Below, piece by piece: positions 1 through 64,000 of a DNA stretch of 64,000 bases. Positions within the stretch are counted from its first letter, which is position 1, and every line of letters starts with the position of its first letter. The DNA comes from Elioraea tepida (lineage in GTDB: Bacteria > Pseudomonadota > Alphaproteobacteria > Acetobacterales > Acetobacteraceae). A model generated the notes under the pieces. It had not been told where the DNA came from, did no database searches, and saw only the letters and a list, made by a program, of their open reading frames with translations. Both the position numbers and the translations under genes were made by a program. The stretch spans positions 372,001 through 436,000 of the forward strand of contig NZ_CP076448.1 in assembly GCF_019203965.1 (NCBI RefSeq), given 5' to 3'.

Positions 1-1750
1 TGACGTGGTTCACCCGCGCTTCGGCAGCTGCGATCAGCGCCTCCGGCGTCGCTTGGTCCGACAGCAGCCGCACAGGATGGGCGAGCTGCGCCAAGTGATA
101 CTCCAGCGCCCAGCGGTTGTTCACCCAGTCCTTGAGGTTGGAGAGATGACGCGCGACGCCGCTGCCGCGCCGATACGGCTCGCCTTGGTGGTAGCTGAGC
201 GGCGTGGTGCTCACCGTGAGACCATCGTCGATGCTGTCCAGAACCGCGACGTCGGCCCAGCCAGCGATGTGCAGCGCGCCGTAGTTCCAATCCACGGTGT
301 TGGCGATCCTTGCCAACGGATTGGCGATGCGGATGGCGAGCGGGTGCATCACTGTCCAGCGACCGACATAGCCTCCCGGCACGCGCGCCAGCACTTGAGC
401 GGGCTGCGGGTGGGTCCTGTTGCTGTCGTTGTCGATGCAGAAGGCTTCGGTCAGCGGATGCTCATGCCGCAGCGCCAACTGCAGCAACTTGCGCCCCGAA
501 AGCTTCCAGTCCTGCCTCATCATCAGCTCCGCTTGGAAGCTCTCCTCGACCACGCGCAGGGACGGCACGAGAACGACGCGCTGCGTCTTGAGCCGCTCCA
601 GGCAGCAGGCGAAGACCTCGCAGGAGAAGAAGCAGTCTGACGTCAGGAAGAAGTAGATGTCTTCCGGCACCGCATCAGCAAGCGCCAAATTATAGTTTCG
701 GGTTAGCAAGTGATATGAATTCGTGTGCGGCGGCGTGGGGGCTACCAGCACCCGCACCGGCAGGATCGCCGAGAGTTTCTTTTTCATCGCTGAGGCGTTC
801 GACCGCTCGGCCCCGTCGGGATCCGTCACGATCACGAACTCGGAGCTATCTCGCGGCGCGGTGTCCAGCACGCCACTCTCGATCAACCCGCGCAGGCCGA
901 AGGTCAGGAAGGCATCCATGAAGTTCTTGCCCCAGACAGGCAGGATGAAGCGGACCCGCGGCTCGCGCCTCTCTTCAGACGTCAACGGATTCAACGTCGG
1001 GCCGGCGGAGAGCGGAAAGCGGTTCTCCTCAACGCGCGCGTGGCTGCCGAAATCGGTTCGCGGCACGAAGGCGCCGTCGCGTTCCTCCATGTAGTAGCGA
1101 CCGTCAAAGGGAATGATGAATGGCCGGTCCACCGTCTTGCGCAGCACCGCGAAGATGGCCAAAAAGTCTGTGGCCATGATGCCGCGCTCGGCCAGCACAG
1201 AGTCAGTGTAGGGAATCAGCTCTTCGCCAAGATTGTAATGCAGGCCAAGCACGTCGTAATCGTTAGCTCTGGCGAGATCGAGGAAGAAGGACGGGTGGTA
1301 GTTGAAGAACGCATGATTGTGGTAACCCTGGGAGGGTAGGGCGTGCAACATGAGACCGCCCGTCCGCGTCAGCTTGTGGATGTTCTCGAAGCAGTGGAAC
1401 TGGTCGAAGGCGTGCTCGGTGGTGCCGTGGTTCGTGACGAGGTCGAACGTTTCCCGGAACTGGTAGGTCTCATCGAGCGGCAAGTTCAGGTTGTAGCGAA
1501 GCGCGCCGTCATGTCCGTCGAGGTCAATCGAGACATATTTGGTCATCCCGAGCGCGCGGTAGAAATCGCGCGGCGTCGAGATCGAATCGGACGGGATCTC
1601 GGGGAAGAGTTCGCGGATAGCCTCGCGCGCACGGTGCGTATCGGGCGCGAAGGTCTGGCTGCCGAGCTCGAGAACCGACTTCCGGCCGGCGAGAAAACCC
1701 TGTAGCTGCATCTGTCGCATCAGACGCAGAGCCTGGACCCCAATGCCCAT
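1..1750 (-). CDS. SAM-dependent methyltransferase with C-terminal glycosyltransferase-like domain (partial, 3' end outside window)
   Basis: I translated the minus strand directly; it stays open from about 1750 to the left edge (583 codons), so the C-terminus is missing. The first ~190 residues look like a class I methyltransferase: VLELGSQTF resembles the SAM-binding motif and is followed by SIDLDGHDG and HGTTEHAFDQFHCFENIHK, a layout seen in polysaccharide-locus methyltransferases. After about residue 220 a second domain begins (RFILPVWGKNFMDAFL, then EFVIVTDPDG), reminiscent of a glycosyltransferase-like fold; I cannot name it. The divergent ABC-2 exporter genes place it in a surface-glycan locus. 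The ATG at 1750 has no clear ribosome site, and in-frame GTG codons lie just upstream, so the start is uncertain. Confidence 0.7.
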   Translation of the reverse strand, partial: MGIGVQALRLMRQMQLQGFLAGRKSVLELGSQTFAPDTHRAREAIRELFPEIPSDSISTPRDFYRALGMTKYVSIDLDGHDGALRYNLNLPLDETYQFRETFDLVTNHGTTEHAFDQFHCFENIHKLTRTGGLMLHALPSQGYHNHAFFNYHPSFFLDLARANDYDVLGLHYNLGEELIPYTDSVLAERGIMATDFLAIFAVLRKTVDRPFIIPFDGRYYMEERDGAFVPRTDFGSHARVEENRFPLSAGPTLNPLTSEERREPRVRFILPVWGKNFMDAFLTFGLRGLIESGVLDTAPRDSSEFVIVTDPDGAERSNASAMKKKLSAILPVRVLVAPTPPHTNSYHLLTRNYNLALADAVPEDIYFFLTSDCFFSCEVFACCLERLKTQRVVLVPSLRVVEESFQAELMMRQDWKLSGRKLLQLALRHEHPLTEAFCIDNDSNRTHPQPAQVLARVPGGYVGRWTVMHPLAIRIANPLARIANTVDWNYGALHIAGWADVAVLDSIDDGLTVSTTPLSYHQGEPYRRGSGVARHLSNLKDWVNNRWALEYHLAQLAHPVRLLSDQATPEALIAAAEARVNHV

Positions 1751-1951
1751 CGAGGTGACCACCACTGCCGCTGCGCGTGCCGTCGGGTGACGCACGCTTC
1801 TGGCGGACCGTAGAGCCGGAGCGCGTGGCCAGGCAATCCCGCTTGCCCGCTCGAAACCATCCTTGCCGCGGACTCGAACGCACGGGTCATGCTCAACGGC
1901 CCCGGCCCACGCCAAGTGGCCGTGCGCCCAGGGGCGCGATATAGAAGCGCC

Positions 1952-2794
1952 ATGCTGGCTCGGACCGCACCGTCATCGGCGTTCTACCATTGCGATTCCG
2001 CGCATCCCCAGAGGCTGCAACGCGCGCTGGCCGACCTTGCAAAGGGCTTTGCGCGCTGGCGGCTTGCGCTGTCGCTCGCAAGGCTCGACATCCGCAACCG
2101 CTATCGCGGCTCGGTGCTCGGCCCGTTTTGGCTGACGCTGTCCACCGCGATCATGGTGTGCGGCATCGGGCTGCTCTACTCCCAGCTTTTCCAGATGCCA
2201 CTCTCGGCCTATCTGCCTTTCCTGACGGTCAGCCTGCTCATCTGGAACATGATCGCGCAGACCGTGTCGGACGCCTGCACCAGCCTGGTTTCGGCCGAGG
2301 CCATCATTCGGCAAATGCCACTGCCGTATACAGTGCATGTGCTGCGTTTCCTTCTGCGCAACGCGCTCATCGCCGCGCACAACCTGCCGCTCATTCTGAT
2401 CGTCTTCCTGCTGTTCGGCGTGCTGCCGGGTTGGACCGCGCTGATGGCTCTGGTGGGGCTCGGGCTGATCGCGGTCAACGCGTTTGCCATCGGTATGTTC
2501 CTCGGCATGATCTGCGCACGCTTCCGCGACGTGCAGCAGATCGTGGCGAGCGTGATGCAGCTCGCCTTCTTCCTCTCGCCGGTGCTGTGGAAGCCGGAGC
2601 TGCTGAACGAGTTGCAGGTGCTGCTTCCGCTCAACCCCTTCTACGTGCTGATGCAGACTGTGCGGGGGCCGTTGCTGGAGAACGGCGCGCCGCCGCTGAT
2701 CTGGGCGTGTGCGGTGCTCTACACCATCCTCACTTCGGCGATCGCCTTCGGCTTTTTCGCCCGGTTCCGGGCCCGAATCGCTTTCTGGGTGTGA
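1952..2794 (+). CDS. ABC-2 type polysaccharide exporter, permease subunit (Wzm/KpsM-like)
   Basis: Inner-membrane permease that would move a lipid-linked or capsular glycan across the membrane, driven by the ATPase encoded next. About 280 residues with six hydrophobic segments. The N-terminal motif LDIRNRYRGSVLGPFWLTLS (residues ~44-63) is the hallmark of the ABC-2 glycan exporter family, and LSPVLWKPE with PLNPFYVLMQTVRGPLLE fits its C-terminal half. I chose the ATG at 1952 because the frame's 21-residue upstream extension is not family-like. Three bases separate it from the ATPase gene, so the two form one operon, divergent from the methyltransferase gene. The glycan itself cannot be told from this. 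Confidence 0.85.
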   Translation: MLARTAPSSAFYHCDSAHPQRLQRALADLAKGFARWRLALSLARLDIRNRYRGSVLGPFWLTLSTAIMVCGIGLLYSQLFQMPLSAYLPFLTVSLLIWNMIAQTVSDACTSLVSAEAIIRQMPLPYTVHVLRFLLRNALIAAHNLPLILIVFLLFGVLPGWTALMALVGLGLIAVNAFAIGMFLGMICARFRDVQQIVASVMQLAFFLSPVLWKPELLNELQVLLPLNPFYVLMQTVRGPLLENGAPPLIWACAVLYTILTSAIAFGFFARFRARIAFWV

Positions 2795-2797
2795 GCC

Positions 2798-3529
2798 GTG
2801 CCGCATATCGAGGCCCAGGGCCTCAGCATCAACTTCCCGCTCTATCATCTCGGCGCCAGGTCGCTGAAAAAGCGGCTGATGGCTGCCGCCTCGATCCGCT
2901 TGCGCGAGGATGACAGCCACCGGATCGTCGTCGTCGCCCTGCGCGATCTTTCCTTTCGGATCAATGCCGGCGAGCGGGTCGCGCTTGTCGGCAGCAACGG
3001 GGCGGGCAAGACGACGCTGCTGCGCACGCTGGCCGGCACCTACGAACCGGTCGCCGGCAGGCTCGAGGTCGAAGGCACGATCGGCGCGTTGCTTGATCCT
3101 TCAGCAGGAATGGATCCGGACGCGACGGGCCGCGAAAACATCGTGCTTCGCGGGCTGTTCCTTGGCCTGTCGGATGCCGAGTGCAAGGCGCTGGTGGAGG
3201 AGGCTGGCCGGTTCAGCGGGCTCAACGAGTTCCTCGACGTGCCAATCCGCACCTATTCCGCCGGCATGAGCATCCGCCTCTCCTTCGCGGTGGCCACGCT
3301 CATGTCGCCTCAGATCCTGCTGATGGACGAGTGGTTCCTGGCAGGGGACGCGGACTTCATGGCGCGTGCCTCGGAGCGACTGGAGAAGCTTGTGGTCGGA
3401 GCGGACATCCTGGTGCTCGCGACGCATGACATGGCCATCGTCCGCCGATGGTGTACGCGGGTAATCAGACTCGCCAGCGGGCGGATCGAGGCGGACGGGA
3501 CGGTCGAGGAGGTCCTGGGTCCGGCGTAA
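2798..3529 (+). CDS. ABC-2 type polysaccharide exporter, ATPase subunit (KpsT/Wzt-like, short form)
   Basis: Cytoplasmic ATPase partner of the preceding permease. Walker A GSNGAGKTT (~residues 65-73), signature YSAGMSIRL, Walker B ILLMDEWF and the switch histidine in LATHD are all present. At 243 residues it has only the nucleotide-binding domain. Wzt proteins of O-antigen systems often carry an extra C-terminal glycan-binding domain; its absence suggests a KpsT-like or terminal-group-independent exporter. It starts at a GTG three bases after the permease stop. Confidence 0.87.
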   Translation: MPHIEAQGLSINFPLYHLGARSLKKRLMAAASIRLREDDSHRIVVVALRDLSFRINAGERVALVGSNGAGKTTLLRTLAGTYEPVAGRLEVEGTIGALLDPSAGMDPDATGRENIVLRGLFLGLSDAECKALVEEAGRFSGLNEFLDVPIRTYSAGMSIRLSFAVATLMSPQILLMDEWFLAGDADFMARASERLEKLVVGADILVLATHDMAIVRRWCTRVIRLASGRIEADGTVEEVLGPA

Positions 3530-4372
3530 AAGAACGCTGGTGTGGAAGGGCTCCCGCCTTGCCTAATGGGTCGAAGGCACGTTCGGCCTCGTTGCACGGC
3601 GCCACAGGGCTCCGGAGCGAGGCCGGAACCCGATGCTCAGCGCGTCTCAAGGGCCACCGACGCCAGGACTCAACAGCAGGAGCGGCCGGGTGAAGCGGAA
3701 GGGGCCCCGGATCGCGGAGCACGCCGCCGACGGCTGCCATAACACGACAGGCCTTTCTAGCCTCCTGCGCCTTGGCAGCCCTCGCCGCGGACGTGCTGCT
3801 CGTCTCGCGGGTCATTGACAGAATTGGTCATCCTCGATCCGGTCTCTCCAGGGCGCCGTGGCGCCGCCCCTCGCGGTCGGTACGCGGGTAGGGGAGCCGT
3901 AGCGACGACAGGTTCAACGGGAAAATGATGCCTATCGACGAACCCATGCCTTCGGTTCCCACTCCCTCCGCCAGCTCTTGACAAACGCTGTGGCGCATCC
4001 CGGGCCTCCGGGCGGCCGATCCGGCGGGAGGGGCGAGGGGCGCACGCCTCCGTCGCATCCTCGAACTAGGTCAACGGTCCCGGTGTCCCGCCCGCCGGGC
4101 CCGCCGAGTGAGGCATCGCCCCTGGCGATCCGGTCCTCGTGAGGATGGCCATGCTCGACCGGGTGCACGATGCGCACTCCGCCACCACCAGCGGCACCTG
4201 ACCAATCCCGCCTGAAACGATCAAACGGTCGCCGTGACCTTCCGTCGCGCGCCATCCTGCCGACAAGGGGCCCCGGCATCCCGAGGCATGCCCCCTTGAG
4301 CGCACCGCGCTGCCGAAAGCGCCGCGGTGGCCTCAGGACCAGGTGTCCCTTTCGGCCACGGCGGCTTGCCCG
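3530..4372. other. Intergenic region without recognisable gene
   Basis: About 840 bases between the ABC ATPase gene and the convergent TRAP permease gene. Short open frames exist on both strands, as expected at this GC content, but none shows a recognisable motif, a good ribosome site or family-like composition. I see no T-rich terminator, tRNA or tandem repeat. It may be a decayed gene at the edge of the polysaccharide locus; nothing in the sequence proves that. Confidence 0.6.
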
Positions 4373-5683
4373 CTACATCAGCCGCGGCAGGGCGAGGCTG
4401 AGCGAGGGAATGTACAGGATCACGCCCAAGCGCAGGATGTCGGCAAGCCAGAACGGGGTTACGCCGCGATAGATCGTGCGGAGCGAGACGTCAGGCAGAA
4501 GGCCGCGCAACACGAAGACGTTCATGCCGACCGGCGGCGTGAGCAGGCTGATCTCGGTCGCGACGACGACGACGATGCCGAACCAGATCAGCACCGAATC
4601 GGGATCGAGGCCGAACTCGAGCACCTGAACGAGCGGATAGAACACGGGCACAGTGAGCAGGATCATGCTCAGGCTCTCGAGCGCGCAGCCGAGCACAAGG
4701 TAGATCGCGGCAATCACCGTCACCACCGACCACGGCCCGAGTCCAGACCGTTCGACGATCTCTCGCAAAAGATCGGGAAAGCCGGCGACATTGACGAGGT
4801 TGCCGAAGACGAGCGCGCCGATGATGACGGTGAACAGCATCGCGGTGGTGCGCCCGCTCTCGACCAGAGCCTCCAGGAGCTCCCGGGCCCGAAGCGCGCG
4901 ACGCGCGAGCGCCATCCCGAGCGCGACCATGGCACCGATGCCGGCCGCCTCGGTGGGCGTGAACACGCCGAGATAGATTCCGCCCAGGATCACTGCGAAC
5001 AGTCCGAGCGTGGGGGCAACACCGCGCAATGCGCGTAGTCTCTCCTTCAGCGGATGTCGTTCCCCCGGCGGCCCGAGCGATCGACTGATCGCGGTCGCGA
5101 CCGCAGCCGCTCCGACATACATCGCAATGCCGAGAAGCCCCGGCAGAATGCCGGCAATGAACAGCTTGCCGATGTCCGACTGGGTCAGCAGGCCGTAGAT
5201 CACCATGATCACGCTCGGGGGGATCAGGATCCCGAGCGTGCCACCCGCGGCGACCGCGCCGGCGGCGAAGCCGGGAGCGTAGCCGTAGCGTCGCATCTCC
5301 GGCATCGCCACCTTGGCCATGGTGGCGGCCGTGGCGAGAGACGATCCGGAAACCGCGGAAAATCCGCCTGCGGCGAGGATCGTCGCCATCGCAAGCCCGC
5401 CGCGGCGATGGCCAAGCACGGCATAGGCAGCGCCAAAGAGTTCGCGGGAGACGCCGGCGCGCGTCAGCAGATTGCCCATCACGATGAACAGCGGCAGCAC
5501 GGAGAGGGTGTAGGAGCGCGCTGCCTCGAACACAGTTGTGCCCAGCATTGCAAACGCCGCCCGCCAGCTCACAAGCTCGGCGAAGCCGACGAGGCCGACC
5601 GCGAGCATGGCGCAGCCGATCGGCATGCGCAGGAAGATCAGGGCGAACAGAACCCCGAAGGCGGTCCACATCTCGCCGATCAC
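4373..5683 (-). CDS. dctM: TRAP transporter large permease (DctM family)
   Basis: Large membrane subunit of a TRAP uptake system, which imports organic acids using an ion gradient and a periplasmic binding protein. 436 residues, about the usual length, hydrophobic throughout, with family motifs GFSAVSGSSLATAATM (~107-122), GGTLGILIPPSVIMVIYG (~147-164), GVFTPTEAAGIGA (~240-252) and a late TEISLLTPPVGMNVFV. It is the last gene of a minus-strand unit marR-dctP-dctQ-dctM, divergent from the homogentisate genes. The likely cargo is therefore an aromatic acid feeding that pathway; this is inferred from position only. Confidence 0.92.
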   Translation of the reverse strand: MIGEMWTAFGVLFALIFLRMPIGCAMLAVGLVGFAELVSWRAAFAMLGTTVFEAARSYTLSVLPLFIVMGNLLTRAGVSRELFGAAYAVLGHRRGGLAMATILAAGGFSAVSGSSLATAATMAKVAMPEMRRYGYAPGFAAGAVAAGGTLGILIPPSVIMVIYGLLTQSDIGKLFIAGILPGLLGIAMYVGAAAVATAISRSLGPPGERHPLKERLRALRGVAPTLGLFAVILGGIYLGVFTPTEAAGIGAMVALGMALARRALRARELLEALVESGRTTAMLFTVIIGALVFGNLVNVAGFPDLLREIVERSGLGPWSVVTVIAAIYLVLGCALESLSMILLTVPVFYPLVQVLEFGLDPDSVLIWFGIVVVVATEISLLTPPVGMNVFVLRGLLPDVSLRTIYRGVTPFWLADILRLGVILYIPSLSLALPRLM

Positions 5684-5692
5684 GCCGACGCC

Positions 5693-6199
5693 TCAGCCGG
5701 TCCGTACGCTGGAGCGTTCCCGTAACGAAACCCCTGCCAGGATCACCATCGCGGCCGCAGCGAGAGCCGTGAAGGCGGCCATCAGGAACGCTACCGGCGC
5801 GAGCGGGATGGCGAGAAGGTTGGTCGTGGCATGCTCAAGAGCGAGGCGTTCGCCCCGAAGCCAGAGCTGCCAGGCGAGCACGGCAAGCACGGCCCCCGCC
5901 GCTGCCTCGGTGACGGCGCGCTGCAGCGCAACGAGCCGCGGCGGCAGCAGATGATCCAGCACATCCACCACGACATGCTCCCGCCCGAGTGTGGCGAGCG
6001 GCAGGGCGGCGAAGACCGTGATGGCGAGCAGAAGCCCGACCAGCTCGTAGGAGCCTGGCAGCGGCGCGTTGAGCAGATACCGCCCGATCACGTCGAGCGC
6101 CGTCACCACGGCCATGGCGGCGAGCGCGAGAGCGACGAGAAGCCCCGCTGCCAAGCGGCCAGGTCCCACCACGCGCTCGGCGGAGGAACGAGCCGTCAC
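5693..6199 (-). CDS. dctQ: TRAP transporter small permease (DctQ family)
   Basis: Small membrane subunit of the TRAP transporter. 168 residues with four hydrophobic helices, including LAAGLLVALALAAMAVVTAL near the N-terminus, and the typical DVIGRYLLNAPLPGSYELVG loop (~38-57). I chose the GTG at 6199, which overlaps the dctP stop by 4 bases (GTGA). A much longer open frame upstream is only a shadow of dctP. The stop lies 9 bases before the dctM start. Confidence 0.85.
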   Translation of the reverse strand: MTARSSAERVVGPGRLAAGLLVALALAAMAVVTALDVIGRYLLNAPLPGSYELVGLLLAITVFAALPLATLGREHVVVDVLDHLLPPRLVALQRAVTEAAAGAVLAVLAWQLWLRGERLALEHATTNLLAIPLAPVAFLMAAFTALAAAAMVILAGVSLRERSSVRTG

Positions 6200-7245
6200 G
6201 CTGGCGGGCGCACACCGGTCGCGGCGCGGATCTCGGCAAGCAGCGCCGCGCCGTCGACTCCGCGCCCGCGCGCAGCTTCGACCCAGCGTGATTCGAGCGC
6301 GGCGGAGGCCCGTCTGACCGCGCGCACAAGCGCCTCGCTTCCTTCGACGATGGTGATCCCGGCGGCCCGCATCTGCTCGATCGCTGCCCGGTCCGCGGCG
6401 TTCCACGCCTTGCCGATCAGCCGAGCGAAGGCTTCGCCGGAGACGGTACTGATCGCCTCGCGATCGCGCGGCGCGATGGCATTCCACTTCGCCTCGTTGA
6501 TCACGAAGAACCAGGATGTGTTGTAGATCCCGCCCGGCAGAGTGGTGGTGAAGCGCACGTGTTCGGTGAGACGGAACGAGGTGATCGCCTCGTAGGTGAT
6601 GGTCACGCCATCGACCACGCCGCGGCTCAGCATCTCGAAGATCTGGCCGGCCGGAGCCTGGACCGGGACCCCGCCGAGCGCCTGAATGAGGTCGGACGCG
6701 TGCCCGCCCGGAACACGGAACCTGAGACCGGTGAGATCACCGGGCTGCATGACCGGCCGTGGTTTCGTGTGGATGTTGCCGGGCCCATGGGTGAAGAGGC
6801 CGAGAACGTGCACGCCGCGATGCTCGTCGGCCTTACGCAGTGTCCTTTCGAAGGCGTTCCAGTACGCCACCGAAAGCGTCTCGGCATCGTCGCCCAGGAA
6901 GCTGAACTCGAAGGCGCGCTGCAACAGGAAGCGATCGCCTGGGATGAAGCTATGGAGGCTGTAGCCGAGATCCGCGACGCCATCGCGCACAAGGTCGAAA
7001 TGCGCGGGCGGGCCACCGAGCGGCTGGGCAAGAAGCCGCACCGTGACGCGCCCGTCCGTGACCTGGCGGACCTGCTCCATCCAGGGGCGGAAGGCATTCT
7101 CGACGATCGGGTGGCGCGGCGGAAGCCAAGAGGAGAAGGAGAGGGTGACGCCCTGTGCTGCGAGAGGGCGGGCGATCGAGAACAGCGGCAGGGCGCCGAT
7201 CGCGCCGAGGAGCATGCGGCGAGGGGTGCGGCCTTGCATGGACAT
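6196..7245 (-). CDS. dctP: TRAP transporter substrate-binding protein (DctP family)
   Basis: Periplasmic solute receptor of the TRAP system. 349 residues, starting with a cleavable signal (RRMLLGAIGALPLFSIARPLAA; the arginine pair makes Tat export possible). LSFSSWLPPRHPIV follows at the mature N-terminus, and later LTGLRFRVPGG with GGVPVQAPAGQIFEMLSRGV matches the conserved ligand-binding region of the family. First transporter gene after marR (29-base gap). The ligand cannot be read from sequence; the genes across the divergent promoter suggest a hydroxylated aryl acetate or related acid. Confidence 0.9.
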   Translation of the reverse strand: MSMQGRTPRRMLLGAIGALPLFSIARPLAAQGVTLSFSSWLPPRHPIVENAFRPWMEQVRQVTDGRVTVRLLAQPLGGPPAHFDLVRDGVADLGYSLHSFIPGDRFLLQRAFEFSFLGDDAETLSVAYWNAFERTLRKADEHRGVHVLGLFTHGPGNIHTKPRPVMQPGDLTGLRFRVPGGHASDLIQALGGVPVQAPAGQIFEMLSRGVVDGVTITYEAITSFRLTEHVRFTTTLPGGIYNTSWFFVINEAKWNAIAPRDREAISTVSGEAFARLIGKAWNAADRAAIEQMRAAGITIVEGSEALVRAVRRASAALESRWVEAARGRGVDGAALLAEIRAATGVRPPA

Positions 7246-7274
7246 CCTCCCTTCTGTGGTTACAAATGAAAATG

Positions 7275-7799
7275 TCAGTCCGGCACCGCCCGGTCAAGCC
7301 TCGCCGTGTCCAGGGCCTCCGCGCGCGCCGCGATCCGCCCGAGCATCGCGCTGAGCGCGGCGCGGTCAGCCGGCCCGAGCACCGCCATCAGGTCGGCCTC
7401 CAGGCGCCGGGCAAAGGGCACGATCTGCTCGTAGACACGCCGCCCTTTGGCGGTGAAGGCGAGCAGCCCGAGGCGGCGATCGGCCGGGTGCGGGCCGCGA
7501 CGCACCAAGTCCTTCGCGAGCAGCGACGCGACGGCGCGGCTGACCTTGACCTTGTCCATCGCCGTCCGCTCCGCGATCGCAGTCGCCGCGACCGGGGCAT
7601 AGCGGCCGATCACCGCGAGGCAGCGCCATTCCGGGATCGAAAGGCCGAACCTCTCCGCATAGAAGTGGGCGAACAGGCGGCTGACCTTGTTCGCCGTCAC
7701 GGAGAGCTCATAGGGAAGGAAACGCTCGAGCAGGAATGGGGCGGTCTCGTCGCCCGCCTGCCCGGCGTCCTCCGGCTCGCGTCTTGACAACCGTTGCAT
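7275..7799 (-). CDS. MarR-family transcriptional regulator
   Basis: Dimeric winged-helix regulator, 174 residues from the ATG at 7799. The central HTH contains IPEWRCLAVIGRYAPVAATAIAERTAMDKVKVSRAV, quoted here by its ends IPEWRCLAVI and DKVKVSRAV; the wing follows (PHPADRRLGLLAFTAKG). MarR proteins near aromatic catabolic genes usually repress the operon until a pathway acid or CoA ester binds. It sits between the divergent hmg operon and the TRAP genes it co-directs. The frame can be extended upstream to a TTG at 7835, but that would run through the promoter candidate of the divergent operon, so I prefer 7799. No clear ribosome site precedes either start. Confidence 0.85.
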   Translation of the reverse strand: MQRLSRREPEDAGQAGDETAPFLLERFLPYELSVTANKVSRLFAHFYAERFGLSIPEWRCLAVIGRYAPVAATAIAERTAMDKVKVSRAVASLLAKDLVRRGPHPADRRLGLLAFTAKGRRVYEQIVPFARRLEADLMAVLGPADRAALSAMLGRIAARAEALDTARLDRAVPD

Positions 7800-7814
7800 C
7801 TGAAACAGTATGTT
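7784..7814 (+). promoter_or_regulatory. Candidate promoter and MarR operator upstream of hmgA
   Basis: A perfect -35 TTGACA (7784-7789) is followed after 19 bases by TATGTT (7809-7814) as a weak -10. The imperfect palindrome CATCTGAAACAGTATG (7797-7812) lies over the spacer and -10 and touches the marR start codon, a position from which a divergently encoded MarR protein could repress both directions. Judged by eye; the spacing is longer than ideal. Confidence 0.45.
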
Positions 7815-7885
7815 GGAAACGCGAACGTGACGCAAGGCGGCCGGGCGAAAGCGGGCATGGCAGGCCGGTCGCAGGGAGGGTTGCG

Positions 7886-9022
7886 ATGAAGCACTACATC
7901 CGGTTTCCCCGCATGGAGGGGCAGACGAGCCGCCAGGCGCATGCCGATCTCCCGGCGGGCACGTTCGAGCGCGAGCTCGGCAAGGAGGGGTTCTTCGGCC
8001 CGGCGACGCACATGTACCACCGCCATCCGCCGACCGGCTGGTCGTCCTGGGAGGGGCCGCTGCGCCCCCGTGCGTTCGACCTCGCCCGGCTGAACGCTCA
8101 GCATGCCTCGCCGTTCGAGGCCGCCGAGATCCTGTTCAACCAGCATGTCCGGCTGCGCTTCTGGCGTGCCCCGCAGGCGATGGACCATCTCGCCCGGAAC
8201 GCCGATGGCGATGAGCTGATCTTCGTCCATCAGGGGTCCGGCGATCTCTTCTGCGACTACGGACACCTGACCTACAGAGCCGGCGACTACATCGTTCTCC
8301 CGCGCTCGACGATGTGGCGCATCGAGAGCCGCGAGCCGACCGTCTGCCTGCTGATCGAGGCGACGAACTCGACCTATATGCTTCCTGACAAGGGCATGCT
8401 CGGGGCGCATGCGATCTTCGACCCCGCGGTGCTCGAGACGCCGCAGATCGACGAGGCCTTCCGCGCGCAGCAGGGCGAGGCGGAGACACGCGTCGTCATC
8501 AAGCGTCGCAACGCGCTATCGGTCTGCACCTATCCGTTCAACCCGCTCGATGCGGTGGGCTGGCATGGCGATCTCGCGCCGGTGAAGCTGAACATCGAGC
8601 AGATCCGCCCCCTTGCATCGCACCGCTACCATCTGCCGCCGTCGGCGCACACGACCTTCGTGGCGAACCGGTTCGTGATCTGCACCTTCACGCCGAGACC
8701 CTTCGAGACCGACCCGGGCGCGCTGAAGGTGCCGTTCTTCCACAACAACGACGACTATGACGAGGTCCTGTTCTACCACGCAGGCGACTTCTTTTCGCGC
8801 GACAACATCCATGCCGGGATGATGACGCTGCACCCCTGCGGGTTCACCCATGGGCCGCACCCGAAAGCGCTCGAGCGTGCCTTCGTCCAGCCCAAGCCCG
8901 CCACCGACGAGTATGCGGTGATGCTCGATGCCCGCGACGCGCTCGAGATCGGCGCAGCGGCGCACGGCGTGGAGGTCGCGGGCTACGCCGACAGCTGGAA
9001 GGTCAAGCGCGCCGCGGAGTGA
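7886..9022 (+). CDS. hmgA: Homogentisate 1,2-dioxygenase
   Basis: Iron enzyme that opens the ring of homogentisate to maleylacetoacetate. 378 residues, shorter than the ~430-residue classical enzymes. The cupin body is clear: NADGDELIFVHQGSGDLFCD (~111-130), the HGO signature PFNPLDAVGWHGDLAPVKLN (~217-236) and YHLPPSAHTTF. The expected iron ligands are present: His286 (FFHNNDDYDE), Glu293 and His322 (THGPHP). The ATG at 7886 has a strong GGGAGGG ribosome site. First gene of a six-gene operon whose later members catalyse the next two steps, which supports homogentisate rather than gentisate as substrate. Confidence 0.88.
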   Translation: MKHYIRFPRMEGQTSRQAHADLPAGTFERELGKEGFFGPATHMYHRHPPTGWSSWEGPLRPRAFDLARLNAQHASPFEAAEILFNQHVRLRFWRAPQAMDHLARNADGDELIFVHQGSGDLFCDYGHLTYRAGDYIVLPRSTMWRIESREPTVCLLIEATNSTYMLPDKGMLGAHAIFDPAVLETPQIDEAFRAQQGEAETRVVIKRRNALSVCTYPFNPLDAVGWHGDLAPVKLNIEQIRPLASHRYHLPPSAHTTFVANRFVICTFTPRPFETDPGALKVPFFHNNDDYDEVLFYHAGDFFSRDNIHAGMMTLHPCGFTHGPHPKALERAFVQPKPATDEYAVMLDARDALEIGAAAHGVEVAGYADSWKVKRAAE

Positions 9023-9026
9023 CAGC

Positions 9027-10049
9027 TTGAAGCTCGCCACCCTGTCCGAAGGCGGGCGCGACGGCCGGCTAATCCTGGTGACGCGCGATCTCGAGCGCGC
9101 CGTGCGTTCCCGCACGGCGCCGACGCTCCAGGCCGCGCTCGATGACTGGGCACGCGTGGCACCGAGGCTCGAGGAGGAGGCCGCGGGACTCGAGGCAGGC
9201 GTTGTGGAAGGCGCGTTCCCTTTCGATCCGCGCGCCTGCAGGGCCCCGCTGCCGCGCGCCTATCAATGGGCGGACGGCTCCGCCTACCTCAACCATGTCG
9301 AGCTTGTCCGCCGCGCCCGCGGCGCCGAACTGCCGCCCGCTCTTCGCGACGACCCCCTGATGTATCAAGGCGGATCGGACGGCTTCCTGGGCCCGACCGA
9401 CGACATCCCGCTCGGCGACGAGGCCTGGGGCCTCGACTTCGAGGCCGAGATCGCGGCGATCCTCGATGACGTTCCACAAGGCCCCACGGAAGAGGAGGCG
9501 CGCGCCTCGATCAGGCTGTTCGTCCTCGTGAACGACATCTCCCTGCGCAACCTGATCCCGGCTGAGCTCGCCAAGGGATTCGGCTTCTTCCAGTCGAAGC
9601 CCGCCTCGGCGTTGTCGCCGGTGGCGGTGACGCCGGACGAGCTCGGCCCGGCCTGGGATGGCGACCGCGTGCATGGCGCGGTTTTGTGCACGTTGAATGG
9701 GACCCTTTTCGGCCGACCTGACGCCGGCGTCGACATGGCCTTCGGATTCCCCCGCCTGATCGCGCACGCGGCGCGCACGCGAAGCCTCGGTGCCGGAACG
9801 ATCCTCGGCGGCGGCACGGTCTCGAACCGCCAAGGCGGGCTCCATGGCGCAACCGTCGCGAACGGCGGGCGCGGCTTCGCCTGCATCGCCGAGCTGCGCA
9901 TGTACGAACAGATCGAGACGGGAGCGGCACGAACGCCGTTCCTGCGCGCGGGCGACAGGATTCGAATCGAGATGGTCGATAAGAGTGGCCGAAGCGTCTT
10001 CGGTGCGATCGACCAGCGCGTGGTTCCGTTCCGGCGGTGGGTTGGATGA
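9027..10049 (+). CDS. Fumarylacetoacetate hydrolase family protein
   Basis: Predicted to split fumarylacetoacetate to fumarate and acetoacetate, the last step of the homogentisate route. 340 residues. It shows the FAH metal-site pattern around WGLDFEAEIAAILDD, then VLVNDISLRN, a QSKPASALSPVAVTPDELG segment and GGGTVSNRQGG before the C-terminus. The start is probably the TTG at 9027, 4 bases after the hmgA stop; a longer upstream frame overlaps hmgA and has no family character. Its stop overlaps the next start (ATGA). Confidence 0.88.
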   Translation: MKLATLSEGGRDGRLILVTRDLERAVRSRTAPTLQAALDDWARVAPRLEEEAAGLEAGVVEGAFPFDPRACRAPLPRAYQWADGSAYLNHVELVRRARGAELPPALRDDPLMYQGGSDGFLGPTDDIPLGDEAWGLDFEAEIAAILDDVPQGPTEEEARASIRLFVLVNDISLRNLIPAELAKGFGFFQSKPASALSPVAVTPDELGPAWDGDRVHGAVLCTLNGTLFGRPDAGVDMAFGFPRLIAHAARTRSLGAGTILGGGTVSNRQGGLHGATVANGGRGFACIAELRMYEQIETGAARTPFLRAGDRIRIEMVDKSGRSVFGAIDQRVVPFRRWVG

Positions 10050-11014
10050 GCAAAGGCTTCGCAAGCACGGCTGATCTTGCCGAAAAGCGCGTGAGCTTCG
10101 ACGAGATCGGCCCCGGTCTTTATGCCTACACGGCAGAGGGCGACCCGAACTCGGGCGTGATCATCGGCGATGATGCGGTGATGGTGGTCGACGCCCAGGC
10201 GACGCCCGCAATGGCCGCCGACGTGATCGCCCGGATCCGTACCGTCACCGACAAGCCGATCCGCTGGCTGGTGCTGAGCCATTACCATGCCGTTCGGGTG
10301 CTCGGCGCGAGCGCCTACCGCGCCGATCACATCGTCGCCTCCGCCCCGACGCGCGGGCTCATCGTCGAGCGCGGAGCGGCCGACATGGAGAGCGAGATCG
10401 GCCGCTTTCCGCGGCTGTTCCGGGGGCGGGAGACGATCCCCGGCCTGACTTGGCCGACGCTGACCTTCGCACGCGAGATCACGCTCTGGCTCGGCCGCCG
10501 TGAAGTGCGGATCCTTCATGTCGGGCGGGCGCATACGGCCGGCGACACGGTCGTCTGGCTGCCGCGGGAGCGTGTTCTGTTCGCTGGCGACACGGTCGAG
10601 TTCGGCGCCACCCCTTATTGCGGCGATGCGCATTTCGGCGACTGGCCGGGAACGCTTTCGGCGCTGCGCGCGCTCGATCCGGCAGCGATGGTGCCAGGGC
10701 GCGGTTCCGCCCTGACGACACGGGAGGACTGCGCCTTGGCCATCGAGGGAACGGAGGCGTTCACCACGCGGCTCTATGCCCTCGTGCGTGCCTATGCGGA
10801 ACGCGGCGCGCCCCTGAAGGAGGCCTACGACGCGGCGATCACGGCGATGCGACCGGAGTTTGGCCACTGGGTGATCTTCGATCACTGCATGCCGTTCAAC
10901 GTCAGCCGCGCCTATGACGAGGCGCTCGGGATCGATCGCCCGCGCGTCTGGACCGCGGCGCGAGACCGCGCCCTGTGGAACGCGCTCGAGGGCGATGGGC
11001 AGGCCAAGGCGTGA
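10046..11014 (+). CDS. Metallo-beta-lactamase-fold hydrolase with altered metal motif
   Basis: 322 residues. The fold is recognisable: an early DAVMVVDAQAT strand, the histidine motif region LSHYHAVRV, then GRAHTAGDTVVWLP, VLFAGDTVEFG and a late FDHCMPFN. The usual HxHxDH is His79-Tyr-His81-Ala-Val83-Arg84, so the two residues that normally complete the second zinc site (Asp and His) are replaced. It may bind one metal or act differently. Co-transcription with the dioxygenase and FAH genes (overlaps on both sides) ties it to aromatic catabolism, for example as a thioesterase or lactonase, but no specific reaction can be assigned. Confidence 0.8.
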   Translation: MSKGFASTADLAEKRVSFDEIGPGLYAYTAEGDPNSGVIIGDDAVMVVDAQATPAMAADVIARIRTVTDKPIRWLVLSHYHAVRVLGASAYRADHIVASAPTRGLIVERGAADMESEIGRFPRLFRGRETIPGLTWPTLTFAREITLWLGRREVRILHVGRAHTAGDTVVWLPRERVLFAGDTVEFGATPYCGDAHFGDWPGTLSALRALDPAAMVPGRGSALTTREDCALAIEGTEAFTTRLYALVRAYAERGAPLKEAYDAAITAMRPEFGHWVIFDHCMPFNVSRAYDEALGIDRPRVWTAARDRALWNALEGDGQAKA

Positions 11015-11019
11015 CCGCC

Positions 11020-12636
11020 ATGCTGAGCCGCTGGACCCCGCCCCGCTATCCGTTCCGCCCGCCGCGCGAGCTCGAGGCCGAGGCCCAAGGGACGGCGCCC
11101 GTGCATCATCCGGTCGTGATCGTCGGCGCCGGGATGGTCGGGCTTACGGTAGCGCTTGATCTCGCTCGGCACGGCATCGCAACGGTGGTGATCGACGACG
11201 ACGACACCGTCAGCATCGGCAGCCGCGCGATCTGCCTCGCCAAACGCACGCTCGAGATCTACGACCGGCTCGGGCTCGGCCAGCGCGTGCTCGACAAGGG
11301 TGTGACCTGGAAGGTCGGCAAGGTGTTCCACGGCTCGGCGCTCGCCTATGCCTTCGACCTTCTGCCCGAAGCGGGGCACCGCATGCCCGCCTTCGTCAAC
11401 CTGCAGCAGTATTATCTCGAGGCGTGGCTGGTCGAGGCCTGTGTCGAGAGCGGGCTCGTTGATCTCCGCTGGAAATCCCGTCTCGTGTCGCTCTCCCGCG
11501 AGGAGGACCATGTCCGGCTCGCGGTCGAGACGCCGGCGGGGATGTACACCATGACGGCCGACTGGCTGCTCGCCTGCGACGGGGCGAGGAGCACAGTTCG
11601 CGCCGCGCTTGATCTGCCGTTCGTCGGGAAGGTCTTCCGCGACCGGTTCCTGATTGCCGATGTGGTGCTCAAGGGCGAGGTGCCGTTCCCCTCAGAGCGC
11701 TGGTTCTGGTTCGACCCGCCGTTCCATCCCGGACAGTCGGTGCTTTTGCACAAGCAGCCGGATGACATGTGGCGGATCGATTTCCAGCTCGGCTGGGAGG
11801 CGGACCCGGAGGAGGAGAAGCGGCCCGAGCGCGTGATCCCCCGGATCCGGGCGATGCTGGGCGAGGGAATCGAGTTCGATCTCGAATGGGTGAGCGTCTA
11901 CACTTTCCGCTGCCGGCGGCTTGAGCGGTTCGTGCACGATCGGGTGATCTTCCTCGGCGATTCAGCGCACCAGGTGAGCCCGTTCGGCGCGCGCGGCGGC
12001 AATGGCGGCGTTCAGGATGCCGACAATCTCGCCTGGAAGCTCGCGGCCGTGCTGCGCGGCACCGCGCCGCCCTCGCTTCTTGGGACCTATGACGCGGAAC
12101 GGATCCCGGCCGCCGACGAGAACATCCTAAACTCGACCCGCGCGACCGACTTCATCACACCGAAGACGGAAGCCGTGCGCGCCTATCGGGACGCGGTTCT
12201 GCAGCTTGCGCGCGACCACGCGTTCGCCCGCCGCATGGTGAATTCCGGTCGTCTCTCGAGCCCGCATTGTTACGCCGCGACACCGCTCTCCACGCCCGAC
12301 GTCGAGGCATGGGCGGCGGGGCCCCCTCCTGGCGCGCCGGCGATCGACGCGCCGGTCGCTGACGGGTGGCTACTCGAACGCCTCGGCGGGCGGCCCGTGC
12401 TCGTGCTGTTCGGCGCCGTGCCTGACCCGGCGCTTCCGGGCCTTGCGACACTGCGCCTGCCCGCGGACGGCGTTGCCGCCGAACGCTATGGAGCGCTCGC
12501 GGGCGGAGCCTATCTCTTTCGGCCTGACCAGCATGTCGCGGCGCGTTTCGCCGCACCGACGCCAGAGGCCGTTGCTTCGGCGCTCGCGCGCCTGTGGGGT
12601 CGCGTCCCGGCGGAAGGACGGATCACGGCGGCGTGA
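11020..12636 (+). CDS. FAD-dependent aromatic hydroxylase (MhpA/PheA-like)
   Basis: Class A flavoprotein monooxygenase, 538 residues, using NAD(P)H and O2 to hydroxylate an aromatic ring. VVIVGAGMVGLTVALDLARHG (~residues 30-50) is the FAD-binding Rossmann motif, LLACDGARSTVR the DG motif, and FLGDSAHQVSPFGARGGNGG the GD motif with flavin contacts; a thioredoxin-like tail follows. Within this operon the product should be homogentisate, which makes 3-hydroxyphenylacetate 6-hydroxylation the best guess. The alternative is another phenol or phenylpropionate substrate. Start is ATG 11020 or GTG 11011, the latter overlapping the upstream stop. Confidence 0.85.
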   Translation: MLSRWTPPRYPFRPPRELEAEAQGTAPVHHPVVIVGAGMVGLTVALDLARHGIATVVIDDDDTVSIGSRAICLAKRTLEIYDRLGLGQRVLDKGVTWKVGKVFHGSALAYAFDLLPEAGHRMPAFVNLQQYYLEAWLVEACVESGLVDLRWKSRLVSLSREEDHVRLAVETPAGMYTMTADWLLACDGARSTVRAALDLPFVGKVFRDRFLIADVVLKGEVPFPSERWFWFDPPFHPGQSVLLHKQPDDMWRIDFQLGWEADPEEEKRPERVIPRIRAMLGEGIEFDLEWVSVYTFRCRRLERFVHDRVIFLGDSAHQVSPFGARGGNGGVQDADNLAWKLAAVLRGTAPPSLLGTYDAERIPAADENILNSTRATDFITPKTEAVRAYRDAVLQLARDHAFARRMVNSGRLSSPHCYAATPLSTPDVEAWAAGPPPGAPAIDAPVADGWLLERLGGRPVLVLFGAVPDPALPGLATLRLPADGVAAERYGALAGGAYLFRPDQHVAARFAAPTPEAVASALARLWGRVPAEGRITAA

Positions 12637-12872
12637 TGCGTAAGCTCGACACAGCCCCGCGTCTGAGCGACCCGGATGCGGTGTTCGCCGCGCTCGCTGA
12701 GGCGCATCGCGGCCTCTCTCCGGAGGAGAGCCGCCGCCTCGATGCGGCGCTCGTGTTGGTGCTCGCCAACCACATCGGCGATGCCGAGGTGCTTCACGGG
12801 GCGATCGCCGTCGCCCGCGCCGCGATCCACGCACCCGCCGCGTGGGGCGACACGGCGGGCACTGTTCCATGA
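12636..12872 (+). CDS. Small DUF2783-type protein, possible coupling partner of the hydroxylase
   Basis: 78 residues, soluble and mostly helical (LSDPDAVFAALAEAHRGLS, then DAALVLVLANHIGDAEVL). It resembles the DUF2783 family, which I associate with flavin hydroxylase genes. The ATG shares its A with the hydroxylase stop (TGATG) and its own stop overlaps the maiA start, so it is translationally coupled on both sides. The 3-hydroxyphenylacetate 6-hydroxylase of Pseudomonas putida is recalled as a flavoprotein plus a small coupling protein (MhaA/MhaB); this gene's size and place fit MhaB. That equation is inference. Confidence 0.7.
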   Translation: MRKLDTAPRLSDPDAVFAALAEAHRGLSPEESRRLDAALVLVLANHIGDAEVLHGAIAVARAAIHAPAAWGDTAGTVP

Positions 12873-13513
12873 CGCTGCGCCTCTTTACCTACTGGCGCTC
12901 CTCGGCGTCCTATCGCGCGCGGATTGCGCTGAACCTCAAAGGGCTTGCCTATCACTCGGTGCCGGTGAACCTCGTCCGCGATGGCGGGGAACAGAACCGG
13001 CCAGACTATCTGTCGAGGAACCCGCAGGCGCTCGTGCCCACCCTCGAGGTGGATGGCATGCCGCTGACGCAGTCGCTTGCGATCATGGAATGGCTCGAGG
13101 AGACGTATCCGCAGCCGCCGCTTCTGCCGCGCGAGCCTCGAGAGCGCGCACGGGTGCGCGCCTTCGCGCTCGCGATCGCCTGCGAGATCGCCCCGCTCTC
13201 CAATCTCGCAGTGCGGCGCTATCTCAACGATCCGCTCGGCATAACGGAGGCAGCGCAAGCGGCCTGGCACCAGCATTGGCTCGCGCGCGGGCTGTCCGCC
13301 TGCGAGGCGATGATCGCGAGCGGGGAGGGGCCGTTCTGTTTCGGTACGTCACCGACCATGGCGGACTGCACCCTCGTTCCGCAGCTCTACAACGCTCGCC
13401 GGTTCGGACACGACCTCGCCCCCTATCCCACGCTCCTGCGCGCGGAAGCCGCGATGCTCGCCTTGCCTGCTGTGCAGGCTGCCGCACCGGAGGCGCAGGC
13501 CGACGCAGCCTGA
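12869..13513 (+). CDS. maiA: Maleylacetoacetate isomerase (zeta-class glutathione transferase)
   Basis: Converts maleylacetoacetate to fumarylacetoacetate using glutathione. 214 residues. The zeta-class active-site motif appears as YWRSSASYRARIALNLKG (~8-25), followed by NPQALVPTLEVDG and the glutathione-binding QSLAIMEWLEETYP. The C-terminal helical domain has the usual SPTMADCTLVPQLYNARRFG. Last gene of the hmg operon, starting inside the previous stop (ATGA). Its presence makes the operon a complete glutathione-dependent homogentisate route. Confidence 0.92.
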   Translation: MTLRLFTYWRSSASYRARIALNLKGLAYHSVPVNLVRDGGEQNRPDYLSRNPQALVPTLEVDGMPLTQSLAIMEWLEETYPQPPLLPREPRERARVRAFALAIACEIAPLSNLAVRRYLNDPLGITEAAQAAWHQHWLARGLSACEAMIASGEGPFCFGTSPTMADCTLVPQLYNARRFGHDLAPYPTLLRAEAAMLALPAVQAAAPEAQADAA

Positions 13514-13524
13514 AGGGAGGGAAC

Positions 13525-13545
13525 CGGGCGCGCGCCCCTCGCCCG
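13525..13545. terminator. GC hairpin between convergent maiA and livF
   Basis: CGGGCG (13525-13530) pairs with CGCCCG (13540-13545) across a 9-base loop in the 33-base gap between two convergent genes. No T-run follows, so this is a possible bidirectional pause or terminator structure, not a classical intrinsic terminator. Confidence 0.3.
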
Positions 13546-13546
13546 A

Positions 13547-14248
13547 TCAGATCCCGAGATAGGCTTCCCGAACCCGCGGGTCATCAAGCAGGGCCCGGCC
13601 CGTTCCGGCATGGGCGATCCGCCCTGTCTCGAGCACATAGGCGCGATCGGCGATCGCGAGCGCGGCGGAGGCGTTCTGTTCCACGAGCAGCACGGTCATC
13701 CCCCGTGCCCTGAGCCGCACCACCGCCTCGAGGATCTGATCGACGAGAAGCGGCGCAAGTCCCATCGAGGGCTCATCAAGCAACAGGAGCCGTGGTCGCG
13801 CCATCATCGCGCGCCCGACCGCGAGCATCTGTTGTTGCCCGCCCGAGAGCCGCCCGGCGGGCTCGTGGCGCTTCGCGGCGAGCACCGGGAAGAGGGCATA
13901 GACCTCGCCAAGGGTCGTTTCGGTCTCGGCGCGGCCGCGGCGGAAGGCGCCGAGCCGGAGATTGTCCTCGACCGTGAGCGGGGCGAAGACTTGGCGGCCC
14001 TCCGGCACCTGGACGATGCCGAGGGCAACCCGCGCATGCGCCGCAAGCTCCTCGATTGGCGCGCCCTCGAACAGGATCCGTCCGGCGGTCACCGGCTGCA
14101 CGCCGGAGATCGCGCGCAGGAGCGTCTTCTTGCCGGCACCGTTGGCGCCGATCAGGGCGACGATCTCGCCCGAGGAGACCTCGAGATCGACGCCCTTCAC
14201 CGCCTCGATTCGGCCGTAACCGCTGCGCAAGGCCTCAACCCGAAGCAT
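13547..14248 (-). CDS. livF: Branched-chain amino acid-type ABC transporter ATPase LivF, with altered Walker A
   Basis: One of two ATPases of a Liv-type importer. 233 residues from the ATG at 14248, which overlaps the livG stop by 14 bases. LSGGQQQMLAVGRAMM, LLLLDEPSMGLAP and LLVEQNASAAL are typical LivF. The Walker A reads GANGAGKKTLL: position 41, normally the Ser/Thr that binds magnesium, is lysine (AAG where ACG would be one base away). This could cripple ATP hydrolysis at one site, be compensated by LivG, or be a sequence error. Downstream of the complete livJHMG set. Confidence 0.9.
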   Translation of the reverse strand: MLRVEALRSGYGRIEAVKGVDLEVSSGEIVALIGANGAGKKTLLRAISGVQPVTAGRILFEGAPIEELAAHARVALGIVQVPEGRQVFAPLTVEDNLRLGAFRRGRAETETTLGEVYALFPVLAAKRHEPAGRLSGGQQQMLAVGRAMMARPRLLLLDEPSMGLAPLLVDQILEAVVRLRARGMTVLLVEQNASAALAIADRAYVLETGRIAHAGTGRALLDDPRVREAYLGI

Positions 14249-15020
14249 GCGCTGCCTCCGCGCCATGCCTGCCGAGATAGGCAGCAATCACCTCGGGATT
14301 GCCGCGAACCTCGGCTGGGCTGCCAAGCGCCAGCATCCGGCCGTGGTTGAGCACGAGGATCCGGTTTGAGATCCGCATCACGAGCTTCATGTCGTGTTCA
14401 ACGAGGACGACTGTCGTGCCGCGCGCGGCGATGGCTGCGATCAGCCGGTCGATCTCCTCGGTCTCGACCGGGTTGCAGCCGGCGGCGGGTTCGTCGAGCA
14501 GAAGCACGCGCGGCTCGGCTGCGAGCGCCCGGGCGATCTCGAGACGCTTGAGCGCACCATAGGGCAGGCTGCCTGCGGGGTCACGCGCACGGTCGGCGAG
14601 GCCGACGAAGGCGAGAAGCTCGCGCGCGCGCTCGCGGGTCGCGCGGTTCTGCCGCGCCACCCATGGAAGGTGCAGCAGCGACCCGATCACCCCCTGCCGC
14701 TCGCGCAGGTGGCGCCCCACCATCACGTTCTCCTCTGCCGTCATGCGGAAGAAGACCTGCAGGTTCTGGAACGTGCGCGAGAGCCCCCGCGCGGCGAGGC
14801 GATGGGGCGGCAGGCCGGTGACGTCCTCGCCCGCGAGAAGCACCTTCCCCTCTCGCGTCCGATACACACCCGAGATGATGTTGAAGAGCGTTGTTTTGCC
14901 CGCACCGTTCGGGCCGATGATCGAAAATACCTCCCCGGGCTCGGCGCTGAAGGAGACGCCGTCGAGCGCGCGCAGCCCGCCGAAGGAGATCCCAATCTCT
15001 TGGGCCGCGATCGCGCTCAT
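14235..15020 (-). CDS. livG: Branched-chain amino acid-type ABC transporter ATPase LivG
   Basis: Second cytoplasmic ATPase, 261 residues. Intact Walker A IGPNGAGKTTLFN (~36-48), the LivG-specific GLSRTFQNLQVFFRMT loop, signature-like LPYGALKRLEIARAL, Walker B LLLLDEPAAGCNP, and switch LVEHDM. The start codon overlaps the livM stop by 4 bases. A long frame upstream on this strand is a shadow of livM. Confidence 0.93.
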   Translation of the reverse strand: MSAIAAQEIGISFGGLRALDGVSFSAEPGEVFSIIGPNGAGKTTLFNIISGVYRTREGKVLLAGEDVTGLPPHRLAARGLSRTFQNLQVFFRMTAEENVMVGRHLRERQGVIGSLLHLPWVARQNRATRERARELLAFVGLADRARDPAGSLPYGALKRLEIARALAAEPRVLLLDEPAAGCNPVETEEIDRLIAAIAARGTTVVLVEHDMKLVMRISNRILVLNHGRMLALGSPAEVRGNPEVIAAYLGRHGAEAAHASG

Positions 15021-15964
15021 GCCGGCCGCTTCGCAAGCAGCACCGCGAGGCCCGGCACGATCCCCTGGCGGAGGAAGATCATGAACAGGATGATCATCAG
15101 CCCGAGTACTGCATGCTCGTAGTCGTGGAAGACGGTCAGGGCCTGCGGGAGGATGGTCAACACTGCCGCACCGACGACTGCTCCGAGGCAGGACCCCATG
15201 CCGCCGATCACCACCATGGTGACGAGCTCGATCGAATGCAGGAAATCGGCCGCCTGCGGCGTGACGAACCGGTTGAACAGAGCAAGCAAAGCGCCGGCGA
15301 GGGCGGCATAGACGGCAGCGATCACGAACACAGCGAGCTTGGCGCGGGCGACGTCGATCCCGGCGACGGCGGCGGCGACCTCGCTGTCGTGCAGCGCGCG
15401 CAAAGCCCGCCCTATCGGGCTGTCCTCCAGATTGAGCGCGACGAGCACGCCCGCAAGCAGCGTCAGCCCGTTGATCCAGTACCAAGTCGCGGCCCCGGCG
15501 ACGCGCCAGCCGAACAGAACGAGCCGCGGCACCTGGATCCCGTCCCGCCCGCCGGTGATCGCCACCTCGCTGTTGAGCACGAGCCAGATCAGGATCCCCA
15601 AGCCAAGCGTCGCGACCGCGAGATAGTGCCCGCGCAGGCGCAGGATCGGCCGGCCGACGAGAAAGGCGAGCAGCCCGGCGCAGAGCAGCCCGAGCCCGAG
15701 CGAGGGCAGGGGATCGAGCCCGAGATGGCGCGGCCCGAGCGCCACCGCATAGGCGCCGATGCCGACGAACCCCGCTTGCCCGAGGCTCACCTGGCCCGCA
15801 AGCCCCATCAGCAGGTTGAGGCCGACGGCGGCAAGCGCGTTGATCCAGACGAGAGTCGCGATGCGCAGAAAGAAACCGGACGGGAAGACGAGCCAGAGCA
15901 GAAACAGAAGCACCGCGAGCCCTGCCACCGTGGCGAGACGGGGACTGAGACGCCCCGACGGCAT
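15017..15964 (-). CDS. livM: Branched-chain amino acid-type ABC transporter permease LivM
   Basis: Inner-membrane permease, 315 residues, 8-10 hydrophobic helices. NLLMGLAGQVSLGQAGFVGIGAY (its core GQVSLGQAGFVGIGAY, ~56-71) is the LivM signature, and the cytoplasmic loop DSPIGRALRALHDSEVAAAVAGID (core RALRALHDSEVAA) contacts the ATPases. Starts within the livH stop (TGATG). Partner of LivH in the heterodimeric channel. Confidence 0.92.
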   Translation of the reverse strand: MPSGRLSPRLATVAGLAVLLFLLWLVFPSGFFLRIATLVWINALAAVGLNLLMGLAGQVSLGQAGFVGIGAYAVALGPRHLGLDPLPSLGLGLLCAGLLAFLVGRPILRLRGHYLAVATLGLGILIWLVLNSEVAITGGRDGIQVPRLVLFGWRVAGAATWYWINGLTLLAGVLVALNLEDSPIGRALRALHDSEVAAAVAGIDVARAKLAVFVIAAVYAALAGALLALFNRFVTPQAADFLHSIELVTMVVIGGMGSCLGAVVGAAVLTILPQALTVFHDYEHAVLGLMIILFMIFLRQGIVPGLAVLLAKRPA

Positions 15965-16836
15965 CAGACCCGCTCCACCCCGCGCCGGCCGAGCAGCCCC
16001 TGCGGCAGCACGAACAGCACGGCGAGAATGACGAGGAAGGCGACCGCGTCCTTGTAGGTCGAGGAGATGAAGCCGGCAGCGAGCGACTCGAGAAGCCCGA
16101 GCGCGAGCCCGCCGACCACTGCGCCGACCGGGTTGCCCATGCCCCCCAGCATCGCCGCGGCGAACCCCTTGAGCGCGAGCAATGTGCCAACCGTCACGCT
16201 CGTCAGCGTGATCGGGGTGATCAGGATTCCCGCCATGGCGCCGATCGCACCCGAGATGCCGAAGGCGAAGGCGAGCACGAGTGTGGTGTCGATGCCGACG
16301 AGGCGTGCGGCGAGGCGGTTCGCCGCTGTCGCCCGAACCGCCTTGCCGAGCAGGGTGCGCTCCATCACGAGCCACAGCACCGCGACGATTGCTGCCGCGC
16401 CACCGAGCACCCAGAGGCTCTGCGGCAGGATCGAGGCGCCGAGCACGCGGATCGGCTCCTCGCCAGAGAAGGCCGGGAGCGAGTGGAACTGCCGGTCGAA
16501 CACGATCTGCGCCAGACCGCGGATCAGGATCGAGGCGCCGATGGTGATGATGATCAGCGTCACAGCGGAGGCACCGCGGGCAGGCTCGATCGCGAAACGA
16601 TGCAGCAAAAGCCCGGTCACGACCGCGACGGCGATCGCAAGCAGCGCCGCAAGCGGCAGCGGCACGCCGGCGGCAAAGGCGAACACCGTCACCATGCCGC
16701 CAAGCATGACGAACTCTTCTTGGGCGAAATTGATCACGTCCGAGGCGTTGTAGATCAGCGTGAAGCCGAGCGCGACGAGGGCGTACACTGCGCGCACGGT
16801 CAGGCCAGAAAAGACGAACTGCAGGAGCTGGTCCAT
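15964..16836 (-). CDS. livH: Branched-chain amino acid-type ABC transporter permease LivH
   Basis: Inner-membrane permease, 290 residues. YALVALGFTLIYNASDVINF (~19-38) is the diagnostic LivH segment; AVRATAANRLAARLVGID is the ATPase-facing loop and AAMLGGMGNPVGAVVGG the conserved late motif. It follows livJ after a 45-base gap that contains a stable hairpin, so the permease genes may be expressed below the receptor. Confidence 0.92.
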   Translation of the reverse strand: MDQLLQFVFSGLTVRAVYALVALGFTLIYNASDVINFAQEEFVMLGGMVTVFAFAAGVPLPLAALLAIAVAVVTGLLLHRFAIEPARGASAVTLIIITIGASILIRGLAQIVFDRQFHSLPAFSGEEPIRVLGASILPQSLWVLGGAAAIVAVLWLVMERTLLGKAVRATAANRLAARLVGIDTTLVLAFAFGISGAIGAMAGILITPITLTSVTVGTLLALKGFAAAMLGGMGNPVGAVVGGLALGLLESLAAGFISSTYKDAVAFLVILAVLFVLPQGLLGRRGVERV

Positions 16837-16853
16837 GGCGGGCGAACGGGGAG

Positions 16854-16874
16854 CGGGGCGCCAGTGGCGCCCCG
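16854..16874 (-). terminator. Hairpin between livJ and livH
   Basis: CGGGGCGCC and GGCGCCCCG form a perfect 9-bp stem with a 3-base loop in the short livJ-livH gap. No T-run follows. Such intercistronic hairpins between receptor and permease genes commonly stabilise the upstream message or attenuate the downstream genes; that role is inferred. Confidence 0.5.
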
Positions 16875-16881
16875 CCGGGGA

Positions 16882-18036
16882 TCAATCGAGCAGGCGCCAG
16901 GTGCCGTTGCGGATCTCGATCATTCGGAACGCCGAAAGATCGAGGCCCATGTGGTCGGTCTCGCTCATGTTGACGACGCCGCCCGTCCCGATGAAGCCGC
17001 GCGTCTGGCGGATCGCATCGCGGATGCGCGCGCCGTCGGTGCTGCCGGCACGCTTGATCGCCTCGACCAGGATCATCAGCCCGTCGAAGGCATGGCCCCC
17101 GAAGGTGCTCACCGGCTGGTTCTGCGTGCTCTCGTAGAGCTGCTTGTAGGCCATGACGACCGGCTTCTGCGGGTCGTTGTCGGGCAGCTGTTCGGCGACG
17201 AGCAGGGCCGCGGCGGGGAGCCGCAAGCCCTCCGCGGCGGGGCCCGCGAGCTCGATGAAGCTGCGCGAGGCGACGCCATGGCTTTGATAGAGCGGCACGC
17301 CCATGCCGAGCTGGGCGAAGTTTCGTGTCACGATCGCCGGGCCCTGGCCGAAATCGGCATTGACCACCGCCTGCACGCCGCCCTGAACGTTGCGGATTCG
17401 TGTCAGCTGCGGCGTCATGTCGGTGTCGCCCGGGCCGTAGCGCTCGTCTGCGGCGATGGTGATGCCGAAGGCGGGGGCGACGCGGAGGCACTGGGTGCGC
17501 ATCGAGGCGCCGAAGCCGCCGGTGCCGCTGATCAGCCCGACGCGCGTCAGCCCGCGCTTGCGCAGGTCATCGAAGATTTTCTCGCACGCCATCTTGTCGG
17601 TGTGCGGCGTCTTGAAGGTGAAGGGCTTCACCGGCTCGATGATCTCGATGCCGCCGGCGAGGCTGATGAAGGGCAGGCGCGCCTCCTCGAACACCGGGAT
17701 CATCGCGAGGCTCGTGCCAGTCGTCGTGCCGCCGACGATGGCGACCACGCGGTCATCCTCGACGAGGCGGGTGGCGAAGGTGCGGGCGCGGTTGGCATCG
17801 CCACCGTCGTCGTAGAGAACGAGCTCGAGCCGGCGCCCGAGCACGCCGCCCGACTGGTTGATCCGGTCGATATAGAGGCGTAACGTGCGCGCCTCCGGAT
17901 CGCCGAGGAAGGAAGCGGGCCCGGTTACGGAGAGTACCGAGCCGATCCGGATCGGCGCCTGGGCGGCGGCAGGGGGCAGGCCGAGGCTGAGGGCGGCGGC
18001 GCCGATCAGCATGGCCGAGAACAGTCTCCTGGACAT
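16882..18036 (-). CDS. livJ: ABC transporter substrate-binding protein, Leu/Ile/Val-binding type
   Basis: Periplasmic receptor of the Liv-type importer. 384 residues from ATG 18036, preceded by GAGGGAGA; the frame extends 11 residues further without a better start. A signal peptide (RRLFSAMLIGAAALSLGLPP..AAA) leads into PIRIGSVLSVTGPASFLG, the family's N-terminal strand, then SGGVLGRRLELVLYDDGGD and VVAIVGGTTTGTSLA. Receptors of this type also bind aromatic acids. Its place directly downstream of paaN, with overlapping start and stop (ATGA), suggests phenylacetate or a related ligand rather than amino acids. Confidence 0.88.
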   Translation of the reverse strand: MSRRLFSAMLIGAAALSLGLPPAAAQAPIRIGSVLSVTGPASFLGDPEARTLRLYIDRINQSGGVLGRRLELVLYDDGGDANRARTFATRLVEDDRVVAIVGGTTTGTSLAMIPVFEEARLPFISLAGGIEIIEPVKPFTFKTPHTDKMACEKIFDDLRKRGLTRVGLISGTGGFGASMRTQCLRVAPAFGITIAADERYGPGDTDMTPQLTRIRNVQGGVQAVVNADFGQGPAIVTRNFAQLGMGVPLYQSHGVASRSFIELAGPAAEGLRLPAAALLVAEQLPDNDPQKPVVMAYKQLYESTQNQPVSTFGGHAFDGLMILVEAIKRAGSTDGARIRDAIRQTRGFIGTGGVVNMSETDHMGLDLSAFRMIEIRNGTWRLLD

Positions 18037-18065
18037 CGTTTGTCTCCCTCGGTTGTGCGTGTTGT

Positions 18066-19727
18066 TCATGCCGCGATCGGCCGCCGGACGGCGACGACGC
18101 GGAAGCGGTTGGCGACGAAGGCGCTGTCGGTCAGGCAGGCATTGCCTGCCGGGTTAAGGCCGGTGACGTGGAAGTCGCTGAACGCAGCCGACTGGTTCAC
18201 GTAGATGCCCCCGGTGAGATTGACGGAGAGTGGCACGCCGGCGCGGGCGAAGGCCTCCGCGGCGCGGGCGATGAACGCCTCGTCGGTGGCGTAGAGACCC
18301 GCGGTGATGGCGCCCTTCGCTCGCGCCGAAGCAGCCGCGCGGGCGAGCGCCTCTTCGGCGTTCCGGCAGCGGATCAGGAAGGCGATCGGACCGAACCGCT
18401 CTTCTAGATAGGCCCTGTCGTCCTCGGCCTCGACCGCGACCAGAAGCGGGGTTGCCGTACGCGCCTGCCCGGCATTGGGCAGCGGCGTGCTGTCGCGGAC
18501 GATCCGCCCCAAGCGCCGCGCCGCCGCGATGCGCTCGAGCGTGGCGGGGCTTGCGATTGCGCCGAGGATCGCAGCGGCACGGGCAGGATCGGCGAGCAGG
18601 GAATCGATCGCCTCGCCGATACCGGACGCGACGGCCTCGAAGCTCAGCGTTCCCTGGTCGGTCTCGACTCCCTCTGCCGGAATGAACAGGTTCTGCGGCG
18701 CGGTGCACATCTGCCCCGAATAGAGGGAGAGCGAGAAGGCGAGATTGGCGCACATGCCGCGGAGATCCGGCGCACCCGCGATCACCACTGGGTTGATCCC
18801 CGCCTCCTCGGTGAACAGAACGGCGTCGCGCACATGTTCGCGAAGCCAGCGCCCGAAGGCCGGGCCGCCTGTGTAATCGACGATGCCGATCGCCGGATGG
18901 GTAGCGAGCTCCGCGGCGATCGGCGCCTCCGGGCTATCGGGCGCGAGCTGGACCACGTCCGGGTCGAACCCGGCCTCGCCCAGGACAGCGCGCGCGGTGC
19001 GGACAGTCAGCGCAAGCGGCAGGATCGCATTCGGATGCGGCTTGACGATCACGGCGTTGCCGGTGACGAGGGAGGCGAACAGAGCCGGATAGCCGTTCCA
19101 TGTCGGGAACGTGGAACAGCCGATCACAAGGCCGATACCGCGCGGCACGATGCGCCAAGTCTTGGCGAGGAGGAGCGGGGGGCCCTTTCCCTGCGGCTTC
19201 TCCCAGCGCGCGGTCGCGGGGATACGCGTCATCTCGTCGACGGCATAAGCCACCGCCTCAAGGCCGCGATCCTGCGCATGCGGCCCGCCCGCCTGGAAGG
19301 CCATGACGAAGGCCTGGCCGGTGGTGTGTTCGATGGCGTGCGCCATCAGGAAGGAGTCGCGGTTGAGGCGGGCGAGGATTTCGAGTGCGAGGCCCGCACG
19401 CGCCTCGACCGACGCTGCCGCCCAGGCGATGCCCGCGCGTTGCGCCGCGCCGATCAGGGCTGCGACCGATCGCTTCGGATAGGTGATGCCGAGCGGGAAG
19501 CCATAGGGCGACACTTCCGCGCCGACTGGCTCTGCGTCGCCGTCCTGGTCGAGCGGAAACGGCTTGCCAAGCAGCGCTTTGAAGGCGGTTTCAGCGGCGG
19601 GGCGCGCGTCCTCGCCGTAGAAGCGGGCCGACGGCGTCTCGGGATAGGCGCTCCAGTAGCCGCGCGCGCGGCAGGCAGCGATCGCCTGCTCTAAGATGAC
19701 GCGATGGGCCGCGAAGAACTCCGCCAT
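18066..19727 (-). CDS. paaN: Phenylacetate degradation aldehyde dehydrogenase PaaN
   Basis: NAD(P)-dependent aldehyde dehydrogenase, 553 residues, that oxidises the semialdehyde released after oxepin-CoA ring opening. ALDH features: GIGLVIGCSTFPTWNGYPAL (~198-217), NAVIVKPHPNAILPLA, the cofactor-region DYTGGPAFGRWL, and the catalytic cysteine in YSGQMCTAPQN. The N-terminal ~100 residues (IAACRARGYWSAYPETPSA) are typical of PaaN rather than of general ALDHs. A GGAGGGG ribosome site precedes the ATG. Divergent from paaG and co-directional with the liv genes. Confidence 0.88.
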   Translation of the reverse strand: MAEFFAAHRVILEQAIAACRARGYWSAYPETPSARFYGEDARPAAETAFKALLGKPFPLDQDGDAEPVGAEVSPYGFPLGITYPKRSVAALIGAAQRAGIAWAAASVEARAGLALEILARLNRDSFLMAHAIEHTTGQAFVMAFQAGGPHAQDRGLEAVAYAVDEMTRIPATARWEKPQGKGPPLLLAKTWRIVPRGIGLVIGCSTFPTWNGYPALFASLVTGNAVIVKPHPNAILPLALTVRTARAVLGEAGFDPDVVQLAPDSPEAPIAAELATHPAIGIVDYTGGPAFGRWLREHVRDAVLFTEEAGINPVVIAGAPDLRGMCANLAFSLSLYSGQMCTAPQNLFIPAEGVETDQGTLSFEAVASGIGEAIDSLLADPARAAAILGAIASPATLERIAAARRLGRIVRDSTPLPNAGQARTATPLLVAVEAEDDRAYLEERFGPIAFLIRCRNAEEALARAAASARAKGAITAGLYATDEAFIARAAEAFARAGVPLSVNLTGGIYVNQSAAFSDFHVTGLNPAGNACLTDSAFVANRFRVVAVRRPIAA

Positions 19728-19751
19728 AGACGCCCCTCCCGCCGGGCGGTG

Positions 19752-19800
19752 TTGACGCCAGCCTCGGCGATTGAATAATTGAACGGTCGGCCGGTGAAAT
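19752..19800 (+). promoter_or_regulatory. Candidate promoter (and operator) of the paaG operon
   Basis: TTGACG (19752-19757), a 16-base spacer and AATAAT (19774-19779) form a good sigma-70-like promoter in the paaN-paaG divergent gap. Right after it lies GAACGGTCGGCCGGTGAA (19781-19798), which contains an imperfect inverted CGGTC/GGCCG block over the expected start of transcription. It is a plausible site for the TetR-family regulator encoded at the end of this operon; that link is inference. Confidence 0.45.
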
Positions 19801-19855
19801 GCAAGAGGCCGCCGCAGGCAAGGCCGACACGAAGAACCACGCGAGGAAACGCCGC

Positions 19856-20632
19856 ATGACCGAGACCGTGCTCGTCGAGCAGCATCCGGGCTGGCGCCGT
19901 CTGGTGCTCAATCGCCCGGAGCGGCTCAACGCCTTCGATCGCGCCATGCAGGAGGCGCTGCACCGAGCCCTCGACGATGCGGAGGCGGACCGATCCTGCC
20001 GCGCTGTGGTTCTTGCGGGCTCGGGGCGCGCCTTCAGCGCCGGCCAAGACCTCGAGTCGGTGCGCAGCGAGGCGGATCTCGGCCGCGTGCTCGAGGATGG
20101 GTGGAACCCTCTGATCCTGCGCCTCGGCCGGCTCGGCGTGCCGACGGTTGCCGCCGTGCATGGCATCGCCGCCGGCGCCGGTGTCGCGCTTGCGCTTGCC
20201 TGTGACATCGTGCTCGCCGCGCGATCAGCGCGGTTCCACATGGCCTTCGCCAGGATCGGACTGATCCCGGACAGCGGCGCGACCTGGCAGCTGCCGCGGC
20301 TGATCGGGCCTGCGCGCGCGCGCGCGATCTCGATGCTGGCCGAACCGGTCACGGCCGAGCAGGCCGAGGCTTGGGGCATGATCTGGCGGGCGGTCGAGGA
20401 CGAGGTGTTCGGCGCGGAGGCGGCCAAGCTCGCTGAACGTCTCGCCGCCGGCCCGACCGCGGCGCTGGTCGCGACACGCGGCGCGTTTGCGGCCGCCGGC
20501 ACGGCGACGCTCGAGGCGCAGCTCGAGCGCGAGCGCGATCTGCAGCGGGCGGCAGGACAGCATCCCGACTACGCCGAGGGGGTGGCTGCCTTTCTCGAGA
20601 AGCGCGCCCCGCGCTTCGGAGCGCGCGCATGA
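19856..20632 (+). CDS. paaG: Enoyl-CoA hydratase/isomerase family, PaaG-like (1,2-epoxyphenylacetyl-CoA isomerase)
   Basis: Crotonase-fold protein, 258 residues from ATG 19856 (GAGGAAA just upstream). LNRPERLNAFDRAMQEALHRAL opens the fold; AGSGRAFSAGQDL forms the first oxyanion-hole strand and AAVHGIAAGAGVALALACDIVLA (core HGIAAGAGVALALACD) the second. The acidic residue in IGLIPDSGATWQLPR fits the PaaG type, which isomerises the epoxide made by PaaABCE to oxepin-CoA. First gene of paaG-paaI-paaK-tetR. Confidence 0.85.
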   Translation: MTETVLVEQHPGWRRLVLNRPERLNAFDRAMQEALHRALDDAEADRSCRAVVLAGSGRAFSAGQDLESVRSEADLGRVLEDGWNPLILRLGRLGVPTVAAVHGIAAGAGVALALACDIVLAARSARFHMAFARIGLIPDSGATWQLPRLIGPARARAISMLAEPVTAEQAEAWGMIWRAVEDEVFGAEAAKLAERLAAGPTAALVATRGAFAAAGTATLEAQLERERDLQRAAGQHPDYAEGVAAFLEKRAPRFGARA

Positions 20633-21078
20633 GCGCCGCCGCCGTCGCCGCGGCGATGTGGGCGGAGGATCACGCCTCGCGCGGCCTCGGCATGTCGCTC
20701 GATCATGTCGACGAAGGCCGTGCCGTGCTCTCGATGCGGGTGACGGAGGCGATGGTGAACGGCCATGGGATCTGTCACGGCGGCTTCATCTTCGCCCTCG
20801 CCGACAGCGCCTTCGCCTTCGCCTGCAACTGGACGGACGAGCGGACCGTCGCGGCGCACTGCGCAATCACCTATCTGCGCCCCGCGCGCCTCGGCATGCG
20901 CCTGGTCGCCGAAGCCGTCGAGCAGACCCGCGTGGGCCGCTCGGGTGTGACGGACGTGACGGTGCGCGATCAGAATGGTGAGCTGATCGCGCTGTTCCGC
21001 GGCCACTCGCGCACCATTGGCGGCCGGATCACCAAAAGCGACGACAATCGCATGACGGCAAGGGGAGGAAACGGATGA
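20629..21078 (+). CDS. paaI: PaaI-type hydroxyphenylacetyl-CoA thioesterase
   Basis: Hotdog-fold thioesterase, 149 residues. MVNGHGICHGGFIFALADSAFAFACN (core HGICHGGFIFALADSAFA) carries the PaaI motif with the catalytic-face Asp, followed by AAHCAITYLRPARLG. PaaI releases CoA from ring-hydroxylated side products and so protects the CoA pool. Start and stop both overlap neighbours by 4 bases. Confidence 0.9.
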   Translation: MSAAAVAAAMWAEDHASRGLGMSLDHVDEGRAVLSMRVTEAMVNGHGICHGGFIFALADSAFAFACNWTDERTVAAHCAITYLRPARLGMRLVAEAVEQTRVGRSGVTDVTVRDQNGELIALFRGHSRTIGGRITKSDDNRMTARGGNG

Positions 21079-22406
21079 CCGCAGCTGCGAGCAAGCGCAT
21101 CAGCCGTGTGCCGCGGCCCGACGAGCTCGATCCGATCGAAACCGCAAGCCGGGACGAGATCGCCGCCCTGCAGCTCGAGCGGCTGCGCTGGTCCGTGCGC
21201 CACGCCTACGAGAACGTGCCGACCTATCGCGCCCGTTTCGATGCCGCCGGTGTGCACCCCGACGATCTGCGCACGCTCGAGGATCTTGCGAGGTTCCCGT
21301 TCACGACCAAGGACGATCTGCGCGCGGCCTATCCGTTCGGCCTGTTCGCTGTCCCGCGCGAACGAATCGCGCGGATCCATGCCTCCTCCGGCACCACCGG
21401 CAAGCCGACCATCGTCGGCTATACGTCGCGCGACCTCGAGACCTGGGCCGAGGTCGTGGCGCGCTCGATCCGCGCCGCCGGCGGACGGCCGGGCATGATC
21501 GTGCACGTCGCCTATGGCTACGGGCTGTTTACCGGGGGGCTCGGCGCGCACTACGGCGCCGAGCGCCTCGGCTGCACCGTCGTGCCTGTCTCCGGCGGCA
21601 TGACCGAACGGCAGGTGACGCTGATCGAGGATCTGCGCCCCGACATCATCATGGTCACGCCGTCCTACATGCTCGCGATCCTCGACGAGTTCCGCCGCCA
21701 GGGGCTCGACCCGCGCGCGAGTTCCTTGGCGATCGGCATCTTCGGCGCCGAGCCCTGGACCAATGCCATGCGCGCTGAAATCGAGGAGGCGTTCGACATG
21801 CACGCGGTCGACATCTACGGGCTGTCCGAGATCATCGGCCCCGGTGTTGCCAACGAGTGCGTCGAGACCAAGGACGGGCTTCATCTTTGGGAGGATCATT
21901 TCTATCCGGAGATCATCGACCCGGAGACGGGGCGGGTGCTTGCCGACGGCGAGCGCGGCGAGCTCGTGCTGACGACGCTGACCAAGGAGGCGATGCCCGT
22001 CATCCGCTATCGCACGCGCGACCTGACACGCCTCCTGCCCGGCACGGCGCGGACGATGCGTCGGATCGAGAAGATCACCGGCCGCTCCGACGACATGATC
22101 ATCCTGCGCGGCGTCAACGTTTTCCCGTCCCAGGTCGAGGAGCAAATCCTCCGCGTCGGGGGGCTCGCGCCGCACTACCAGCTCGTGCTCACACGCGACG
22201 GCAGGCTCGACGCGATGACGGTTCGGGTCGAGGCGGAGCCTGGAGTGGCAGGCGCGGAGCAGCGCGCCGCCCTCGCCCAGGAGCTCGCCCAGCACGTCAA
22301 GGGCGTGATCGGCGTCTCGGTAGGTGTCGAGGTGGTGGACCCGGGCGCGATCGAGCGATCGACCGGCAAGGCGCGGCGCGTGGTCGATCTGCGCGCGAAA
22401 GGGTGA
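21075..22406 (+). CDS. paaK: Phenylacetate-CoA ligase
   Basis: Activates phenylacetate with ATP and CoA, the entry step of the pathway. 443 residues, the usual size. ARIHASSGTTGKPTIVGYTS (~94-113) is the AMP-binding P-loop; IGIFGAEPWTNAMR, DIYGLSEIIGPGVANEC and the hinge ITGRSDDMIILRGVNVFPSQ are characteristic of PaaK. Cytoplasmic. Translationally coupled to paaI and followed 4 bases later by the tetR gene. Confidence 0.94.
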   Translation: MTAAASKRISRVPRPDELDPIETASRDEIAALQLERLRWSVRHAYENVPTYRARFDAAGVHPDDLRTLEDLARFPFTTKDDLRAAYPFGLFAVPRERIARIHASSGTTGKPTIVGYTSRDLETWAEVVARSIRAAGGRPGMIVHVAYGYGLFTGGLGAHYGAERLGCTVVPVSGGMTERQVTLIEDLRPDIIMVTPSYMLAILDEFRRQGLDPRASSLAIGIFGAEPWTNAMRAEIEEAFDMHAVDIYGLSEIIGPGVANECVETKDGLHLWEDHFYPEIIDPETGRVLADGERGELVLTTLTKEAMPVIRYRTRDLTRLLPGTARTMRRIEKITGRSDDMIILRGVNVFPSQVEEQILRVGGLAPHYQLVLTRDGRLDAMTVRVEAEPGVAGAEQRAALAQELAQHVKGVIGVSVGVEVVDPGAIERSTGKARRVVDLRAKG

Positions 22407-22410
22407 GGTG

Positions 22411-23082
22411 ATGGCGCGTCGGCGCGCTGCGGACTACGAAGCCAAGCGCACGCATCTCTTGCGCACCGCGGCTCCGCTCTTCGCACGCCACGGCTATGAC
22501 CGCACCTCGCTCTCGATGATCGCGGTCGCCGCTGGCGTCTCGAAGGGGCTCGTCTACCATTACTACGCGGACAAGGATGCGGTGCTCGCGGACATCATCC
22601 GCCGCCATCTCGCCGAGCTGATCGAGGTGGTGACGGCGGCCGCCGCCAAGGACGATCGCCCGCCGGAACGACGCCTCGCTGACATGGCGGTCGCTCTGCT
22701 CGCCGCCTACCGCGATGCCGATGCCGAACACCAGGTGCAGGTCGCGCATCTTCGCCTTCTGCCCGAGCCGGTGCAGGAGGAGCTGAAGGACATGGAGCGC
22801 GTTCTCGTGACGCTGTTCGCCGACGCGCTCGCCGCCGTCGCCCCGCCGCTTGCGGGCGACCGACGTCTGCTCAAGCCGCTGACCATGAGCCTGTTCAGCA
22901 TGCTGAACTGGGCGTTCTTCTGGTTCCGCGAGAACGGGCCGATGACACGCCGCGACTATGCGGAACTCGCCGCGCGGATGGTGGTGCTCGGCGCGCGCGA
23001 TCTCGCCGGTATGCCCCCGATAGCCACCAGCCGAACCGCGCGCGCGGCCACGAACCGCGCCCGGGTTCAGACCGCGTCGTAG
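22411..23082 (+). CDS. TetR-family transcriptional regulator (PaaR-like)
   Basis: 223 residues. N-terminal HTH: TSLSMIAVAAGVSKGLVYHYY with the family KDAVLADII immediately after; the C-terminal ligand domain is helical (LKDMERVLVTLFADAL, LKPLTMSLFSMLNWAFFWF). TetR regulators in phenylacetate clusters (PaaR) usually sense phenylacetyl-CoA. Encoded at the end of the paaG-I-K operon, so it probably regulates its own transcription. Its 3' end overlaps the convergent paaE by 16 bases. Confidence 0.85.
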   Translation: MARRRAADYEAKRTHLLRTAAPLFARHGYDRTSLSMIAVAAGVSKGLVYHYYADKDAVLADIIRRHLAELIEVVTAAAAKDDRPPERRLADMAVALLAAYRDADAEHQVQVAHLRLLPEPVQEELKDMERVLVTLFADALAAVAPPLAGDRRLLKPLTMSLFSMLNWAFFWFRENGPMTRRDYAELAARMVVLGARDLAGMPPIATSRTARAATNRARVQTAS

Positions 23083-24152
23083 TCGACGGCGAGCTCCCGC
23101 GTCTTCGGCCGGCTCTGGCAGGTCAGCACATAGCCGGCCTCGAGTTCCCAGGGCTGTAGCGAGTAATTCTGGTCCATCTCGACCTCGCCGTCGGTGAGGC
23201 GCGCGCGGCAGGTGCAGCACATGCCGCCGCGGCAGGACCACGGCGCATCGATCCCCGCCCGCAGCGCCGCGTCGAGCACCGTTTCGCCCGCGGCCATCGG
23301 CACCTCGCGGGTGACACCATCGAGGGTGACGCGAAGCCGGGCGGTTGCCGGCGCTTCGGCCTCGACCGGAACGGGCGGGCGACGCGGCGCGCCCTCGCCG
23401 GGGGTAAAGCGCTCGATGTGGATCAACGACTTGGGAACGCCCAGGGCACCGAGTGCCGAGGCCGCCGCCTCGGAAAGGCCGGCCGGCCCGCAGAGATAGG
23501 CGGCCGAGATGGCGCCCGGCGCGACCAGGCCGGGCAGGAGCTCACGCACCCGCGCCTCGTCGAGACGCCCGTGCAGAACCGGCAGATCCGAGGCCTCGCG
23601 CGAGAGAACATGCAGAACGCTGAACCGGGCGAGATACCGATCCTTGAGATCCTCGAGCGCGCCGCGGAACATCACCTCGCCGGTGCTTCGGTTGCCGTAG
23701 AGCAGCACGAAGCGGCTGTTCGGTTCGCGGGCAAGCAGCGTGCGCGCGATCGAGAGGATCGGGGTGATCCCCGATCCTGCGGCAATCCCGACGACGGTGC
23801 GCGCCGCCGACGGATCGGGGCGGAAGACGAACGTCCCCTGCGGCGGCATCGCCTCGATCACATGCCCGGGCGCGAGCGCGCTTGTCGCCCAGGTCGAGAA
23901 ACAGCCGCCCGGGACGCGTTTGATTCCGATCGCCAGCGCGCCGCCATCCAGCCCCGCGCAGATCGAGTAGCTTCGCCGCACCTCCTCGCCGTCGATCACG
24001 CGTCGAAGCGTGAGATATTGGCCAGGCAGGAAGCGGAACAGGAAGGCGCGTTCTGGGGGCGGCTCGAGCGTGATCGAGACGGCGGAGTCGGTGAGCCGTT
24101 CCACGGCCGTGACGGTCAGCGGATGGAAGCGGGTGGCGACGGGCGCGTTCAT
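23067..24152 (-). CDS. paaE: Phenylacetyl-CoA epoxidase reductase PaaE
   Basis: Electron-transfer subunit of the ring-epoxidising complex, 361 residues. FAD-binding domain with RSYSICAG and IKRVPGGCFSTWA, NAD(P) domain with GIAAGSGITPILSIA (~119-133) and YLCGPAGLSEAA, and a C-terminal plant-type 2Fe-2S domain with CRGGMCCTCRA and a distant Cys in VLTCQSRP. Last gene of paaABCDE; ribosome site GAGGAGAAGG. Confidence 0.93.
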   Translation of the reverse strand: MNAPVATRFHPLTVTAVERLTDSAVSITLEPPPERAFLFRFLPGQYLTLRRVIDGEEVRRSYSICAGLDGGALAIGIKRVPGGCFSTWATSALAPGHVIEAMPPQGTFVFRPDPSAARTVVGIAAGSGITPILSIARTLLAREPNSRFVLLYGNRSTGEVMFRGALEDLKDRYLARFSVLHVLSREASDLPVLHGRLDEARVRELLPGLVAPGAISAAYLCGPAGLSEAAASALGALGVPKSLIHIERFTPGEGAPRRPPVPVEAEAPATARLRVTLDGVTREVPMAAGETVLDAALRAGIDAPWSCRGGMCCTCRARLTDGEVEMDQNYSLQPWELEAGYVLTCQSRPKTRELAVDYDAV

Positions 24153-24165
24153 GCTGCCCTTCTCC

Positions 24166-24672
24166 TCAGTGGCACTTGAAGTAGTCGAAGGGCTCGCGAC
24201 AGGCCCGGCAGCGCCAGAGCGCCTTGCAGGCGGTCGAGCCGAACTCGGAGAGCTTCTCGGTGTCGGTCGCGCCGCAGCGCGGGCAGGGGACGAGCTCGTC
24301 GGCGCCGAACAGGGCGCGCCGGCCCGCTCCCGGCGTCGGCGGCGCGATCCCTGCCCGGCGCAGGGCCTCGCGGCCGGCGGGCGTGATCCAGTCGGTCGTC
24401 CAGGCCGGCGTCAGAACAAGCGAGACGCGCGGCCGGCCGAGCCCGGCTGCCTCGATCGCCGCCTCGATGTCGAGCGCGATCGCGCGCATCGCCGGACAGC
24501 CGGAGTAGGTCGGCGTGATATCCACCTCGATCACCCCGTCTGCGCCGAGGCGGACGTCGCGCAGCACGCCGAGATCGGCGATCGAGAGGGTAGGAATCTC
24601 GGGATCGACCACCCGCGCACAGGCGGCACGCGCAGCGGCAAGGGTGCGGTCGCGGTCGCTCAGGCTCACCAT
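24166..24672 (-). CDS. paaD: Phenylacetyl-CoA epoxidase assembly/maturation subunit PaaD
   Basis: 168 residues. N-terminal MIP18/DUF59 domain (VVDPEIPTLSIADLGVLRDV, with DITPTYSGCPAM) of the kind that helps assemble iron centres, then a C-terminal zinc-ribbon-like part (VPCPRCGATDTEK and WRCRACREPFDYFKCH, giving two CxxC pairs). Overlaps the paaC stop by 7 bases. Family knowledge links PaaD to maturation of the PaaABCE enzyme. Confidence 0.92.
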   Translation of the reverse strand: MVSLSDRDRTLAAARAACARVVDPEIPTLSIADLGVLRDVRLGADGVIEVDITPTYSGCPAMRAIALDIEAAIEAAGLGRPRVSLVLTPAWTTDWITPAGREALRRAGIAPPTPGAGRRALFGADELVPCPRCGATDTEKLSEFGSTACKALWRCRACREPFDYFKCH

Positions 24673-25436
24673 GTCGCGTCCGGATAGGCGCGCGGGAGGT
24701 GCTGCATCACCGCGAGGAGGTGGCCGAGATGCTCGGTGTGGCGCCCCCAGCGTCCGCCCGACTGCATCCAGCCCTCGGCGGGGCGGTCGAGCCCGGCTTC
24801 GGCGAAGACGCGGTCGATCGTTGCATCCCAGGGGGCGCGCACCACGGCCGGATCGGGCAGGATGCCATCGGCGATCACGGCGCGGTCCGCGTCATCGACC
24901 TCGAACAGCTCGCCGGTATAGGGCCAGAGGGTGTCGAGCGCTTCGAGCATCCGCCGTCGGCTTTCCCCCGTTCCGTCGCCGAGCCGGATCACCCACTCGC
25001 CACAGTGGCGAACGTGGTACGCGGCCTCCTTCTCGGCCTTGGCGGCGATCGCGGCGAGCGTGGCGTCACGGCTCCCGGCCGTCGCCTGCCAGAAAGGCAG
25101 GGCGTGCGCGGCGAGCAGGAAGCCGCGCAGGATGGTGAAGGCGAAATCGCCGCGCGGGAGTTCCGCCATCAAGACGTTCCGGAACTGCGGCGCGTCGCGC
25201 CGATAGGCAAGGTCGTCCTCCGTTCGGCCAGCCCCCTCGACTGCGGCGGCGTGGGTGTACAGCGCGCGTGCCTGGCCGAGCAGGTCGAGGGCGATGTTGG
25301 CGAGCGCGAGGTCCTCCTCGAGCATCGGTGCGTGCCCGCACCATTCCGAGAGCCTGTGGGAATGCACGAGCGCCGTGTCGGCAAGCCGCAGGAGCCCGAG
25401 GGTGAGCGGTGTTTCGGCGACCGCGATCGTCGTCAT
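24666..25436 (-). CDS. paaC: Phenylacetyl-CoA epoxidase structural subunit PaaC
   Basis: 256 residues, ferritin-like helical protein that pairs with the catalytic PaaA. Recognisable by ADTALVHSHRLSEWCGHAPMLEEDLALANIALDLLGQAR (core RLSEWCGHAPMLEEDLALAN) and AEKEAAYHVRHCGEWVIRLGDG. Sits between paaB and paaD in the canonical order. Confidence 0.93.
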   Translation of the reverse strand: MTTIAVAETPLTLGLLRLADTALVHSHRLSEWCGHAPMLEEDLALANIALDLLGQARALYTHAAAVEGAGRTEDDLAYRRDAPQFRNVLMAELPRGDFAFTILRGFLLAAHALPFWQATAGSRDATLAAIAAKAEKEAAYHVRHCGEWVIRLGDGTGESRRRMLEALDTLWPYTGELFEVDDADRAVIADGILPDPAVVRAPWDATIDRVFAEAGLDRPAEGWMQSGGRWGRHTEHLGHLLAVMQHLPRAYPDATW

Positions 25437-25484
25437 GGTCTGCTCCGGCCGGCTGCTTGGCGCTGCGCGATCATCGGGCCCCGG

Positions 25485-25772
25485 TCACATGTGCCCGACC
25501 TCTTCGGGGACGGTGTAGAAGGTCGGATGGCGATAGGGCTTCGAGGCGGTCGGCTCGAACAGCATGTCCTTGTCCGCCGGGTCGGAGGCGGTGATGGCCG
25601 CCGCGGGAACGACCCAGATCGACAGCCCCTCGCCGCGGCGCGTGTAGGTATCGCGTGCGGCCTGAAGCGCCATCTCGGCATCGGCGGCATGGACGCTGCC
25701 CACATGCCGGTGCGCGAGCCCGGTGCGGGCGCGGATGAACACTTCCCAGAGCGGCATGGGGGTTTCGCTCAT
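25485..25772 (-). CDS. paaB: Phenylacetyl-CoA epoxidase subunit PaaB
   Basis: 95-residue small subunit that bridges PaaAC dimers. WEVFIRARTGLAHRHVGSVH (~9-28), ALQAARDTYTRRGEG and SIWVVPAAAI are standard PaaB motifs. ATG at 25772, 5 bases after the paaA stop; longer frames on this strand are shadows. Confidence 0.93.
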   Translation of the reverse strand: MSETPMPLWEVFIRARTGLAHRHVGSVHAADAEMALQAARDTYTRRGEGLSIWVVPAAAITASDPADKDMLFEPTASKPYRHPTFYTVPEEVGHM

Positions 25773-25777
25773 GGCCG

Positions 25778-26785
25778 TCACTCCGCAGCGATCCTCTGTG
25801 CCGCGTACGCGGTGCGTTGCCGGCGCTTCGCGGCATTGGCGAGCGCCGCCTCGCGCACCCAGGCGCCCTCGGCGTGGGCGCGGCGGCGCGCCTCGAGTCG
25901 CTCGCGATTGCAGGGGCCGTGGCCCGCGAGCACGCGGCGGAACTCCTCCCAGTCGATCGCGCCGAAGCGCCAGTGGCCCGTCTCCGGGTCGAACCGGAGG
26001 TCCGGGTCGGGGAAGGTGAGGCCGAGATAGAGCCCCTGCGGCACGGTGGCATCGACGAACTTCTGGCGCAGCTCGTCGTTGGTGAAGCGCTTGATCTTCC
26101 AGCGCATCGATTGCGCCGTGTGCTGGCTCTCCGAATCCGGCGGGCCGAACATCATCAGCGCCGGCCACCACCAGCGGTTCAGCGCGTCCTGCGCCATCGC
26201 CTTCTGCTCGGGCGTGCCGCGGCAGAGCGTCAGCATAATCTCGTAGCCCTGGCGCTGGTGGAAGCTCTCTTCCTTGCAGATCCGGATCATCGCCCGCGCG
26301 TAGGGGCCGTAGGAGGTGCGGCAGAGCGGGATCTGGTTCATGATTGCAGCACCATCCACAAGCCAGCCGATCGCGCCGATATCGGCCCAGGTCAGCGTCG
26401 GGTAGTTGAAGATCGAGCTGTATTTCGCGGCGCCCGAGAGCAGCTGGTCGACCAGCTCCTCGCGCGTCACGCCGAGGGTCTCGGCGGCGGCGTAGAGATA
26501 GAGCCCGTGCCCGCCCTCGTCCTGGACCTTCGCGAGCAGCGCCGCCTTGCGACGGAGCGACGGCGCGCGGGTGATCCAGTTCCCCTCCGGCAGCATGCCC
26601 ACGATCTCGGAATGGGCGTGCTGGCTGATCTGCCGGATCAGCGTGCGCCGATAAGCTGCCGGCATCCAGTCATTCGGCTCGATCCGCTCCTCGGCGTCGA
26701 TCCGTTCCTGGAACCGGGCGAGCCGCCCCGGCTCCTCCGTGGCAACGGTCTCTGGCTCTGCCTGGTTAAGCGCCTGGGTGTACAT
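25778..26785 (-). CDS. paaA: Phenylacetyl-CoA epoxidase catalytic subunit PaaA
   Basis: Di-iron oxygenase subunit that adds one oxygen across the ring of phenylacetyl-CoA. 335 residues. Helical iron-binding segments include [35 protein letters not shown] (EGGH ligands) and [15 protein letters not shown] (the second ExxxH). First gene of paaABCDE with GAGGAGG before the ATG; expression is probably controlled at the palindromic promoter directly upstream. Confidence 0.95.
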
Positions 26786-26807
26786 CCGCCGCCTCCTCTC
26801 TGCGCCG

Positions 26808-26850
26808 ATGTATAACAGAAATTCGGCTACGGCGGCAAGTTCTGTAACGT
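26808..26850 (-). promoter_or_regulatory. Palindromic operator overlapping the likely paaA promoter
   Basis: In the 66-base gap between paaX and paaA, TAACAGAAATT (26813-26823) and AAGTTCTGTAA (26837-26847) form an inverted repeat with 11-base arms (two mismatches) and 13-base spacing. On the minus strand a TTGCCG / 18 bases / TATACA promoter falls within and between the arms, so a bound dimer would block polymerase. PaaX, encoded just upstream, is the obvious candidate. The motif differs from the enterobacterial PaaX site as I recall it. Confidence 0.55.
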
Positions 26851-26851
26851 A

Positions 26852-27730
26852 TCAGCTGTGGTCCTCGACAAGGTCGGCGAAGCGGGCGCGGAGTCCCGGA
26901 TCGGGCGACGGCAAGGGGCCGCTCTCTGCCCTGGCATGGGCATCGAGCCAGGCTTCTGAGGGATCGAGCAGGCGGCGCCACAGACGCGCGCACAGGGCGC
27001 GCGCCGCCGGCTGCGGCCAGCCGGCCGGCAGGAGGGCGGACGGAAGCAGGGGGTCGCGCAGCACCACACGGCGGTAGTCATGGATCAAGAGCACGCGGGC
27101 GACGAGGGCGGTCAGCGCCTCGGGCGCCGGGGCCGACGCCGCCGCGTCCCAGGTGGCGAGGAACTGCCGGTAGCGATCCGCCACCTCCTCGAGCGGCCAG
27201 GCGAGAGCGGCAAGCGCAGCGGCATCGCCGGGGTGTGGGGTTGCTCGCAGCCGCAGCGCGCCGGGCAGCAGCGGCGGTTGCGCGCCGGAAGGGGCGACGA
27301 ACACGCCCGGGGCAAGGCTGCCGAATCCCGCCGCCGCGAGGGCCTCCCGGGCGGTGTCACGGGCGCTGTCGCGGCCGAGCACGACGAGCTCGAGGGCGGG
27401 GTCGTGGCGCTCGGGTTGCGGGCCGTAGATCCGCTCGGTGGCGGCGGTGAAGGTCTCCGCTCCCTTGGTGGCGAGACGGTAAAAGCCAGAGCGGCCGATG
27501 CGCCGACGTTCGAGCCAGCCTTCGGCGGCGAGGCGTGAGACGGCGGTGCGAACCACGCCGCCACCAATTCCAAAGGCGGCCATGATGTTCAGGAGCGAGG
27601 CGAGGGCGAGCGAGCCGCCGCGCGGCGCGATCGCATCGCCGTAGAGCGTGATGATGAGGGAGCCGGTGCGGTGCGGGCCGGCGTGGAGGGCGGCGAGGCG
27701 GGGGGCGAGCCAGCGTGGCGGGTCGATCAC
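26852..27730 (-). CDS. paaX: PaaX-family transcriptional repressor
   Basis: About 292 residues. The N-terminal segment PHRTGSLIITLYGDAIAPRG followed by GIGGGVVRTAVSRLAAEGWL (recognition helix region) is the PaaX winged helix; the C-terminal domain includes LARRLWRR-like and LLPSALLPAGWP segments of the family. PaaX represses phenylacetate genes and releases DNA on binding phenylacetyl-CoA. I placed the start at the GTG 27730 to fit the family length; the frame stays open for 69 more codons and no ribosome site decides it. Same strand and directly upstream of paaA. Confidence 0.85.
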   Translation of the reverse strand: MIDPPRWLAPRLAALHAGPHRTGSLIITLYGDAIAPRGGSLALASLLNIMAAFGIGGGVVRTAVSRLAAEGWLERRRIGRSGFYRLATKGAETFTAATERIYGPQPERHDPALELVVLGRDSARDTAREALAAAGFGSLAPGVFVAPSGAQPPLLPGALRLRATPHPGDAAALAALAWPLEEVADRYRQFLATWDAAASAPAPEALTALVARVLLIHDYRRVVLRDPLLPSALLPAGWPQPAARALCARLWRRLLDPSEAWLDAHARAESGPLPSPDPGLRARFADLVEDHS

Positions 27731-28177
27731 GAGGGTGGCGGATGCCACGAGGCGTGGGGCGAGGGAAGGGTGCTCACAGGGCGAGGCGCGGGCCGCGCGG
27801 CCTCCCGTCGTCCTACCGTTGAAGCGCCAAGGCTTCTCTGGCACCGCGCAGCTGGACGGCCTCGCTCCCTCCCGTGGCTGGAGCACAGACGGCCCGGAAG
27901 CGTAGGGCGGTTTGCGGATTGCCTCCCGCCGTTCCACCGGGGCCGTCCCGCTGCCGATCCGTCGACGCCGTCAGGCGCGACGTCTCGGCGCTCGCGTCAG
28001 GGTCGAACTCTCGACGCCCGGGCGGCGAACGCCACGCTCAGTCTGGTTGGCCGCCCGGGCACCCCGCAGACGCCGGCCCACGACGCTGCGCCCTGCGCCC
28101 CGCGCGCGGCCGCTCCTTCTGTGTCCAAGGAGGGCGGTCCTTCCGCGCGCGCTGCCGCCAATGGCCTCTCCCGGCGC
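27731..28177. other. Intergenic region between paaX and a chemoreceptor gene
   Basis: About 450 bases, GC-rich, no convincing gene on either strand. A short stem, CTCCTT (28113-28118) with AAGGAG (28127-28132), lies about 45 bases downstream of the chemoreceptor stop but lacks a T-run. The paaX promoter should lie here; I could not pick out convincing -35/-10 boxes or a copy of the paaA palindrome. Confidence 0.55.
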
Positions 28178-29863
28178 TCAGGCGGCCTTCACCGTGCCGA
28201 TGAACGAGGCCACCTCCCGGCGGAGCCGCTCGGCATTGGCGGAGAGCTCCGACGCCGCCTTGCGCATCTCGCCGGTCGACCGGCCGGTATCGTCGGCCAC
28301 GCGCTGCACGGCGCCGATGCTCGAGGAGACAACGCTCGTTCCCTGCGCCGCCTGCTGCACGTTGCGCGCGATCTCGGCGGTCGCCGCGCCCTGCTCCTCG
28401 ACGGCGGCCGCGATCGAGGCGGCGACCGCGCTCATCCGCTCGATCGCCGCACCTATCGCGCGGATCGCCTCGACCGAGCGTGACGTCTCCAGCTGCACCG
28501 AGCCGATCTGGGCGGCGATCTCGTCGGTCGCCTTCGCCGTCTGGGCGGCGAGGTTCTTCACCTCGGAGGCGACCACGGCGAAGCCCTTCCCGGCCTCTCC
28601 GGCGCGCGCCGCCTCGATCGTCGCGTTGAGCGCGAGCAGGTTCGTCTGGCCGGCGATGTCGTTGATCAGCCGCACCACCTCGCCGATCTTCTGCGCCGAT
28701 GCGGCGAGCGCTTCCACCGTTGCGTTGGTGCGCGCCGCTTCGGCCGACGCTTCTTGCGCCACGCGCGTGCTCTCCGTTGCCTGGCGGGTGATCTCGCCGA
28801 TCGAGGCGGCGAGTTCCTCTGCGGCGGCCGCGACCGTCTGCACATTGGCCGATGCCTGCTCGGCCGCGGCCGCGACGGCGGTGGTCTGCCGGAGGGTATC
28901 ATCGACCCCCGTGGCAAGGCTGGTCGCGGTCGCCTCCATCTCGGTGGCGGCCGAAGCCACGGCCTCGATAACCGTGCCGGCCTCGGCCTCGAACCGTGCG
29001 ACGGCTTCGGCGATGCGCGCCGCCCGCGCCGCCTTGGCCTCGGCTTCGGCACGCTCGCGCGCCTCCGCCTCGCGCGTGCGGACGATCAGGTCGCGGAACG
29101 TTTCGATCGCGCGGGCGAGATCGCCGATCTCGTCCTTGCGGTCGAGGCCCTGGATCGGCGCGGCCGTGTCGCCGTCCATCAAGGCGCGCAGCCGCGCGAT
29201 CGCGCTGCTGAGCGGGCTTGCGAGCCCGCGCAGGCCGATCAGCCACACGAGGAGCGCGGCGAGCCCGAGCGTGGCGGCGACAAAGACGAGCGTGACGAGG
29301 TGCGTCGTGGCGGCATCCGCGCGTGCCTCCTCCGCCATCTCGTCAACCAGGCGCGAGGCCACTGCGTCGAGCTCGTCGGTGAGGCGATCAACCGCCTCGA
29401 ACGCGGGCAGGTTCTGGGCCAGAGCGGCGAGGGCCGCGACACCGTCTCCGCGCTGGGCAGCGGCAAGCGTCCTCTCCACCGCGCCGAGATAGGCCTCCGC
29501 CGCTGGCATCAGGCGCTCGAGCACCGCGCGGCGCTGTTCGTCCGCAACGGCCGCCACGGCCTGGTAGGAGGCGCGGAACTTCTGCACCTCCTCGGCGATG
29601 CGGCGGCGTGCCTCGGCCACGACCTCGGGGCGTGGGTCGGCGGCCACCTGGTTCTCCCGACGCCGGATCTGGACCATGTTGGCGTTCATACGGGCCGCGC
29701 GCTCCGCACTATGCCCGGCGTCTTTGACGGCTTCTATCGATGCGGTCAGCGACGAGACGGCCCACAGGGTCGAGAGACCGAAGGCCATCAGCACGATGGC
29801 GAACGCGCCGCCGAGCAGAGCCATCTTGGTCACGATCTTCACATTCTTGAACAGTGTGTACAT
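28178..29863 (-). CDS. Methyl-accepting chemotaxis protein
   Basis: Membrane chemoreceptor, 561 residues. Helix 1 (~13-38), a periplasmic helical domain of ~150 residues rich in Ala/Arg, helix 2 ([20 protein letters not shown], ~188-207), a HAMP domain (to ~265, with [16 protein letters not shown]), and the cytoplasmic signalling rod with the hairpin tip [20 protein letters not shown] and [15 protein letters not shown]. There is no CheR-docking pentapeptide at the C-terminus. GGAGG precedes the ATG. It is isolated from che genes; its ligand is unknown, but the paa cluster next door makes an aromatic acid possible. Confidence 0.92.
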
Positions 29864-30136
29864 GTCAGCCTCCGCTCAACCGGCCAATGCCGGCCCCTGT
29901 TCCCTAAGACTGACGCGGGTGAAGCAACCGTTACGTTCAGCGGAAAATCTGGCCCCAGCGGAGGCTCCGGCTCGACCCAACCACCGGAGGGGGACACGAG
30001 CCGCTGGCGGTAAACGCGCTCCGGCGAACGTGAGCGAGGCTCGCGGGCGACGGATGTCGCTCTCCGCCCCCGGTCGGGCGGCACTTCCCGCTCGCGTTCG
30101 ACGTCTTAATCTTTCGAAGTGGTCGGCCGGGCTGGA

Positions 30137-30211
30137 TGGAGCGGGCGAAGGGATTCGAACCCTCGACCCCAACCTTGGCAAGGTTGTGCTCTACCCCTGA
30201 GCTACGCCCGC
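30137..30211 (-). tRNA. tRNA-Gly (GCC)
   Basis: 75 bases including an encoded CCA. Minus-strand sequence begins GCGGGCGTAGCTCAGGGGTA, the anticodon loop is TTGCCAA with GCC at 30177-30179, and the T arm is GGGTTCGAATCCC. The 7-bp acceptor stem pairs perfectly, with discriminator T. No inserted element is visible at its 3' end. Confidence 0.97.
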
Positions 30212-30415
30212 GCTCCGATGTCGAGGTGCAAACGTTCCCTCAAGAGGCCCGCGACTATACGCACGGTCGCGGCGTTTGCAACCCACCGCCCCTTGCCGGC
30301 GCGAGGCCGCCCCGCCGCCCCCGCTCTTGCCGGCAAGCCGGTCGGCACCTAGCGTGCAGGGCAATCGCGGCAGCACGCAGGCCAGCCACCGCTCCGCCAC
30401 GGGAGAGACGACGCC

Positions 30416-31843
30416 ATGTACACCACCCTCGAGATGCTGATCGACGGCAGGTTCGGCCGCTTCGGCAGCACGGTCGCCGAACCGGTTCTCAACCCCGCAA
30501 CGGAGCAGCCGCTCGCCGAGCTCCCCCACGCCTCGCGTGACGACCTCGAGGCGGCCGTGGCCGCCGCGGAGCGCGGCTTCGCCGTCTGGAAGGCGACCTC
30601 GGCCTACGAGCGCTGCCGCATCATGCGCAAGGCGGCCGATCTGATGCGCTCGCGGCTCGAGGCGATCGCGACCGTGCTGACGCTCGAGCAGGGCAAGGTG
30701 ATCGCCGAGGCGAGGGCGGAGGTCGCGACCTCGATCGACATTCTCGAGTGGTATGCGGAGGAAGGGCGACGCGCCTATGGGCGGATCGTTCCGGGCCGCG
30801 TCGCCGGGGTCAGGCAGATGGTGCTCAAGGAGCCGGTGGGAATCGTCGCCGCCTTCACGCCCTGGAACTTCCCGGCGCTGACGCCGATGCGGAAGATCGC
30901 CGGTGCGCTCGGCGCCGGGTGTTCGATCATTCTCAAGGCCTCGGAGGAGACGCCTGGCACGGCCGTCGAGATCGCGCGCTGCCTGCAGGAGGCGGGGCTC
31001 CCGCCAGGGGTGCTGAACCTGGTCTTCGGCGTTCCGGCCGAGGTGTCCGCCCATCTCATCTCCCACCCGAAGGTCCGAAAGGTCTCCTTCACCGGCTCAA
31101 CGGCCGTGGGCAAGCAGCTTGCGAAGATGGCGGCTGAGACGATGAAGCGCACGACCATGGAGCTCGGCGGTCATGCTCCGGTGATCGTGTTCGACGACGT
31201 GGATGTCGAGGCGGTCGCGAAGGTCGCGGCCGCCGGCAAGTACCGAAACGCCGGCCAGGTCTGCATCTCGCCCACGCGGTTCTTCGTGCACGAGAGCCGC
31301 TATGGGGCGTTCCTCAAGTGCTTCACCGAGATCGCCTCAAGCCTCAAGCTCGGAGACGGGCTCGACCCCACGACGCAGATGGGGCCGATGGCGAACGCCC
31401 GCCGGCTCGAGGCGATGGACATGTTCGTCGCCGACGCGAAGGCGAGGGGGGCGACGGTCACGACCGGGGGCGAACGACCGGCCAACCAGGGGTTCTTCTA
31501 CAAACCCACGGTGCTCGCCGATGTGCCGCCTGAGGCGAAGGTGATGCACGAGGAGCCGTTCGGGCCGATCGCGCCGATCGTTCCCTTCAGGAACTTCGAC
31601 GAGGTTGTCGAGCGCGCCAACGGCGTGGCCTACGGGCTTGCGGCCTATGCCTTCACCAACGACGAGAAGCGCGCAACCGCGATCGCCGATGCCCTGCAGT
31701 GGGGCATGGTGGGGATCAACAGCCTCGCCGTGTCGACGCCCGAGACGCCGTTCGGCGGGATCAAGGACAGCGGCCACGGGAGCGAAGGCGGAATCGAGGG
31801 GCTCGAGGCCTATCTCAACGTGAAGTTCGTCTCCCAGGCCTGA
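30416..31843 (+). CDS. NAD(P)-dependent aldehyde dehydrogenase, succinate-semialdehyde dehydrogenase-like
   Basis: 475 residues. ALDH hallmarks: FTPWNFPALTPMRKIAGALG (~145-164), GSTAVGKQLAKMA for the cofactor, catalytic Glu in TMELGGHAPVIVFDDVD (~246-262) and catalytic Cys in NAGQVCISPTRFFV (~280-293), then KVMHEEPFGPI and PFGGIKDSGHGSEGG. It matches the GabD/2-oxoglutarate-semialdehyde group more than acetaldehyde or betaine types; the true substrate is not certain. Monocistronic, with GGGAGAG before the ATG, followed by a long palindromic hairpin. Confidence 0.82.
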   Translation: MYTTLEMLIDGRFGRFGSTVAEPVLNPATEQPLAELPHASRDDLEAAVAAAERGFAVWKATSAYERCRIMRKAADLMRSRLEAIATVLTLEQGKVIAEARAEVATSIDILEWYAEEGRRAYGRIVPGRVAGVRQMVLKEPVGIVAAFTPWNFPALTPMRKIAGALGAGCSIILKASEETPGTAVEIARCLQEAGLPPGVLNLVFGVPAEVSAHLISHPKVRKVSFTGSTAVGKQLAKMAAETMKRTTMELGGHAPVIVFDDVDVEAVAKVAAAGKYRNAGQVCISPTRFFVHESRYGAFLKCFTEIASSLKLGDGLDPTTQMGPMANARRLEAMDMFVADAKARGATVTTGGERPANQGFFYKPTVLADVPPEAKVMHEEPFGPIAPIVPFRNFDEVVERANGVAYGLAAYAFTNDEKRATAIADALQWGMVGINSLAVSTPETPFGGIKDSGHGSEGGIEGLEAYLNVKFVSQA

Positions 31844-31854
31844 GGGAACCGGGC

Positions 31855-31874
31855 GGGCGCGGCGCGCCGCGCCC
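31855..31874. terminator. 20-base perfect palindrome after the aldehyde dehydrogenase gene
   Basis: GGGCGCGGCGCGCCGCGCCC is fully self-complementary and sits between two convergent genes, 12 bases after one stop. It could fold on either transcript as a terminator-like structure. There is no T-run. The surrounding GAGGGAACCGGGCG string recurs after maiA (13517-13530). Confidence 0.45.
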
Positions 31875-31917
31875 GATCCGGCCGCAAGCCCACGCTCCGC
31901 TCCCCGGGGAGGTGCGG

Positions 31918-32499
31918 TCAGGCTGCCGCCTGGGCTGTGTTGTGCACGCGGTAGCGGCTCGGGTCGGTGATGCGCACGCCCTCGGGATTGTCGGGCGAGA
32001 ACTCGAACACCGGCCCCTCCCAGGCGTCGAAATCGATCACCCCATTCGGGTCATAGCGTTGCATGTCGCGCGCGGCGATCACGCGCGTGCCGCTGTGCAG
32101 CGCGAGCTCGCCGACGAAGCGCCGCCCGTCGCCCCAGGTGCCGCGGTTGTAGGAGGCCGTGTCGGCCGGCGCGCAGGCGAACAGCACGATCAGATCGACG
32201 AGGCCCCTCCAGGCACGGGTCAGGCCGACGTTGAACAGGTTGAGGCCCTCTCGCCCAAGCTGAAGCCCGAACCCTCCGTGTGCGACGGGCATGCACATCT
32301 GGTCGGAGAAGTTTCAGGTCGCCTCGAAGCCGTGGCAGAGGATGTGGAGCCGATTGAGACGCCGCCTCTCGCGCGCCCGCCGCGCGACGACGTCAATGAT
32401 CTCGCGGATCGGACGATTGGCGCCGACCTGGAGAACGACGGTGTCGTAGAGCGGTATGCCACCCGTGAGCCGCCGATCATGAACCACCATCGATGCCAT
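31918..32499 (-). pseudogene. Small protein gene interrupted by an in-frame TGA
   Basis: One continuous frame of 193 codons with a single internal TGA at 32314-32316. Upstream reads MASMVVHDRRLTGGIPLYDT...LNRLHILCHGFEAT; downstream continues NFSDQMCMPVAHGGFGLQLG, LVDLIVLFACAPADT and GTRVIAARDMQRYD. Both halves look protein-like and belong together: a HILCHG strand followed by a glycine-rich loop and an ACA strand is reminiscent of DUF4347/caspase-like folds. Most simply it is a nonsense-inactivated gene. A selenocysteine is unlikely without any selenoprotein context. Function unknown. Confidence 0.65.
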
Positions 32500-32793
32500 G
32501 GCAGGGCATTCCCCGGCAGCGATCGTTGCGATCTATCGCGAGATCGAGGGTAAACGATCCCGCAACGGACGGGCAAGCGGGCGGAGCGCTCGCTCCGCGG
32601 CGGCTCCGCCCCGGCCAGCCCGGCGCCATGCCCGCCGTTCCGGGGCAAGACGGGTCTCCTTGCGGCCACGCACCGATGCCGACTGCCCTGCCGACGCCGG
32701 AGCTGCGGTTCCGCCTCAGCGCCGCCCGCACCGTCACAAGCCGCGGCAAGCGGCAGGAGGTGGCGATCGGCCTGGATCGGGTAGAGTCGGCTC

Positions 32794-34164
32794 ATGGACA
32801 GAGCACGGCCCGCGCGTCGTGTTGCCGCCGTGATGCTCGCCGACCTCGCGGGCTACAGCCGCATGGTCGTGGAGGACGAGGTGGGAACGCTCGCACGGGT
32901 GGCGGCGGTGATGGCCTCCATCGCACGCCCCGCCATCGCCCGCCACGGGGGGCGCATGGTGAGGGGAACCGGCGACGGGTTCCTCGCCGAGTTTCCCTCA
33001 GCGGTCGAGGCGGTGGCCTGTGCCGCGGCGATCCAGGAGACGATGGCGGCAGAGGCGGCCCGAACCCCTCCCGGCCGGAAGCTTCTGTTCCGGAACGGCG
33101 TCAATCGCGGTGACATCATCGCCGGCGAGGACGGAGAGATCTTCGGCGACGGCGTCAATCTCGCCGCAAGGCTCGAGCCGCTCGCCGAACCGGGCGGCAT
33201 CGCCATCAGCGCGAAGGTGCATGCCGAGGTGAAGGGCAGGCAGCCGCTTGCGTGGATCGACGCCGGCGAGCGCGTGCTCAAGAACATTCCCGAGCCGGTT
33301 CGGGTGTTCTTCGCTCGGGGTGCGGGGGTGGCCGAGGCCGAACCGGCACCGAGGCCGCGCGCGCGGCTCGCGGTCCTGCCGTTTGCCGGTGCGAACGTTC
33401 TTGCTCCGGGCCTTTCCTGGCTCACGGCTGCGGCCGTCGCCCGGGCGCGCCGGCTCGCCGTCACCTCGACGGCCGAAGCGGAGGCCTTCGCGCGCGACCC
33501 GTCCTCGCTGCGCAGGCAGGCCGCCGCCGCCGGGCTGCGCGCCGTGCTCGAGGGCGAGGTTGTACGCACGGGCGATGCCGTCACCCTCTCCGCCCTGCTC
33601 GTCGATCCGCGCACGGGCAACCACCTCGCGGCCTTCCGCGAGACCTCGGACGCCGCCTCTCTCGCCGAGCTGCCGGGCCGGCTCGCCGCTGCGATCGCTG
33701 AGCGCGCAAACGAGGCCGACCCGCTTGCAAGCACCGTCCCGACCCGGAACCCGTTCGCCTTCGCGTCGCTTCTGCGCGCCCTCGGCTCGCGCGACCCAGA
33801 GGCCGCGATGGAGGCGCTCGAGGCGGCCATCGGCGAGGATCCCGGCTGCGCTCTCGCCCTTGCCCTACTCGCACATGCCCACGCCCTGCGCGCTGAGGTC
33901 GATCCCGTCAGCCTGCGCGACGCGGAAGCGCTCGCGACCCGCGCCCTGTCGCTCGACACCGTGAACGCGCGCACGCTGGCATGCGCTGCCGCCGCCCTTG
34001 CACGCGCCGGAAGCGATCGGGCGCAGCATGCCGCGGCGCTTGCCGCTTCGGTTGCGCAAGGGGACGGGGAGGCTCAGGCCGTGCTTCGTGCCGCAGGGCT
34101 TTTGGGCGGACAGGCCCAGGGACCAGGGGTCGCGGCTGCTCCCGACGATGTCGGCAATGCCTGA
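32794..34164 (+). CDS. Class III adenylate/guanylate cyclase
   Basis: 456 residues, cytoplasmic. The cyclase homology domain is at the N-terminus (~10-175): metal-binding Asp17 in MLADLAGYSRMV, the second Asp61 in RGTGDGFLAEF, then GVNRGDIIAGEDGEIFGDGVNLAARLE. After it come ARLAVLPFAG and a region resembling the FlgO/TolB-like module found in many Rhizobiales cyclases, with helical repeats to the end. The product is probably cAMP. It lies upstream of the LOV kinase genes in the same direction, but a 350-base gap separates them. Confidence 0.87.
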   Translation: MDRARPARRVAAVMLADLAGYSRMVVEDEVGTLARVAAVMASIARPAIARHGGRMVRGTGDGFLAEFPSAVEAVACAAAIQETMAAEAARTPPGRKLLFRNGVNRGDIIAGEDGEIFGDGVNLAARLEPLAEPGGIAISAKVHAEVKGRQPLAWIDAGERVLKNIPEPVRVFFARGAGVAEAEPAPRPRARLAVLPFAGANVLAPGLSWLTAAAVARARRLAVTSTAEAEAFARDPSSLRRQAAAAGLRAVLEGEVVRTGDAVTLSALLVDPRTGNHLAAFRETSDAASLAELPGRLAAAIAERANEADPLASTVPTRNPFAFASLLRALGSRDPEAAMEALEAAIGEDPGCALALALLAHAHALRAEVDPVSLRDAEALATRALSLDTVNARTLACAAAALARAGSDRAQHAAALAASVAQGDGEAQAVLRAAGLLGGQAQGPGVAAAPDDVGNA

Positions 34165-34514
34165 CCGGGTGTGGGTGGTCGGATGTGCTGTCGCTTCGGG
34201 ACCAGGGCCGATCGGTTTCGCGCGCGCGCCGGCGGTGCTGCCGCCGCAACGCATCGTCGCCTGCGCTGCTGTCGTTTCAGGCTCGACACGGACGGTTTCG
34301 CCGCGGTCGCTTTACGCCTCGCAGTTCCACTGAATAGCATCGGACCCGAGAGTCGCGGCCACGCTTCTGTGCCGGCTGCACCCCAAGCTCCTGGTTGCGT
34401 CTCCGCAGATCGCAGAGGAACACGCTTCCCTGACGCTTCGAGCGAAGGATTGACCGTGCAAAGCGAGGCTGTCGCTTCGCATTCGGGGCGCCTCACCGAC
34501 TGGATCGACCCACC
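34165..34514. other. Intergenic region upstream of the LOV kinase gene
   Basis: 350 bases between the cyclase stop and the LOV kinase start. A 115-codon frame is present, but its composition (Arg/Ala/Cys-rich, no motif) marks it as chance. The promoter of the LOV kinase-regulator-receptor unit should lie here; I see no clear consensus boxes. Confidence 0.5.
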
Positions 34515-35675
34515 ATGAAGAGTGATCCGGTCATCTCGTCCGATGCGTCCAGGGCGGCGGAGGCGTTGGCTGCCTTGTTGCGCGTGGCCGTCGATGCGAG
34601 CCCGGTCTGCATCACGATCTCCGACCTGAGGCGCGATGATGCGCCGCTCATCTTCGTGAACGACCAATTCTGCCGCACGACCGGGCACACGAGGGAGCAG
34701 GTGATCGGCAGGAATTGCCGGTTCCTCCAGGGCGAGGGGACCGACAGGAGCGTTGTTGCCCGAATGCGCGAGGCGATCGCACGGCGCGAACCGGTCTCGA
34801 TCGAGCTGATCAGCTACAAGAGAACGGGGGAGCCGTTCCTCAATCGCCTGGATCTGGCCCCGGTCCGCGATTCTCGCCTTGAGATCGACGCTTATGTCGG
34901 CGTGCAGAGGGATATCACCGCCTTCCGCGCTGCCGAAGCGACCCGGCGTGAGCGCGAGAAGATGGAGGCGCTTGGCCGCCTTGCCTCGGGGTTCTCGCAC
35001 GAGTTGAACAACCTCCTCCAGCCGATCATCACCTATAGCGGGATGCTCGCGGCCCGCCCCGAGATGGCAGAGGCCGAGTACGCGGAGCAGATCAACGCGA
35101 TCGTCGATTGCGCCTCGGCGGCCCGGGACATCACCGCCCAGGTCCTGCATTTTGCGAGGTCCGGCGTCGCCTTGTCGGAGGCGGAGCCCCTTTCCCGGCG
35201 ACCTGGCGAAGCGATCAGGATGGCGAGCCGGCTTCTGCCGCCGGGCGTTTCGCTCTCGATCGAGGGGGTCGAAGACCTGTCGGCCGCCTGCGCGATCGAC
35301 ACCGCCGAACTGCTTCAGGTCCTTGGCAATGTGTTCCGCAACGCCGCCGATGCGATGGACGGGAAAGGCTCTGTCCGGCTCGCGGCGGTGATGGAGGACA
35401 CGACGCTCGTTCTGTCGGTGAGCGACACCGGGCCAGGCGTGCCGCCTGAGCTCTGGTCGCGGATCTTCGAACCGTTCTTCTCGACGAAGCCGCCCGGGCA
35501 GGGAACCGGGCTTGGGCTTGCCACCGCCTGGGGGATCGTCCGCGGCTGGGGAGGCACCCTGACCGTTCGGAACCGGGAGGGCGGAGGTGCGGAGTTCATC
35601 ATCCATATCCCGCTCGACCGGCGGTCAACAGATTGGGGAACGAACAACAATGGCGCGCATTCTTCTGATCGATGA
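34515..35675 (+). CDS. LOV-domain blue-light sensor histidine kinase
   Basis: 386 residues, no membrane segment. A PAS/LOV domain (~20-135) contains the canonical flavin motif GRNCRFLQG with the photoactive Cys68, FVNDQFCRTTGH before it, Asn110 in FLNRLDLAPV and Gln131 in YVGVQRDIT, i.e. all expected FMN contacts. A HisKA helix follows (FSHELNNLLQPI, His162), then the ATPase domain with NVFRNAADAM, SDTGPGVP and GQGTGLGLA. It should bind FMN and change kinase activity under blue light. The last 26 bases overlap the response regulator gene. Confidence 0.93.
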   Translation: MKSDPVISSDASRAAEALAALLRVAVDASPVCITISDLRRDDAPLIFVNDQFCRTTGHTREQVIGRNCRFLQGEGTDRSVVARMREAIARREPVSIELISYKRTGEPFLNRLDLAPVRDSRLEIDAYVGVQRDITAFRAAEATRREREKMEALGRLASGFSHELNNLLQPIITYSGMLAARPEMAEAEYAEQINAIVDCASAARDITAQVLHFARSGVALSEAEPLSRRPGEAIRMASRLLPPGVSLSIEGVEDLSAACAIDTAELLQVLGNVFRNAADAMDGKGSVRLAAVMEDTTLVLSVSDTGPGVPPELWSRIFEPFFSTKPPGQGTGLGLATAWGIVRGWGGTLTVRNREGGGAEFIIHIPLDRRSTDWGTNNNGAHSSDR

Positions 35676-36033
35676 CATGCTGGCGGTGCGCAAGGCGATC
35701 GCAAGCCTGCTCAAGAGTGGCGGCCACGTCGTGACCGAGGCCGGCGATGGCGAAGCTGGGCTCGAGGCGGCACGCGCCGGCGGGTTCGATCTCGTGATCA
35801 CCGACATGTTGATGCCGAAACGTGATGGCACTTCGGTGCTGATGGAGCTCGCACGAACGCCGAACCGGCCGAAGCTGCTCGCCATCTCGGGCGGCTCGGG
35901 TGCCCTGTCCGAAATGGACGCGCTTCGTCTTGCGTCGCTGACGGCGGATGCAACGCTCGCCAAGCCGTTCGACAACGCAACGCTGCTGCAGGCGGTCGAT
36001 CGCCTGACGGGCGCGCAGGCGACGGGAGGCTGA
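35650..36033 (+). CDS. Single-domain response regulator (CheY-like)
   Basis: 127 residues with only a receiver domain: acidic pair Asp8-Asp9 (LLIDD), phospho-acceptor Asp52 ([12 protein letters not shown]), Lys105 (LAKPF). It has no output domain, so it must act by protein contact, either at the flagellar motor or as a phosphate sink/relay. Translationally coupled to the LOV kinase (26-base overlap) and one base before the chemoreceptor start, so kinase, regulator and receptor are one unit. Confidence 0.92.
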
Positions 36034-36034
36034 G

Positions 36035-38251
36035 ATGCGCCGCTTCAAGGACTGGCCGATCGGGGTTCGCATCGCGGTCGGCGCGGCGATACCCGTCGTC
36101 GTCGCCCTGTTCGTCGGCATCAAGGGTGTGGTGACGCTCGACACGATCGGCCGGGATCAGGCTCGGACGGCGGACGCGTTGCGCGTCAGCATGGCCGCGG
36201 CGCGCGCGCAGAGCGGGTATCTCGAGCTGAAGGTCACCGTCCGGGAATACCTTGCCCGCAACAGCCAGCAACGCTTCGAGCGCGTCGAACAGGCCTATCG
36301 GGTCGCGCTCGAGTCGGCGGAACATCCCGAAGACCGCGCAGCCATCGAGGCCTACTGGACCGGATTCCCGGAGATCGCGACCCTCAGGACGGAACAGAAC
36401 CGGCTTCGCGACGAAGCGATTCGGCGTGACGGGACCGCGATGCGGCTTGCACTCGAAGGCCCGCTCGCCGCATGGCCGACCGCGAGGGAGGCGCTGCAGT
36501 CGCTTCTTCTCATGCGTGTCTATGGCGAGCGCTATCTCGACACCGCCGCCGCCGCCGACCTCGAGAGGGTGCAGCGCGAGGGGGCGAGGCTTGCCGCGCT
36601 GGTCGCGGATGCTCCCGGCCACGAAGCCCAATCCTTCCGTGATCGGCTCACGGCCTTCCGCGAGGGACTGACCCGCTGGCGGGAGCTTGCGAACAGGATC
36701 GCGGAGCTCGACCGCAGCGTTCTTGACGAGCGCGGCACGGCGTTGATGGCACGCCTTGGAGAACGCGAGCGCGACCAGACACGAATCGCCGAACAGGCGA
36801 CCGCCGAAACGAGCGAGGCGATCACGGGAGCGATCTGGACCACGACGCTCGCTTTTGGCCTGGGGGCGCTGTTCGCTCTCGTCGGGGCGACGGCTGCCGT
36901 GTTCTCGGTCACACGGCCGCTGCGGGTTGGCACGGAGGCGATGCGGGAGATTGCCGCGGACAGGCTCGAGGTCGACATCCCCGGGGTGGAGCGCAAGGAC
37001 GAGCTCGGCAAGCTCGCAAGAGCGCTCGAGGTCTTCAAGCAGAACGCGCTTGCGCGCCGGCGCCTCGAGACAGAAACGGAATTGATGCGGGTTGCAGCGA
37101 AGCGTCGCCAGGAGGAGATTGACCAGCTTGCCGGCCTGTTCGGCAAGTCGATCGGCGGGGTGTTCTCCCGTGTGTCGGAAGCCTGTGACGCGATGCGGCA
37201 AACGGCCGATGGGATGGTCGGTGATGCTGCCGCGACCGCAAGCGACGCGCGGGCGATCGGGCTTTCGGCGGAACAGACCATGTCATCGGTCCAGACCCTC
37301 TCGGCTGCGGTCGAGGAACTGGCCGCCTCGGTTCGGGAGATCGCGGCGCAGGCAACTCACGCTGCGGAAACAGCTCGGGCCGGTGCCGACGATGCGCGCG
37401 GGGCGAGCGGTGCCGCGCAGGAATTGTCGGAGGCGGCAGCGCGCGTTTCTGGGATCCTTCGGATGATCGCGGATATCGCCGAGAAGACCAATCTGCTTGT
37501 GCTCAACGCCACGATCGAGGCTGCGCGCGCCGGCGAGGCGGGCAAGGGCTTCGCGGTCGTCGCATCCGAGGTGAAGTCGCTCGCCACCCAGACCGCGAGG
37601 GCGACCGACGAGATCTCGACCCAGATCGAGACGATGCGCCGCGTCGTCGGCACGACGGTCGCCGTCGTCGAGCGCCTGGGCGCGCGCATCTCCGAGATCT
37701 CGGAGGGGGCCGCTGCGGTCGCTGCAGCGGTCGAGGAGCAAGGCGCCGCGACCCGCGAGATCGCCCGCACGACCGACCAGGTCGTGTCCGCTATGGGGCA
37801 GGTGACACGCGCCGTCGCCGCTCTGCAGGAGGCGGCGAACACGGACGGTGGCGCACGCGCGGTGGTCGGCAGCGCATCGGCGCTGACCCGGGAGACGGAC
37901 GTCGTCGCGCGCGAAGTCACCGAGTTCCTCTCTGCCCTGAGCGAGACAAAATCGGGCGAGAGGTTCCGACGCCATGACACAGACCTCGCAGCGGAGCTGA
38001 CCGTCGGCGGCACCACGCGGGCGACCAGAGTGCGTTCGCTGAGCGGCGGCTCAGCGTTCAACCTTTCAGGCGTCGACCTTCGCCCGGGCGACCCGGTCAG
38101 GATCGCCGTCGCCGGCTTCGCCCGGCCAATCGAGGCGCGCTCCGTCTGTCGCGAAGGGGAGGGCGCGTCGGTGCAGTTCCCGATGAACCTCGAGCATGTC
38201 GATTGGGTCGAGAGCGAGATCGCACGCCTCGCCCTCAAGCGCGCCGCGTGA
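36035..38251 (+). CDS. Methyl-accepting chemotaxis protein with C-terminal PilZ-like domain
   Basis: 738 residues. Helix 1 (~12-33), a long periplasmic helical sensor (~35-262) of helical-bimodular length, helix 2 (~265-292), HAMP (~293-345, [16 protein letters not shown]), then the signalling rod with [20 protein letters not shown] (~480-499) and [15 protein letters not shown]. From ~640 a tail ([31 protein letters not shown]) resembles PilZ, though the usual RxxxR and DxSxxG residues are imperfect, so c-di-GMP binding is doubtful. Last gene of the LOV kinase unit; it may couple light and chemical signals to motility. Confidence 0.88.
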
Positions 38252-38501
38252 GGCTGGGTGACGCCTGACGGCAGGGCGAGGCTCTGCGGTTGCGCATGTT
38301 GCCGGCGAGCGGGACGGCTGCGCACTTGCGCAGGGGTCTAACGGGCACCGGGAACCGCGCCGACGTGAGGCCGGGCGCAGGGTCGCATGGAACGTTCTTT
38401 CGAGAACGCACCGCCTATCCCGGGCGCGCCGACGCCCTGCGGCTCGCTGACGCCTGCGCACCGCAGCGCGCGGCGTGCCCCGTCCAGCCGGACGGGGGCG
38501 G

Positions 38502-39971
38502 TCAACGCGGTGCGAGTCGGCGTGGGCGCGCGTCGCGGCCGGAGGTCTTCGCCTGTCCTGCCGCTGGTGGCCTCGGCTCGGGCGCGTGCTTGTGGAGGCG
38601 ACGCCACAGAGTCACGTCACGGCCGTAGAAGTCCGGGCGGATCTCGAGCCTGCCGTCTTTCGCGGTGAAGGCGGTGTGGTAGAGCACGAACACGGGAACG
38701 GGCTCACGAAGTGGCTTCCGCACGGTTTCCCCCGTCGCCACCCGTTCGTGGATCGCCTCGAGCGGTTCGCCCATCAGCAGGGCGGCGAGGTGAAGCGGCT
38801 TCTCGACCCGGATGCAGCCATTGCTGAGGCGGCGGTTCTCCCGGTCGAAGGCCGTCTTGTCGGGCGTGTCGTGCAGGTAGACGTCGAACCGGTTCGGCAT
38901 GTCGAACATGATCACGCCGAGACCAGCGAGGGGGCCCGGCGCCTGTTCCGCCTCGCCGTTCGGCCGCAGCGCGATCCCGTTTCGGGCGAGGAACTCCGGG
39001 TCCTCTTCGAGCTTCGGCAGGATCTCGGCGGCGACGATGTCGGCAGGGATGATCCAGGGCGGGTTGAGGAAGGCGCCTTCGATCACCGCTTGGAACTCCG
39101 GGCTCTGCTTTCGCTCGGTCTCCTCGCCGACGATCACGCGAGTCGTGAACACCGGGCGGTCGTCGCGATAGACGACCAGCCTCTGATCGGCGACGTTGAC
39201 CCAGACACGATCGGCGGGCAGGCGGCGTGGCAGCCAGCGCTGGCGTTCGAGGTTCGCGGCGATGAGCGGCCGCGGGTCGGCCGCGCCGGGCGCTGCGGCT
39301 GCGCCGGAACGATGCCGCCGCAGGGCCTCGCGCAACGCGCTGTAGGTTTCCGTCGCGGGCGCGAGCGACTCGATCACGCCAACTGGATCGGCGCTCTCCA
39401 GCGCCCGATCGAGGACCGCGGCGACGTCGACGGGCTCGGGCAAGAGGTCCTCGCGCGGAAGACGTCGGCCGGCGGGCACACCGCCAGCCGACAGCGCCTC
39501 CGCGTAGGCGAGCACGGCGTGCGAGAGCAGAAGCTCGCGGCGGAGCGGCGGGAACATCGCCGCACGCCACAGAAGCGAGGCGTGGAAGAGGTCGGGGTCG
39601 AGGCCGTGGTCCGCAGAACGCAACACAGACTCCGCGAACCGGGCCGCAAGAGCCGGACGCGTGGTCCAGACCGGCTCGAAACCGCGCCTGGCGTAGAAGC
39701 GGCGCAGCAGGGTGCCGTCGAGCACTTCGCCGGCAACGATCGGGTCGCCTCCCCTGCGCAGATGGGCGAGGTCGTCCAAAGGCTCCGGGTCGGGCGGCGT
39801 GGTCAGCGGGGCTTCAGGGGACGCGCAGCCGGACAGCGTCGACAGCGCGACGGCAGCCGCACCGGCGGCCAGCACCGAGCGCCGGGAGAGGGCGGGCCGA
39901 GAGGGGCAGCGTTCCGCCGTGCGGCGGAGCGCACCTGCCGCGGGTTTGGGTTCGCAATCGGTGGCGCCCAT
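38502..39971 (-). CDS. L,D-transpeptidase (YcbB/LdtD-like)
   Basis: Periplasmic cell-wall enzyme forming 3-3 cross-links or attaching proteins to murein. 489 residues. An N-terminal hydrophobic signal (RRSVLAAGAAAVALSTLSGC) includes a lipobox-like LSGC. A scaffold region is followed by the YkuD catalytic domain: RVIVGEETERKQSPEFQAV, DVYLHDTPDKTAFDRENR (His) and the catalytic cysteine in RLSNGCIRVEKP. Domain order and FLNPPWIIPADI match the YcbB group. Monocistronic, divergent from the small lipoprotein gene. Confidence 0.9.
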   Translation of the reverse strand: MGATDCEPKPAAGALRRTAERCPSRPALSRRSVLAAGAAAVALSTLSGCASPEAPLTTPPDPEPLDDLAHLRRGGDPIVAGEVLDGTLLRRFYARRGFEPVWTTRPALAARFAESVLRSADHGLDPDLFHASLLWRAAMFPPLRRELLLSHAVLAYAEALSAGGVPAGRRLPREDLLPEPVDVAAVLDRALESADPVGVIESLAPATETYSALREALRRHRSGAAAAPGAADPRPLIAANLERQRWLPRRLPADRVWVNVADQRLVVYRDDRPVFTTRVIVGEETERKQSPEFQAVIEGAFLNPPWIIPADIVAAEILPKLEEDPEFLARNGIALRPNGEAEQAPGPLAGLGVIMFDMPNRFDVYLHDTPDKTAFDRENRRLSNGCIRVEKPLHLAALLMGEPLEAIHERVATGETVRKPLREPVPVFVLYHTAFTAKDGRLEIRPDFYGRDVTLWRRLHKHAPEPRPPAAGQAKTSGRDARPRRLAPR

Positions 39972-40051
39972 TGCAAGTTACCGTTTGACAGACCGCAGGC
40001 GATGCCTGTTCCCTAAGTCTCGCAGGTGTCAAAACCATAGGAAGTTCCGAA

Positions 40052-40252
40052 ATGACAGCCAACGAGCTGACGACCGACGTGAGGAAGGGACGCGCCTTCT
40101 GCCTGCTCCGCAAGGCGGCGATCGCCGCATTCCTCGCCCCTGCGGCGCTACTCGCTGCCTGTGCGCAGGAGCCGCCGCCACCCCCGCCTGCCCAGACGCC
40201 CCCGCCGGCCGCGGCTCCGGCACCCGCCCCGGTTCCGCCGGCACGAGGCTAG
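40052..40252 (+). CDS. Small proline/alanine-rich lipoprotein
   Basis: 66 residues. A basic N-terminus (TTDVRKGRAFCLLRKAA) leads into a hydrophobic stretch ending in the lipobox LLAAC at Cys37, after which only ~29 residues remain, almost all Pro and Ala (EPPPPPPAQTPPPAAAPAPA). It would be an acylated periplasmic peptide with a stiff tail. AGGAAG precedes the ATG, and a strong terminator follows 56 bases after the stop, which supports a real short transcript. Function unknown. Confidence 0.65.
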   Translation: MTANELTTDVRKGRAFCLLRKAAIAAFLAPAALLAACAQEPPPPPPAQTPPPAAAPAPAPVPPARG

Positions 40253-40307
40253 GCCGAACGAGGTCATGCCGGCGAGGGCGATCGCGCTCGCCGGACAGGC
40301 TGCTCGG

Positions 40308-40330
40308 AAAGGCGCGCCACGCGCCTTTTC
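40308..40330 (+). terminator. Intrinsic terminator after the small lipoprotein gene
   Basis: AAAGGCGCG (40308-40316) pairs with CGCGCCTTT (40320-40328) across a CCA loop, followed directly by TTTTC. This is the most classical rho-independent terminator I see in the window. Confidence 0.8.
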
Positions 40331-40498
40331 TCCGTCCCGCCGTGCTCCCCTGGTGGTCGCCCCTTCGACGGCGCGGCGATGCTCCGGTGAGGAGCGATCG
40401 CCGGTCGCTCGTTGGGGTTCCCGGTCGGGGGAGGGGAGGCGACGGCGCGTCGTGACGACGGGCGCCAGCCGTTCTCGATTGTGGGCGAATGGGTGCCG

Positions 40499-40518
40499 CT
40501 GGCGGAGGGAGTGGGATT
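40499..40518 (+). repeat. Distal attachment site of the tRNA-Ser element
   Basis: CTGGCGGAGGGAGTGGGATT matches the tRNA-Ser 3' end in 19 of 20 positions (A for G at position 12). The match stops where the tRNA T-loop sequence begins (CGAACCC versus TGCTACC). It overlaps a near-perfect inverted repeat GTGGGATTTG/CAAATCCAC (40512-40533), possibly an integrase-binding structure. Confidence 0.85.
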
Positions 40519-40608
40519 TGCTACCACAAATCCACCCCTAAGCCATTCAACGGGTTAGGTTCTCTGCCGGCGGCAGTGTGATACGGCGAAGGTCATCGCG
40601 TCCAGCCC

Positions 40609-41424
40609 TCAGCGCACCCGCTGATGCGGCTGCGGCGGTCCTCCCGAGGCGGCCTCGTCGATCACGGCGGCAAGCGTGTCGTCCAGCGCGCGCCGCCACG
40701 CCCGAACCTCCGCATTGAGCGCCTGGCGCGTGGCGTTGCGGAGCGCCGCCGCCACGGGCACGCCCTGCCGCGCCAGGGCGGCGCGGGCCGGGCCGAGGTG
40801 CTCGCCCCCGAGCATGAAGGGGATGCGCTTCTCCCGCGCCTGCGCCGCATATGAGCGGGGGTCGAGGTCGGCGGCCACGCCGATCTCCGCCAGCGCCGCG
40901 CGCGCCCGCTTCGCCCATTCCGCGCGCCACGCCCGGAGGTGTCGGCTCCCTGCCTTGCGGTCGTCGAGTTCGCGCGTCTTCTCGGTGAGGCGCGCTCCCT
41001 CGCTGCGGCGGGTCGTCAGCAGGATGTGGCCGTGCAGGTTGCGGCGGTCGCCCTCTCGTCCCGGCAGGTGAAGCGACCAGTCCGCGGCGCAGCCGTGGCG
41101 CCGCGCGATCCATTCGGCCCAATCGCGCAGCAGCGCGGCGGCGCGCCCGGGCGGCAGCTCGTGCGGGATGGCGATCACCACCTCCCTCGCTACGGTGGCG
41201 TCGCGCCGCCGCTCGGCCTTCTCCGCCGCCGCCCAGAGCTCGCCGCGCGTGCCCTTCCAGCCCGCGAGGCCGCTCGCCGCCACGCCACGCTTCCGCGTAA
41301 AGTCGTGGCGCTCGCCCGTGCGGGGGTCGTCGAGCGCGACGGCTGCGCGGTAGGCCGCCGCAGCGACGGCGGTGCGGCCTGCTGAGCGCCTTATGGTGCT
41401 GGTTCGCATGTAGAGGATCGCCAC
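40609..41424 (-). CDS. MobA/MobL-family relaxase (short)
   Basis: DNA nickase that would cut and pilot the element's oriT strand. 271 residues. AGRTAVAAAAYRAAVALDD at the N-terminus is the MobA/MobL motif around the catalytic Tyr, and NLHGHILLTTRR (~129-140) is the metal-binding histidine motif. It covers little more than the relaxase domain; large plasmid relatives carry extra primase or helicase parts. The start is a GTG at 41424 with a strong GGGAGGAAA ribosome site. Divergent from the small accessory gene, with the oriT-like site between them. Confidence 0.88.
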   Translation of the reverse strand: MAILYMRTSTIRRSAGRTAVAAAAYRAAVALDDPRTGERHDFTRKRGVAASGLAGWKGTRGELWAAAEKAERRRDATVAREVVIAIPHELPPGRAAALLRDWAEWIARRHGCAADWSLHLPGREGDRRNLHGHILLTTRRSEGARLTEKTRELDDRKAGSRHLRAWRAEWAKRARAALAEIGVAADLDPRSYAAQAREKRIPFMLGGEHLGPARAALARQGVPVAAALRNATRQALNAEVRAWRRALDDTLAAVIDEAASGGPPQPHQRVR

Positions 41425-41448
41425 CCCGATTTCCTCCCTTCCCCGGCG

Positions 41449-41480
41449 TTCGGCGCAGCCGAATGCATCCTTGCGCCCTT
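41449..41480 (+). other. Candidate origin of transfer (oriT)
   Basis: In the 159-base gap upstream of the relaxase, TTCGGC-GCA-GCCGAA (41449-41463) is a perfect inverted repeat, followed 8 bases later by TGCGCCCT (41472-41479). IncQ (RSF1010/R1162) oriT sites have the same layout, an inverted repeat then a nick core containing TGCGCCCT, and are cut by relaxases of the MobA family. Position next to a MobA/MobL gene supports the call; nicking has not been shown. Confidence 0.55.
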
Positions 41481-41583
41481 CACCTTTGCCTGACCTGGTT
41501 CCCTCGGGGTGGCGGTCCAGTCCCTTTGTCCTCTTGGCTTCGTGGCCCTACTTCCCCGGCAAGACCATCGGAGGGAGGACGGC

Positions 41584-41880
41584 ATGGGTCGGAGACCGGC
41601 AAGCGAGCGGCTGCGCGCCCTCGAACAGGAACGGCAGGCGCTCGAAGCACGCATTGCCCGAGCACGGGCGCAGGCGCGCTCGGTCGAGCCGCAGCGGCTC
41701 TCTCGCCAGCGCTTCGTGCTGGGGGCCGTCCTCCTGCCCCTGCTGGGCGAGGAAAGCGCGGATGGCGAGGCGCTGCGGCGTCTCGTGCGTCAGCGCGCCT
41801 CGTCGCCCGCGGATCGCCGCCTGCTCGGGCTCGATGGCGACGAGGACGACGCGCCGGTTGCCATGATCGAGGACGACTGA
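41584..41880 (+). CDS. Small mobilization accessory protein (TraD/MobC-like)
   Basis: 98 residues. The N-terminal half is a charged coiled-coil-like helix (ERLRALEQERQALEARIARA), then QRFVLGAVLLPLLGEES and an acidic tail. Small proteins of this shape are encoded divergently from MobA/MobL relaxases and help load the relaxase at oriT. GGAGGGAGG precedes the ATG. The match is by shape and place, not by a strong motif. Confidence 0.65.
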   Translation: MGRRPASERLRALEQERQALEARIARARAQARSVEPQRLSRQRFVLGAVLLPLLGEESADGEALRRLVRQRASSPADRRLLGLDGDEDDAPVAMIEDD

Positions 41881-42233
41881 GCGCGCCGCCGCGCTCGTCC
41901 TGTCGCTCCACCGGATGGGCCGCCCCGTGGGCCGCTGGGGCGCGGCAACGTGTAGCCCTTCGGGATCCAGCCGAGCACGATCACCGCATAGGCGAGCAGG
42001 CGCGGGAGCAGGTGGATCGTCGGCCTCGCCGGGTCGGCATGGAGGTCGGTGCGGTCAAGCGACTCCCGCAGATAGCGAATCGGCGTCGCCTGGAACTCTG
42101 CCGGCACCTTCGTCAGGAAGATCAGCAGATCGGGAAGATGCCGGTCGAGGTCGCCCGCGAGTTCCACCTGTCGCGCGAGCGCGCGCCGCGCCGCCATCAG
42201 GTCGTTCCAGAGATCCGCCCGCGCCGCGCTCAT
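41790..42233 (-). CDS. Hypothetical protein of the mobile element
   Basis: 147 residues. The first ~100 look genuinely coding: ADLWNDLMAARRALARQVEL, DRHLPDLLIFLTKVPAEFQ and YAVIVLGWIPKGYTLPRPSG. The last ~50 (Gly/Arg/Ser-rich) overlap the convergent accessory gene by 91 bases and may be read-through. Its start lies inside the 3' part of the winged-helix gene. Family not recognised; it is probably co-transcribed with that gene. Confidence 0.55.
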   Translation of the reverse strand: MSAARADLWNDLMAARRALARQVELAGDLDRHLPDLLIFLTKVPAEFQATPIRYLRESLDRTDLHADPARPTIHLLPRLLAYAVIVLGWIPKGYTLPRPSGPRGGPSGGATGRARRRAQSSSIMATGASSSSPSSPSRRRSAGDEAR

Positions 42234-42864
42234 GGACGCCTCCACTCCTGCTGCCCGATCCGGACCTAGCGCCGCGCCGCGTCGCGACAAGCGCCCCGCG
42301 TGCCGGAGGCAGCAGAGGGCGGCGCCGCATCCGCTGGATGATTGGCGCCTCGTCCGGGTCGGAGAGCGGCGGATCCTGTCCGAGTTCGCAGTAGTGGAAG
42401 GCATTGCCACGGAACAGCACGCGCCGGCTGATCCGCAGCCCTGCCGGCTGGCCCTCCCTCGTGGTTCCCGGTCGCAGGATGCCGAGCGCGCGCATCCGCG
42501 CCACGGCCCGGCTGACCGCAGAAGGCGTGAGAGCGAGCCGCGCCGCGATGTCGGAAACGCGAAGCGGACTGGGCGTATCACCGAACTTCTGCACGAGGGT
42601 GAGAAGCGCGAATACGCGCAGCTCCCGATGCGTCAGATGCTCGATGGCGAAGACGAGGCCCTCGGGGAAGACGGTGAGGAAGGACGCGCCGAACGACGCC
42701 CGACGACGCTCGCGGCGACCGTTGATCACCAAGCCCGGCACCCCGGGAACGCCCAAGCTTAGAACCGCGCCGCTCTCGATTGCCTCGGCCACCACTTCAG
42801 CCGACGCGCCCGCGTCGATCAGGTAGGGGCCGCCGGGTGCGTGGGCGTCGTTCTCGCTCGCCAT
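42055..42864 (-). CDS. Winged-helix DNA-binding protein, possible replication or control protein
   Basis: 269 residues from ATG 42864, chosen for its GGGAGGA ribosome site over a 97-residue upstream extension that has no coding character. The central part is a MarR/RepL-like winged helix: HLTHRELRVFALLTLVQKFG, then IAARLALTPSAVSRAVARM (recognition helix) and LRISRRVLFRGNAFHYCELG as the wing. Similar proteins start replication or control copy number in small plasmids. The last ~60 residues overlap the next gene in another frame and are low-complexity, so the true C-terminus may be earlier or a frameshift may be present. Confidence 0.65.
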   Translation of the reverse strand: MASENDAHAPGGPYLIDAGASAEVVAEAIESGAVLSLGVPGVPGLVINGRRERRRASFGASFLTVFPEGLVFAIEHLTHRELRVFALLTLVQKFGDTPSPLRVSDIAARLALTPSAVSRAVARMRALGILRPGTTREGQPAGLRISRRVLFRGNAFHYCELGQDPPLSDPDEAPIIQRMRRRPLLPPARGALVATRRGARSGSGSRSGGVHERGAGGSLERPDGGAARARATGGTRGRPRPASSRSADLPDEGAGRVPGDADSLSAGVA

Positions 42865-43028
42865 CGTGGTCCTCCCAGTGTTGTTGCTGCTGACAACACT
42901 GGTTCCCACGATGGCGGCATCAAGCCGGGGGGCGGATCGCGAGCAAACCCCTGGGCGCGTTGGCGCTTTTCCCTTCGCGCCGGTCCGCGCGCCTCGCGCC
43001 TCTCCTGATCCTCCTTCCTGCTCTCGCC

Positions 43029-46000
43029 CTAAGCCGCCGCTGACTGGCCCCGTCGCAGCAGGAAGGCGAGTTCCTTCACGAGCGTCTGCGGGTTGCGGCA
43101 GACGTGGAAGTCCCAGCGGCCCAGCTTGCCCCAGGCATTGACGGCGCGCGCCCAACGCTTCGCGCCGTCGTGCTTCGCCGCGGTCTGGTTGTCCTCGCGC
43201 CCCTTGATTTCGAGGATGAGCGTCAGGTCGGGCTCGCCCTCCGGCGTCGCCATGCGAACGAGGAAATCCGGCTCGTAGGCATGATCCACGCCGAAGAACT
43301 CATAGGGAATCGTCAAGCCGAGGCCCTCGTTGCGCGCGTAGAAGCGGACGATTCCCTGCCTCACCGCCTCTTCAAGCCGGAAGGTCGCGCTCTGCTCCCA
43401 TTGCTGCGTGTCGGCGACGACGTGGCTGATGTGGCTGCTCTGCGTCGCGAAGACCGGGCGCTTGGTGCGGAACTCCACATCCGCCGTGCTGCCGATCTCG
43501 CGCGTCCGGTTCAAGAGCGGCAGAAGCGGCGGCTCGCCCGCGCTGTCGTCTGGCTGAATCGCATCCCTCACCCGCTCAACCAGCTGCCGAAGATACTTCT
43601 CAAGCCCAAGCTCCTGCGGCGGAGCACCGTTGAAATCAACCTTCCGCCGGACATACTCCTCCACCACCCGGAACACCTGCGGAAAGAGCGCGTGGCGTGA
43701 TTGCAGCGCGAACACGCGCCGCTTCTGCCCCGCATGCTGCGCGGTGCCGGCTGTCGTCAGTTCATCCACGATCCGCTGCGCCGCCTGAAACAGGATGGTC
43801 TGCGGATGGACCGAGGCATAGAACGCCGCGCGGTCCTGCTCGTGGTAGCCGAAGGGCGACGGCTCCTCGGCCAGCCCGCCGCTCACCTTCACGCCCACCT
43901 GCGGGCGAACGAAGGTGCCGGTCGGCTCCTCGCTCGGCTCGATCCGCAGCCGCTCCATTGCGCCGATATCGCAGCGGATAAGGTTCCGCCTCAACGCGAA
44001 AGCGTAGCCCTCGACGACGGGGAAACGCATCTCCATCGCCGCGCGCTCGGGCAGCGCCTTGATAAGGTTCGGCGGCGCGTCGTCAGGCTCGGGCCGATCC
44101 ACAGGGCGACCACGGAACGGAATGACCGAGAACGGCACGCCATAGACATCGCAGTATTCCTCGGCCAGCAGCCCCGTCGCCGGGTCGGGCCTATAGTCCA
44201 TCCGGCGCAGCCCGCGACCGACCACCTGCTCGCACAGCAACTGGCTCGTGAAGGCGCGCAAGCCCAGGATCTGAGTCACATTGTTGGCGTCCCATCCCTC
44301 CGTCAGCATCGAGACGGAGACGACGCAGCGCACATGCTCGCCCGGCTCACCGGCCTTGCCGACGGTCGCGACGACGCGGCGCAGCGCCTCCGCCGCGTCG
44401 GCCTTCTTCTTCGTGCCCTCGCCGGCTTCGGCCTGCGCGAGCAACTTGCTGTCGATGCGGATCGTGAATTTCCGCTCAGGCGTGTTGGCGAACAACTCGG
44501 GGAACACCTCGCCGTGGCCATAGGCAATGCGCGGCGTCGGCGTCTTGCCCTTCCGCTTCGGCGCCGCCTCGGCCTCCTCCTCCTTGTCATCCTCGCCGAG
44601 CACCTCCTCGACCTCGGCCTCGGTCGTTGTCTCGACGACGCGCTCACCGCTGATGCGGCGGTAGAACTCCTCGGCAATGTCGGTGTTGTCGCAGACGATG
44701 ATGAGGCAGGGCGGCGTGCGGTCGGCGCCGGGCTGCGCGGCCTGGATCAGCTCGAAGCGCTCCTTCCACTGCCCCATGATCTGCACCAGCGCGCCCTGCG
44801 CCTCGCGCCAGACCACCTCGGGCTTCGGCTTGCCCTGCCGCCCCGGTAGTTTCTCGCCCGGCTGAAGGCCGTCGCGGATGGCTTCCCAGAGGCGGAAATA
44901 GCGCGGGTCGGGGCGGCCCGTGGTGTCCTGCACGGGCAGGCGCGGAATCTTCGTGATGCCGCTCTCGATGGCATCCACGAGGCCGAAGTCAGAGACGATC
45001 CACGGGAAGGGCTGGCCCTCCGGGTAGCCGCTGCCCTTGATGCGGAATGGCGTGGCGGAGAGATCGACCACGAAGGCGATGCCCGGCTTCTCGCCGCCGG
45101 CGGCAATGAGGCGGTCGAGGCCATCGACCCAGACCGTCGCCTCCTTCGCCTCCTCCTCGAACGCGCTCCTCTCCTCGCCGGTCAGGCCCGCGCCTGCCTT
45201 GGTGCCGGGCGCGGGGCGCCAGCAATGGTGCCCCTCGTCATTGATGACGAGGATCGGCAGGCGGTCAGCCTTGTCGCGCAGGATGCGGCGCAGGAAGTCC
45301 TGCGGCGTCTCCTCGCCCTTATCGACCACGGCATGGTTCCTGTCGCCCTCCTTGTGCTGGCTCTCGGGCGCGAAGCGGTGCCAGTTCTCGATGATGACGG
45401 TGCCGCGCGCCAGCAGCGGGCGCCACTTCGACGGCACCAGGTCGAAGGCGTCGTAGTAGTTGCTCGCCGCGTCGGGGCGCAGCACCGCGAGCCGCTCCTT
45501 GACCGTGAGGTTCGGCGCGCAGACGAGTACGACATCGGGATACTCGCGGCTCTCGGGGCTGATGCCGCGATTGACGAAAGCCCACGCGATCAGCATGGCG
45601 GCGACCAGCGTCTTGCCGCTGCCGGTCGCGAGCTTGGCGGACATCCGCCGCAGCGGCAGCAGGGAGGGGGCCGCGGGCTTGTCGATCAGGCTCGGCCAGA
45701 AGGTGGCGTCAGCGGGCAGGCCGAAGGCGGGCCCAGGGCGCTCGCCGCGCAAGAGGCGGCCAAGGTCCTCCTCGCTCACCTTCGGCGTGAAGCGCAGCCG
45801 GCTCGTGCGCGCGTTGAAGCGGATCTCGGCGAGGTAGATCAGCGTCTCCACCGCCTCGCGCTGGCAGAAGAACAACCGCCGTTCGCGGTCCTCGCGCGAC
45901 CAATGCCGCAAGAGTTCCTTCGTCGCAGGCGTGGCCCCGCGATAGTCGGCCTCGCGCCAGCGCTTCACGTCCTCGCGCAGCAGGTTCGGAAGCGGAAGAT

Positions 46001-46232
46001 CATCCTGCTGCTCCTGCGCCAGCAGGGAGAGCTGCGCGCTGCCGGTGCGCTCGGTCTTGTACCAGTAGGAGGCCGGGCGCCGGCCCGGCTCCTTCCGCGC
46101 CGCGCCGGTCTGCGTGTCGTATTTCCAGTGCTGATCCGGCTCGGCGTAGGGCGAGCAGAGGATGGGCCGCTCGACGGGCTGGATCGGGATCTCGGTCTGC
46201 TGTGCGCCTGAGCCGCCGTTGCCGCGTGCCAT
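43029..46232 (-). CDS. Type III-like restriction endonuclease subunit (helicase-nuclease)
   Basis: ATP-driven translocase with a nuclease tail, 1067 residues. Walker A LATGSGKT (Lys207), DEGHH (332-336), SATPFRI, and helicase motif VI-like QVVGRGLRRMD mark an SF2 DExH motor. Near the C-terminus, YEPDFLVRM and LILEIKG (E1008-I-K1010) give a PD-(D/E)xK nuclease. It starts 4 bases after the methylase gene ends, the normal Mod-Res order. It would cut DNA lacking the partner's methylation. The two N-terminal hundred residues are not typical of EcoP15I-type Res, so it may belong to a side family. Confidence 0.88.
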   Translation of the reverse strand: MARGNGGSGAQQTEIPIQPVERPILCSPYAEPDQHWKYDTQTGAARKEPGRRPASYWYKTERTGSAQLSLLAQEQQDDLPLPNLLREDVKRWREADYRGATPATKELLRHWSREDRERRLFFCQREAVETLIYLAEIRFNARTSRLRFTPKVSEEDLGRLLRGERPGPAFGLPADATFWPSLIDKPAAPSLLPLRRMSAKLATGSGKTLVAAMLIAWAFVNRGISPESREYPDVVLVCAPNLTVKERLAVLRPDAASNYYDAFDLVPSKWRPLLARGTVIIENWHRFAPESQHKEGDRNHAVVDKGEETPQDFLRRILRDKADRLPILVINDEGHHCWRPAPGTKAGAGLTGEERSAFEEEAKEATVWVDGLDRLIAAGGEKPGIAFVVDLSATPFRIKGSGYPEGQPFPWIVSDFGLVDAIESGITKIPRLPVQDTTGRPDPRYFRLWEAIRDGLQPGEKLPGRQGKPKPEVVWREAQGALVQIMGQWKERFELIQAAQPGADRTPPCLIIVCDNTDIAEEFYRRISGERVVETTTEAEVEEVLGEDDKEEEAEAAPKRKGKTPTPRIAYGHGEVFPELFANTPERKFTIRIDSKLLAQAEAGEGTKKKADAAEALRRVVATVGKAGEPGEHVRCVVSVSMLTEGWDANNVTQILGLRAFTSQLLCEQVVGRGLRRMDYRPDPATGLLAEEYCDVYGVPFSVIPFRGRPVDRPEPDDAPPNLIKALPERAAMEMRFPVVEGYAFALRRNLIRCDIGAMERLRIEPSEEPTGTFVRPQVGVKVSGGLAEEPSPFGYHEQDRAAFYASVHPQTILFQAAQRIVDELTTAGTAQHAGQKRRVFALQSRHALFPQVFRVVEEYVRRKVDFNGAPPQELGLEKYLRQLVERVRDAIQPDDSAGEPPLLPLLNRTREIGSTADVEFRTKRPVFATQSSHISHVVADTQQWEQSATFRLEEAVRQGIVRFYARNEGLGLTIPYEFFGVDHAYEPDFLVRMATPEGEPDLTLILEIKGREDNQTAAKHDGAKRWARAVNAWGKLGRWDFHVCRNPQTLVKELAFLLRRGQSAAA

Positions 46233-46236
46233 CGCC

Positions 46237-49200
46237 TCAGCTCTCCAGCCGATGCACGCGCATCACCTCGTTGCCGCGCGGGTCGATCACCTTCACGGCC
46301 ACGGTGGCGTGCTCACCCTTCGGGAAGGGAAGGCTCTCGGTGCCGGAGAGCGCCTCGAAGGCCTCTGCCGGGATGATGCCTTTCAGCGCCTTCTCGAGCT
46401 TCTCCCAGGCCTCGCGGTCGGGGAAGAAGGCCTGGGTGATGCAGAAGGTGCGCCCGCCATAGTCGCTGTCGATGAACCAGGCTGCCACCTTGTCCTGCCG
46501 GGTCGGGATCACCGTGCCGGTGAGCGGGTCGTAGATGTCCACCCCCTCCAGCACCACGCGCCATTCGCCATCGCCCGCGGGTTCGACGCGCGAGCGCGGC
46601 AGGCCGAACACGGTGAAGAGCTGGGCCCGCGGCGTGTCCTTGAGCAGGCCTTGCATGCCTGGATTCACGTCGGGGCGGATGTGCGCCATATGCACGCGCA
46701 GGTTCGGGTTGTTCGGGTCCTGCAGGATCGCCTGGGCGGCTCCGTCGAAGGCGAAGCCAGCCATGACGAGATCGTCATAGCCGCGGCGCGCGGCTGCGCG
46801 GATCAGCTGCTCCACCTGTTTCGCGGTGACGGGGCCGTATTGCGGGCCGAAGGCGACGGCGACGGTCGCGCGGCCCTCCGGGTCGTCATCCACGCCGCCC
46901 TCCGGCATCCACCGCCCTTCGGCATGGATGCCGCTGGCCGTGCTGCCGAGCAGGTCGAGGCGCGAGAAGCGGCTGACCTTATTGTCCGGGAAGCGCACGC
47001 CGTCGAGCCGCAAGAGGCGGATCATCTGGTCGAGATAGGCAGCGGCGTTTTGCGGCTCCGCCGCGGCGGCGCCTGTCGGCGCGCCGGTCTCAAAAGTCTC
47101 GTCCAGCGCCTCGGGCGCACCCTCGATGGGGCTCGCTTCGGCGATTTCGTCTAGGCTTGTTTCGGCGGGCTGCACCGCCTCTACGGTGAAGGGGCCGGAG
47201 ACGCGCGTGATGCCGCGCACCACCTCGGGCTGATCGACCAGCTCCTCCTGCTCGGCATGGGCGGCGATGCAGGCGTCCACCTCGTCCTGCTTGGCGCGCC
47301 AAGCGGCGCGATAGGCGGTGATGGCGGCGGCGAGGTCGGGCGGGTGGTCTGGGTCAGTGTCGAAGGGCACGGTCCAGTGCTGGAAGCCTTCCTCGGGCTT
47401 CGGCAGCAGCCAGCGGCGGCGGTCACCGTCGGTGATGGCGCGCTTGCCCTCGCGCTTCTGTTTGTCGAGCAGTTTGCCGGCGAGGTGCGCGCGGGTGGTG
47501 TCGCTGACGGTCTTGAGCGCGGCGTTGAGCTCGGCGAGGCGTGCGTCGAGGATGGGCTCGTGCTTGGCGAAAATGGGGTCGAGCGCGGTGTTGTTGGCGA
47601 TGGAGCCAAGGGTGATATGCGGCACGGTCTTGCAGACGAAGCCGCCCGCGACGCCCTTGGCTTCGTCCTTCAGGCGGTAGTGGTCGAACTTCGCGGTCAT
47701 CAGCCGCTGCCGGGCGATGGCAATGGCGACTCGCGAGGTGTCGATGGTGATCCAGCGACGGCCCCATTGCTCTGCAACGATGGCTGTCGTTCCTGAGCCG
47801 CAGGTCGGATCGAGAACGAGGTCTCCTGGATCAGTCGTCATCAGAATGCAGCGCTTCACGATCTCGCTGTTGGTTTGCACCGCGTAGCGCTTGTCATCGG
47901 CTCCGACCGTATCGTTCCAGGGAACTGTGAGGTCGCCCATTGCCTTGTCATCGGCGTGCAGGACGTATCGCAGCAGGTTGCCGGCTGGGAGCACCCTGTT
48001 TGCTTCGTAGAGCCGCTTTAGGCCAGTGGGATCGACAGCATAGCCATTTTTAGGATGGTCGAACGCCTTTCCGAAAAGCTCTGGTCGGAACTTCCCGGTT
48101 TCTCTGGGTCCAGATGGTTCTAGCGACTTGCTTGTCGCAAGGATGCCTTTGCGCTCGCTGCCGCCGCCTGCGTCAGCGATCTCGCCATTCGGCTGGACGA
48201 GAAGCCGAAATCCGTTCTCGGGTCCGTAGCCCATCTCTCTGTATAGCCGGCGGAATTTGAAGCCAAGGCGGTCTTTGTCTTTACAATACCACAGTAAAAA
48301 GTCTGACATCTGCTCGATGAACCGCGTCCCGAACGGCATTGTTTTCTTTCGGAACGGAATCACGCTGACGAGATTTCTGCCCCCAAACACTTCATCGAGC
48401 AGCGCTGCGATGCGATGGACGTTGTCCTCGCCGATCTGCACGAACACGCTGCCTGTGTCAGCGAGCAGCGTGCGCGCGACGATCAGGCGGTCGCGCAGAT
48501 AGGCGAGATAGGAATGCACCCCGAGGCGCCAGGTGTCGCGATAGGCGCGCACCATCTCGGGCTCACGCGTCAGGTCGGCCTCCTTGTCCGACACGGTGCG
48601 CTTGCCCGTCTCCGGCTGAAAATTGCTGCCGAAGCGGATGCCATAGGGCGGGTCGATGTAGATCATCTGCACCTTGCCCGCGAGGCCCTCGCGCTGCGCG
48701 AGCGAGGCCATCACCTGCAGGCTGTCGCCCAGGATCAGCCGGTTCGCCCAATCCACATCGTGCTGGTAGAAGCGCACGGCTTGCGCGTAGCCGAGCTTCG
48801 GGTCGGCGAAGAGGTCGCGCGTGATGTCCTGCCGCGCTGCGGCGCGCAGAATGGCCTGGGTGCTCACGCGCTCATGGATGTGCAGCGCGACAGGATCCAC
48901 CGCGAAGCCCGGCAACTCCCGCTTGCCCGCCCATTCGAGCCAGGGCTCGTGCCGCCGCAGCGCCTCGGCCAGCAACGCGGCTTCCTCGCGCGTCAGCGGC
49001 TCGCGCGTTGCCTTCTCGAGCAGCGGCGGCAGCGCATCGGCCTTGCCGCTCGCGTCGAAGCGAAGCACGGGGTCGAGCCGCGGCGAATAGGCGTAGGTCA
49101 GTTTCGGGGCCGGCGGCGTGCGCCCCTCGGCGGCGATCGCGGCGGGCGGGTTGTTGGGGCGCTTCGCCCCCTCGTGGCGATAGTCCTCCACCGGCAGGCT

Positions 49201-49239
49201 GGCCTGCCCCGCTGCCTCGCCCCGCCTCCTCCTCGCCAT
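46237..49239 (-). CDS. Type III-like adenine-specific DNA methyltransferase (Mod)
   Basis: 1000 residues, much longer than most Mod proteins. Catalytic motif IV DPPYGIRFGSNF (from residue 196) precedes SAM motif I LDPTCGSGTTA (477-486), the beta-class order typical of N6-adenine Mod enzymes. About 190 residues come before the methylase core, and ~500 after it probably hold target recognition and Res contacts (PFTVEAVQP, RFSRLDLLG). Start ATG 49239: the frame runs another ~410 codons upstream, but that is a shadow of the integrase gene. It protects host DNA and sets the specificity of the pair. Confidence 0.88.
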   Translation of the reverse strand: MARRRRGEAAGQASLPVEDYRHEGAKRPNNPPAAIAAEGRTPPAPKLTYAYSPRLDPVLRFDASGKADALPPLLEKATREPLTREEAALLAEALRRHEPWLEWAGKRELPGFAVDPVALHIHERVSTQAILRAAARQDITRDLFADPKLGYAQAVRFYQHDVDWANRLILGDSLQVMASLAQREGLAGKVQMIYIDPPYGIRFGSNFQPETGKRTVSDKEADLTREPEMVRAYRDTWRLGVHSYLAYLRDRLIVARTLLADTGSVFVQIGEDNVHRIAALLDEVFGGRNLVSVIPFRKKTMPFGTRFIEQMSDFLLWYCKDKDRLGFKFRRLYREMGYGPENGFRLLVQPNGEIADAGGGSERKGILATSKSLEPSGPRETGKFRPELFGKAFDHPKNGYAVDPTGLKRLYEANRVLPAGNLLRYVLHADDKAMGDLTVPWNDTVGADDKRYAVQTNSEIVKRCILMTTDPGDLVLDPTCGSGTTAIVAEQWGRRWITIDTSRVAIAIARQRLMTAKFDHYRLKDEAKGVAGGFVCKTVPHITLGSIANNTALDPIFAKHEPILDARLAELNAALKTVSDTTRAHLAGKLLDKQKREGKRAITDGDRRRWLLPKPEEGFQHWTVPFDTDPDHPPDLAAAITAYRAAWRAKQDEVDACIAAHAEQEELVDQPEVVRGITRVSGPFTVEAVQPAETSLDEIAEASPIEGAPEALDETFETGAPTGAAAAEPQNAAAYLDQMIRLLRLDGVRFPDNKVSRFSRLDLLGSTASGIHAEGRWMPEGGVDDDPEGRATVAVAFGPQYGPVTAKQVEQLIRAAARRGYDDLVMAGFAFDGAAQAILQDPNNPNLRVHMAHIRPDVNPGMQGLLKDTPRAQLFTVFGLPRSRVEPAGDGEWRVVLEGVDIYDPLTGTVIPTRQDKVAAWFIDSDYGGRTFCITQAFFPDREAWEKLEKALKGIIPAEAFEALSGTESLPFPKGEHATVAVKVIDPRGNEVMRVHRLES

Positions 49240-49328
49240 CAACCACCCCCCGGCTGCTCGAATCACCTGCCGGCAGGGTGACGGAAGCGGCATACACTTC
49301 GCAACCCGCCGTTGAAGGCCGCCAGCGC

Positions 49329-51248
49329 TTATTCGGCTGCCTCGCCCTCCTGCTCGGCCCGGCGGGAGGGGTGGATCTGGAAGGGCCGGATCCGCTTCTG
49401 CCGGCTGGCGTAAAGGTGCGAGAGGTCGATGCCAAAATCCACGGAGTCGACCAACGCGCGCGTGTGCTGCGGGCCGAGCTTCGCGTAGTGCGCCGCCATC
49501 TCGCGCCGCGGCTTGTGGCCGACCGTGGAATCCACGAGCGTCGTGTTCGTCGTCGGCAGGCCCTCGACGGTGGTGATGAAGGTCGTGCGGAAGGCGTGGA
49601 AGTCGCAGGCGTCGGGCAGGCCGAGGCGGCGGCGCAGGTCGGTGAAGCGGCGGGAGTAGTAGGCCGAGAGGCTGTCGCGCGCCTTGCCGCGCGGCATCTC
49701 GGGGAACAAGAGGCGGCTTCCCTTGGCGCGCGCCGCGGCGGCGAAGTCGAGCAGGCCGAGGCGGATCAGCTCGGCGTGGATCGGCACCATGCGCCGCGCC
49801 GAGGCGGTCTTCCTTCGCGCGTCCTCGTGCCAGGCCACGCGGATGACGGGCACGCCCCGCGCCTCCGCGATGTCGTCGCTGCGGAGCTGAAGCGCCTCCT
49901 CGGCGCGCAAGCCCGCGAAGAGCGCAAGGAAGGGCACCCACCACCCGTCCTCGATCACCATCCGCCCCGGCATGTGGCGCCGCTCGGGCGAGCGGCAGCC
50001 GGTCCAGAGCGGCGAGGCGAAGAGGCGCGCGAGGTATTCCGGCTCCCACGGGCTGCGGTTCTTCCGCGCCCCGCCGAAGCGGTCGATCTCGGCGCTCCGG
50101 TAGCGGAAGCCGAGGAACGGGTTCGGCCCGAGATGCGTGCCCTCCTGAATGAGGCGGTTCATCAGCCCGGCGAAGAAATCCATGTGGTTGTTGATCGTCT
50201 TCGGATGGAGCCGCATGGCGAGGCGCTCGGCGTGCTTGCGCGCCAGGCGCCGGCCCTCGAACACGATCACGCCGCTCGTCGCCGGGGCCGCCGCAATGGC
50301 TTCGGCCAGCCGGTCGGCCTTCTCGATGGCGTCGCGCAGGCTGAGGCCGCGATAGAGGCTGGCCTTCGCCCAATCCACGGGCACGCGGTCGAGCCGGTCG
50401 CGGAACTGGGCGGCATGGCTTCGCACGACCTGCGGCGCCGGGATGAGCCTTTCGGAGCCGTCCCAACAATGCATGAGGCCGTGCCAGAGTCGGAAGGCGA
50501 CCTTCGCTTTACCCTGCGACGCCTTGCCCCACCCGCCGCGCTCCTTCTTGCGCTTGGCGTGCGCGGCGAAGGCGTCTTCGAGCGTCGCAAGCGCGATGTC
50601 ATCGACGGCCATTGCCGCCACGCGCGTCGGCGTGTGGCTCTCAGGGATGGGGAAGGCGCCAAGGTCGCTGTCGCCGTCGCTTTCGCTCACCTTCTTTGCC
50701 CGCACCACGACGCGCAGCGCCATGCGGAGCAGGGTGCGGTAGAGGTGGAAATGGTCGGGCGGGGCAAGCCCCCGTTCGGCGAGGCGCTGGACCACAAGCG
50801 GCTGGACGCGGCGAATGTCGTTCTCCCGAAGCGACCGCTCCCACGCTTCCGCCGACTGCTCGTCGTGGTCACGGGTGAGGATGTCGATCTCCTCCGGGGT
50901 GAGCGGTTCCGTGGCAAGGCCCTCCTCGGCCATCTCGGCGGGTGAGAGGACAGCGGCGCGGATGGATTCCTTGCCGAGAACGATGTCGTCGTAGATCGAG
51001 CGCAGCACCTCCATCATCTCGGCGTCTGTCGGCTGGCGGAGGGGCGGCACGCGGTCGAGCATGGCGGCGAAGGTCTCGAAGGCTGCGGTTGCGCGCGCTG
51101 CCCGCCGGCGCGCTTCCCGGGGCTCGCGGGTGCCGAGCGACCACGCGATCACCGCCCGGCCAAGCCGGGGCGCGAGGCGGCGGGGCAGCCGCACGCGCCA
51201 GAAATACCGGCCATCCCTTTCCCACACATGAACGCGCCTGAGCGCCAT
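49329..51248 (-). CDS. Tyrosine-type site-specific recombinase (integrase)
   Basis: 639 residues, long for the class. The N-terminus RRVHVWERDGRYFWRVRLPR is an arm-binding domain of the DUF6538 type; a core-binding helical part includes LHPKTINNHMDFFAGLMNRL; the catalytic domain has Arg in LFAGLRAEEALQLR, Lys in ARRKTASARRMVPIH, HxxR in DFHAFRTTF, and the final His and Tyr in VGHKPRREMAAHYAK. It is adjacent to tRNA-Ser, reading away from it, the usual layout for elements that integrate into a tRNA 3' end. No excisionase gene was recognised. Confidence 0.92.
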   Translation of the reverse strand: MALRRVHVWERDGRYFWRVRLPRRLAPRLGRAVIAWSLGTREPREARRRAARATAAFETFAAMLDRVPPLRQPTDAEMMEVLRSIYDDIVLGKESIRAAVLSPAEMAEEGLATEPLTPEEIDILTRDHDEQSAEAWERSLRENDIRRVQPLVVQRLAERGLAPPDHFHLYRTLLRMALRVVVRAKKVSESDGDSDLGAFPIPESHTPTRVAAMAVDDIALATLEDAFAAHAKRKKERGGWGKASQGKAKVAFRLWHGLMHCWDGSERLIPAPQVVRSHAAQFRDRLDRVPVDWAKASLYRGLSLRDAIEKADRLAEAIAAAPATSGVIVFEGRRLARKHAERLAMRLHPKTINNHMDFFAGLMNRLIQEGTHLGPNPFLGFRYRSAEIDRFGGARKNRSPWEPEYLARLFASPLWTGCRSPERRHMPGRMVIEDGWWVPFLALFAGLRAEEALQLRSDDIAEARGVPVIRVAWHEDARRKTASARRMVPIHAELIRLGLLDFAAAARAKGSRLLFPEMPRGKARDSLSAYYSRRFTDLRRRLGLPDACDFHAFRTTFITTVEGLPTTNTTLVDSTVGHKPRREMAAHYAKLGPQHTRALVDSVDFGIDLSHLYASRQKRIRPFQIHPSRRAEQEGEAAE

Positions 51249-51271
51249 CGCCGCCCCCTGCGGCGCGCGTG

Positions 51272-51292
51272 GTGCTACAGCGAAGTGCTACA
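51272..51292 (+). repeat. Direct repeat pair upstream of the integrase
   Basis: GTGCTACA occurs at 51272-51279 and again at 51285-51292, 13 bases apart, between the integrase start and the attachment site. Spaced short direct repeats here are typical of integrase arm-binding sites; this is suggestive only. Confidence 0.35.
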
Positions 51293-51360
51293 CCGCCGCG
51301 AACCGCCCTTCGTTGCGGCAGAGCCAACCGATTGAGTTTTCTCGGAAATCCGAGGAGAAT

Positions 51361-51380
51361 CTGGCGGAGGGGGTGGGATT
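51361..51380 (+). repeat. tRNA-proximal attachment site of the element
   Basis: CTGGCGGAGGGGGTGGGATT covers the CCA, acceptor stem and part of the T arm of tRNA-Ser (read on the minus strand) and is the partner of 40499-40518. The tRNA remains intact, as expected when the element supplies an identical 3' end on insertion. Confidence 0.85.
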
Positions 51381-51451
51381 CGAACCCACGGTACCGTTGC
51401 CGGTACTCCGGTTTTCAAGACCGGTGCATTCGACCGCTCTGCCACCCCTCC
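51362..51451 (-). tRNA. tRNA-Ser (UGA)
   Basis: 90 bases with encoded CCA. Minus strand starts GGAGGGGTGGCAGAGCGG, the anticodon loop is CTTGAAA with TGA at 51415-51417, a long variable arm (ACCGGCAACGGTACC region) marks it as a serine tRNA, and the T arm is GGGTTCGAATCCC. Its 3' end is the integration target of the neighbouring element. Confidence 0.97.
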
Positions 51452-51633
51452 TCGGCGCAGCTCCTGATGCCACGCGGCGGCGCCCGAGTCACGACCGGGA
51501 GGCCGTGTACGGCCGAGCCGCAGACGCAACGGCCTGCCCGTTGCCGCCATGCTGATGTCACGGTGTCTTGCTGGCAAAGGCAGCCCGCTTTTCGCTAAGG
51601 CCGCTGGTGCACGCAACGCAGCGGAGAGCCCCC

Positions 51634-53235
51634 ATGCGCCTCACGCGCCGAACCCTTCTCGCCGCCGCACCTGTCCTTGCCGCTCCCGCGCTGGTGCGCG
51701 CCGAGGCGCCGCTTCGCCTCACCGTCCTGCACACCAACGACGTCCACAGCCGGCACGAGCCGGTGAACCGCTTCGGCGCCGCCTGCCGCGCCGAGGACCA
51801 GGCCTCTGGCGCCTGTTCGGGCGGTAGCGCACGGCTCGCCGCTGCGGTTCTGCGCGAGCGCGCCGATGCCGAAGCCGCTGGCCGCCGCGTCCTGTTGCTC
51901 GATGCGGGCGACCAGTTCATGGGCAGCCTCTTCTACACGCACTGGCGCGGCGAGGCCGAGCGTCGCGTTATGGCCGCGATCGGCTATGACGCCATGGCCT
52001 TGGGCAACCACGAGTTCGACCACGGGCCGGAGACGATCGCGCGCTTCGTCCGCACCGCCCCGTTCCCGGTTCTCGGCGCCAATCTCGACACGCGGGAGGA
52101 GCCGGCGCTCGCCGGCCTCGTGCGGCCCTGGGTGATGCTCGCCGGGGGAATCGCTGTGGTCGGCGCCGTGACGGCCGAGACGCCCCGCATCTCCTCGCCC
52201 GGGCCCCGGCTTCGTTTCGGCGAGGAGAGTGCGGCGGTCGCCGCCGCCGCGGCCGAGGCACGGGCGGCAGGAGCGCGCGCGGTGATCGCTCTCACCCATG
52301 TCGGCTTCGCGCGTGACCGGGCGATCGCCGCCGCTGTGCCCGGGCTTGCCGCTGTGGTCGGGGGCCACAGCCACACCCTGCTCTCGAACTCGGACCCCTC
52401 CGCCCTCGCACGCTACCCCCAGCCGGTTCCGGGGCCGGACGGACGCGCGGTTCCGGTCGTCCAAGCAGGAGCGAACAACCGCTTCCTAGGCCGGCTCGAC
52501 CTCGATCTCGATACCGAGGGAAGGGTGGTGGAGGCGCGCGGGGATGCGCTGCCTCTTGCGTTCGCTGGCCCGCGCGATCTCGCCGTCGAGGCGCTGGTGG
52601 CGGAGCTTGCGCTGCCGCTTGCGGCGCTGCGCGCGCGGGTGATCGGCGCCGCTGCGGCACCGCTGCCGAACGACGCCTGCCGGCGGGAGGAATGCGCCCT
52701 CGGCAACATGGTGGCCGAGGCGATGCTTGCCGCCGCGCGGCCATCGGGGGCCGAGATCGCGCTGCAGAACGGCGGCGGCTTGCGCTCCGGCCTCGCCGCC
52801 GGGCCGATCACCTGGGGCGACCTTCTCACCGTCCTTCCGTTCTCGAACACGCTCGCCACCCTCACGCTCGCCGGCGCCGATCTGCGCGCCGCGCTCGAGA
52901 ACGGCTTCTCGGCGGTCGAGAGCGGGGCCGGGCGGTTCCCGCAGCTCGCCGGACTGCGCGTCGTCTGGGACCCTGGGGCTCCCCCTGGTCGGCGGCTCGT
53001 CTCCGCGTCGGTCGTCGGCCCCGACGGCAGCACGCGGCCGCTCGAGGACGGCCGGCTCTATACCATCGTCACCAACAACTTCCTCCGCCAGGGAGGAGAT
53101 GGCTATCTGAGCCTGCGCGACCGGGCCGTCGCCGCCTATGACGGCGGTCCGAACATCGAGGACGTGGTCGAAGCCTGGATCGCCGCACGGAGCCCCGTCC
53201 TTCCGGTCACGGATGGGCGGATCACCAGACGCTAG
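51634..53235 (+). CDS. Periplasmic 5'-nucleotidase / 2',3'-cyclic phosphodiesterase family protein
   Basis: 533 residues from ATG 51634. A signal peptide (RRTLLAAAPVLAAPALVRAE; twin Arg, so Tat is possible) precedes the metallophosphatase domain: LHTNDVHSRHEP, LDAGDQFMGS, ALGNHEFDHG, THVGFARD and GGHSHTLL hold the two-metal site. The C-terminal substrate domain has LQNGGGLRSGLAAGPITWGD and NNFLRQGGDGY. UshA-like enzymes scavenge nucleotides in the periplasm. It begins about 180 bases beyond tRNA-Ser, outside the mobile element. Confidence 0.9.
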   Translation: MRLTRRTLLAAAPVLAAPALVRAEAPLRLTVLHTNDVHSRHEPVNRFGAACRAEDQASGACSGGSARLAAAVLRERADAEAAGRRVLLLDAGDQFMGSLFYTHWRGEAERRVMAAIGYDAMALGNHEFDHGPETIARFVRTAPFPVLGANLDTREEPALAGLVRPWVMLAGGIAVVGAVTAETPRISSPGPRLRFGEESAAVAAAAAEARAAGARAVIALTHVGFARDRAIAAAVPGLAAVVGGHSHTLLSNSDPSALARYPQPVPGPDGRAVPVVQAGANNRFLGRLDLDLDTEGRVVEARGDALPLAFAGPRDLAVEALVAELALPLAALRARVIGAAAAPLPNDACRREECALGNMVAEAMLAAARPSGAEIALQNGGGLRSGLAAGPITWGDLLTVLPFSNTLATLTLAGADLRAALENGFSAVESGAGRFPQLAGLRVVWDPGAPPGRRLVSASVVGPDGSTRPLEDGRLYTIVTNNFLRQGGDGYLSLRDRAVAAYDGGPNIEDVVEAWIAARSPVLPVTDGRITRR

Positions 53236-53293
53236 GCGTTTACGCTTCGGCAAGCCTGGCAGGCGATGGTTGAGAGTGGAGGGCCTGCCCCTG

Positions 53294-53656
53294 ATGCCGA
53301 TCGCCAACACCGACCCCGCCTACTACCGCGCTCAGAAGCGCCTGCTCGACGAGGTCGAGCACGGCGTGCGGGAAGCCAACCGCGCCGTCATCGGCCAGCG
53401 CCTTCCCGAGATCACGCGTGACGGGTTCCTCCGACTCGCCACCGTCGTCGCGCGGCTCAGGGCCGAGTATCTCGCCTGTGCGCTCGGACTGGGGCGGGAG
53501 ACGCGCGGCGAGGTGACGCGCGAGGAGATCGACCGGCTCGCTCGCCTCCGCACCGCCTATGACGAGGCGAGGCTCGCCTTCGAAGCGCTGGAGCGCTGCG
53601 TCCAGCGCGGCTATGTCGAGATCGCCGACCCGCGCCCCGTCCGCACCCCGTTCTGA
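53294..53656 (+). CDS. Conserved-looking hypothetical protein
   Basis: 120 residues, soluble, helical and charged: DPAYYRAQKRLLDEVEHGVR, FLRLATVVARLRAEYLACAL and EIDRLARLRTAYDEARLAFE suggest a three-helix bundle. No family recognised. The ATG at 53294 has GGAGGG about 10 bases upstream. It sits between the phosphoesterase gene and the lexA promoter and is probably co-transcribed with the former. Confidence 0.65.
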   Translation: MPIANTDPAYYRAQKRLLDEVEHGVREANRAVIGQRLPEITRDGFLRLATVVARLRAEYLACALGLGRETRGEVTREEIDRLARLRTAYDEARLAFEALERCVQRGYVEIADPRPVRTPF

Positions 53657-53683
53657 AGACAGGCGCGGCCCAAGCCGTGGCGC

Positions 53684-53729
53684 TTGACGCGACGCGATGG
53701 GGCGGACTATTCGGGTTCCGGTTTTGTTC
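53684..53729 (+). promoter_or_regulatory. lexA promoter with SOS box
   Basis: GTTCCGGTTTTGTTC (53715-53729) is an exact GTTC-N7-GTTC, the LexA-binding motif of alphaproteobacteria. A -35-like TTGACG (53684-53689) and a weak ACTATT (53706-53711) lie just upstream, so LexA would cover the start of transcription. It indicates autoregulation of the lexA gene 110 bases downstream. Confidence 0.85.
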
Positions 53730-53839
53730 CGAGTCGCGCGGCGTTGGGGTCGCAGGGAAGAGGGTGGCGTCATGCCGAGGCACAAGCGAGCCGAGCTGCG
53801 GGTGGTTCCAGGCCGCGGTGCCACCACGCGGGTGCCGTC

Positions 53840-54556
53840 ATGCTGACGCGAAAGCAGCACGAGCTGCTTCTCTTCATCCTCGACCACTGCAACACCACCG
53901 GCACCTCGCCCTCGTTCGAGGAGATGAAGGAGGCGCTGAAGCTCCGCTCGAAGTCAGGCATCCACCGTCTCGTTACTGCCCTCGAGGAGCGAGGCTTCAT
54001 ACGGCGCCACCCGCACCGTGCCCGCGCACTCGAGGTCATCCGCGTCCCGGACTATCTCGCCGGCAACGGCAGGCGCGCGCGACGCGAGCCGGTGCTCGCG
54101 GCCGAGAATGGCAGCACCGTCGCCGCCTTCGCCCGCCGGGCCGAGCCGCCGCCTCCCCAACGTCACGCCTCCGTGCCGATCCTCGGCCGCATCGCCGCCG
54201 GCCAGCCGATCGAGGCGATCGACAGCCACGACGCCGAGCTGCCGATCGCTCCCGAGTATCTCGGCGCGGGCGACCATTTCGCCCTCGTGGTCACCGGCGA
54301 CTCGATGATCGGCGACGGCATCCACGACGGCGACATCGTGCTGATCCGTGCGGCTCAGGACGCGCCGAACGGGGCGATCGTGGTGGCGCTGATCGACGGG
54401 TTCGAGGTGACGCTCAAGCGCCTGCGGCGCCGCAAGGACGCGGTCGCGCTCGAAAGCTCCAACCCTGCCTATCAGCCGCGGATCATCCCGGCCGACCGGG
54501 TGCGCATCCAGGGGCGCGTCGTCGGCCTGTTCCGGCGCTTCGAGGCGAACGGCTGA
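53840..54556 (+). CDS. lexA: SOS repressor LexA
   Basis: 238 residues. N-terminal winged helix (LTRKQHELLLFILDHC, then SPSFEEMKEALKLRSKSGIH with the recognition helix) and a C-terminal self-cleaving peptidase: Ala-Gly cleavage site in GRIAAGQP, catalytic Ser in GDSMIGDGI and Lys in EVTLKRL. It represses DNA-damage genes and cleaves itself on contact with RecA filaments. The linker around 85-115 is longer than in E. coli, as usual in alphaproteobacteria. The ATG at 53840 is preferred because the upstream frame runs through the SOS box. Confidence 0.96.
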   Translation: MLTRKQHELLLFILDHCNTTGTSPSFEEMKEALKLRSKSGIHRLVTALEERGFIRRHPHRARALEVIRVPDYLAGNGRRARREPVLAAENGSTVAAFARRAEPPPPQRHASVPILGRIAAGQPIEAIDSHDAELPIAPEYLGAGDHFALVVTGDSMIGDGIHDGDIVLIRAAQDAPNGAIVVALIDGFEVTLKRLRRRKDAVALESSNPAYQPRIIPADRVRIQGRVVGLFRRFEANG

Positions 54557-54559
54557 CGC

Positions 54560-55960
54560 TCACTCTCCGGCGAGACGGACGGCGCTCACCGGCCCGGCGA
54601 GACGTGCGAGCTCCGTCACATCCGGCAGTGCCTCGAGCGAGAGGATGGCCTCGGCGAGGGCGGCCGCCTTCGGCGGCGTCAGGATCGCGTCCGCAAGCCC
54701 GTGGAACTTGGCGGCGAGTTCCGCTTCCGTGAGGAAATTTCCGGGCTCCCCCTTGGGCACGACGACCTTGGCGCTGAAGCTGCCGCGCCCCGTCTCCACC
54801 GTGGTGCGGCCGGCCATGTTGGCGGGGAACTCGGCCTCGATCTCCGGGTCCTCGACGCAGCGGATGCGCCGCGCCAGCGCGCGCACCACAGGGTCGTCGA
54901 GCAGCGCATAGCTCTCCCAGCCCATCGCCCCGGTCGCGAGCGCGGCGGCGACGACGAACGGGCCGGAGAACTGCGCATCCACGACATTCCGCGGCTCGGC
55001 CTTCTTCTCGGCCGGGGCGCCGATCAGCAGCATGCCCTTCGCGGGCAGGTGCACGGTGACGGCGGTGATCTCCTCTGGCCTCAGCCCGTGCTCGGCCCGG
55101 AGCGCGAGGGCCGCGTCGATCGCCGCGTGGCCGTAGCGGCACGAGGGATAGGGCTTCACTGCCGTCGCCATCAGCTCGAACACCTCGCCGAGGCCTTCGA
55201 GCACGCGCTCCGGCCGCGGCGCCGGGGCATAGGCGCGGAGGAAGCCGTGGCGGCCCTCGATCGCCTCCGACGCACCGCGGAAGCCCTCGCGCGCCAAGCT
55301 CGCCGCCGCAAGCCCCGCCATCGCCGACCAGCCGACCTGGAACCGCTTGGTCCAGGCGCCGTTGGCGAGGAACTGAAGGCTGCCCGCGGCCTGGGACAGC
55401 GCGATTCCGAGTGCATCCGCCATGCCCCGGGCGTCGAGGCCGAACACCCGTGCGGCGGCGACCGCGCCGCCGAAGGCGCCGCAGGTGGCGGTGGGGTGGA
55501 AGCCGCGGTCGTAGTGGTCTCCGGCCGGGAGGGCGAGCGCGAGACGGATCGTCGCCTCGTAGCCGGCGACGATGCCGGCGACGAGGCGCGCCCCGCTCGC
55601 CCGCACGAGCTCGGCGGCGGCGAGAGCGGCCGGGATCACCGGCGCGCCGGGGTGGAGGCTTCCCGCGGCATGGGTGTCGTCGAAATCAAGCGAATGGGCG
55701 AGCGCCCCGTTTACCAGCGCTGCGCCTGCCGGGGTGTAGCGTGCGGCGTCCCCGAACACGGTGGCCGTGCCGCCACAGAGGCCGAGCGAGCGGGCGGCGG
55801 CAAGCAGGGCAGGGGTGCTCTCCGCGTCATGGCGGGCGCGGACGATGTTGCCGACGAGGTCGAGCACGAGCGCCTTGGCGCGTGCGACCACCGGGGCGGG
55901 CAGCGAGGACGCGTCGATCCCTGCGGCCCAGGCGGCGAACTCCTCCGTGATCGGGCGCAT
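54560..55960 (-). CDS. MmgE/PrpD family protein (2-methylcitrate dehydratase-like)
   Basis: 466 residues from ATG 55960 (GAGGGAGAG upstream). Family signature: LVNGALAHSLDFDDTHAAG (~89-107), SLHPGAPVIPAALAAAELV, GFHPTATCGAFGGAVAAARV and KPYPSCRYGHAAIDAAL. Relatives include 2-methylcitrate dehydratase and cis-aconitate decarboxylase. No prp genes are nearby, so the substrate is open; a tricarboxylate or related acid is likely. Convergent with lexA, with only 3 bases between their stops. Confidence 0.88.
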   Translation of the reverse strand: MRPITEEFAAWAAGIDASSLPAPVVARAKALVLDLVGNIVRARHDAESTPALLAAARSLGLCGGTATVFGDAARYTPAGAALVNGALAHSLDFDDTHAAGSLHPGAPVIPAALAAAELVRASGARLVAGIVAGYEATIRLALALPAGDHYDRGFHPTATCGAFGGAVAAARVFGLDARGMADALGIALSQAAGSLQFLANGAWTKRFQVGWSAMAGLAAASLAREGFRGASEAIEGRHGFLRAYAPAPRPERVLEGLGEVFELMATAVKPYPSCRYGHAAIDAALALRAEHGLRPEEITAVTVHLPAKGMLLIGAPAEKKAEPRNVVDAQFSGPFVVAAALATGAMGWESYALLDDPVVRALARRIRCVEDPEIEAEFPANMAGRTTVETGRGSFSAKVVVPKGEPGNFLTEAELAAKFHGLADAILTPPKAAALAEAILSLEALPDVTELARLAGPVSAVRLAGE

Positions 55961-56101
55961 GGCGCTCTCCCTCACCGTTTCCATCCCTCGCCGCCCTTCT
56001 AGCCGAGCCGCTCCAGGCAGGCCAGGAGGAGGCTCCCGACACGGGGCGCGCAGCCGAAGCACGCGTTGAGAACCGCACGCACAAGTGGCATTGAGGAAGA
56101 C

Positions 56102-57076
56102 ATGGGTGCGACTCGACGCGTGGTCCTCGGGGCTCTCCCGGCCGTGGCGGCCGCGGCCGGGGCGCGCGCGGCGTCACAGCCCTTTGAGCGTTGGCTCTCC
56201 GAGCTGCGCGCCGAAGCACGCGCGCAGGGGATCTCCGCCGCGACGATCCAGGGGGCTCTTTCTGGAATCGCGCCGATCCAGCGCGTGATCGAGCTCGATC
56301 GCCGCCAGCCGGAGGTGACGCTCAGCTGGGCCCAGTACCGTGACCGCGTGGTCGCGGAACCGCGGATCGGTAACGGGCGCAAGGCCTTCGCCGAGAACCG
56401 CGCGCTGCTCGCTGCCGTCGAGCAACGCTTCGGCGTCGCCGCCCGCACCGTCACCGCGATCTGGGGGGTGGAGACGAACTACGGCGCCACTATGGGCGGG
56501 TTCCCCGTGGTCCAGGCGCTGGCCACGCTCGCCTATGACGGCCGCAGGAGCGCGTATTTCCGCGGCGAGCTCCTCAACGCGCTCAGGATCCTCGACCAGG
56601 GGCACATCCGCAAGGAGCGGATGCTCGGAAGCTGGGCCGGAGCAATGGGCCAGCCGCAGTTCATGCCCGGCTCCTTCCTCGCCTATGCGGTCGATTTCGA
56701 CGGGGACGGCCGCCGCGACATCTGGGACAGCCGGGCGGACGCGCTCGGCTCGATCGGCAACTACCTTCGCCGCGCCGGCGCCTGGCGGCCGGGCGGGCCC
56801 TGGGGCTTTGAGGTGACGCTGCCGCCGCGCTTCCCGATCGGGGAGGCGGATGGGCGGACGATGCGGCCGCTCTCGTCCTGGGCGTCGGCCGGCGTCCGCC
56901 CGGCCGATGGCGGGCGTATGCCGGCGGGCGACATGCCGGCGGCGATCGCCGCCCCCGATGGCGCCGCGGGCCAGGCCTTCGTGCTGTTCCCCAACGCCCA
57001 GGCCGTGCGGCGCTACAACAACAGCACCTATTACGTTCTCGCCGTTGGCCTGTTGTCGGATCGGGTCGGCGGATGA
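56102..57076 (+). CDS. Lytic murein transglycosylase, MltB family
   Basis: 324 residues. A Tat- or Sec-type signal (TRRVVLGALPAVAAAAGARA) lacks a lipobox, so it is a soluble periplasmic form. Catalytic Glu124 in AIWGVETNYGATMGGFPV; further motifs GSWAGAMGQPQFMPGSFLAYAV (core GAMGQPQFMPGSF), DFDGDGRRDIWDS and NSTYYVLAVGLLSDRV. It cuts glycan strands of peptidoglycan. GAGGAAG precedes the ATG, and the stop overlaps rlpA by 4 bases, starting a murein-gene operon. Confidence 0.92.
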   Translation: MGATRRVVLGALPAVAAAAGARAASQPFERWLSELRAEARAQGISAATIQGALSGIAPIQRVIELDRRQPEVTLSWAQYRDRVVAEPRIGNGRKAFAENRALLAAVEQRFGVAARTVTAIWGVETNYGATMGGFPVVQALATLAYDGRRSAYFRGELLNALRILDQGHIRKERMLGSWAGAMGQPQFMPGSFLAYAVDFDGDGRRDIWDSRADALGSIGNYLRRAGAWRPGGPWGFEVTLPPRFPIGEADGRTMRPLSSWASAGVRPADGGRMPAGDMPAAIAAPDGAAGQAFVLFPNAQAVRRYNNSTYYVLAVGLLSDRVGG

Positions 57077-58038
57077 CGCGCCCGGCCCTAGCCGCCATCG
57101 CCGCCGCCGCGCTGATGCTCGCAGGCTGCGCAGAGACGGGCTTCGTCGCCCAGCTCGGGAAACGGCTCACGGGGAGCGCGTCGCGCGACCCGGGCGAGGG
57201 CAGCTTCGTCGTCGGCGAGACCTACCGGAGGGGAGGGGTCTGGTTCTCTCCGCGCGAGGACTACGACCTCGACGAGACCGGCCTCGCCACGGTCATCCGG
57301 CAGCGTGCCGGGAGCCGGACAGCGAACGGGGAGGTCTTCGACCCGGCGAAGCTCACCGCCCAGCACCCGACGCTGCAGCTTCCCGCGATCGTCCGCGTGA
57401 CCAACCTCGAGAACGGCCGGTCGGTGCTGGTTCGGGTGAACGATCGCGGCCCTGTCGATGTCGGGCGTATCATCGGGCTGTCCGAGGCGTCGGCCCGCGT
57501 GCTCGGCCTGCCCGCCGACGGGGTGGCGCAGGTGCGGGTGCAGGTGGTCCCCGAGGAGAGTCGCCTCGTGGCGGCGGAGGCGCGCGCGCGGACGCCCGTT
57601 CCGGAGAGCGAACGGATCGTCGTCGCCTCCGCGCCGCGCATTCCGGTTGAGGCCGAGACGCTGCCCCCGCCGCCCGGCGCCCGCGCGGCGACGATGGTTC
57701 GCGTCGCGGCACCTCTGCCCGCCCCGCCGCCTGCTCCGCCGCCACTGCTGGCCGTGCCGCTGCGCACCGACGCCCTGCCGCGGACGCTGCGCCAGCAGCC
57801 CCCGGCGCCGGGAAGGCTCTGGGTTCAAGCCGGCGTCTTCGGCAGCGCTCGGAACGCCGAAGCCCTGCGTACGCGTCTCGCCGCCGCCGGCCCGGCGCAC
57901 ACGAGCCGCGTGACGGCGAACGGGCGCACGCTCTATAGGGTTCGGCTCGGGCCGGCGCGAACGGTGGCGGAGGCCGACCACCTCCTCGCCGCCACCCTGC
58001 GTGCAGGCGCGAGCGACGCCCGGATCGTCGTCGACTGA
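57073..58038 (+). CDS. rlpA: RlpA-type septal lipoprotein with SPOR domain
   Basis: 321 residues. Lipobox LAGC with Cys19 predicts outer-membrane anchoring. The double-psi beta-barrel (~70-165) has SRTANGEVFDPAKLTAQHPTL and VRVNDRGPVDVGRIIGLS; then a Pro-rich linker and a C-terminal SPOR domain (RLWVQAGVFGSARNAEALRT, ~250-321) that binds denuded glycan at the septum. RlpA proteins are lytic transglycosylases or septal murein binders. Coupled to the mltB-like gene and followed by dacA. Confidence 0.92.
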   Translation: MTRPALAAIAAAALMLAGCAETGFVAQLGKRLTGSASRDPGEGSFVVGETYRRGGVWFSPREDYDLDETGLATVIRQRAGSRTANGEVFDPAKLTAQHPTLQLPAIVRVTNLENGRSVLVRVNDRGPVDVGRIIGLSEASARVLGLPADGVAQVRVQVVPEESRLVAAEARARTPVPESERIVVASAPRIPVEAETLPPPPGARAATMVRVAAPLPAPPPAPPPLLAVPLRTDALPRTLRQQPPAPGRLWVQAGVFGSARNAEALRTRLAAAGPAHTSRVTANGRTLYRVRLGPARTVAEADHLLAATLRAGASDARIVVD

Positions 58039-58068
58039 CCGACGCGGAACCGAGGGAACCGGGACCAG

Positions 58069-59322
58069 ATGACCGACACCATCTCCTCCACGCGCCGCCG
58101 CCTGTTCGGCGCCGCGGCGCTCGCCCTCGCCGCGCCCTCGCTCGCGCGCGCGCAGCAGCAGCGGCCGACGCAGCGTCCGCCGCAGCGCACTGGCCAGCCG
58201 CAGCCGCGCCAGCCGCAGCCGCCACGGCCGCAGGGCAGCCCGGCGAACACCCCGCTCGGGCCGGTCGATACGCTCGCGCGGCATGCGCTGATCGTCGATT
58301 TCGAGACCGGGGCGACACTGCTCGAGAAGGAGGCGGACGTGCCGATGCCGCCCGCCTCGATGTCGAAGCTGATGACGGCTTATGTGGTGTTCGAGCACCT
58401 CCGCGCCGGCCGGCTTCGCCTCGACACCGAGCTTCCCGTCAGCGAGCGCGCTTGGCGCATGGGCGGGTCGAAGATGTTCGTTGAGGTCGGGCAGAGGGTG
58501 AAGGTCGAGGATCTGCTGCGCGGCGTGATCGTGCAGTCGGGCAACGACGCCTGCATCGTTCTCGCCGAGGCCATCAGCGGCTCGGAGGAGGCCTTCGCTG
58601 ACCTCCTGACCGAGCGCGCCCGCGCCCTTGGGCTGAGGCAGACGACGTTGCGCAACTCGACCGGGTGGCCCGACCCGAACCACCGCATGTCGTGCCGCGA
58701 CCTCGCGCTCCTCGCCGCACGGATCATCCAGGACTTCCCCGACTACTACCGCTACTACAGCGAACGCTCGTTCCGATTTGCCAACATCACCCAGGAGAAC
58801 CGCAACCCGTTGCTTTACCGCAACATCGGCGCCGACGGGCTGAAGACCGGCCATACCGAGGAGAGCGGCTACGGCCTCACGGCCTCGGCGGTTCAGGGGG
58901 GGCGGCGCGTGATCCTCGTGGTCAACGGTCTTCCCTCGATGCGCATCCGCGCCGAGGAGAGCGAGCGGCTGATGCTGTGGGCGTTCCGCGAGTTCGAGAA
59001 TGTGCGCCTGTTCGGCGCCGCCGAGACGGTGGAGAACGTCCCGGTGCATCTTGGCGAGCGCGACACCGTCCCGCTTGTCGCCGGGCGCGACCTCGTGATG
59101 ACGGTGCCGCGCAGCTGGCGGCAGGAGGCGCGGATCGCGGTGCACTACACCGCGCCTGTCAAGGCCCCGGTCGCGCGCGGGACGGAGCTCGGCAGGCTCG
59201 AGGTGTCGGGCAGGGGCGTGCCGCAGATGTCCGTGCCGCTCTATGCCGGGGCGGACGTGCCGCGGCTCGGCTTCGTGCCGCGGATCGGCGCAAGCCTCCG
59301 GCACCTCGTGTTTGGAAGCTGA
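58069..59322 (+). CDS. dacA: D-alanyl-D-alanine carboxypeptidase (penicillin-binding protein 5/6 type)
   Basis: 417 residues. After a signal (RRRLFGAAALALAAPSLARA) comes an unusual ~30-residue Gln/Pro/Arg-rich linker (30-57). The serine-peptidase domain has S97-M-S-K100, SGND (~159-162) and KTGHT; the C-terminal beta domain starts around VHLGERDTVPLVAGRD and carries a membrane-associating tail. It trims the terminal D-Ala from stem peptides. An operon with rlpA upstream and tmk downstream is common in alphaproteobacteria. Confidence 0.93.
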   Translation: MTDTISSTRRRLFGAAALALAAPSLARAQQQRPTQRPPQRTGQPQPRQPQPPRPQGSPANTPLGPVDTLARHALIVDFETGATLLEKEADVPMPPASMSKLMTAYVVFEHLRAGRLRLDTELPVSERAWRMGGSKMFVEVGQRVKVEDLLRGVIVQSGNDACIVLAEAISGSEEAFADLLTERARALGLRQTTLRNSTGWPDPNHRMSCRDLALLAARIIQDFPDYYRYYSERSFRFANITQENRNPLLYRNIGADGLKTGHTEESGYGLTASAVQGGRRVILVVNGLPSMRIRAEESERLMLWAFREFENVRLFGAAETVENVPVHLGERDTVPLVAGRDLVMTVPRSWRQEARIAVHYTAPVKAPVARGTELGRLEVSGRGVPQMSVPLYAGADVPRLGFVPRIGASLRHLVFGS

Positions 59323-59341
59323 GGCGGCAGCGCGCCTCGGC

Positions 59342-59983
59342 ATGGGCGGTCGGTTCATCACGCTCGAGGGCGGGGAGGGGGCGGGCAAGACCACGCAGGC
59401 GCGGCTGCTCGCGGAGGCGATCCGCGCAGCCGGGCTCGAGGCGGTCGAGACGCGCGAGCCCGGCGGCGAGGCGGGGGCCGAGGCCATACGCGGGCTGCTG
59501 GTCACCGGCGCGCCGGGGCGCTGGGAGCCGCTCGCCGAGACGCTTCTGCACTATGCCGCTCGTGTGCAGCACGTTGCGCGGGTGATCCGGCCGGCGCTCG
59601 AACGCGGCGCCTGGGTCGTCTCCGACCGGTTCGCCGACAGCACCGCCGTGTACCAGGGCGACGGGCAGGGGGTCGAGGCGGCGGCGATCGCGGCGATCCA
59701 TCGCGCCACGCTCGGCGACGTCGCCCCGGACCTCACGCTCATCCTCGACCTTCCCGTCGAGCAGGGGCTCGCCCGCGCGGCCGCACGGTCGGCGAGAAAC
59801 CGCTACGAGCGCTTCGACCATGCCTTCCATGCCAGGATCCGCGAAGGGTTCCTGCGACGTGCGGCGTCGGAGCCGAAGCGCTGCGTGGTGATCGACGCTG
59901 CGCGCCCGGCCGAGGCGGTGGCGGCAGCGATCCGCGCGGCCGTCGCGGAACGTCTCGGGCTCGTTCTGCCGGCCGCCGCATGA
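59342..59983 (+). CDS. tmk: Thymidylate kinase
   Basis: Phosphorylates dTMP to dTDP. 213 residues. P-loop LEGGEGAGKTTQARLLAEAI (~8-27), TREPGG (DRX-partner loop), DRFADSTAVYQGDG substrate motif and the LID segment RSARNRYERFDHAF. The ATG at 59342 follows the dacA stop by 19 bases, and the stop overlaps holB (ATGA), the conserved tmk-holB arrangement. Confidence 0.95.
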   Translation: MGGRFITLEGGEGAGKTTQARLLAEAIRAAGLEAVETREPGGEAGAEAIRGLLVTGAPGRWEPLAETLLHYAARVQHVARVIRPALERGAWVVSDRFADSTAVYQGDGQGVEAAAIAAIHRATLGDVAPDLTLILDLPVEQGLARAAARSARNRYERFDHAFHARIREGFLRRAASEPKRCVVIDAARPAEAVAAAIRAAVAERLGLVLPAAA

Positions 59984-60987
59984 GCCAGGGCGAGCTCGTC
60001 GGCCACAGGGCGGCGGCGGAGGCCTTCGCCGAGGCCGCCGCCGCCGGGCGGCTGCACCACGCCTGGGTGATCGGCGGCCCGCCGGGCATCGGCAAGGCCA
60101 CCTTCGCCCGTGCCGCGGCCACCTGGGTGCTCGCCGGCTTTCCCCAAGCGGCCTCGCCGCTCGCCGTGCCGGCGGGACATCCTGCCGCGCGCAAGGTCGC
60201 TTCCGGCAGCCATCCCGACCTTCGCCTCGTCGCACGCACGGAAAACCCGCGGACGGGGCGGCTGCGCACCGAGATCGCGATCGATGACGTGCGCGGCATG
60301 ATCGGCTTCCTCCGACTCACCGGTGCCGAGAGCCCCTGGCGCGTGGCGATCGTCGATCCGGCTGACGACCTCTCTGCCGAGGCGGCCAACGCGCTTCTCA
60401 AGATCCTCGAGGAACCGCCGCCGAAGGCGCTGATCCTGCTCGTCTGCCACGCCCCGGCGCGTCTTCTGCCGACGATCCGCAGCCGCTGCCGCAGGCTCTC
60501 GCTCGCGCCGCTTGCCGCGAGCGAGGTCGCTCTCCTGCTCGCCCAGCACGCGCCTGACCTCCCGCCCGCGGAGGCCGAGGCCGCCGTCGCGCTTGCCGGC
60601 GGGTCGATCGGGCGTGCGCTCGCTCTCGCCGAGGGCGGGGCGGCCGAGCTCTCCGCTGCTCTCGCGCGCGTGTTCCAGGGCCTTCCGGCGCTCGACCTCA
60701 CGGCGGCCCATGCGCTCGCCGACCGGCTCGCGCGACCGGGCGCGGAGGAGGGGTTCGCGCTGTTCATGGGCCTGTTGCGTGACCGGCTTGCCGCGCTTGC
60801 GAAGGCGTCGGCCGTCGGGCAGGCCGATGCGGTGGCGCGGCTGCGGCCGCTTGAAGAGTGGGGGGGCTTGTGGGAGAAGGTCGGGCAGCTCGCGCGACAG
60901 ACCGACGCGCTCAACCTCGACCGCAAGCAGGCCGTGCTCTCGGCGCTCCTCGCGCTCCGGCCGGGGGGCGCGCTCGACACACCCTGA
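59980..60987 (+). CDS. holB: DNA polymerase III delta' subunit
   Basis: Clamp-loader subunit, 335 residues. HHAWVIGGPPGIGKATFARA (~26-45) is the degenerate P-loop, with Ala where ATP-binding homologues have Thr/Ser, as expected for delta'. EAANALLKILEEPPPKALILLVCHAP and LLPTIRSRCRRLSLAPL (with the SRC motif) are diagnostic. The helical C-terminal domain follows. Coupled to tmk. Confidence 0.93.
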   Translation: MSQGELVGHRAAAEAFAEAAAAGRLHHAWVIGGPPGIGKATFARAAATWVLAGFPQAASPLAVPAGHPAARKVASGSHPDLRLVARTENPRTGRLRTEIAIDDVRGMIGFLRLTGAESPWRVAIVDPADDLSAEAANALLKILEEPPPKALILLVCHAPARLLPTIRSRCRRLSLAPLAASEVALLLAQHAPDLPPAEAEAAVALAGGSIGRALALAEGGAAELSAALARVFQGLPALDLTAAHALADRLARPGAEEGFALFMGLLRDRLAALAKASAVGQADAVARLRPLEEWGGLWEKVGQLARQTDALNLDRKQAVLSALLALRPGGALDTP

Positions 60988-61021
60988 CGGCTCGATGCCG
61001 GGCGGACGCACGGACAAGACG

Positions 61022-62563
61022 ATGCAACGACGCCGCTTCTACGTCACGACCCCAATCTACTACGTCAACGACGTGCCGCATATCGGGCACGCCTACACCA
61101 CGCTCGCGGCCGATGTGCTCGCCCGCTTCATGCGGCTCGACGGGCGGGAGGTGTTCTTCCTCACCGGCACGGACGAGCACGGCCAGAAGGTGGAGAAGGC
61201 GGCGGCCGCGCGGGGAATGGCGCCGAAGCCGTTCACCGACGAGGTGAGCGCCAATTTCCGCGCGCTCGCCGCCGCGATGGGCTTCTCGAACGACGACTTC
61301 ATCCGCACCACCGAGCCGCGCCACTACCGCGCCTGCGAGGAGCTCTGGCGGCGGATCCACGCCGCCGGAGACCTCTATCTCGGCGACTACGGCGGCTGGT
61401 ACGCCGTTCGCGACGAGGCCTTCTATCGCGAAAGCGAGACGGTGGTGGGCGAGGACGGGGTGCGCCGTGCCCCCACCGGCGCTCCGGTCGAGTGGGTGAA
61501 GGAGCCCTCCTGGTTCTTCCGCCTCTCTGCCTGGCAAGAGCGGCTGCTCGCCTTCTACGACGCCAATCCGGACTTCATCGCCCCGGAGGCGCGCCGGAAC
61601 GAGGTCGTCTCTTTCGTCCGTTCGGGGCTCGAGGACCTCTCCGTCAGCCGCACGAGTTTCAGCTGGGGCGTGCCGGTGCCGGACAGCCCGGGCCACGTGA
61701 TGTATGTGTGGCTCGATGCCTTGACCAACTACGTCACCGCCACAGGCTGGCCGGACGAGACGTCCGAGCGGGCCGGGTTCTGGCCCGCCGATCTCCATCT
61801 CGTCGGCAAGGACATCCTGCGCTTTCACGCGGTCTATTGGCCTGCCTTCCTGATGAGCGCCGGCCTTGCCCCGCCGCGTCGGGTGTTCGCCCACGGCTGG
61901 TGGACGGTCGAAGGGCAGAAGATGTCGAAGTCGCTCGGCAACGTGGTCGACCCCTTCGCCGAGATCGAGCGTGTCGGGCTTGATCCGTTCCGCTTCTTCC
62001 TCTTGCGCGAGGTGCCCTTCGGCGCCGATGGAGACTACACGGAGGAGGGGCTGAGGCGCCGCCTCAATGTCGACCTCGCCAACGAGTTCGGCAATCTCGC
62101 GCAGCGCACGCTCGGCTTCATCGCCCGGAACTGCGGCGGGGTTCTTCCCATGCCGGGCGAGCTCGCGTCGGCCGACCGGGCCTTGCTCGAGGCCGCCGCG
62201 TCGCTTCTGCCAAGGATGCGCGAGGAGATGGCCCGCCAGGCGTTCCACGCCGCTCTCGAGGCGGCCTGGGCGGTGATCCGCGAGGCGAATGCCTATATCG
62301 ACCGCGAGGCGCCGTGGGCGCTGCGCAGGACCGACCCGGGCCGGATGGGCACGGTTCTCTGGACGCTCGCCGAGACGCTGCGTCGCCTCGCCATCCTGCT
62401 TCAGCCGGTGATGCCGGGGACGATGTCCCGGCTGCTCGACCAGCTCGCCGTTACCGAGCGCGGCTTCGACGCGCTCGAGCGGCCGATAGCGGGCGGCGTG
62501 GCGCTTCCCGAACCGAGGCCGCTGTTCCGCAAACTCGAGGAGAGGCCGGGGAAGGGGGGCTGA
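61022..62563 (+). CDS. metG: Methionyl-tRNA synthetase
   Basis: Charges tRNA-Met. 513 residues, the short form without the C-terminal tRNA-binding/dimer domain. Class I motifs: TPIYYVNDVPHIGHAYTTLA (HIGH) near residue 20 and KMSKSLGNVVDP (~300); FLTGTDEHGQKVEKAA and VWLDALTNYVTATGWP also fit. The start could instead be the ATG at 60995, 9 codons upstream; neither has a strong ribosome site. In the holB-metG-tatD run. Confidence 0.95.
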   Translation: MQRRRFYVTTPIYYVNDVPHIGHAYTTLAADVLARFMRLDGREVFFLTGTDEHGQKVEKAAAARGMAPKPFTDEVSANFRALAAAMGFSNDDFIRTTEPRHYRACEELWRRIHAAGDLYLGDYGGWYAVRDEAFYRESETVVGEDGVRRAPTGAPVEWVKEPSWFFRLSAWQERLLAFYDANPDFIAPEARRNEVVSFVRSGLEDLSVSRTSFSWGVPVPDSPGHVMYVWLDALTNYVTATGWPDETSERAGFWPADLHLVGKDILRFHAVYWPAFLMSAGLAPPRRVFAHGWWTVEGQKMSKSLGNVVDPFAEIERVGLDPFRFFLLREVPFGADGDYTEEGLRRRLNVDLANEFGNLAQRTLGFIARNCGGVLPMPGELASADRALLEAAASLLPRMREEMARQAFHAALEAAWAVIREANAYIDREAPWALRRTDPGRMGTVLWTLAETLRRLAILLQPVMPGTMSRLLDQLAVTERGFDALERPIAGGVALPEPRPLFRKLEERPGKGG

Positions 62564-62567
62564 GACG

Positions 62568-63356
62568 GTGCTGATCGACAGCCACTGCCATCTCGACCAC
62601 TGGTCGGCCGAGGAGCGCCCGGGGCTGATCGCGCGCGCCCGCGAGGCGGGGGTGGAGGCGGTGATCACGATCGGCGTCAGGCTGCGCCAGGCCGCCACCG
62701 TCAAGGCGATCGCCGAGGCGTTCCCGGAGGTGTGGTGCACCGTCGGCATCCACCCGCACAACGCCGCCGAGGAGCCGCTGCCGGAAGTGGCCCAGCTCGT
62801 GGCGCTCGCCGACCACCCGCGCGTCGTCGGCATCGGCGAGAGCGGGCTCGACTATCACTACGAGAAGGCCCCGCGAAAGATTGCCGCGGAAAGCTTTCGC
62901 CGGCACATCCGGGCCGCGCGTGAAACGGGCTTGCCGCTCGTCGTCCATGCCCGCGACGCCGACGCTGACATCGCCCTGATCCTGAAGGATGAACGGGAGC
63001 GGGGAGGCGCCTTCCCCTTCGTCATGCACTGCTTCAGCTCATCGCGACAACTCGCTGAAACTGCAGTTGAACTTGGCGGCCTCATCAGCTTCTCGGGGAT
63101 CCTCACCTTCCGGCGATCGGAGGAGCTGCGCGCTCTCGCCCGTGACCTGCCGGTTGACCGGCTTTTGGTCGAGACCGACGCTCCCTACCTCGCCCCAGAA
63201 CCGTTCCGGGGCAAGCGCTGCGAGCCGGGGATGGTCGCCCACACCGCCCGGACGCTGGCCCAAGTCCGCGGCCTTGGCCTTTCGGCTCTCGCCGAATTCA
63301 CCACCGCGAACACGCTCCGGCTGTTTCGCCGGCTCAGGCTGCCGGCAGCGGCGTGA
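62568..63356 (+). CDS. tatD: TatD-family metal-dependent deoxyribonuclease
   Basis: 262 residues, TIM-barrel hydrolase. Metal ligands are in DSHCHLD (~4-10), GIGESGLDYHYE, LVVHARDAD, HCFS and LLVETDAPYL. TatD/YcfH proteins act as 3'-5' nucleases. It starts at a GTG 4 bases after metG and its stop overlaps the next GTG start. Confidence 0.94.
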   Translation: MLIDSHCHLDHWSAEERPGLIARAREAGVEAVITIGVRLRQAATVKAIAEAFPEVWCTVGIHPHNAAEEPLPEVAQLVALADHPRVVGIGESGLDYHYEKAPRKIAAESFRRHIRAARETGLPLVVHARDADADIALILKDERERGGAFPFVMHCFSSSRQLAETAVELGGLISFSGILTFRRSEELRALARDLPVDRLLVETDAPYLAPEPFRGKRCEPGMVAHTARTLAQVRGLGLSALAEFTTANTLRLFRRLRLPAAA

Positions 63357-64000
63357 AGGTCACGGTCCTCGGCTGCGGCGGCTCGGGTGGGGTGCCGCTG
63401 ATCGGCGGGCGCTGGGGCGCCTGCGACCCCGAAGAGCCGCGCAACCGCCGCACGCGGGCCTCGATCCTGGTCGAGACCGAGGCCGCCACGCTGCTTGTCG
63501 ACACGGCGCCGGATCTGCGCTTTCAGCTTCTCTCGGCCGGCAAGTGGCGGATCGACGCGGTGCTCTACACCCACAGCCACGCCGACCATGTGATGGGGCT
63601 CGACGACCTGCGCGGCGTTAACAAGCTGATCGGCCGGCCGATCCCGGTGCATGCCGATGGCCGGACACTCGCTAATCTGCAGAAGCGGTTCGACTACGCC
63701 TTCCAGCCGCTGAAGGCACCGGGGGCGTTCTTCCGCCCGGTGCTCGAGCCCAACGAGATCACCCCAGGCGTGGCGTTCGAGGCGGCCGGGGTGAGAGTCC
63801 TGCCGATCCTGCAGGACCATGGGTTCATGCCGAGCCTCGGGTTCCGGATCGGCGACTTCGCCTATTCGACCGACGTGCTCGACCTTGACGAGACGGCGCT
63901 CGCGGCGCTCGGCGGGGTGCGCGTCTGGATCGTCGGCTGCTTCCAGGCCGCGCCGCACAAAACGCACGCGCATCTCGATCGCGTGCTCGGCTGGGTCGAT
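63353..64000 (+). CDS. Metallo-beta-lactamase-fold phosphodiesterase, PhnP-like (partial, 3' end outside window)
   Basis: I read this frame by hand from the GTG at 63353; it is open to the window edge (216 codons). VTVLGCGGSGGVPLIGGRWG at the N-terminus and the intact zinc motif THSHADHVMGLDDLRG identify the PhnP/YcbX-type MBL hydrolases; LPILQDHGFMPSLGFRIGDFAYSTDV follows in its core ILQDHGFMPSLGF. The tatD-MBL pair is a common housekeeping arrangement. The C-terminal ~50 residues are not in the window. Confidence 0.9.
   Translation, partial: MKVTVLGCGGSGGVPLIGGRWGACDPEEPRNRRTRASILVETEAATLLVDTAPDLRFQLLSAGKWRIDAVLYTHSHADHVMGLDDLRGVNKLIGRPIPVHADGRTLANLQKRFDYAFQPLKAPGAFFRPVLEPNEITPGVAFEAAGVRVLPILQDHGFMPSLGFRIGDFAYSTDVLDLDETALAALGGVRVWIVGCFQAAPHKTHAHLDRVLGWVD

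Follow-up and report, generated by a model that had tools for sequence, protein, structure and literature searches.

Transfer origins used by MOBQ relaxases share a general appearance that is already known. MobA of plasmid RSF1010 cleaves CAGTTTCTCGAAGAGAAACCGGTAAGTGCG/CCCTCCC, with a substrate carrying a 6-bp stem being equally good (PMC4814116), and the consensus of MOBQ oriT sites has been given as NWACCNNTAAGTGCGCCCTYNN (PMC3832669). As for chromosomal carriers of such sites, a 2017 review stated that no integrative and mobilizable element (IME) with its own relaxase and without secretion genes was known in Proteobacteria and that nick sites had been mapped only in some elements of Bacteroidetes and Firmicutes (PMC5704250). 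A later survey described one MOBQ IME in Mesorhizobium (PMC8627217).

Here, we analyzed a 64-kb stretch (hereafter, the window) of an Elioraea-like Acetobacteraceae chromosome and conclude that positions 41436-41528 are very probably the transfer origin of a 10.9-kb IME (~40499-51361) residing in the 3' end of tRNA-Ser(TGA). The novelty of this site lies in a small change within the nick region.

An integrated element at tRNA-Ser(TGA)

The earlier note on this DNA had placed a MobA/MobL relaxase on a chromosomal element, an assignment borne out by the relaxase domain itself and by a tyrosine integrase, a tRNA-Ser target, and matching att ends. The element spans ~10.9 kb, from the att at 40499 to that at 51361, with the putative oriT ~1 kb from the left end. 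Its main features are as follows:

40499-40521, minus strand: left att, a degenerate copy of the tRNA-Ser 3' end, CTGGCGGAGGGAGTGGGATTTGC
40609-41424, minus strand: MOBQ-type relaxase (MobA/MobL), 271 aa, relaxase domain only (PF03389, E 1.4e-37)
41584-41880, plus strand: orf98, a divergent ORF of 98 aa, with 84% amino acid identity to its counterpart in the relative L031
42055-42900, minus strand: winged-helix (MarR/IclR-type) DNA-binding protein, start codon uncertain (PF09339/PF12802, E ~3e-6)
43029-46232, minus strand: cargo, BPTD_3080-family restriction endonuclease (helicase-type Res; NF046055, 885 bits, cut-off 800)
46237-49260, minus strand: cargo, type III-like DNA methyltransferase (PF01555, E 4e-31), with an uncertain 5' gene end
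49329-51248, minus strand: tyrosine integrase in which the R, HxxR, GH, and Y motifs can be seen, with DUF6538 at the N terminus
51361-51451, minus strand: target tRNA-Ser (TGA), the 3' end of which is the other att

The integrase gene lies directly downstream of tRNA-Ser(TGA), and the methyltransferase is also matched by the PADLOC MTase_III model (E 6.5e-150). A few positions distinguish the left att from the tRNA end, and the same degenerate copy is found at the corresponding end of L031. No coupling protein or mating-pore genes were detected among the main element ORFs scanned. By its integrase, att ends, own relaxase, and predicted oriT, the element fits the description of a canonical IME. 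Searches of the whole genome with 2 models, including PF02534, yielded no coupling protein; hence, transfer in this strain would need an outside helper. The genome carries a partial VirB-type secretion cluster (VirB2, VirB4, VirB6, and VirB8) at G000:C1 ~97700-103900 (L052).

The right flank, consisting of tRNA-Ser and a nucleotidase gene, is syntenic in 4 related genomes, in which no clean empty site was found, with contig ends and repeated tRNA-end copies interfering. The integrase and the L,D-transpeptidase have no match in the other 2 genomes of the genus, so that no direct left-flank empty site is available from them. Beside tRNA-Ser(TGA) of one related genome, the 3' end of tRNA-Ser recurs several times in near-tandem fashion (L038, 1069-1440). 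These copies look like att remnants of repeated integrations, and the tRNA is likely to be a hotspot of insertion. A second integrase, 43% identical to that of the element, is encoded directly downstream of tRNA-Ser(GCT) (G000:C1:337544-339412; L051 3497-5434), which suggests that an element of this type has also integrated there; the genome yielded no further relaxase of the MobA/MobL family.

Translation of the relaxase starts from a GTG codon at 41424 on the minus strand. The best model is NCBIfam MobQ, matched over its full length (1-197/197) with 167.4 bits, which is below the 200-bit cut-off; membership in the MOBQ family is thus likely, but the equivalog label is unearned. Residues Y25, E81, H119, H131, and H133 align with the catalytic columns of IncQ1 MobA, providing the catalytic tyrosine and the three-histidine metal site of MOBQ relaxases. 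The protein, which has no counterpart of the C-terminal domain of IncQ1 MobA, shares 31% identity with the latter; among solved structures, the NES nicking enzyme 4HT4 is nearest to it in sequence (E 1.4e-11).

A conserved hairpin and core upstream of the relaxase gene

The relaxase gene and orf98 are separated by a short gap with the following features:

41425-41583: gap between the relaxase gene and the divergent ORF, 159 bp
41415-41429: left arm of an outer 15-bp inverted repeat (14/15), overlapping the relaxase start codon
41436-41528, plus strand: putative oriT island, non-coding, conserved with respect to L031 (94.6% identity)
41446-41466, plus strand: putative oriT inverted repeat GCGTTCGGC-GCA-GCCGAATGC; the stem position is kept and pairs change in relatives
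41467-41471, plus strand: spacer ATCCT, mostly ATAAG or TAAAG in relatives
41472-41479, plus strand: nick core TGCGCCCT, with the nick predicted at 41475/41476 (TGCG/CCCT)
41504-41518: right arm of the outer 15-bp inverted repeat

Direct reading of the sequence gives the perfect 6-bp inverted repeat TTCGGC-GCA-GCCGAA at 41449-41463 and the core at 41472-41479 exactly as the earlier note had reported them. If a single G/T mismatch is allowed, each arm of the repeat is 9 bp long (41446-41454 and 41458-41466), and the predicted nick position was transferred by homology from RSF1010 (PMC4814116). We dropped the core by itself as evidence, because its frequency is that of chance (3 occurrences in the 64-kb window versus 4.4 expected). 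The window has a single instance of the combined signature, i.e., the core preceded at 3-10 nt by a perfect 6-bp repeat, for which the expectation is 0.09 per 64 kb and ~2e-4 for the 159-bp gap. The arrangement typical of MOBQ transfer origins, a hairpin followed by TGCGCCCT beside a relaxase gene, is present. The full consensus is not matched, in that TAAG is replaced by TCCT and the preceding CC differs, but TGCGCCCTY and a few other positions agree.

Three-base GNA loops make very stable DNA mini-hairpins, and a GNA triloop (GAA or GCA) closes nearly all oriT hairpins compared here, the loop in the window being at 41455-41457. Modelled as RNA, the hairpin of the region is no better than those of shuffled sequences, and the DNA hairpin energy by itself is unremarkable (z -1.4); the case for a putative oriT is comparative rather than based on hairpin energy. 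The earlier note had described a divergent promoter region; the gene layout is indeed divergent, but no sigma-70-like promoter was found in 41300-41700. A search of the gap DNA against plasmids returned no real relative. The outer 15-bp repeat, which brackets the putative oriT, could be an operator or a start-codon hairpin. We rejected it as a general part of such origins, since it occurs only in the window and partly in L031, other relatives being devoid of it.

We scanned both strands of the DNA upstream of related relaxases, which are mostly 38-51% identical and come from the same bacterial order. The core TGCGC(C/A)(C/T)T is present on the strand opposite the relaxase in all 28 loci with upstream DNA, which include the window's own copy and L031 and of which many are near-identical plasmid-like modules, leaving ~10 independent observations. 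It is usually located 35-85 nt upstream of the relaxase gene; the larger distances in L008, L011, and L029 may be explained by start calls or inserts. The core is preceded by a perfect 6-bp repeat in 26 of the 28 loci and by an imperfect one in the other 2, while the same loci outside the upstream regions (88 kb) contain no such combination of repeat and core. The stem sequences vary and the pairing is kept (e.g., GCAAACTC/GAGTTTGC, GCATTG/CAATGC, and GCGTTCGGC/GCCGAATGC), with stem pairs 4-8 altered on both sides and still paired. Across ~10 distinct sequences, the spacing between the repeat and TGCGC is fixed at 4-5 nt, and strand and order are constant. Loss of the repeat and core among homologues, which had been named in advance as an outcome that would speak against a transfer origin, was thus looked for, and the signature proved to be kept in every checkable relative.

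The same core is found in betaproteobacterial (Comamonas and Delftia) and Microvirga plasmid loci. In an IncQ1 plasmid, the interval between mobA and mobC reads CCAGTTTCTC-GAA-GAGAAACCGG-TAAG-TGCGCCCT, in agreement with the likeness to the RSF1010/R1162 nick region that the earlier note had pointed out. Collectively, the site in the window most likely shares ancestry with MOBQ transfer origins.

A single Elioraea-type relative, L031, an uncultured Elioraea contig (MAG) encoding a relaxase 88% identical to that of the window, accounts for the bulk of the conservation at close range. Nucleotide homology between the two is confined to the integrase and to a regulator-orf98-oriT-relaxase-att block, each 82% identical; it begins at 40498 in the window and does not go beyond the att copy. 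Identity reaches 98% over 41440-41488, compared with 86% in the relaxase gene, 79.5% in orf98, and ~55% in the orf98-proximal rest of the non-coding gap, placing the putative oriT among the best-conserved stretches of the common module. An oriT would be expected to stand out in this manner, as a conserved non-coding island next to poorly conserved DNA that is likewise non-coding. The cargo between the homologous blocks differs, with a restriction-modification pair in the window (43029-49260) and a region including an ORF for a TPR protein in L031 (1077-4134); the two thus represent a conserved, putative mobility backbone with exchangeable cargo. Both Elioraea elements have the spacer TCCT instead of TAAG. 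Among 385 genomes sampled across the class, the TCCT variant was found only at the window's own site, apart from 2 loose matches with two mismatches.

The ATG of orf98 at 41584 is preceded by GGAGGGAGGA, a strong ribosome-binding site. The protein has no Pfam match, and we abandoned it as a Pfam-recognised accessory protein; tblastn found no plasmid relative of its L031 counterpart. The TraD-like ORFs occupying the same place in relatives show a weak profile match to orf98 (hhalign probability 37%, E 3.5e-4), suggestive of homology. Given its TraD/MobC position, orf98 probably encodes a relaxosome accessory protein.

Alternative explanations and a model of transfer

The repeat might serve as the operator through which a regulator controls the divergently oriented relaxase and orf98 genes, with TGCGCCCT being incidental. 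Its location between divergent genes, the outer repeat that brackets the site and covers the relaxase start, and the winged-helix protein encoded nearby would all suit such a role. However, an operator by itself would not require the core, whereas the repeat and TGCGC are held in fixed spacing, strand, and order over ~10 distinct sequences, and it is this arrangement that is nicked in RSF1010 (PMC4814116). We therefore regard a purely regulatory repeat as highly improbable. Relaxases often repress their own promoters, so that the roles of operator and oriT may coexist.

It is somewhat easier to imagine, although still unlikely, that the oriT is real and its function has been lost, the element being a decayed remnant. 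The imperfect left att, a relaxase reduced to the nicking domain in an element without helper genes, and the replacement of the second glutamate of motif II by V83 could be read as signs of decay. Yet, the degenerate att copy is kept in L031 and hence is a stable feature, valine occupies the position of V83 also in the relatives L006 and L026, the element genes keep open frames, and the oriT is better conserved than the flanking coding sequence. Integration of an IncQ-type plasmid, suggested by the oriT core and by the mobA-oriT-small gene layout as in an IncQ1 plasmid, is the explanation that we find hardest to credit: no protein of the element was recognised as the product of a repA/repB/repC-type replication gene, the relaxase is distant from IncQ1 MobA and shorter than it, and a dedicated integrase and att ends are present.

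We thus favor the transfer origin of an IME, and from the sequence, element boundaries, gene content, and conservation we infer how excision, nicking, and transfer could proceed. The integrase would excise the element as a circle, whereupon the relaxase would bind the base of the hairpin at 41446-41466 and nick the plus strand at 41475/41476 (TGCG/CCCT), with the 98-aa divergent protein probably aiding the opening of the site. Y25 would remain linked to the 5' end, and transfer would proceed rightwards, so that the leading part received would consist of orf98, the regulator, the restriction-modification cargo, and int, and the relaxase gene would be the last to arrive. A helper plasmid or ICE would have to supply the coupling protein and mating pore. 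Finally, the relaxase would reclose the strand, and the integrase would insert the element at the tRNA-Ser of the recipient. The restriction-modification system could, in this way, move between Acetobacteraceae using minimal transfer machinery.

More speculatively, the nick reading of the relaxase may have shifted from TAAGTGCG to TCCTTGCG in a small lineage of Elioraea IMEs (the window and L031) with interchangeable defence or other cargo, yielding an oriT without cross-reaction to the common MOBQ plasmids of the same host family. We consider this scenario possible but rather doubtful. Owing to the altered spacer, the specificity of the relaxase can be probed directly with short oligonucleotides.

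Comparison with described mobilizable systems

RSF1010/R1162 (IncQ1, MOBQ1) resembles the window in having a hairpin with a GNA triloop followed by TGCG/CCCT, a mismatched third pair counted from the base of the stem, and an oriT between the relaxase gene and a small divergent gene. The two differ in the spacer (TAAG in RSF1010 versus ATCCT) and in the distance from stem to nick (8 nt versus 9 nt in the window), and IncQ1 is a replicating plasmid with a much longer relaxase. The designation "IncQ-like" used in the earlier note is thus correct for the type of site, which is of a general MOBQ kind, whereas the relaxase, spacer, and accessory gene depart from those of IncQ1 plasmids, and the element itself is no IncQ plasmid.

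Closer in relaxase sequence are the MobQ modules of Acetobacteraceae genomes and of betaproteobacterial plasmids (L003-L030, pZM22-2, and pBR1.1), with relaxases 38-51% identical to that of the window. They carry the hairpin and TGCGCCCTT upstream on the same strand and, in many cases, a divergent small TraD-like ORF weakly similar to orf98; unlike the window, they have the spacer ATAAG or TAAAG, and several of the records are plasmids. The MOBQ4 systems of enterobacterial plasmids are comparable in layout, with the oriT located between divergent mobA and mobC (<100 aa), but are plasmids, unlike the element described here (PMC6856555). Mesorhizobium IMEMc WSM1284 shares with the window a chromosomal location, a MOBQ relaxase, and a tRNA target, but is 98.9 kb long and targets tRNA-Trp (PMC8627217). 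Finally, like canonical IMEs, the element combines its own relaxase and a predicted oriT with a tyrosine integrase and no genes for a coupling protein or pore (PMC5704250). It would thus be an IME from Proteobacteria that encodes a MOBQ relaxase of its own and for which the nick site can be predicted precisely, representing a class that had no proteobacterial example in the 2017 review.
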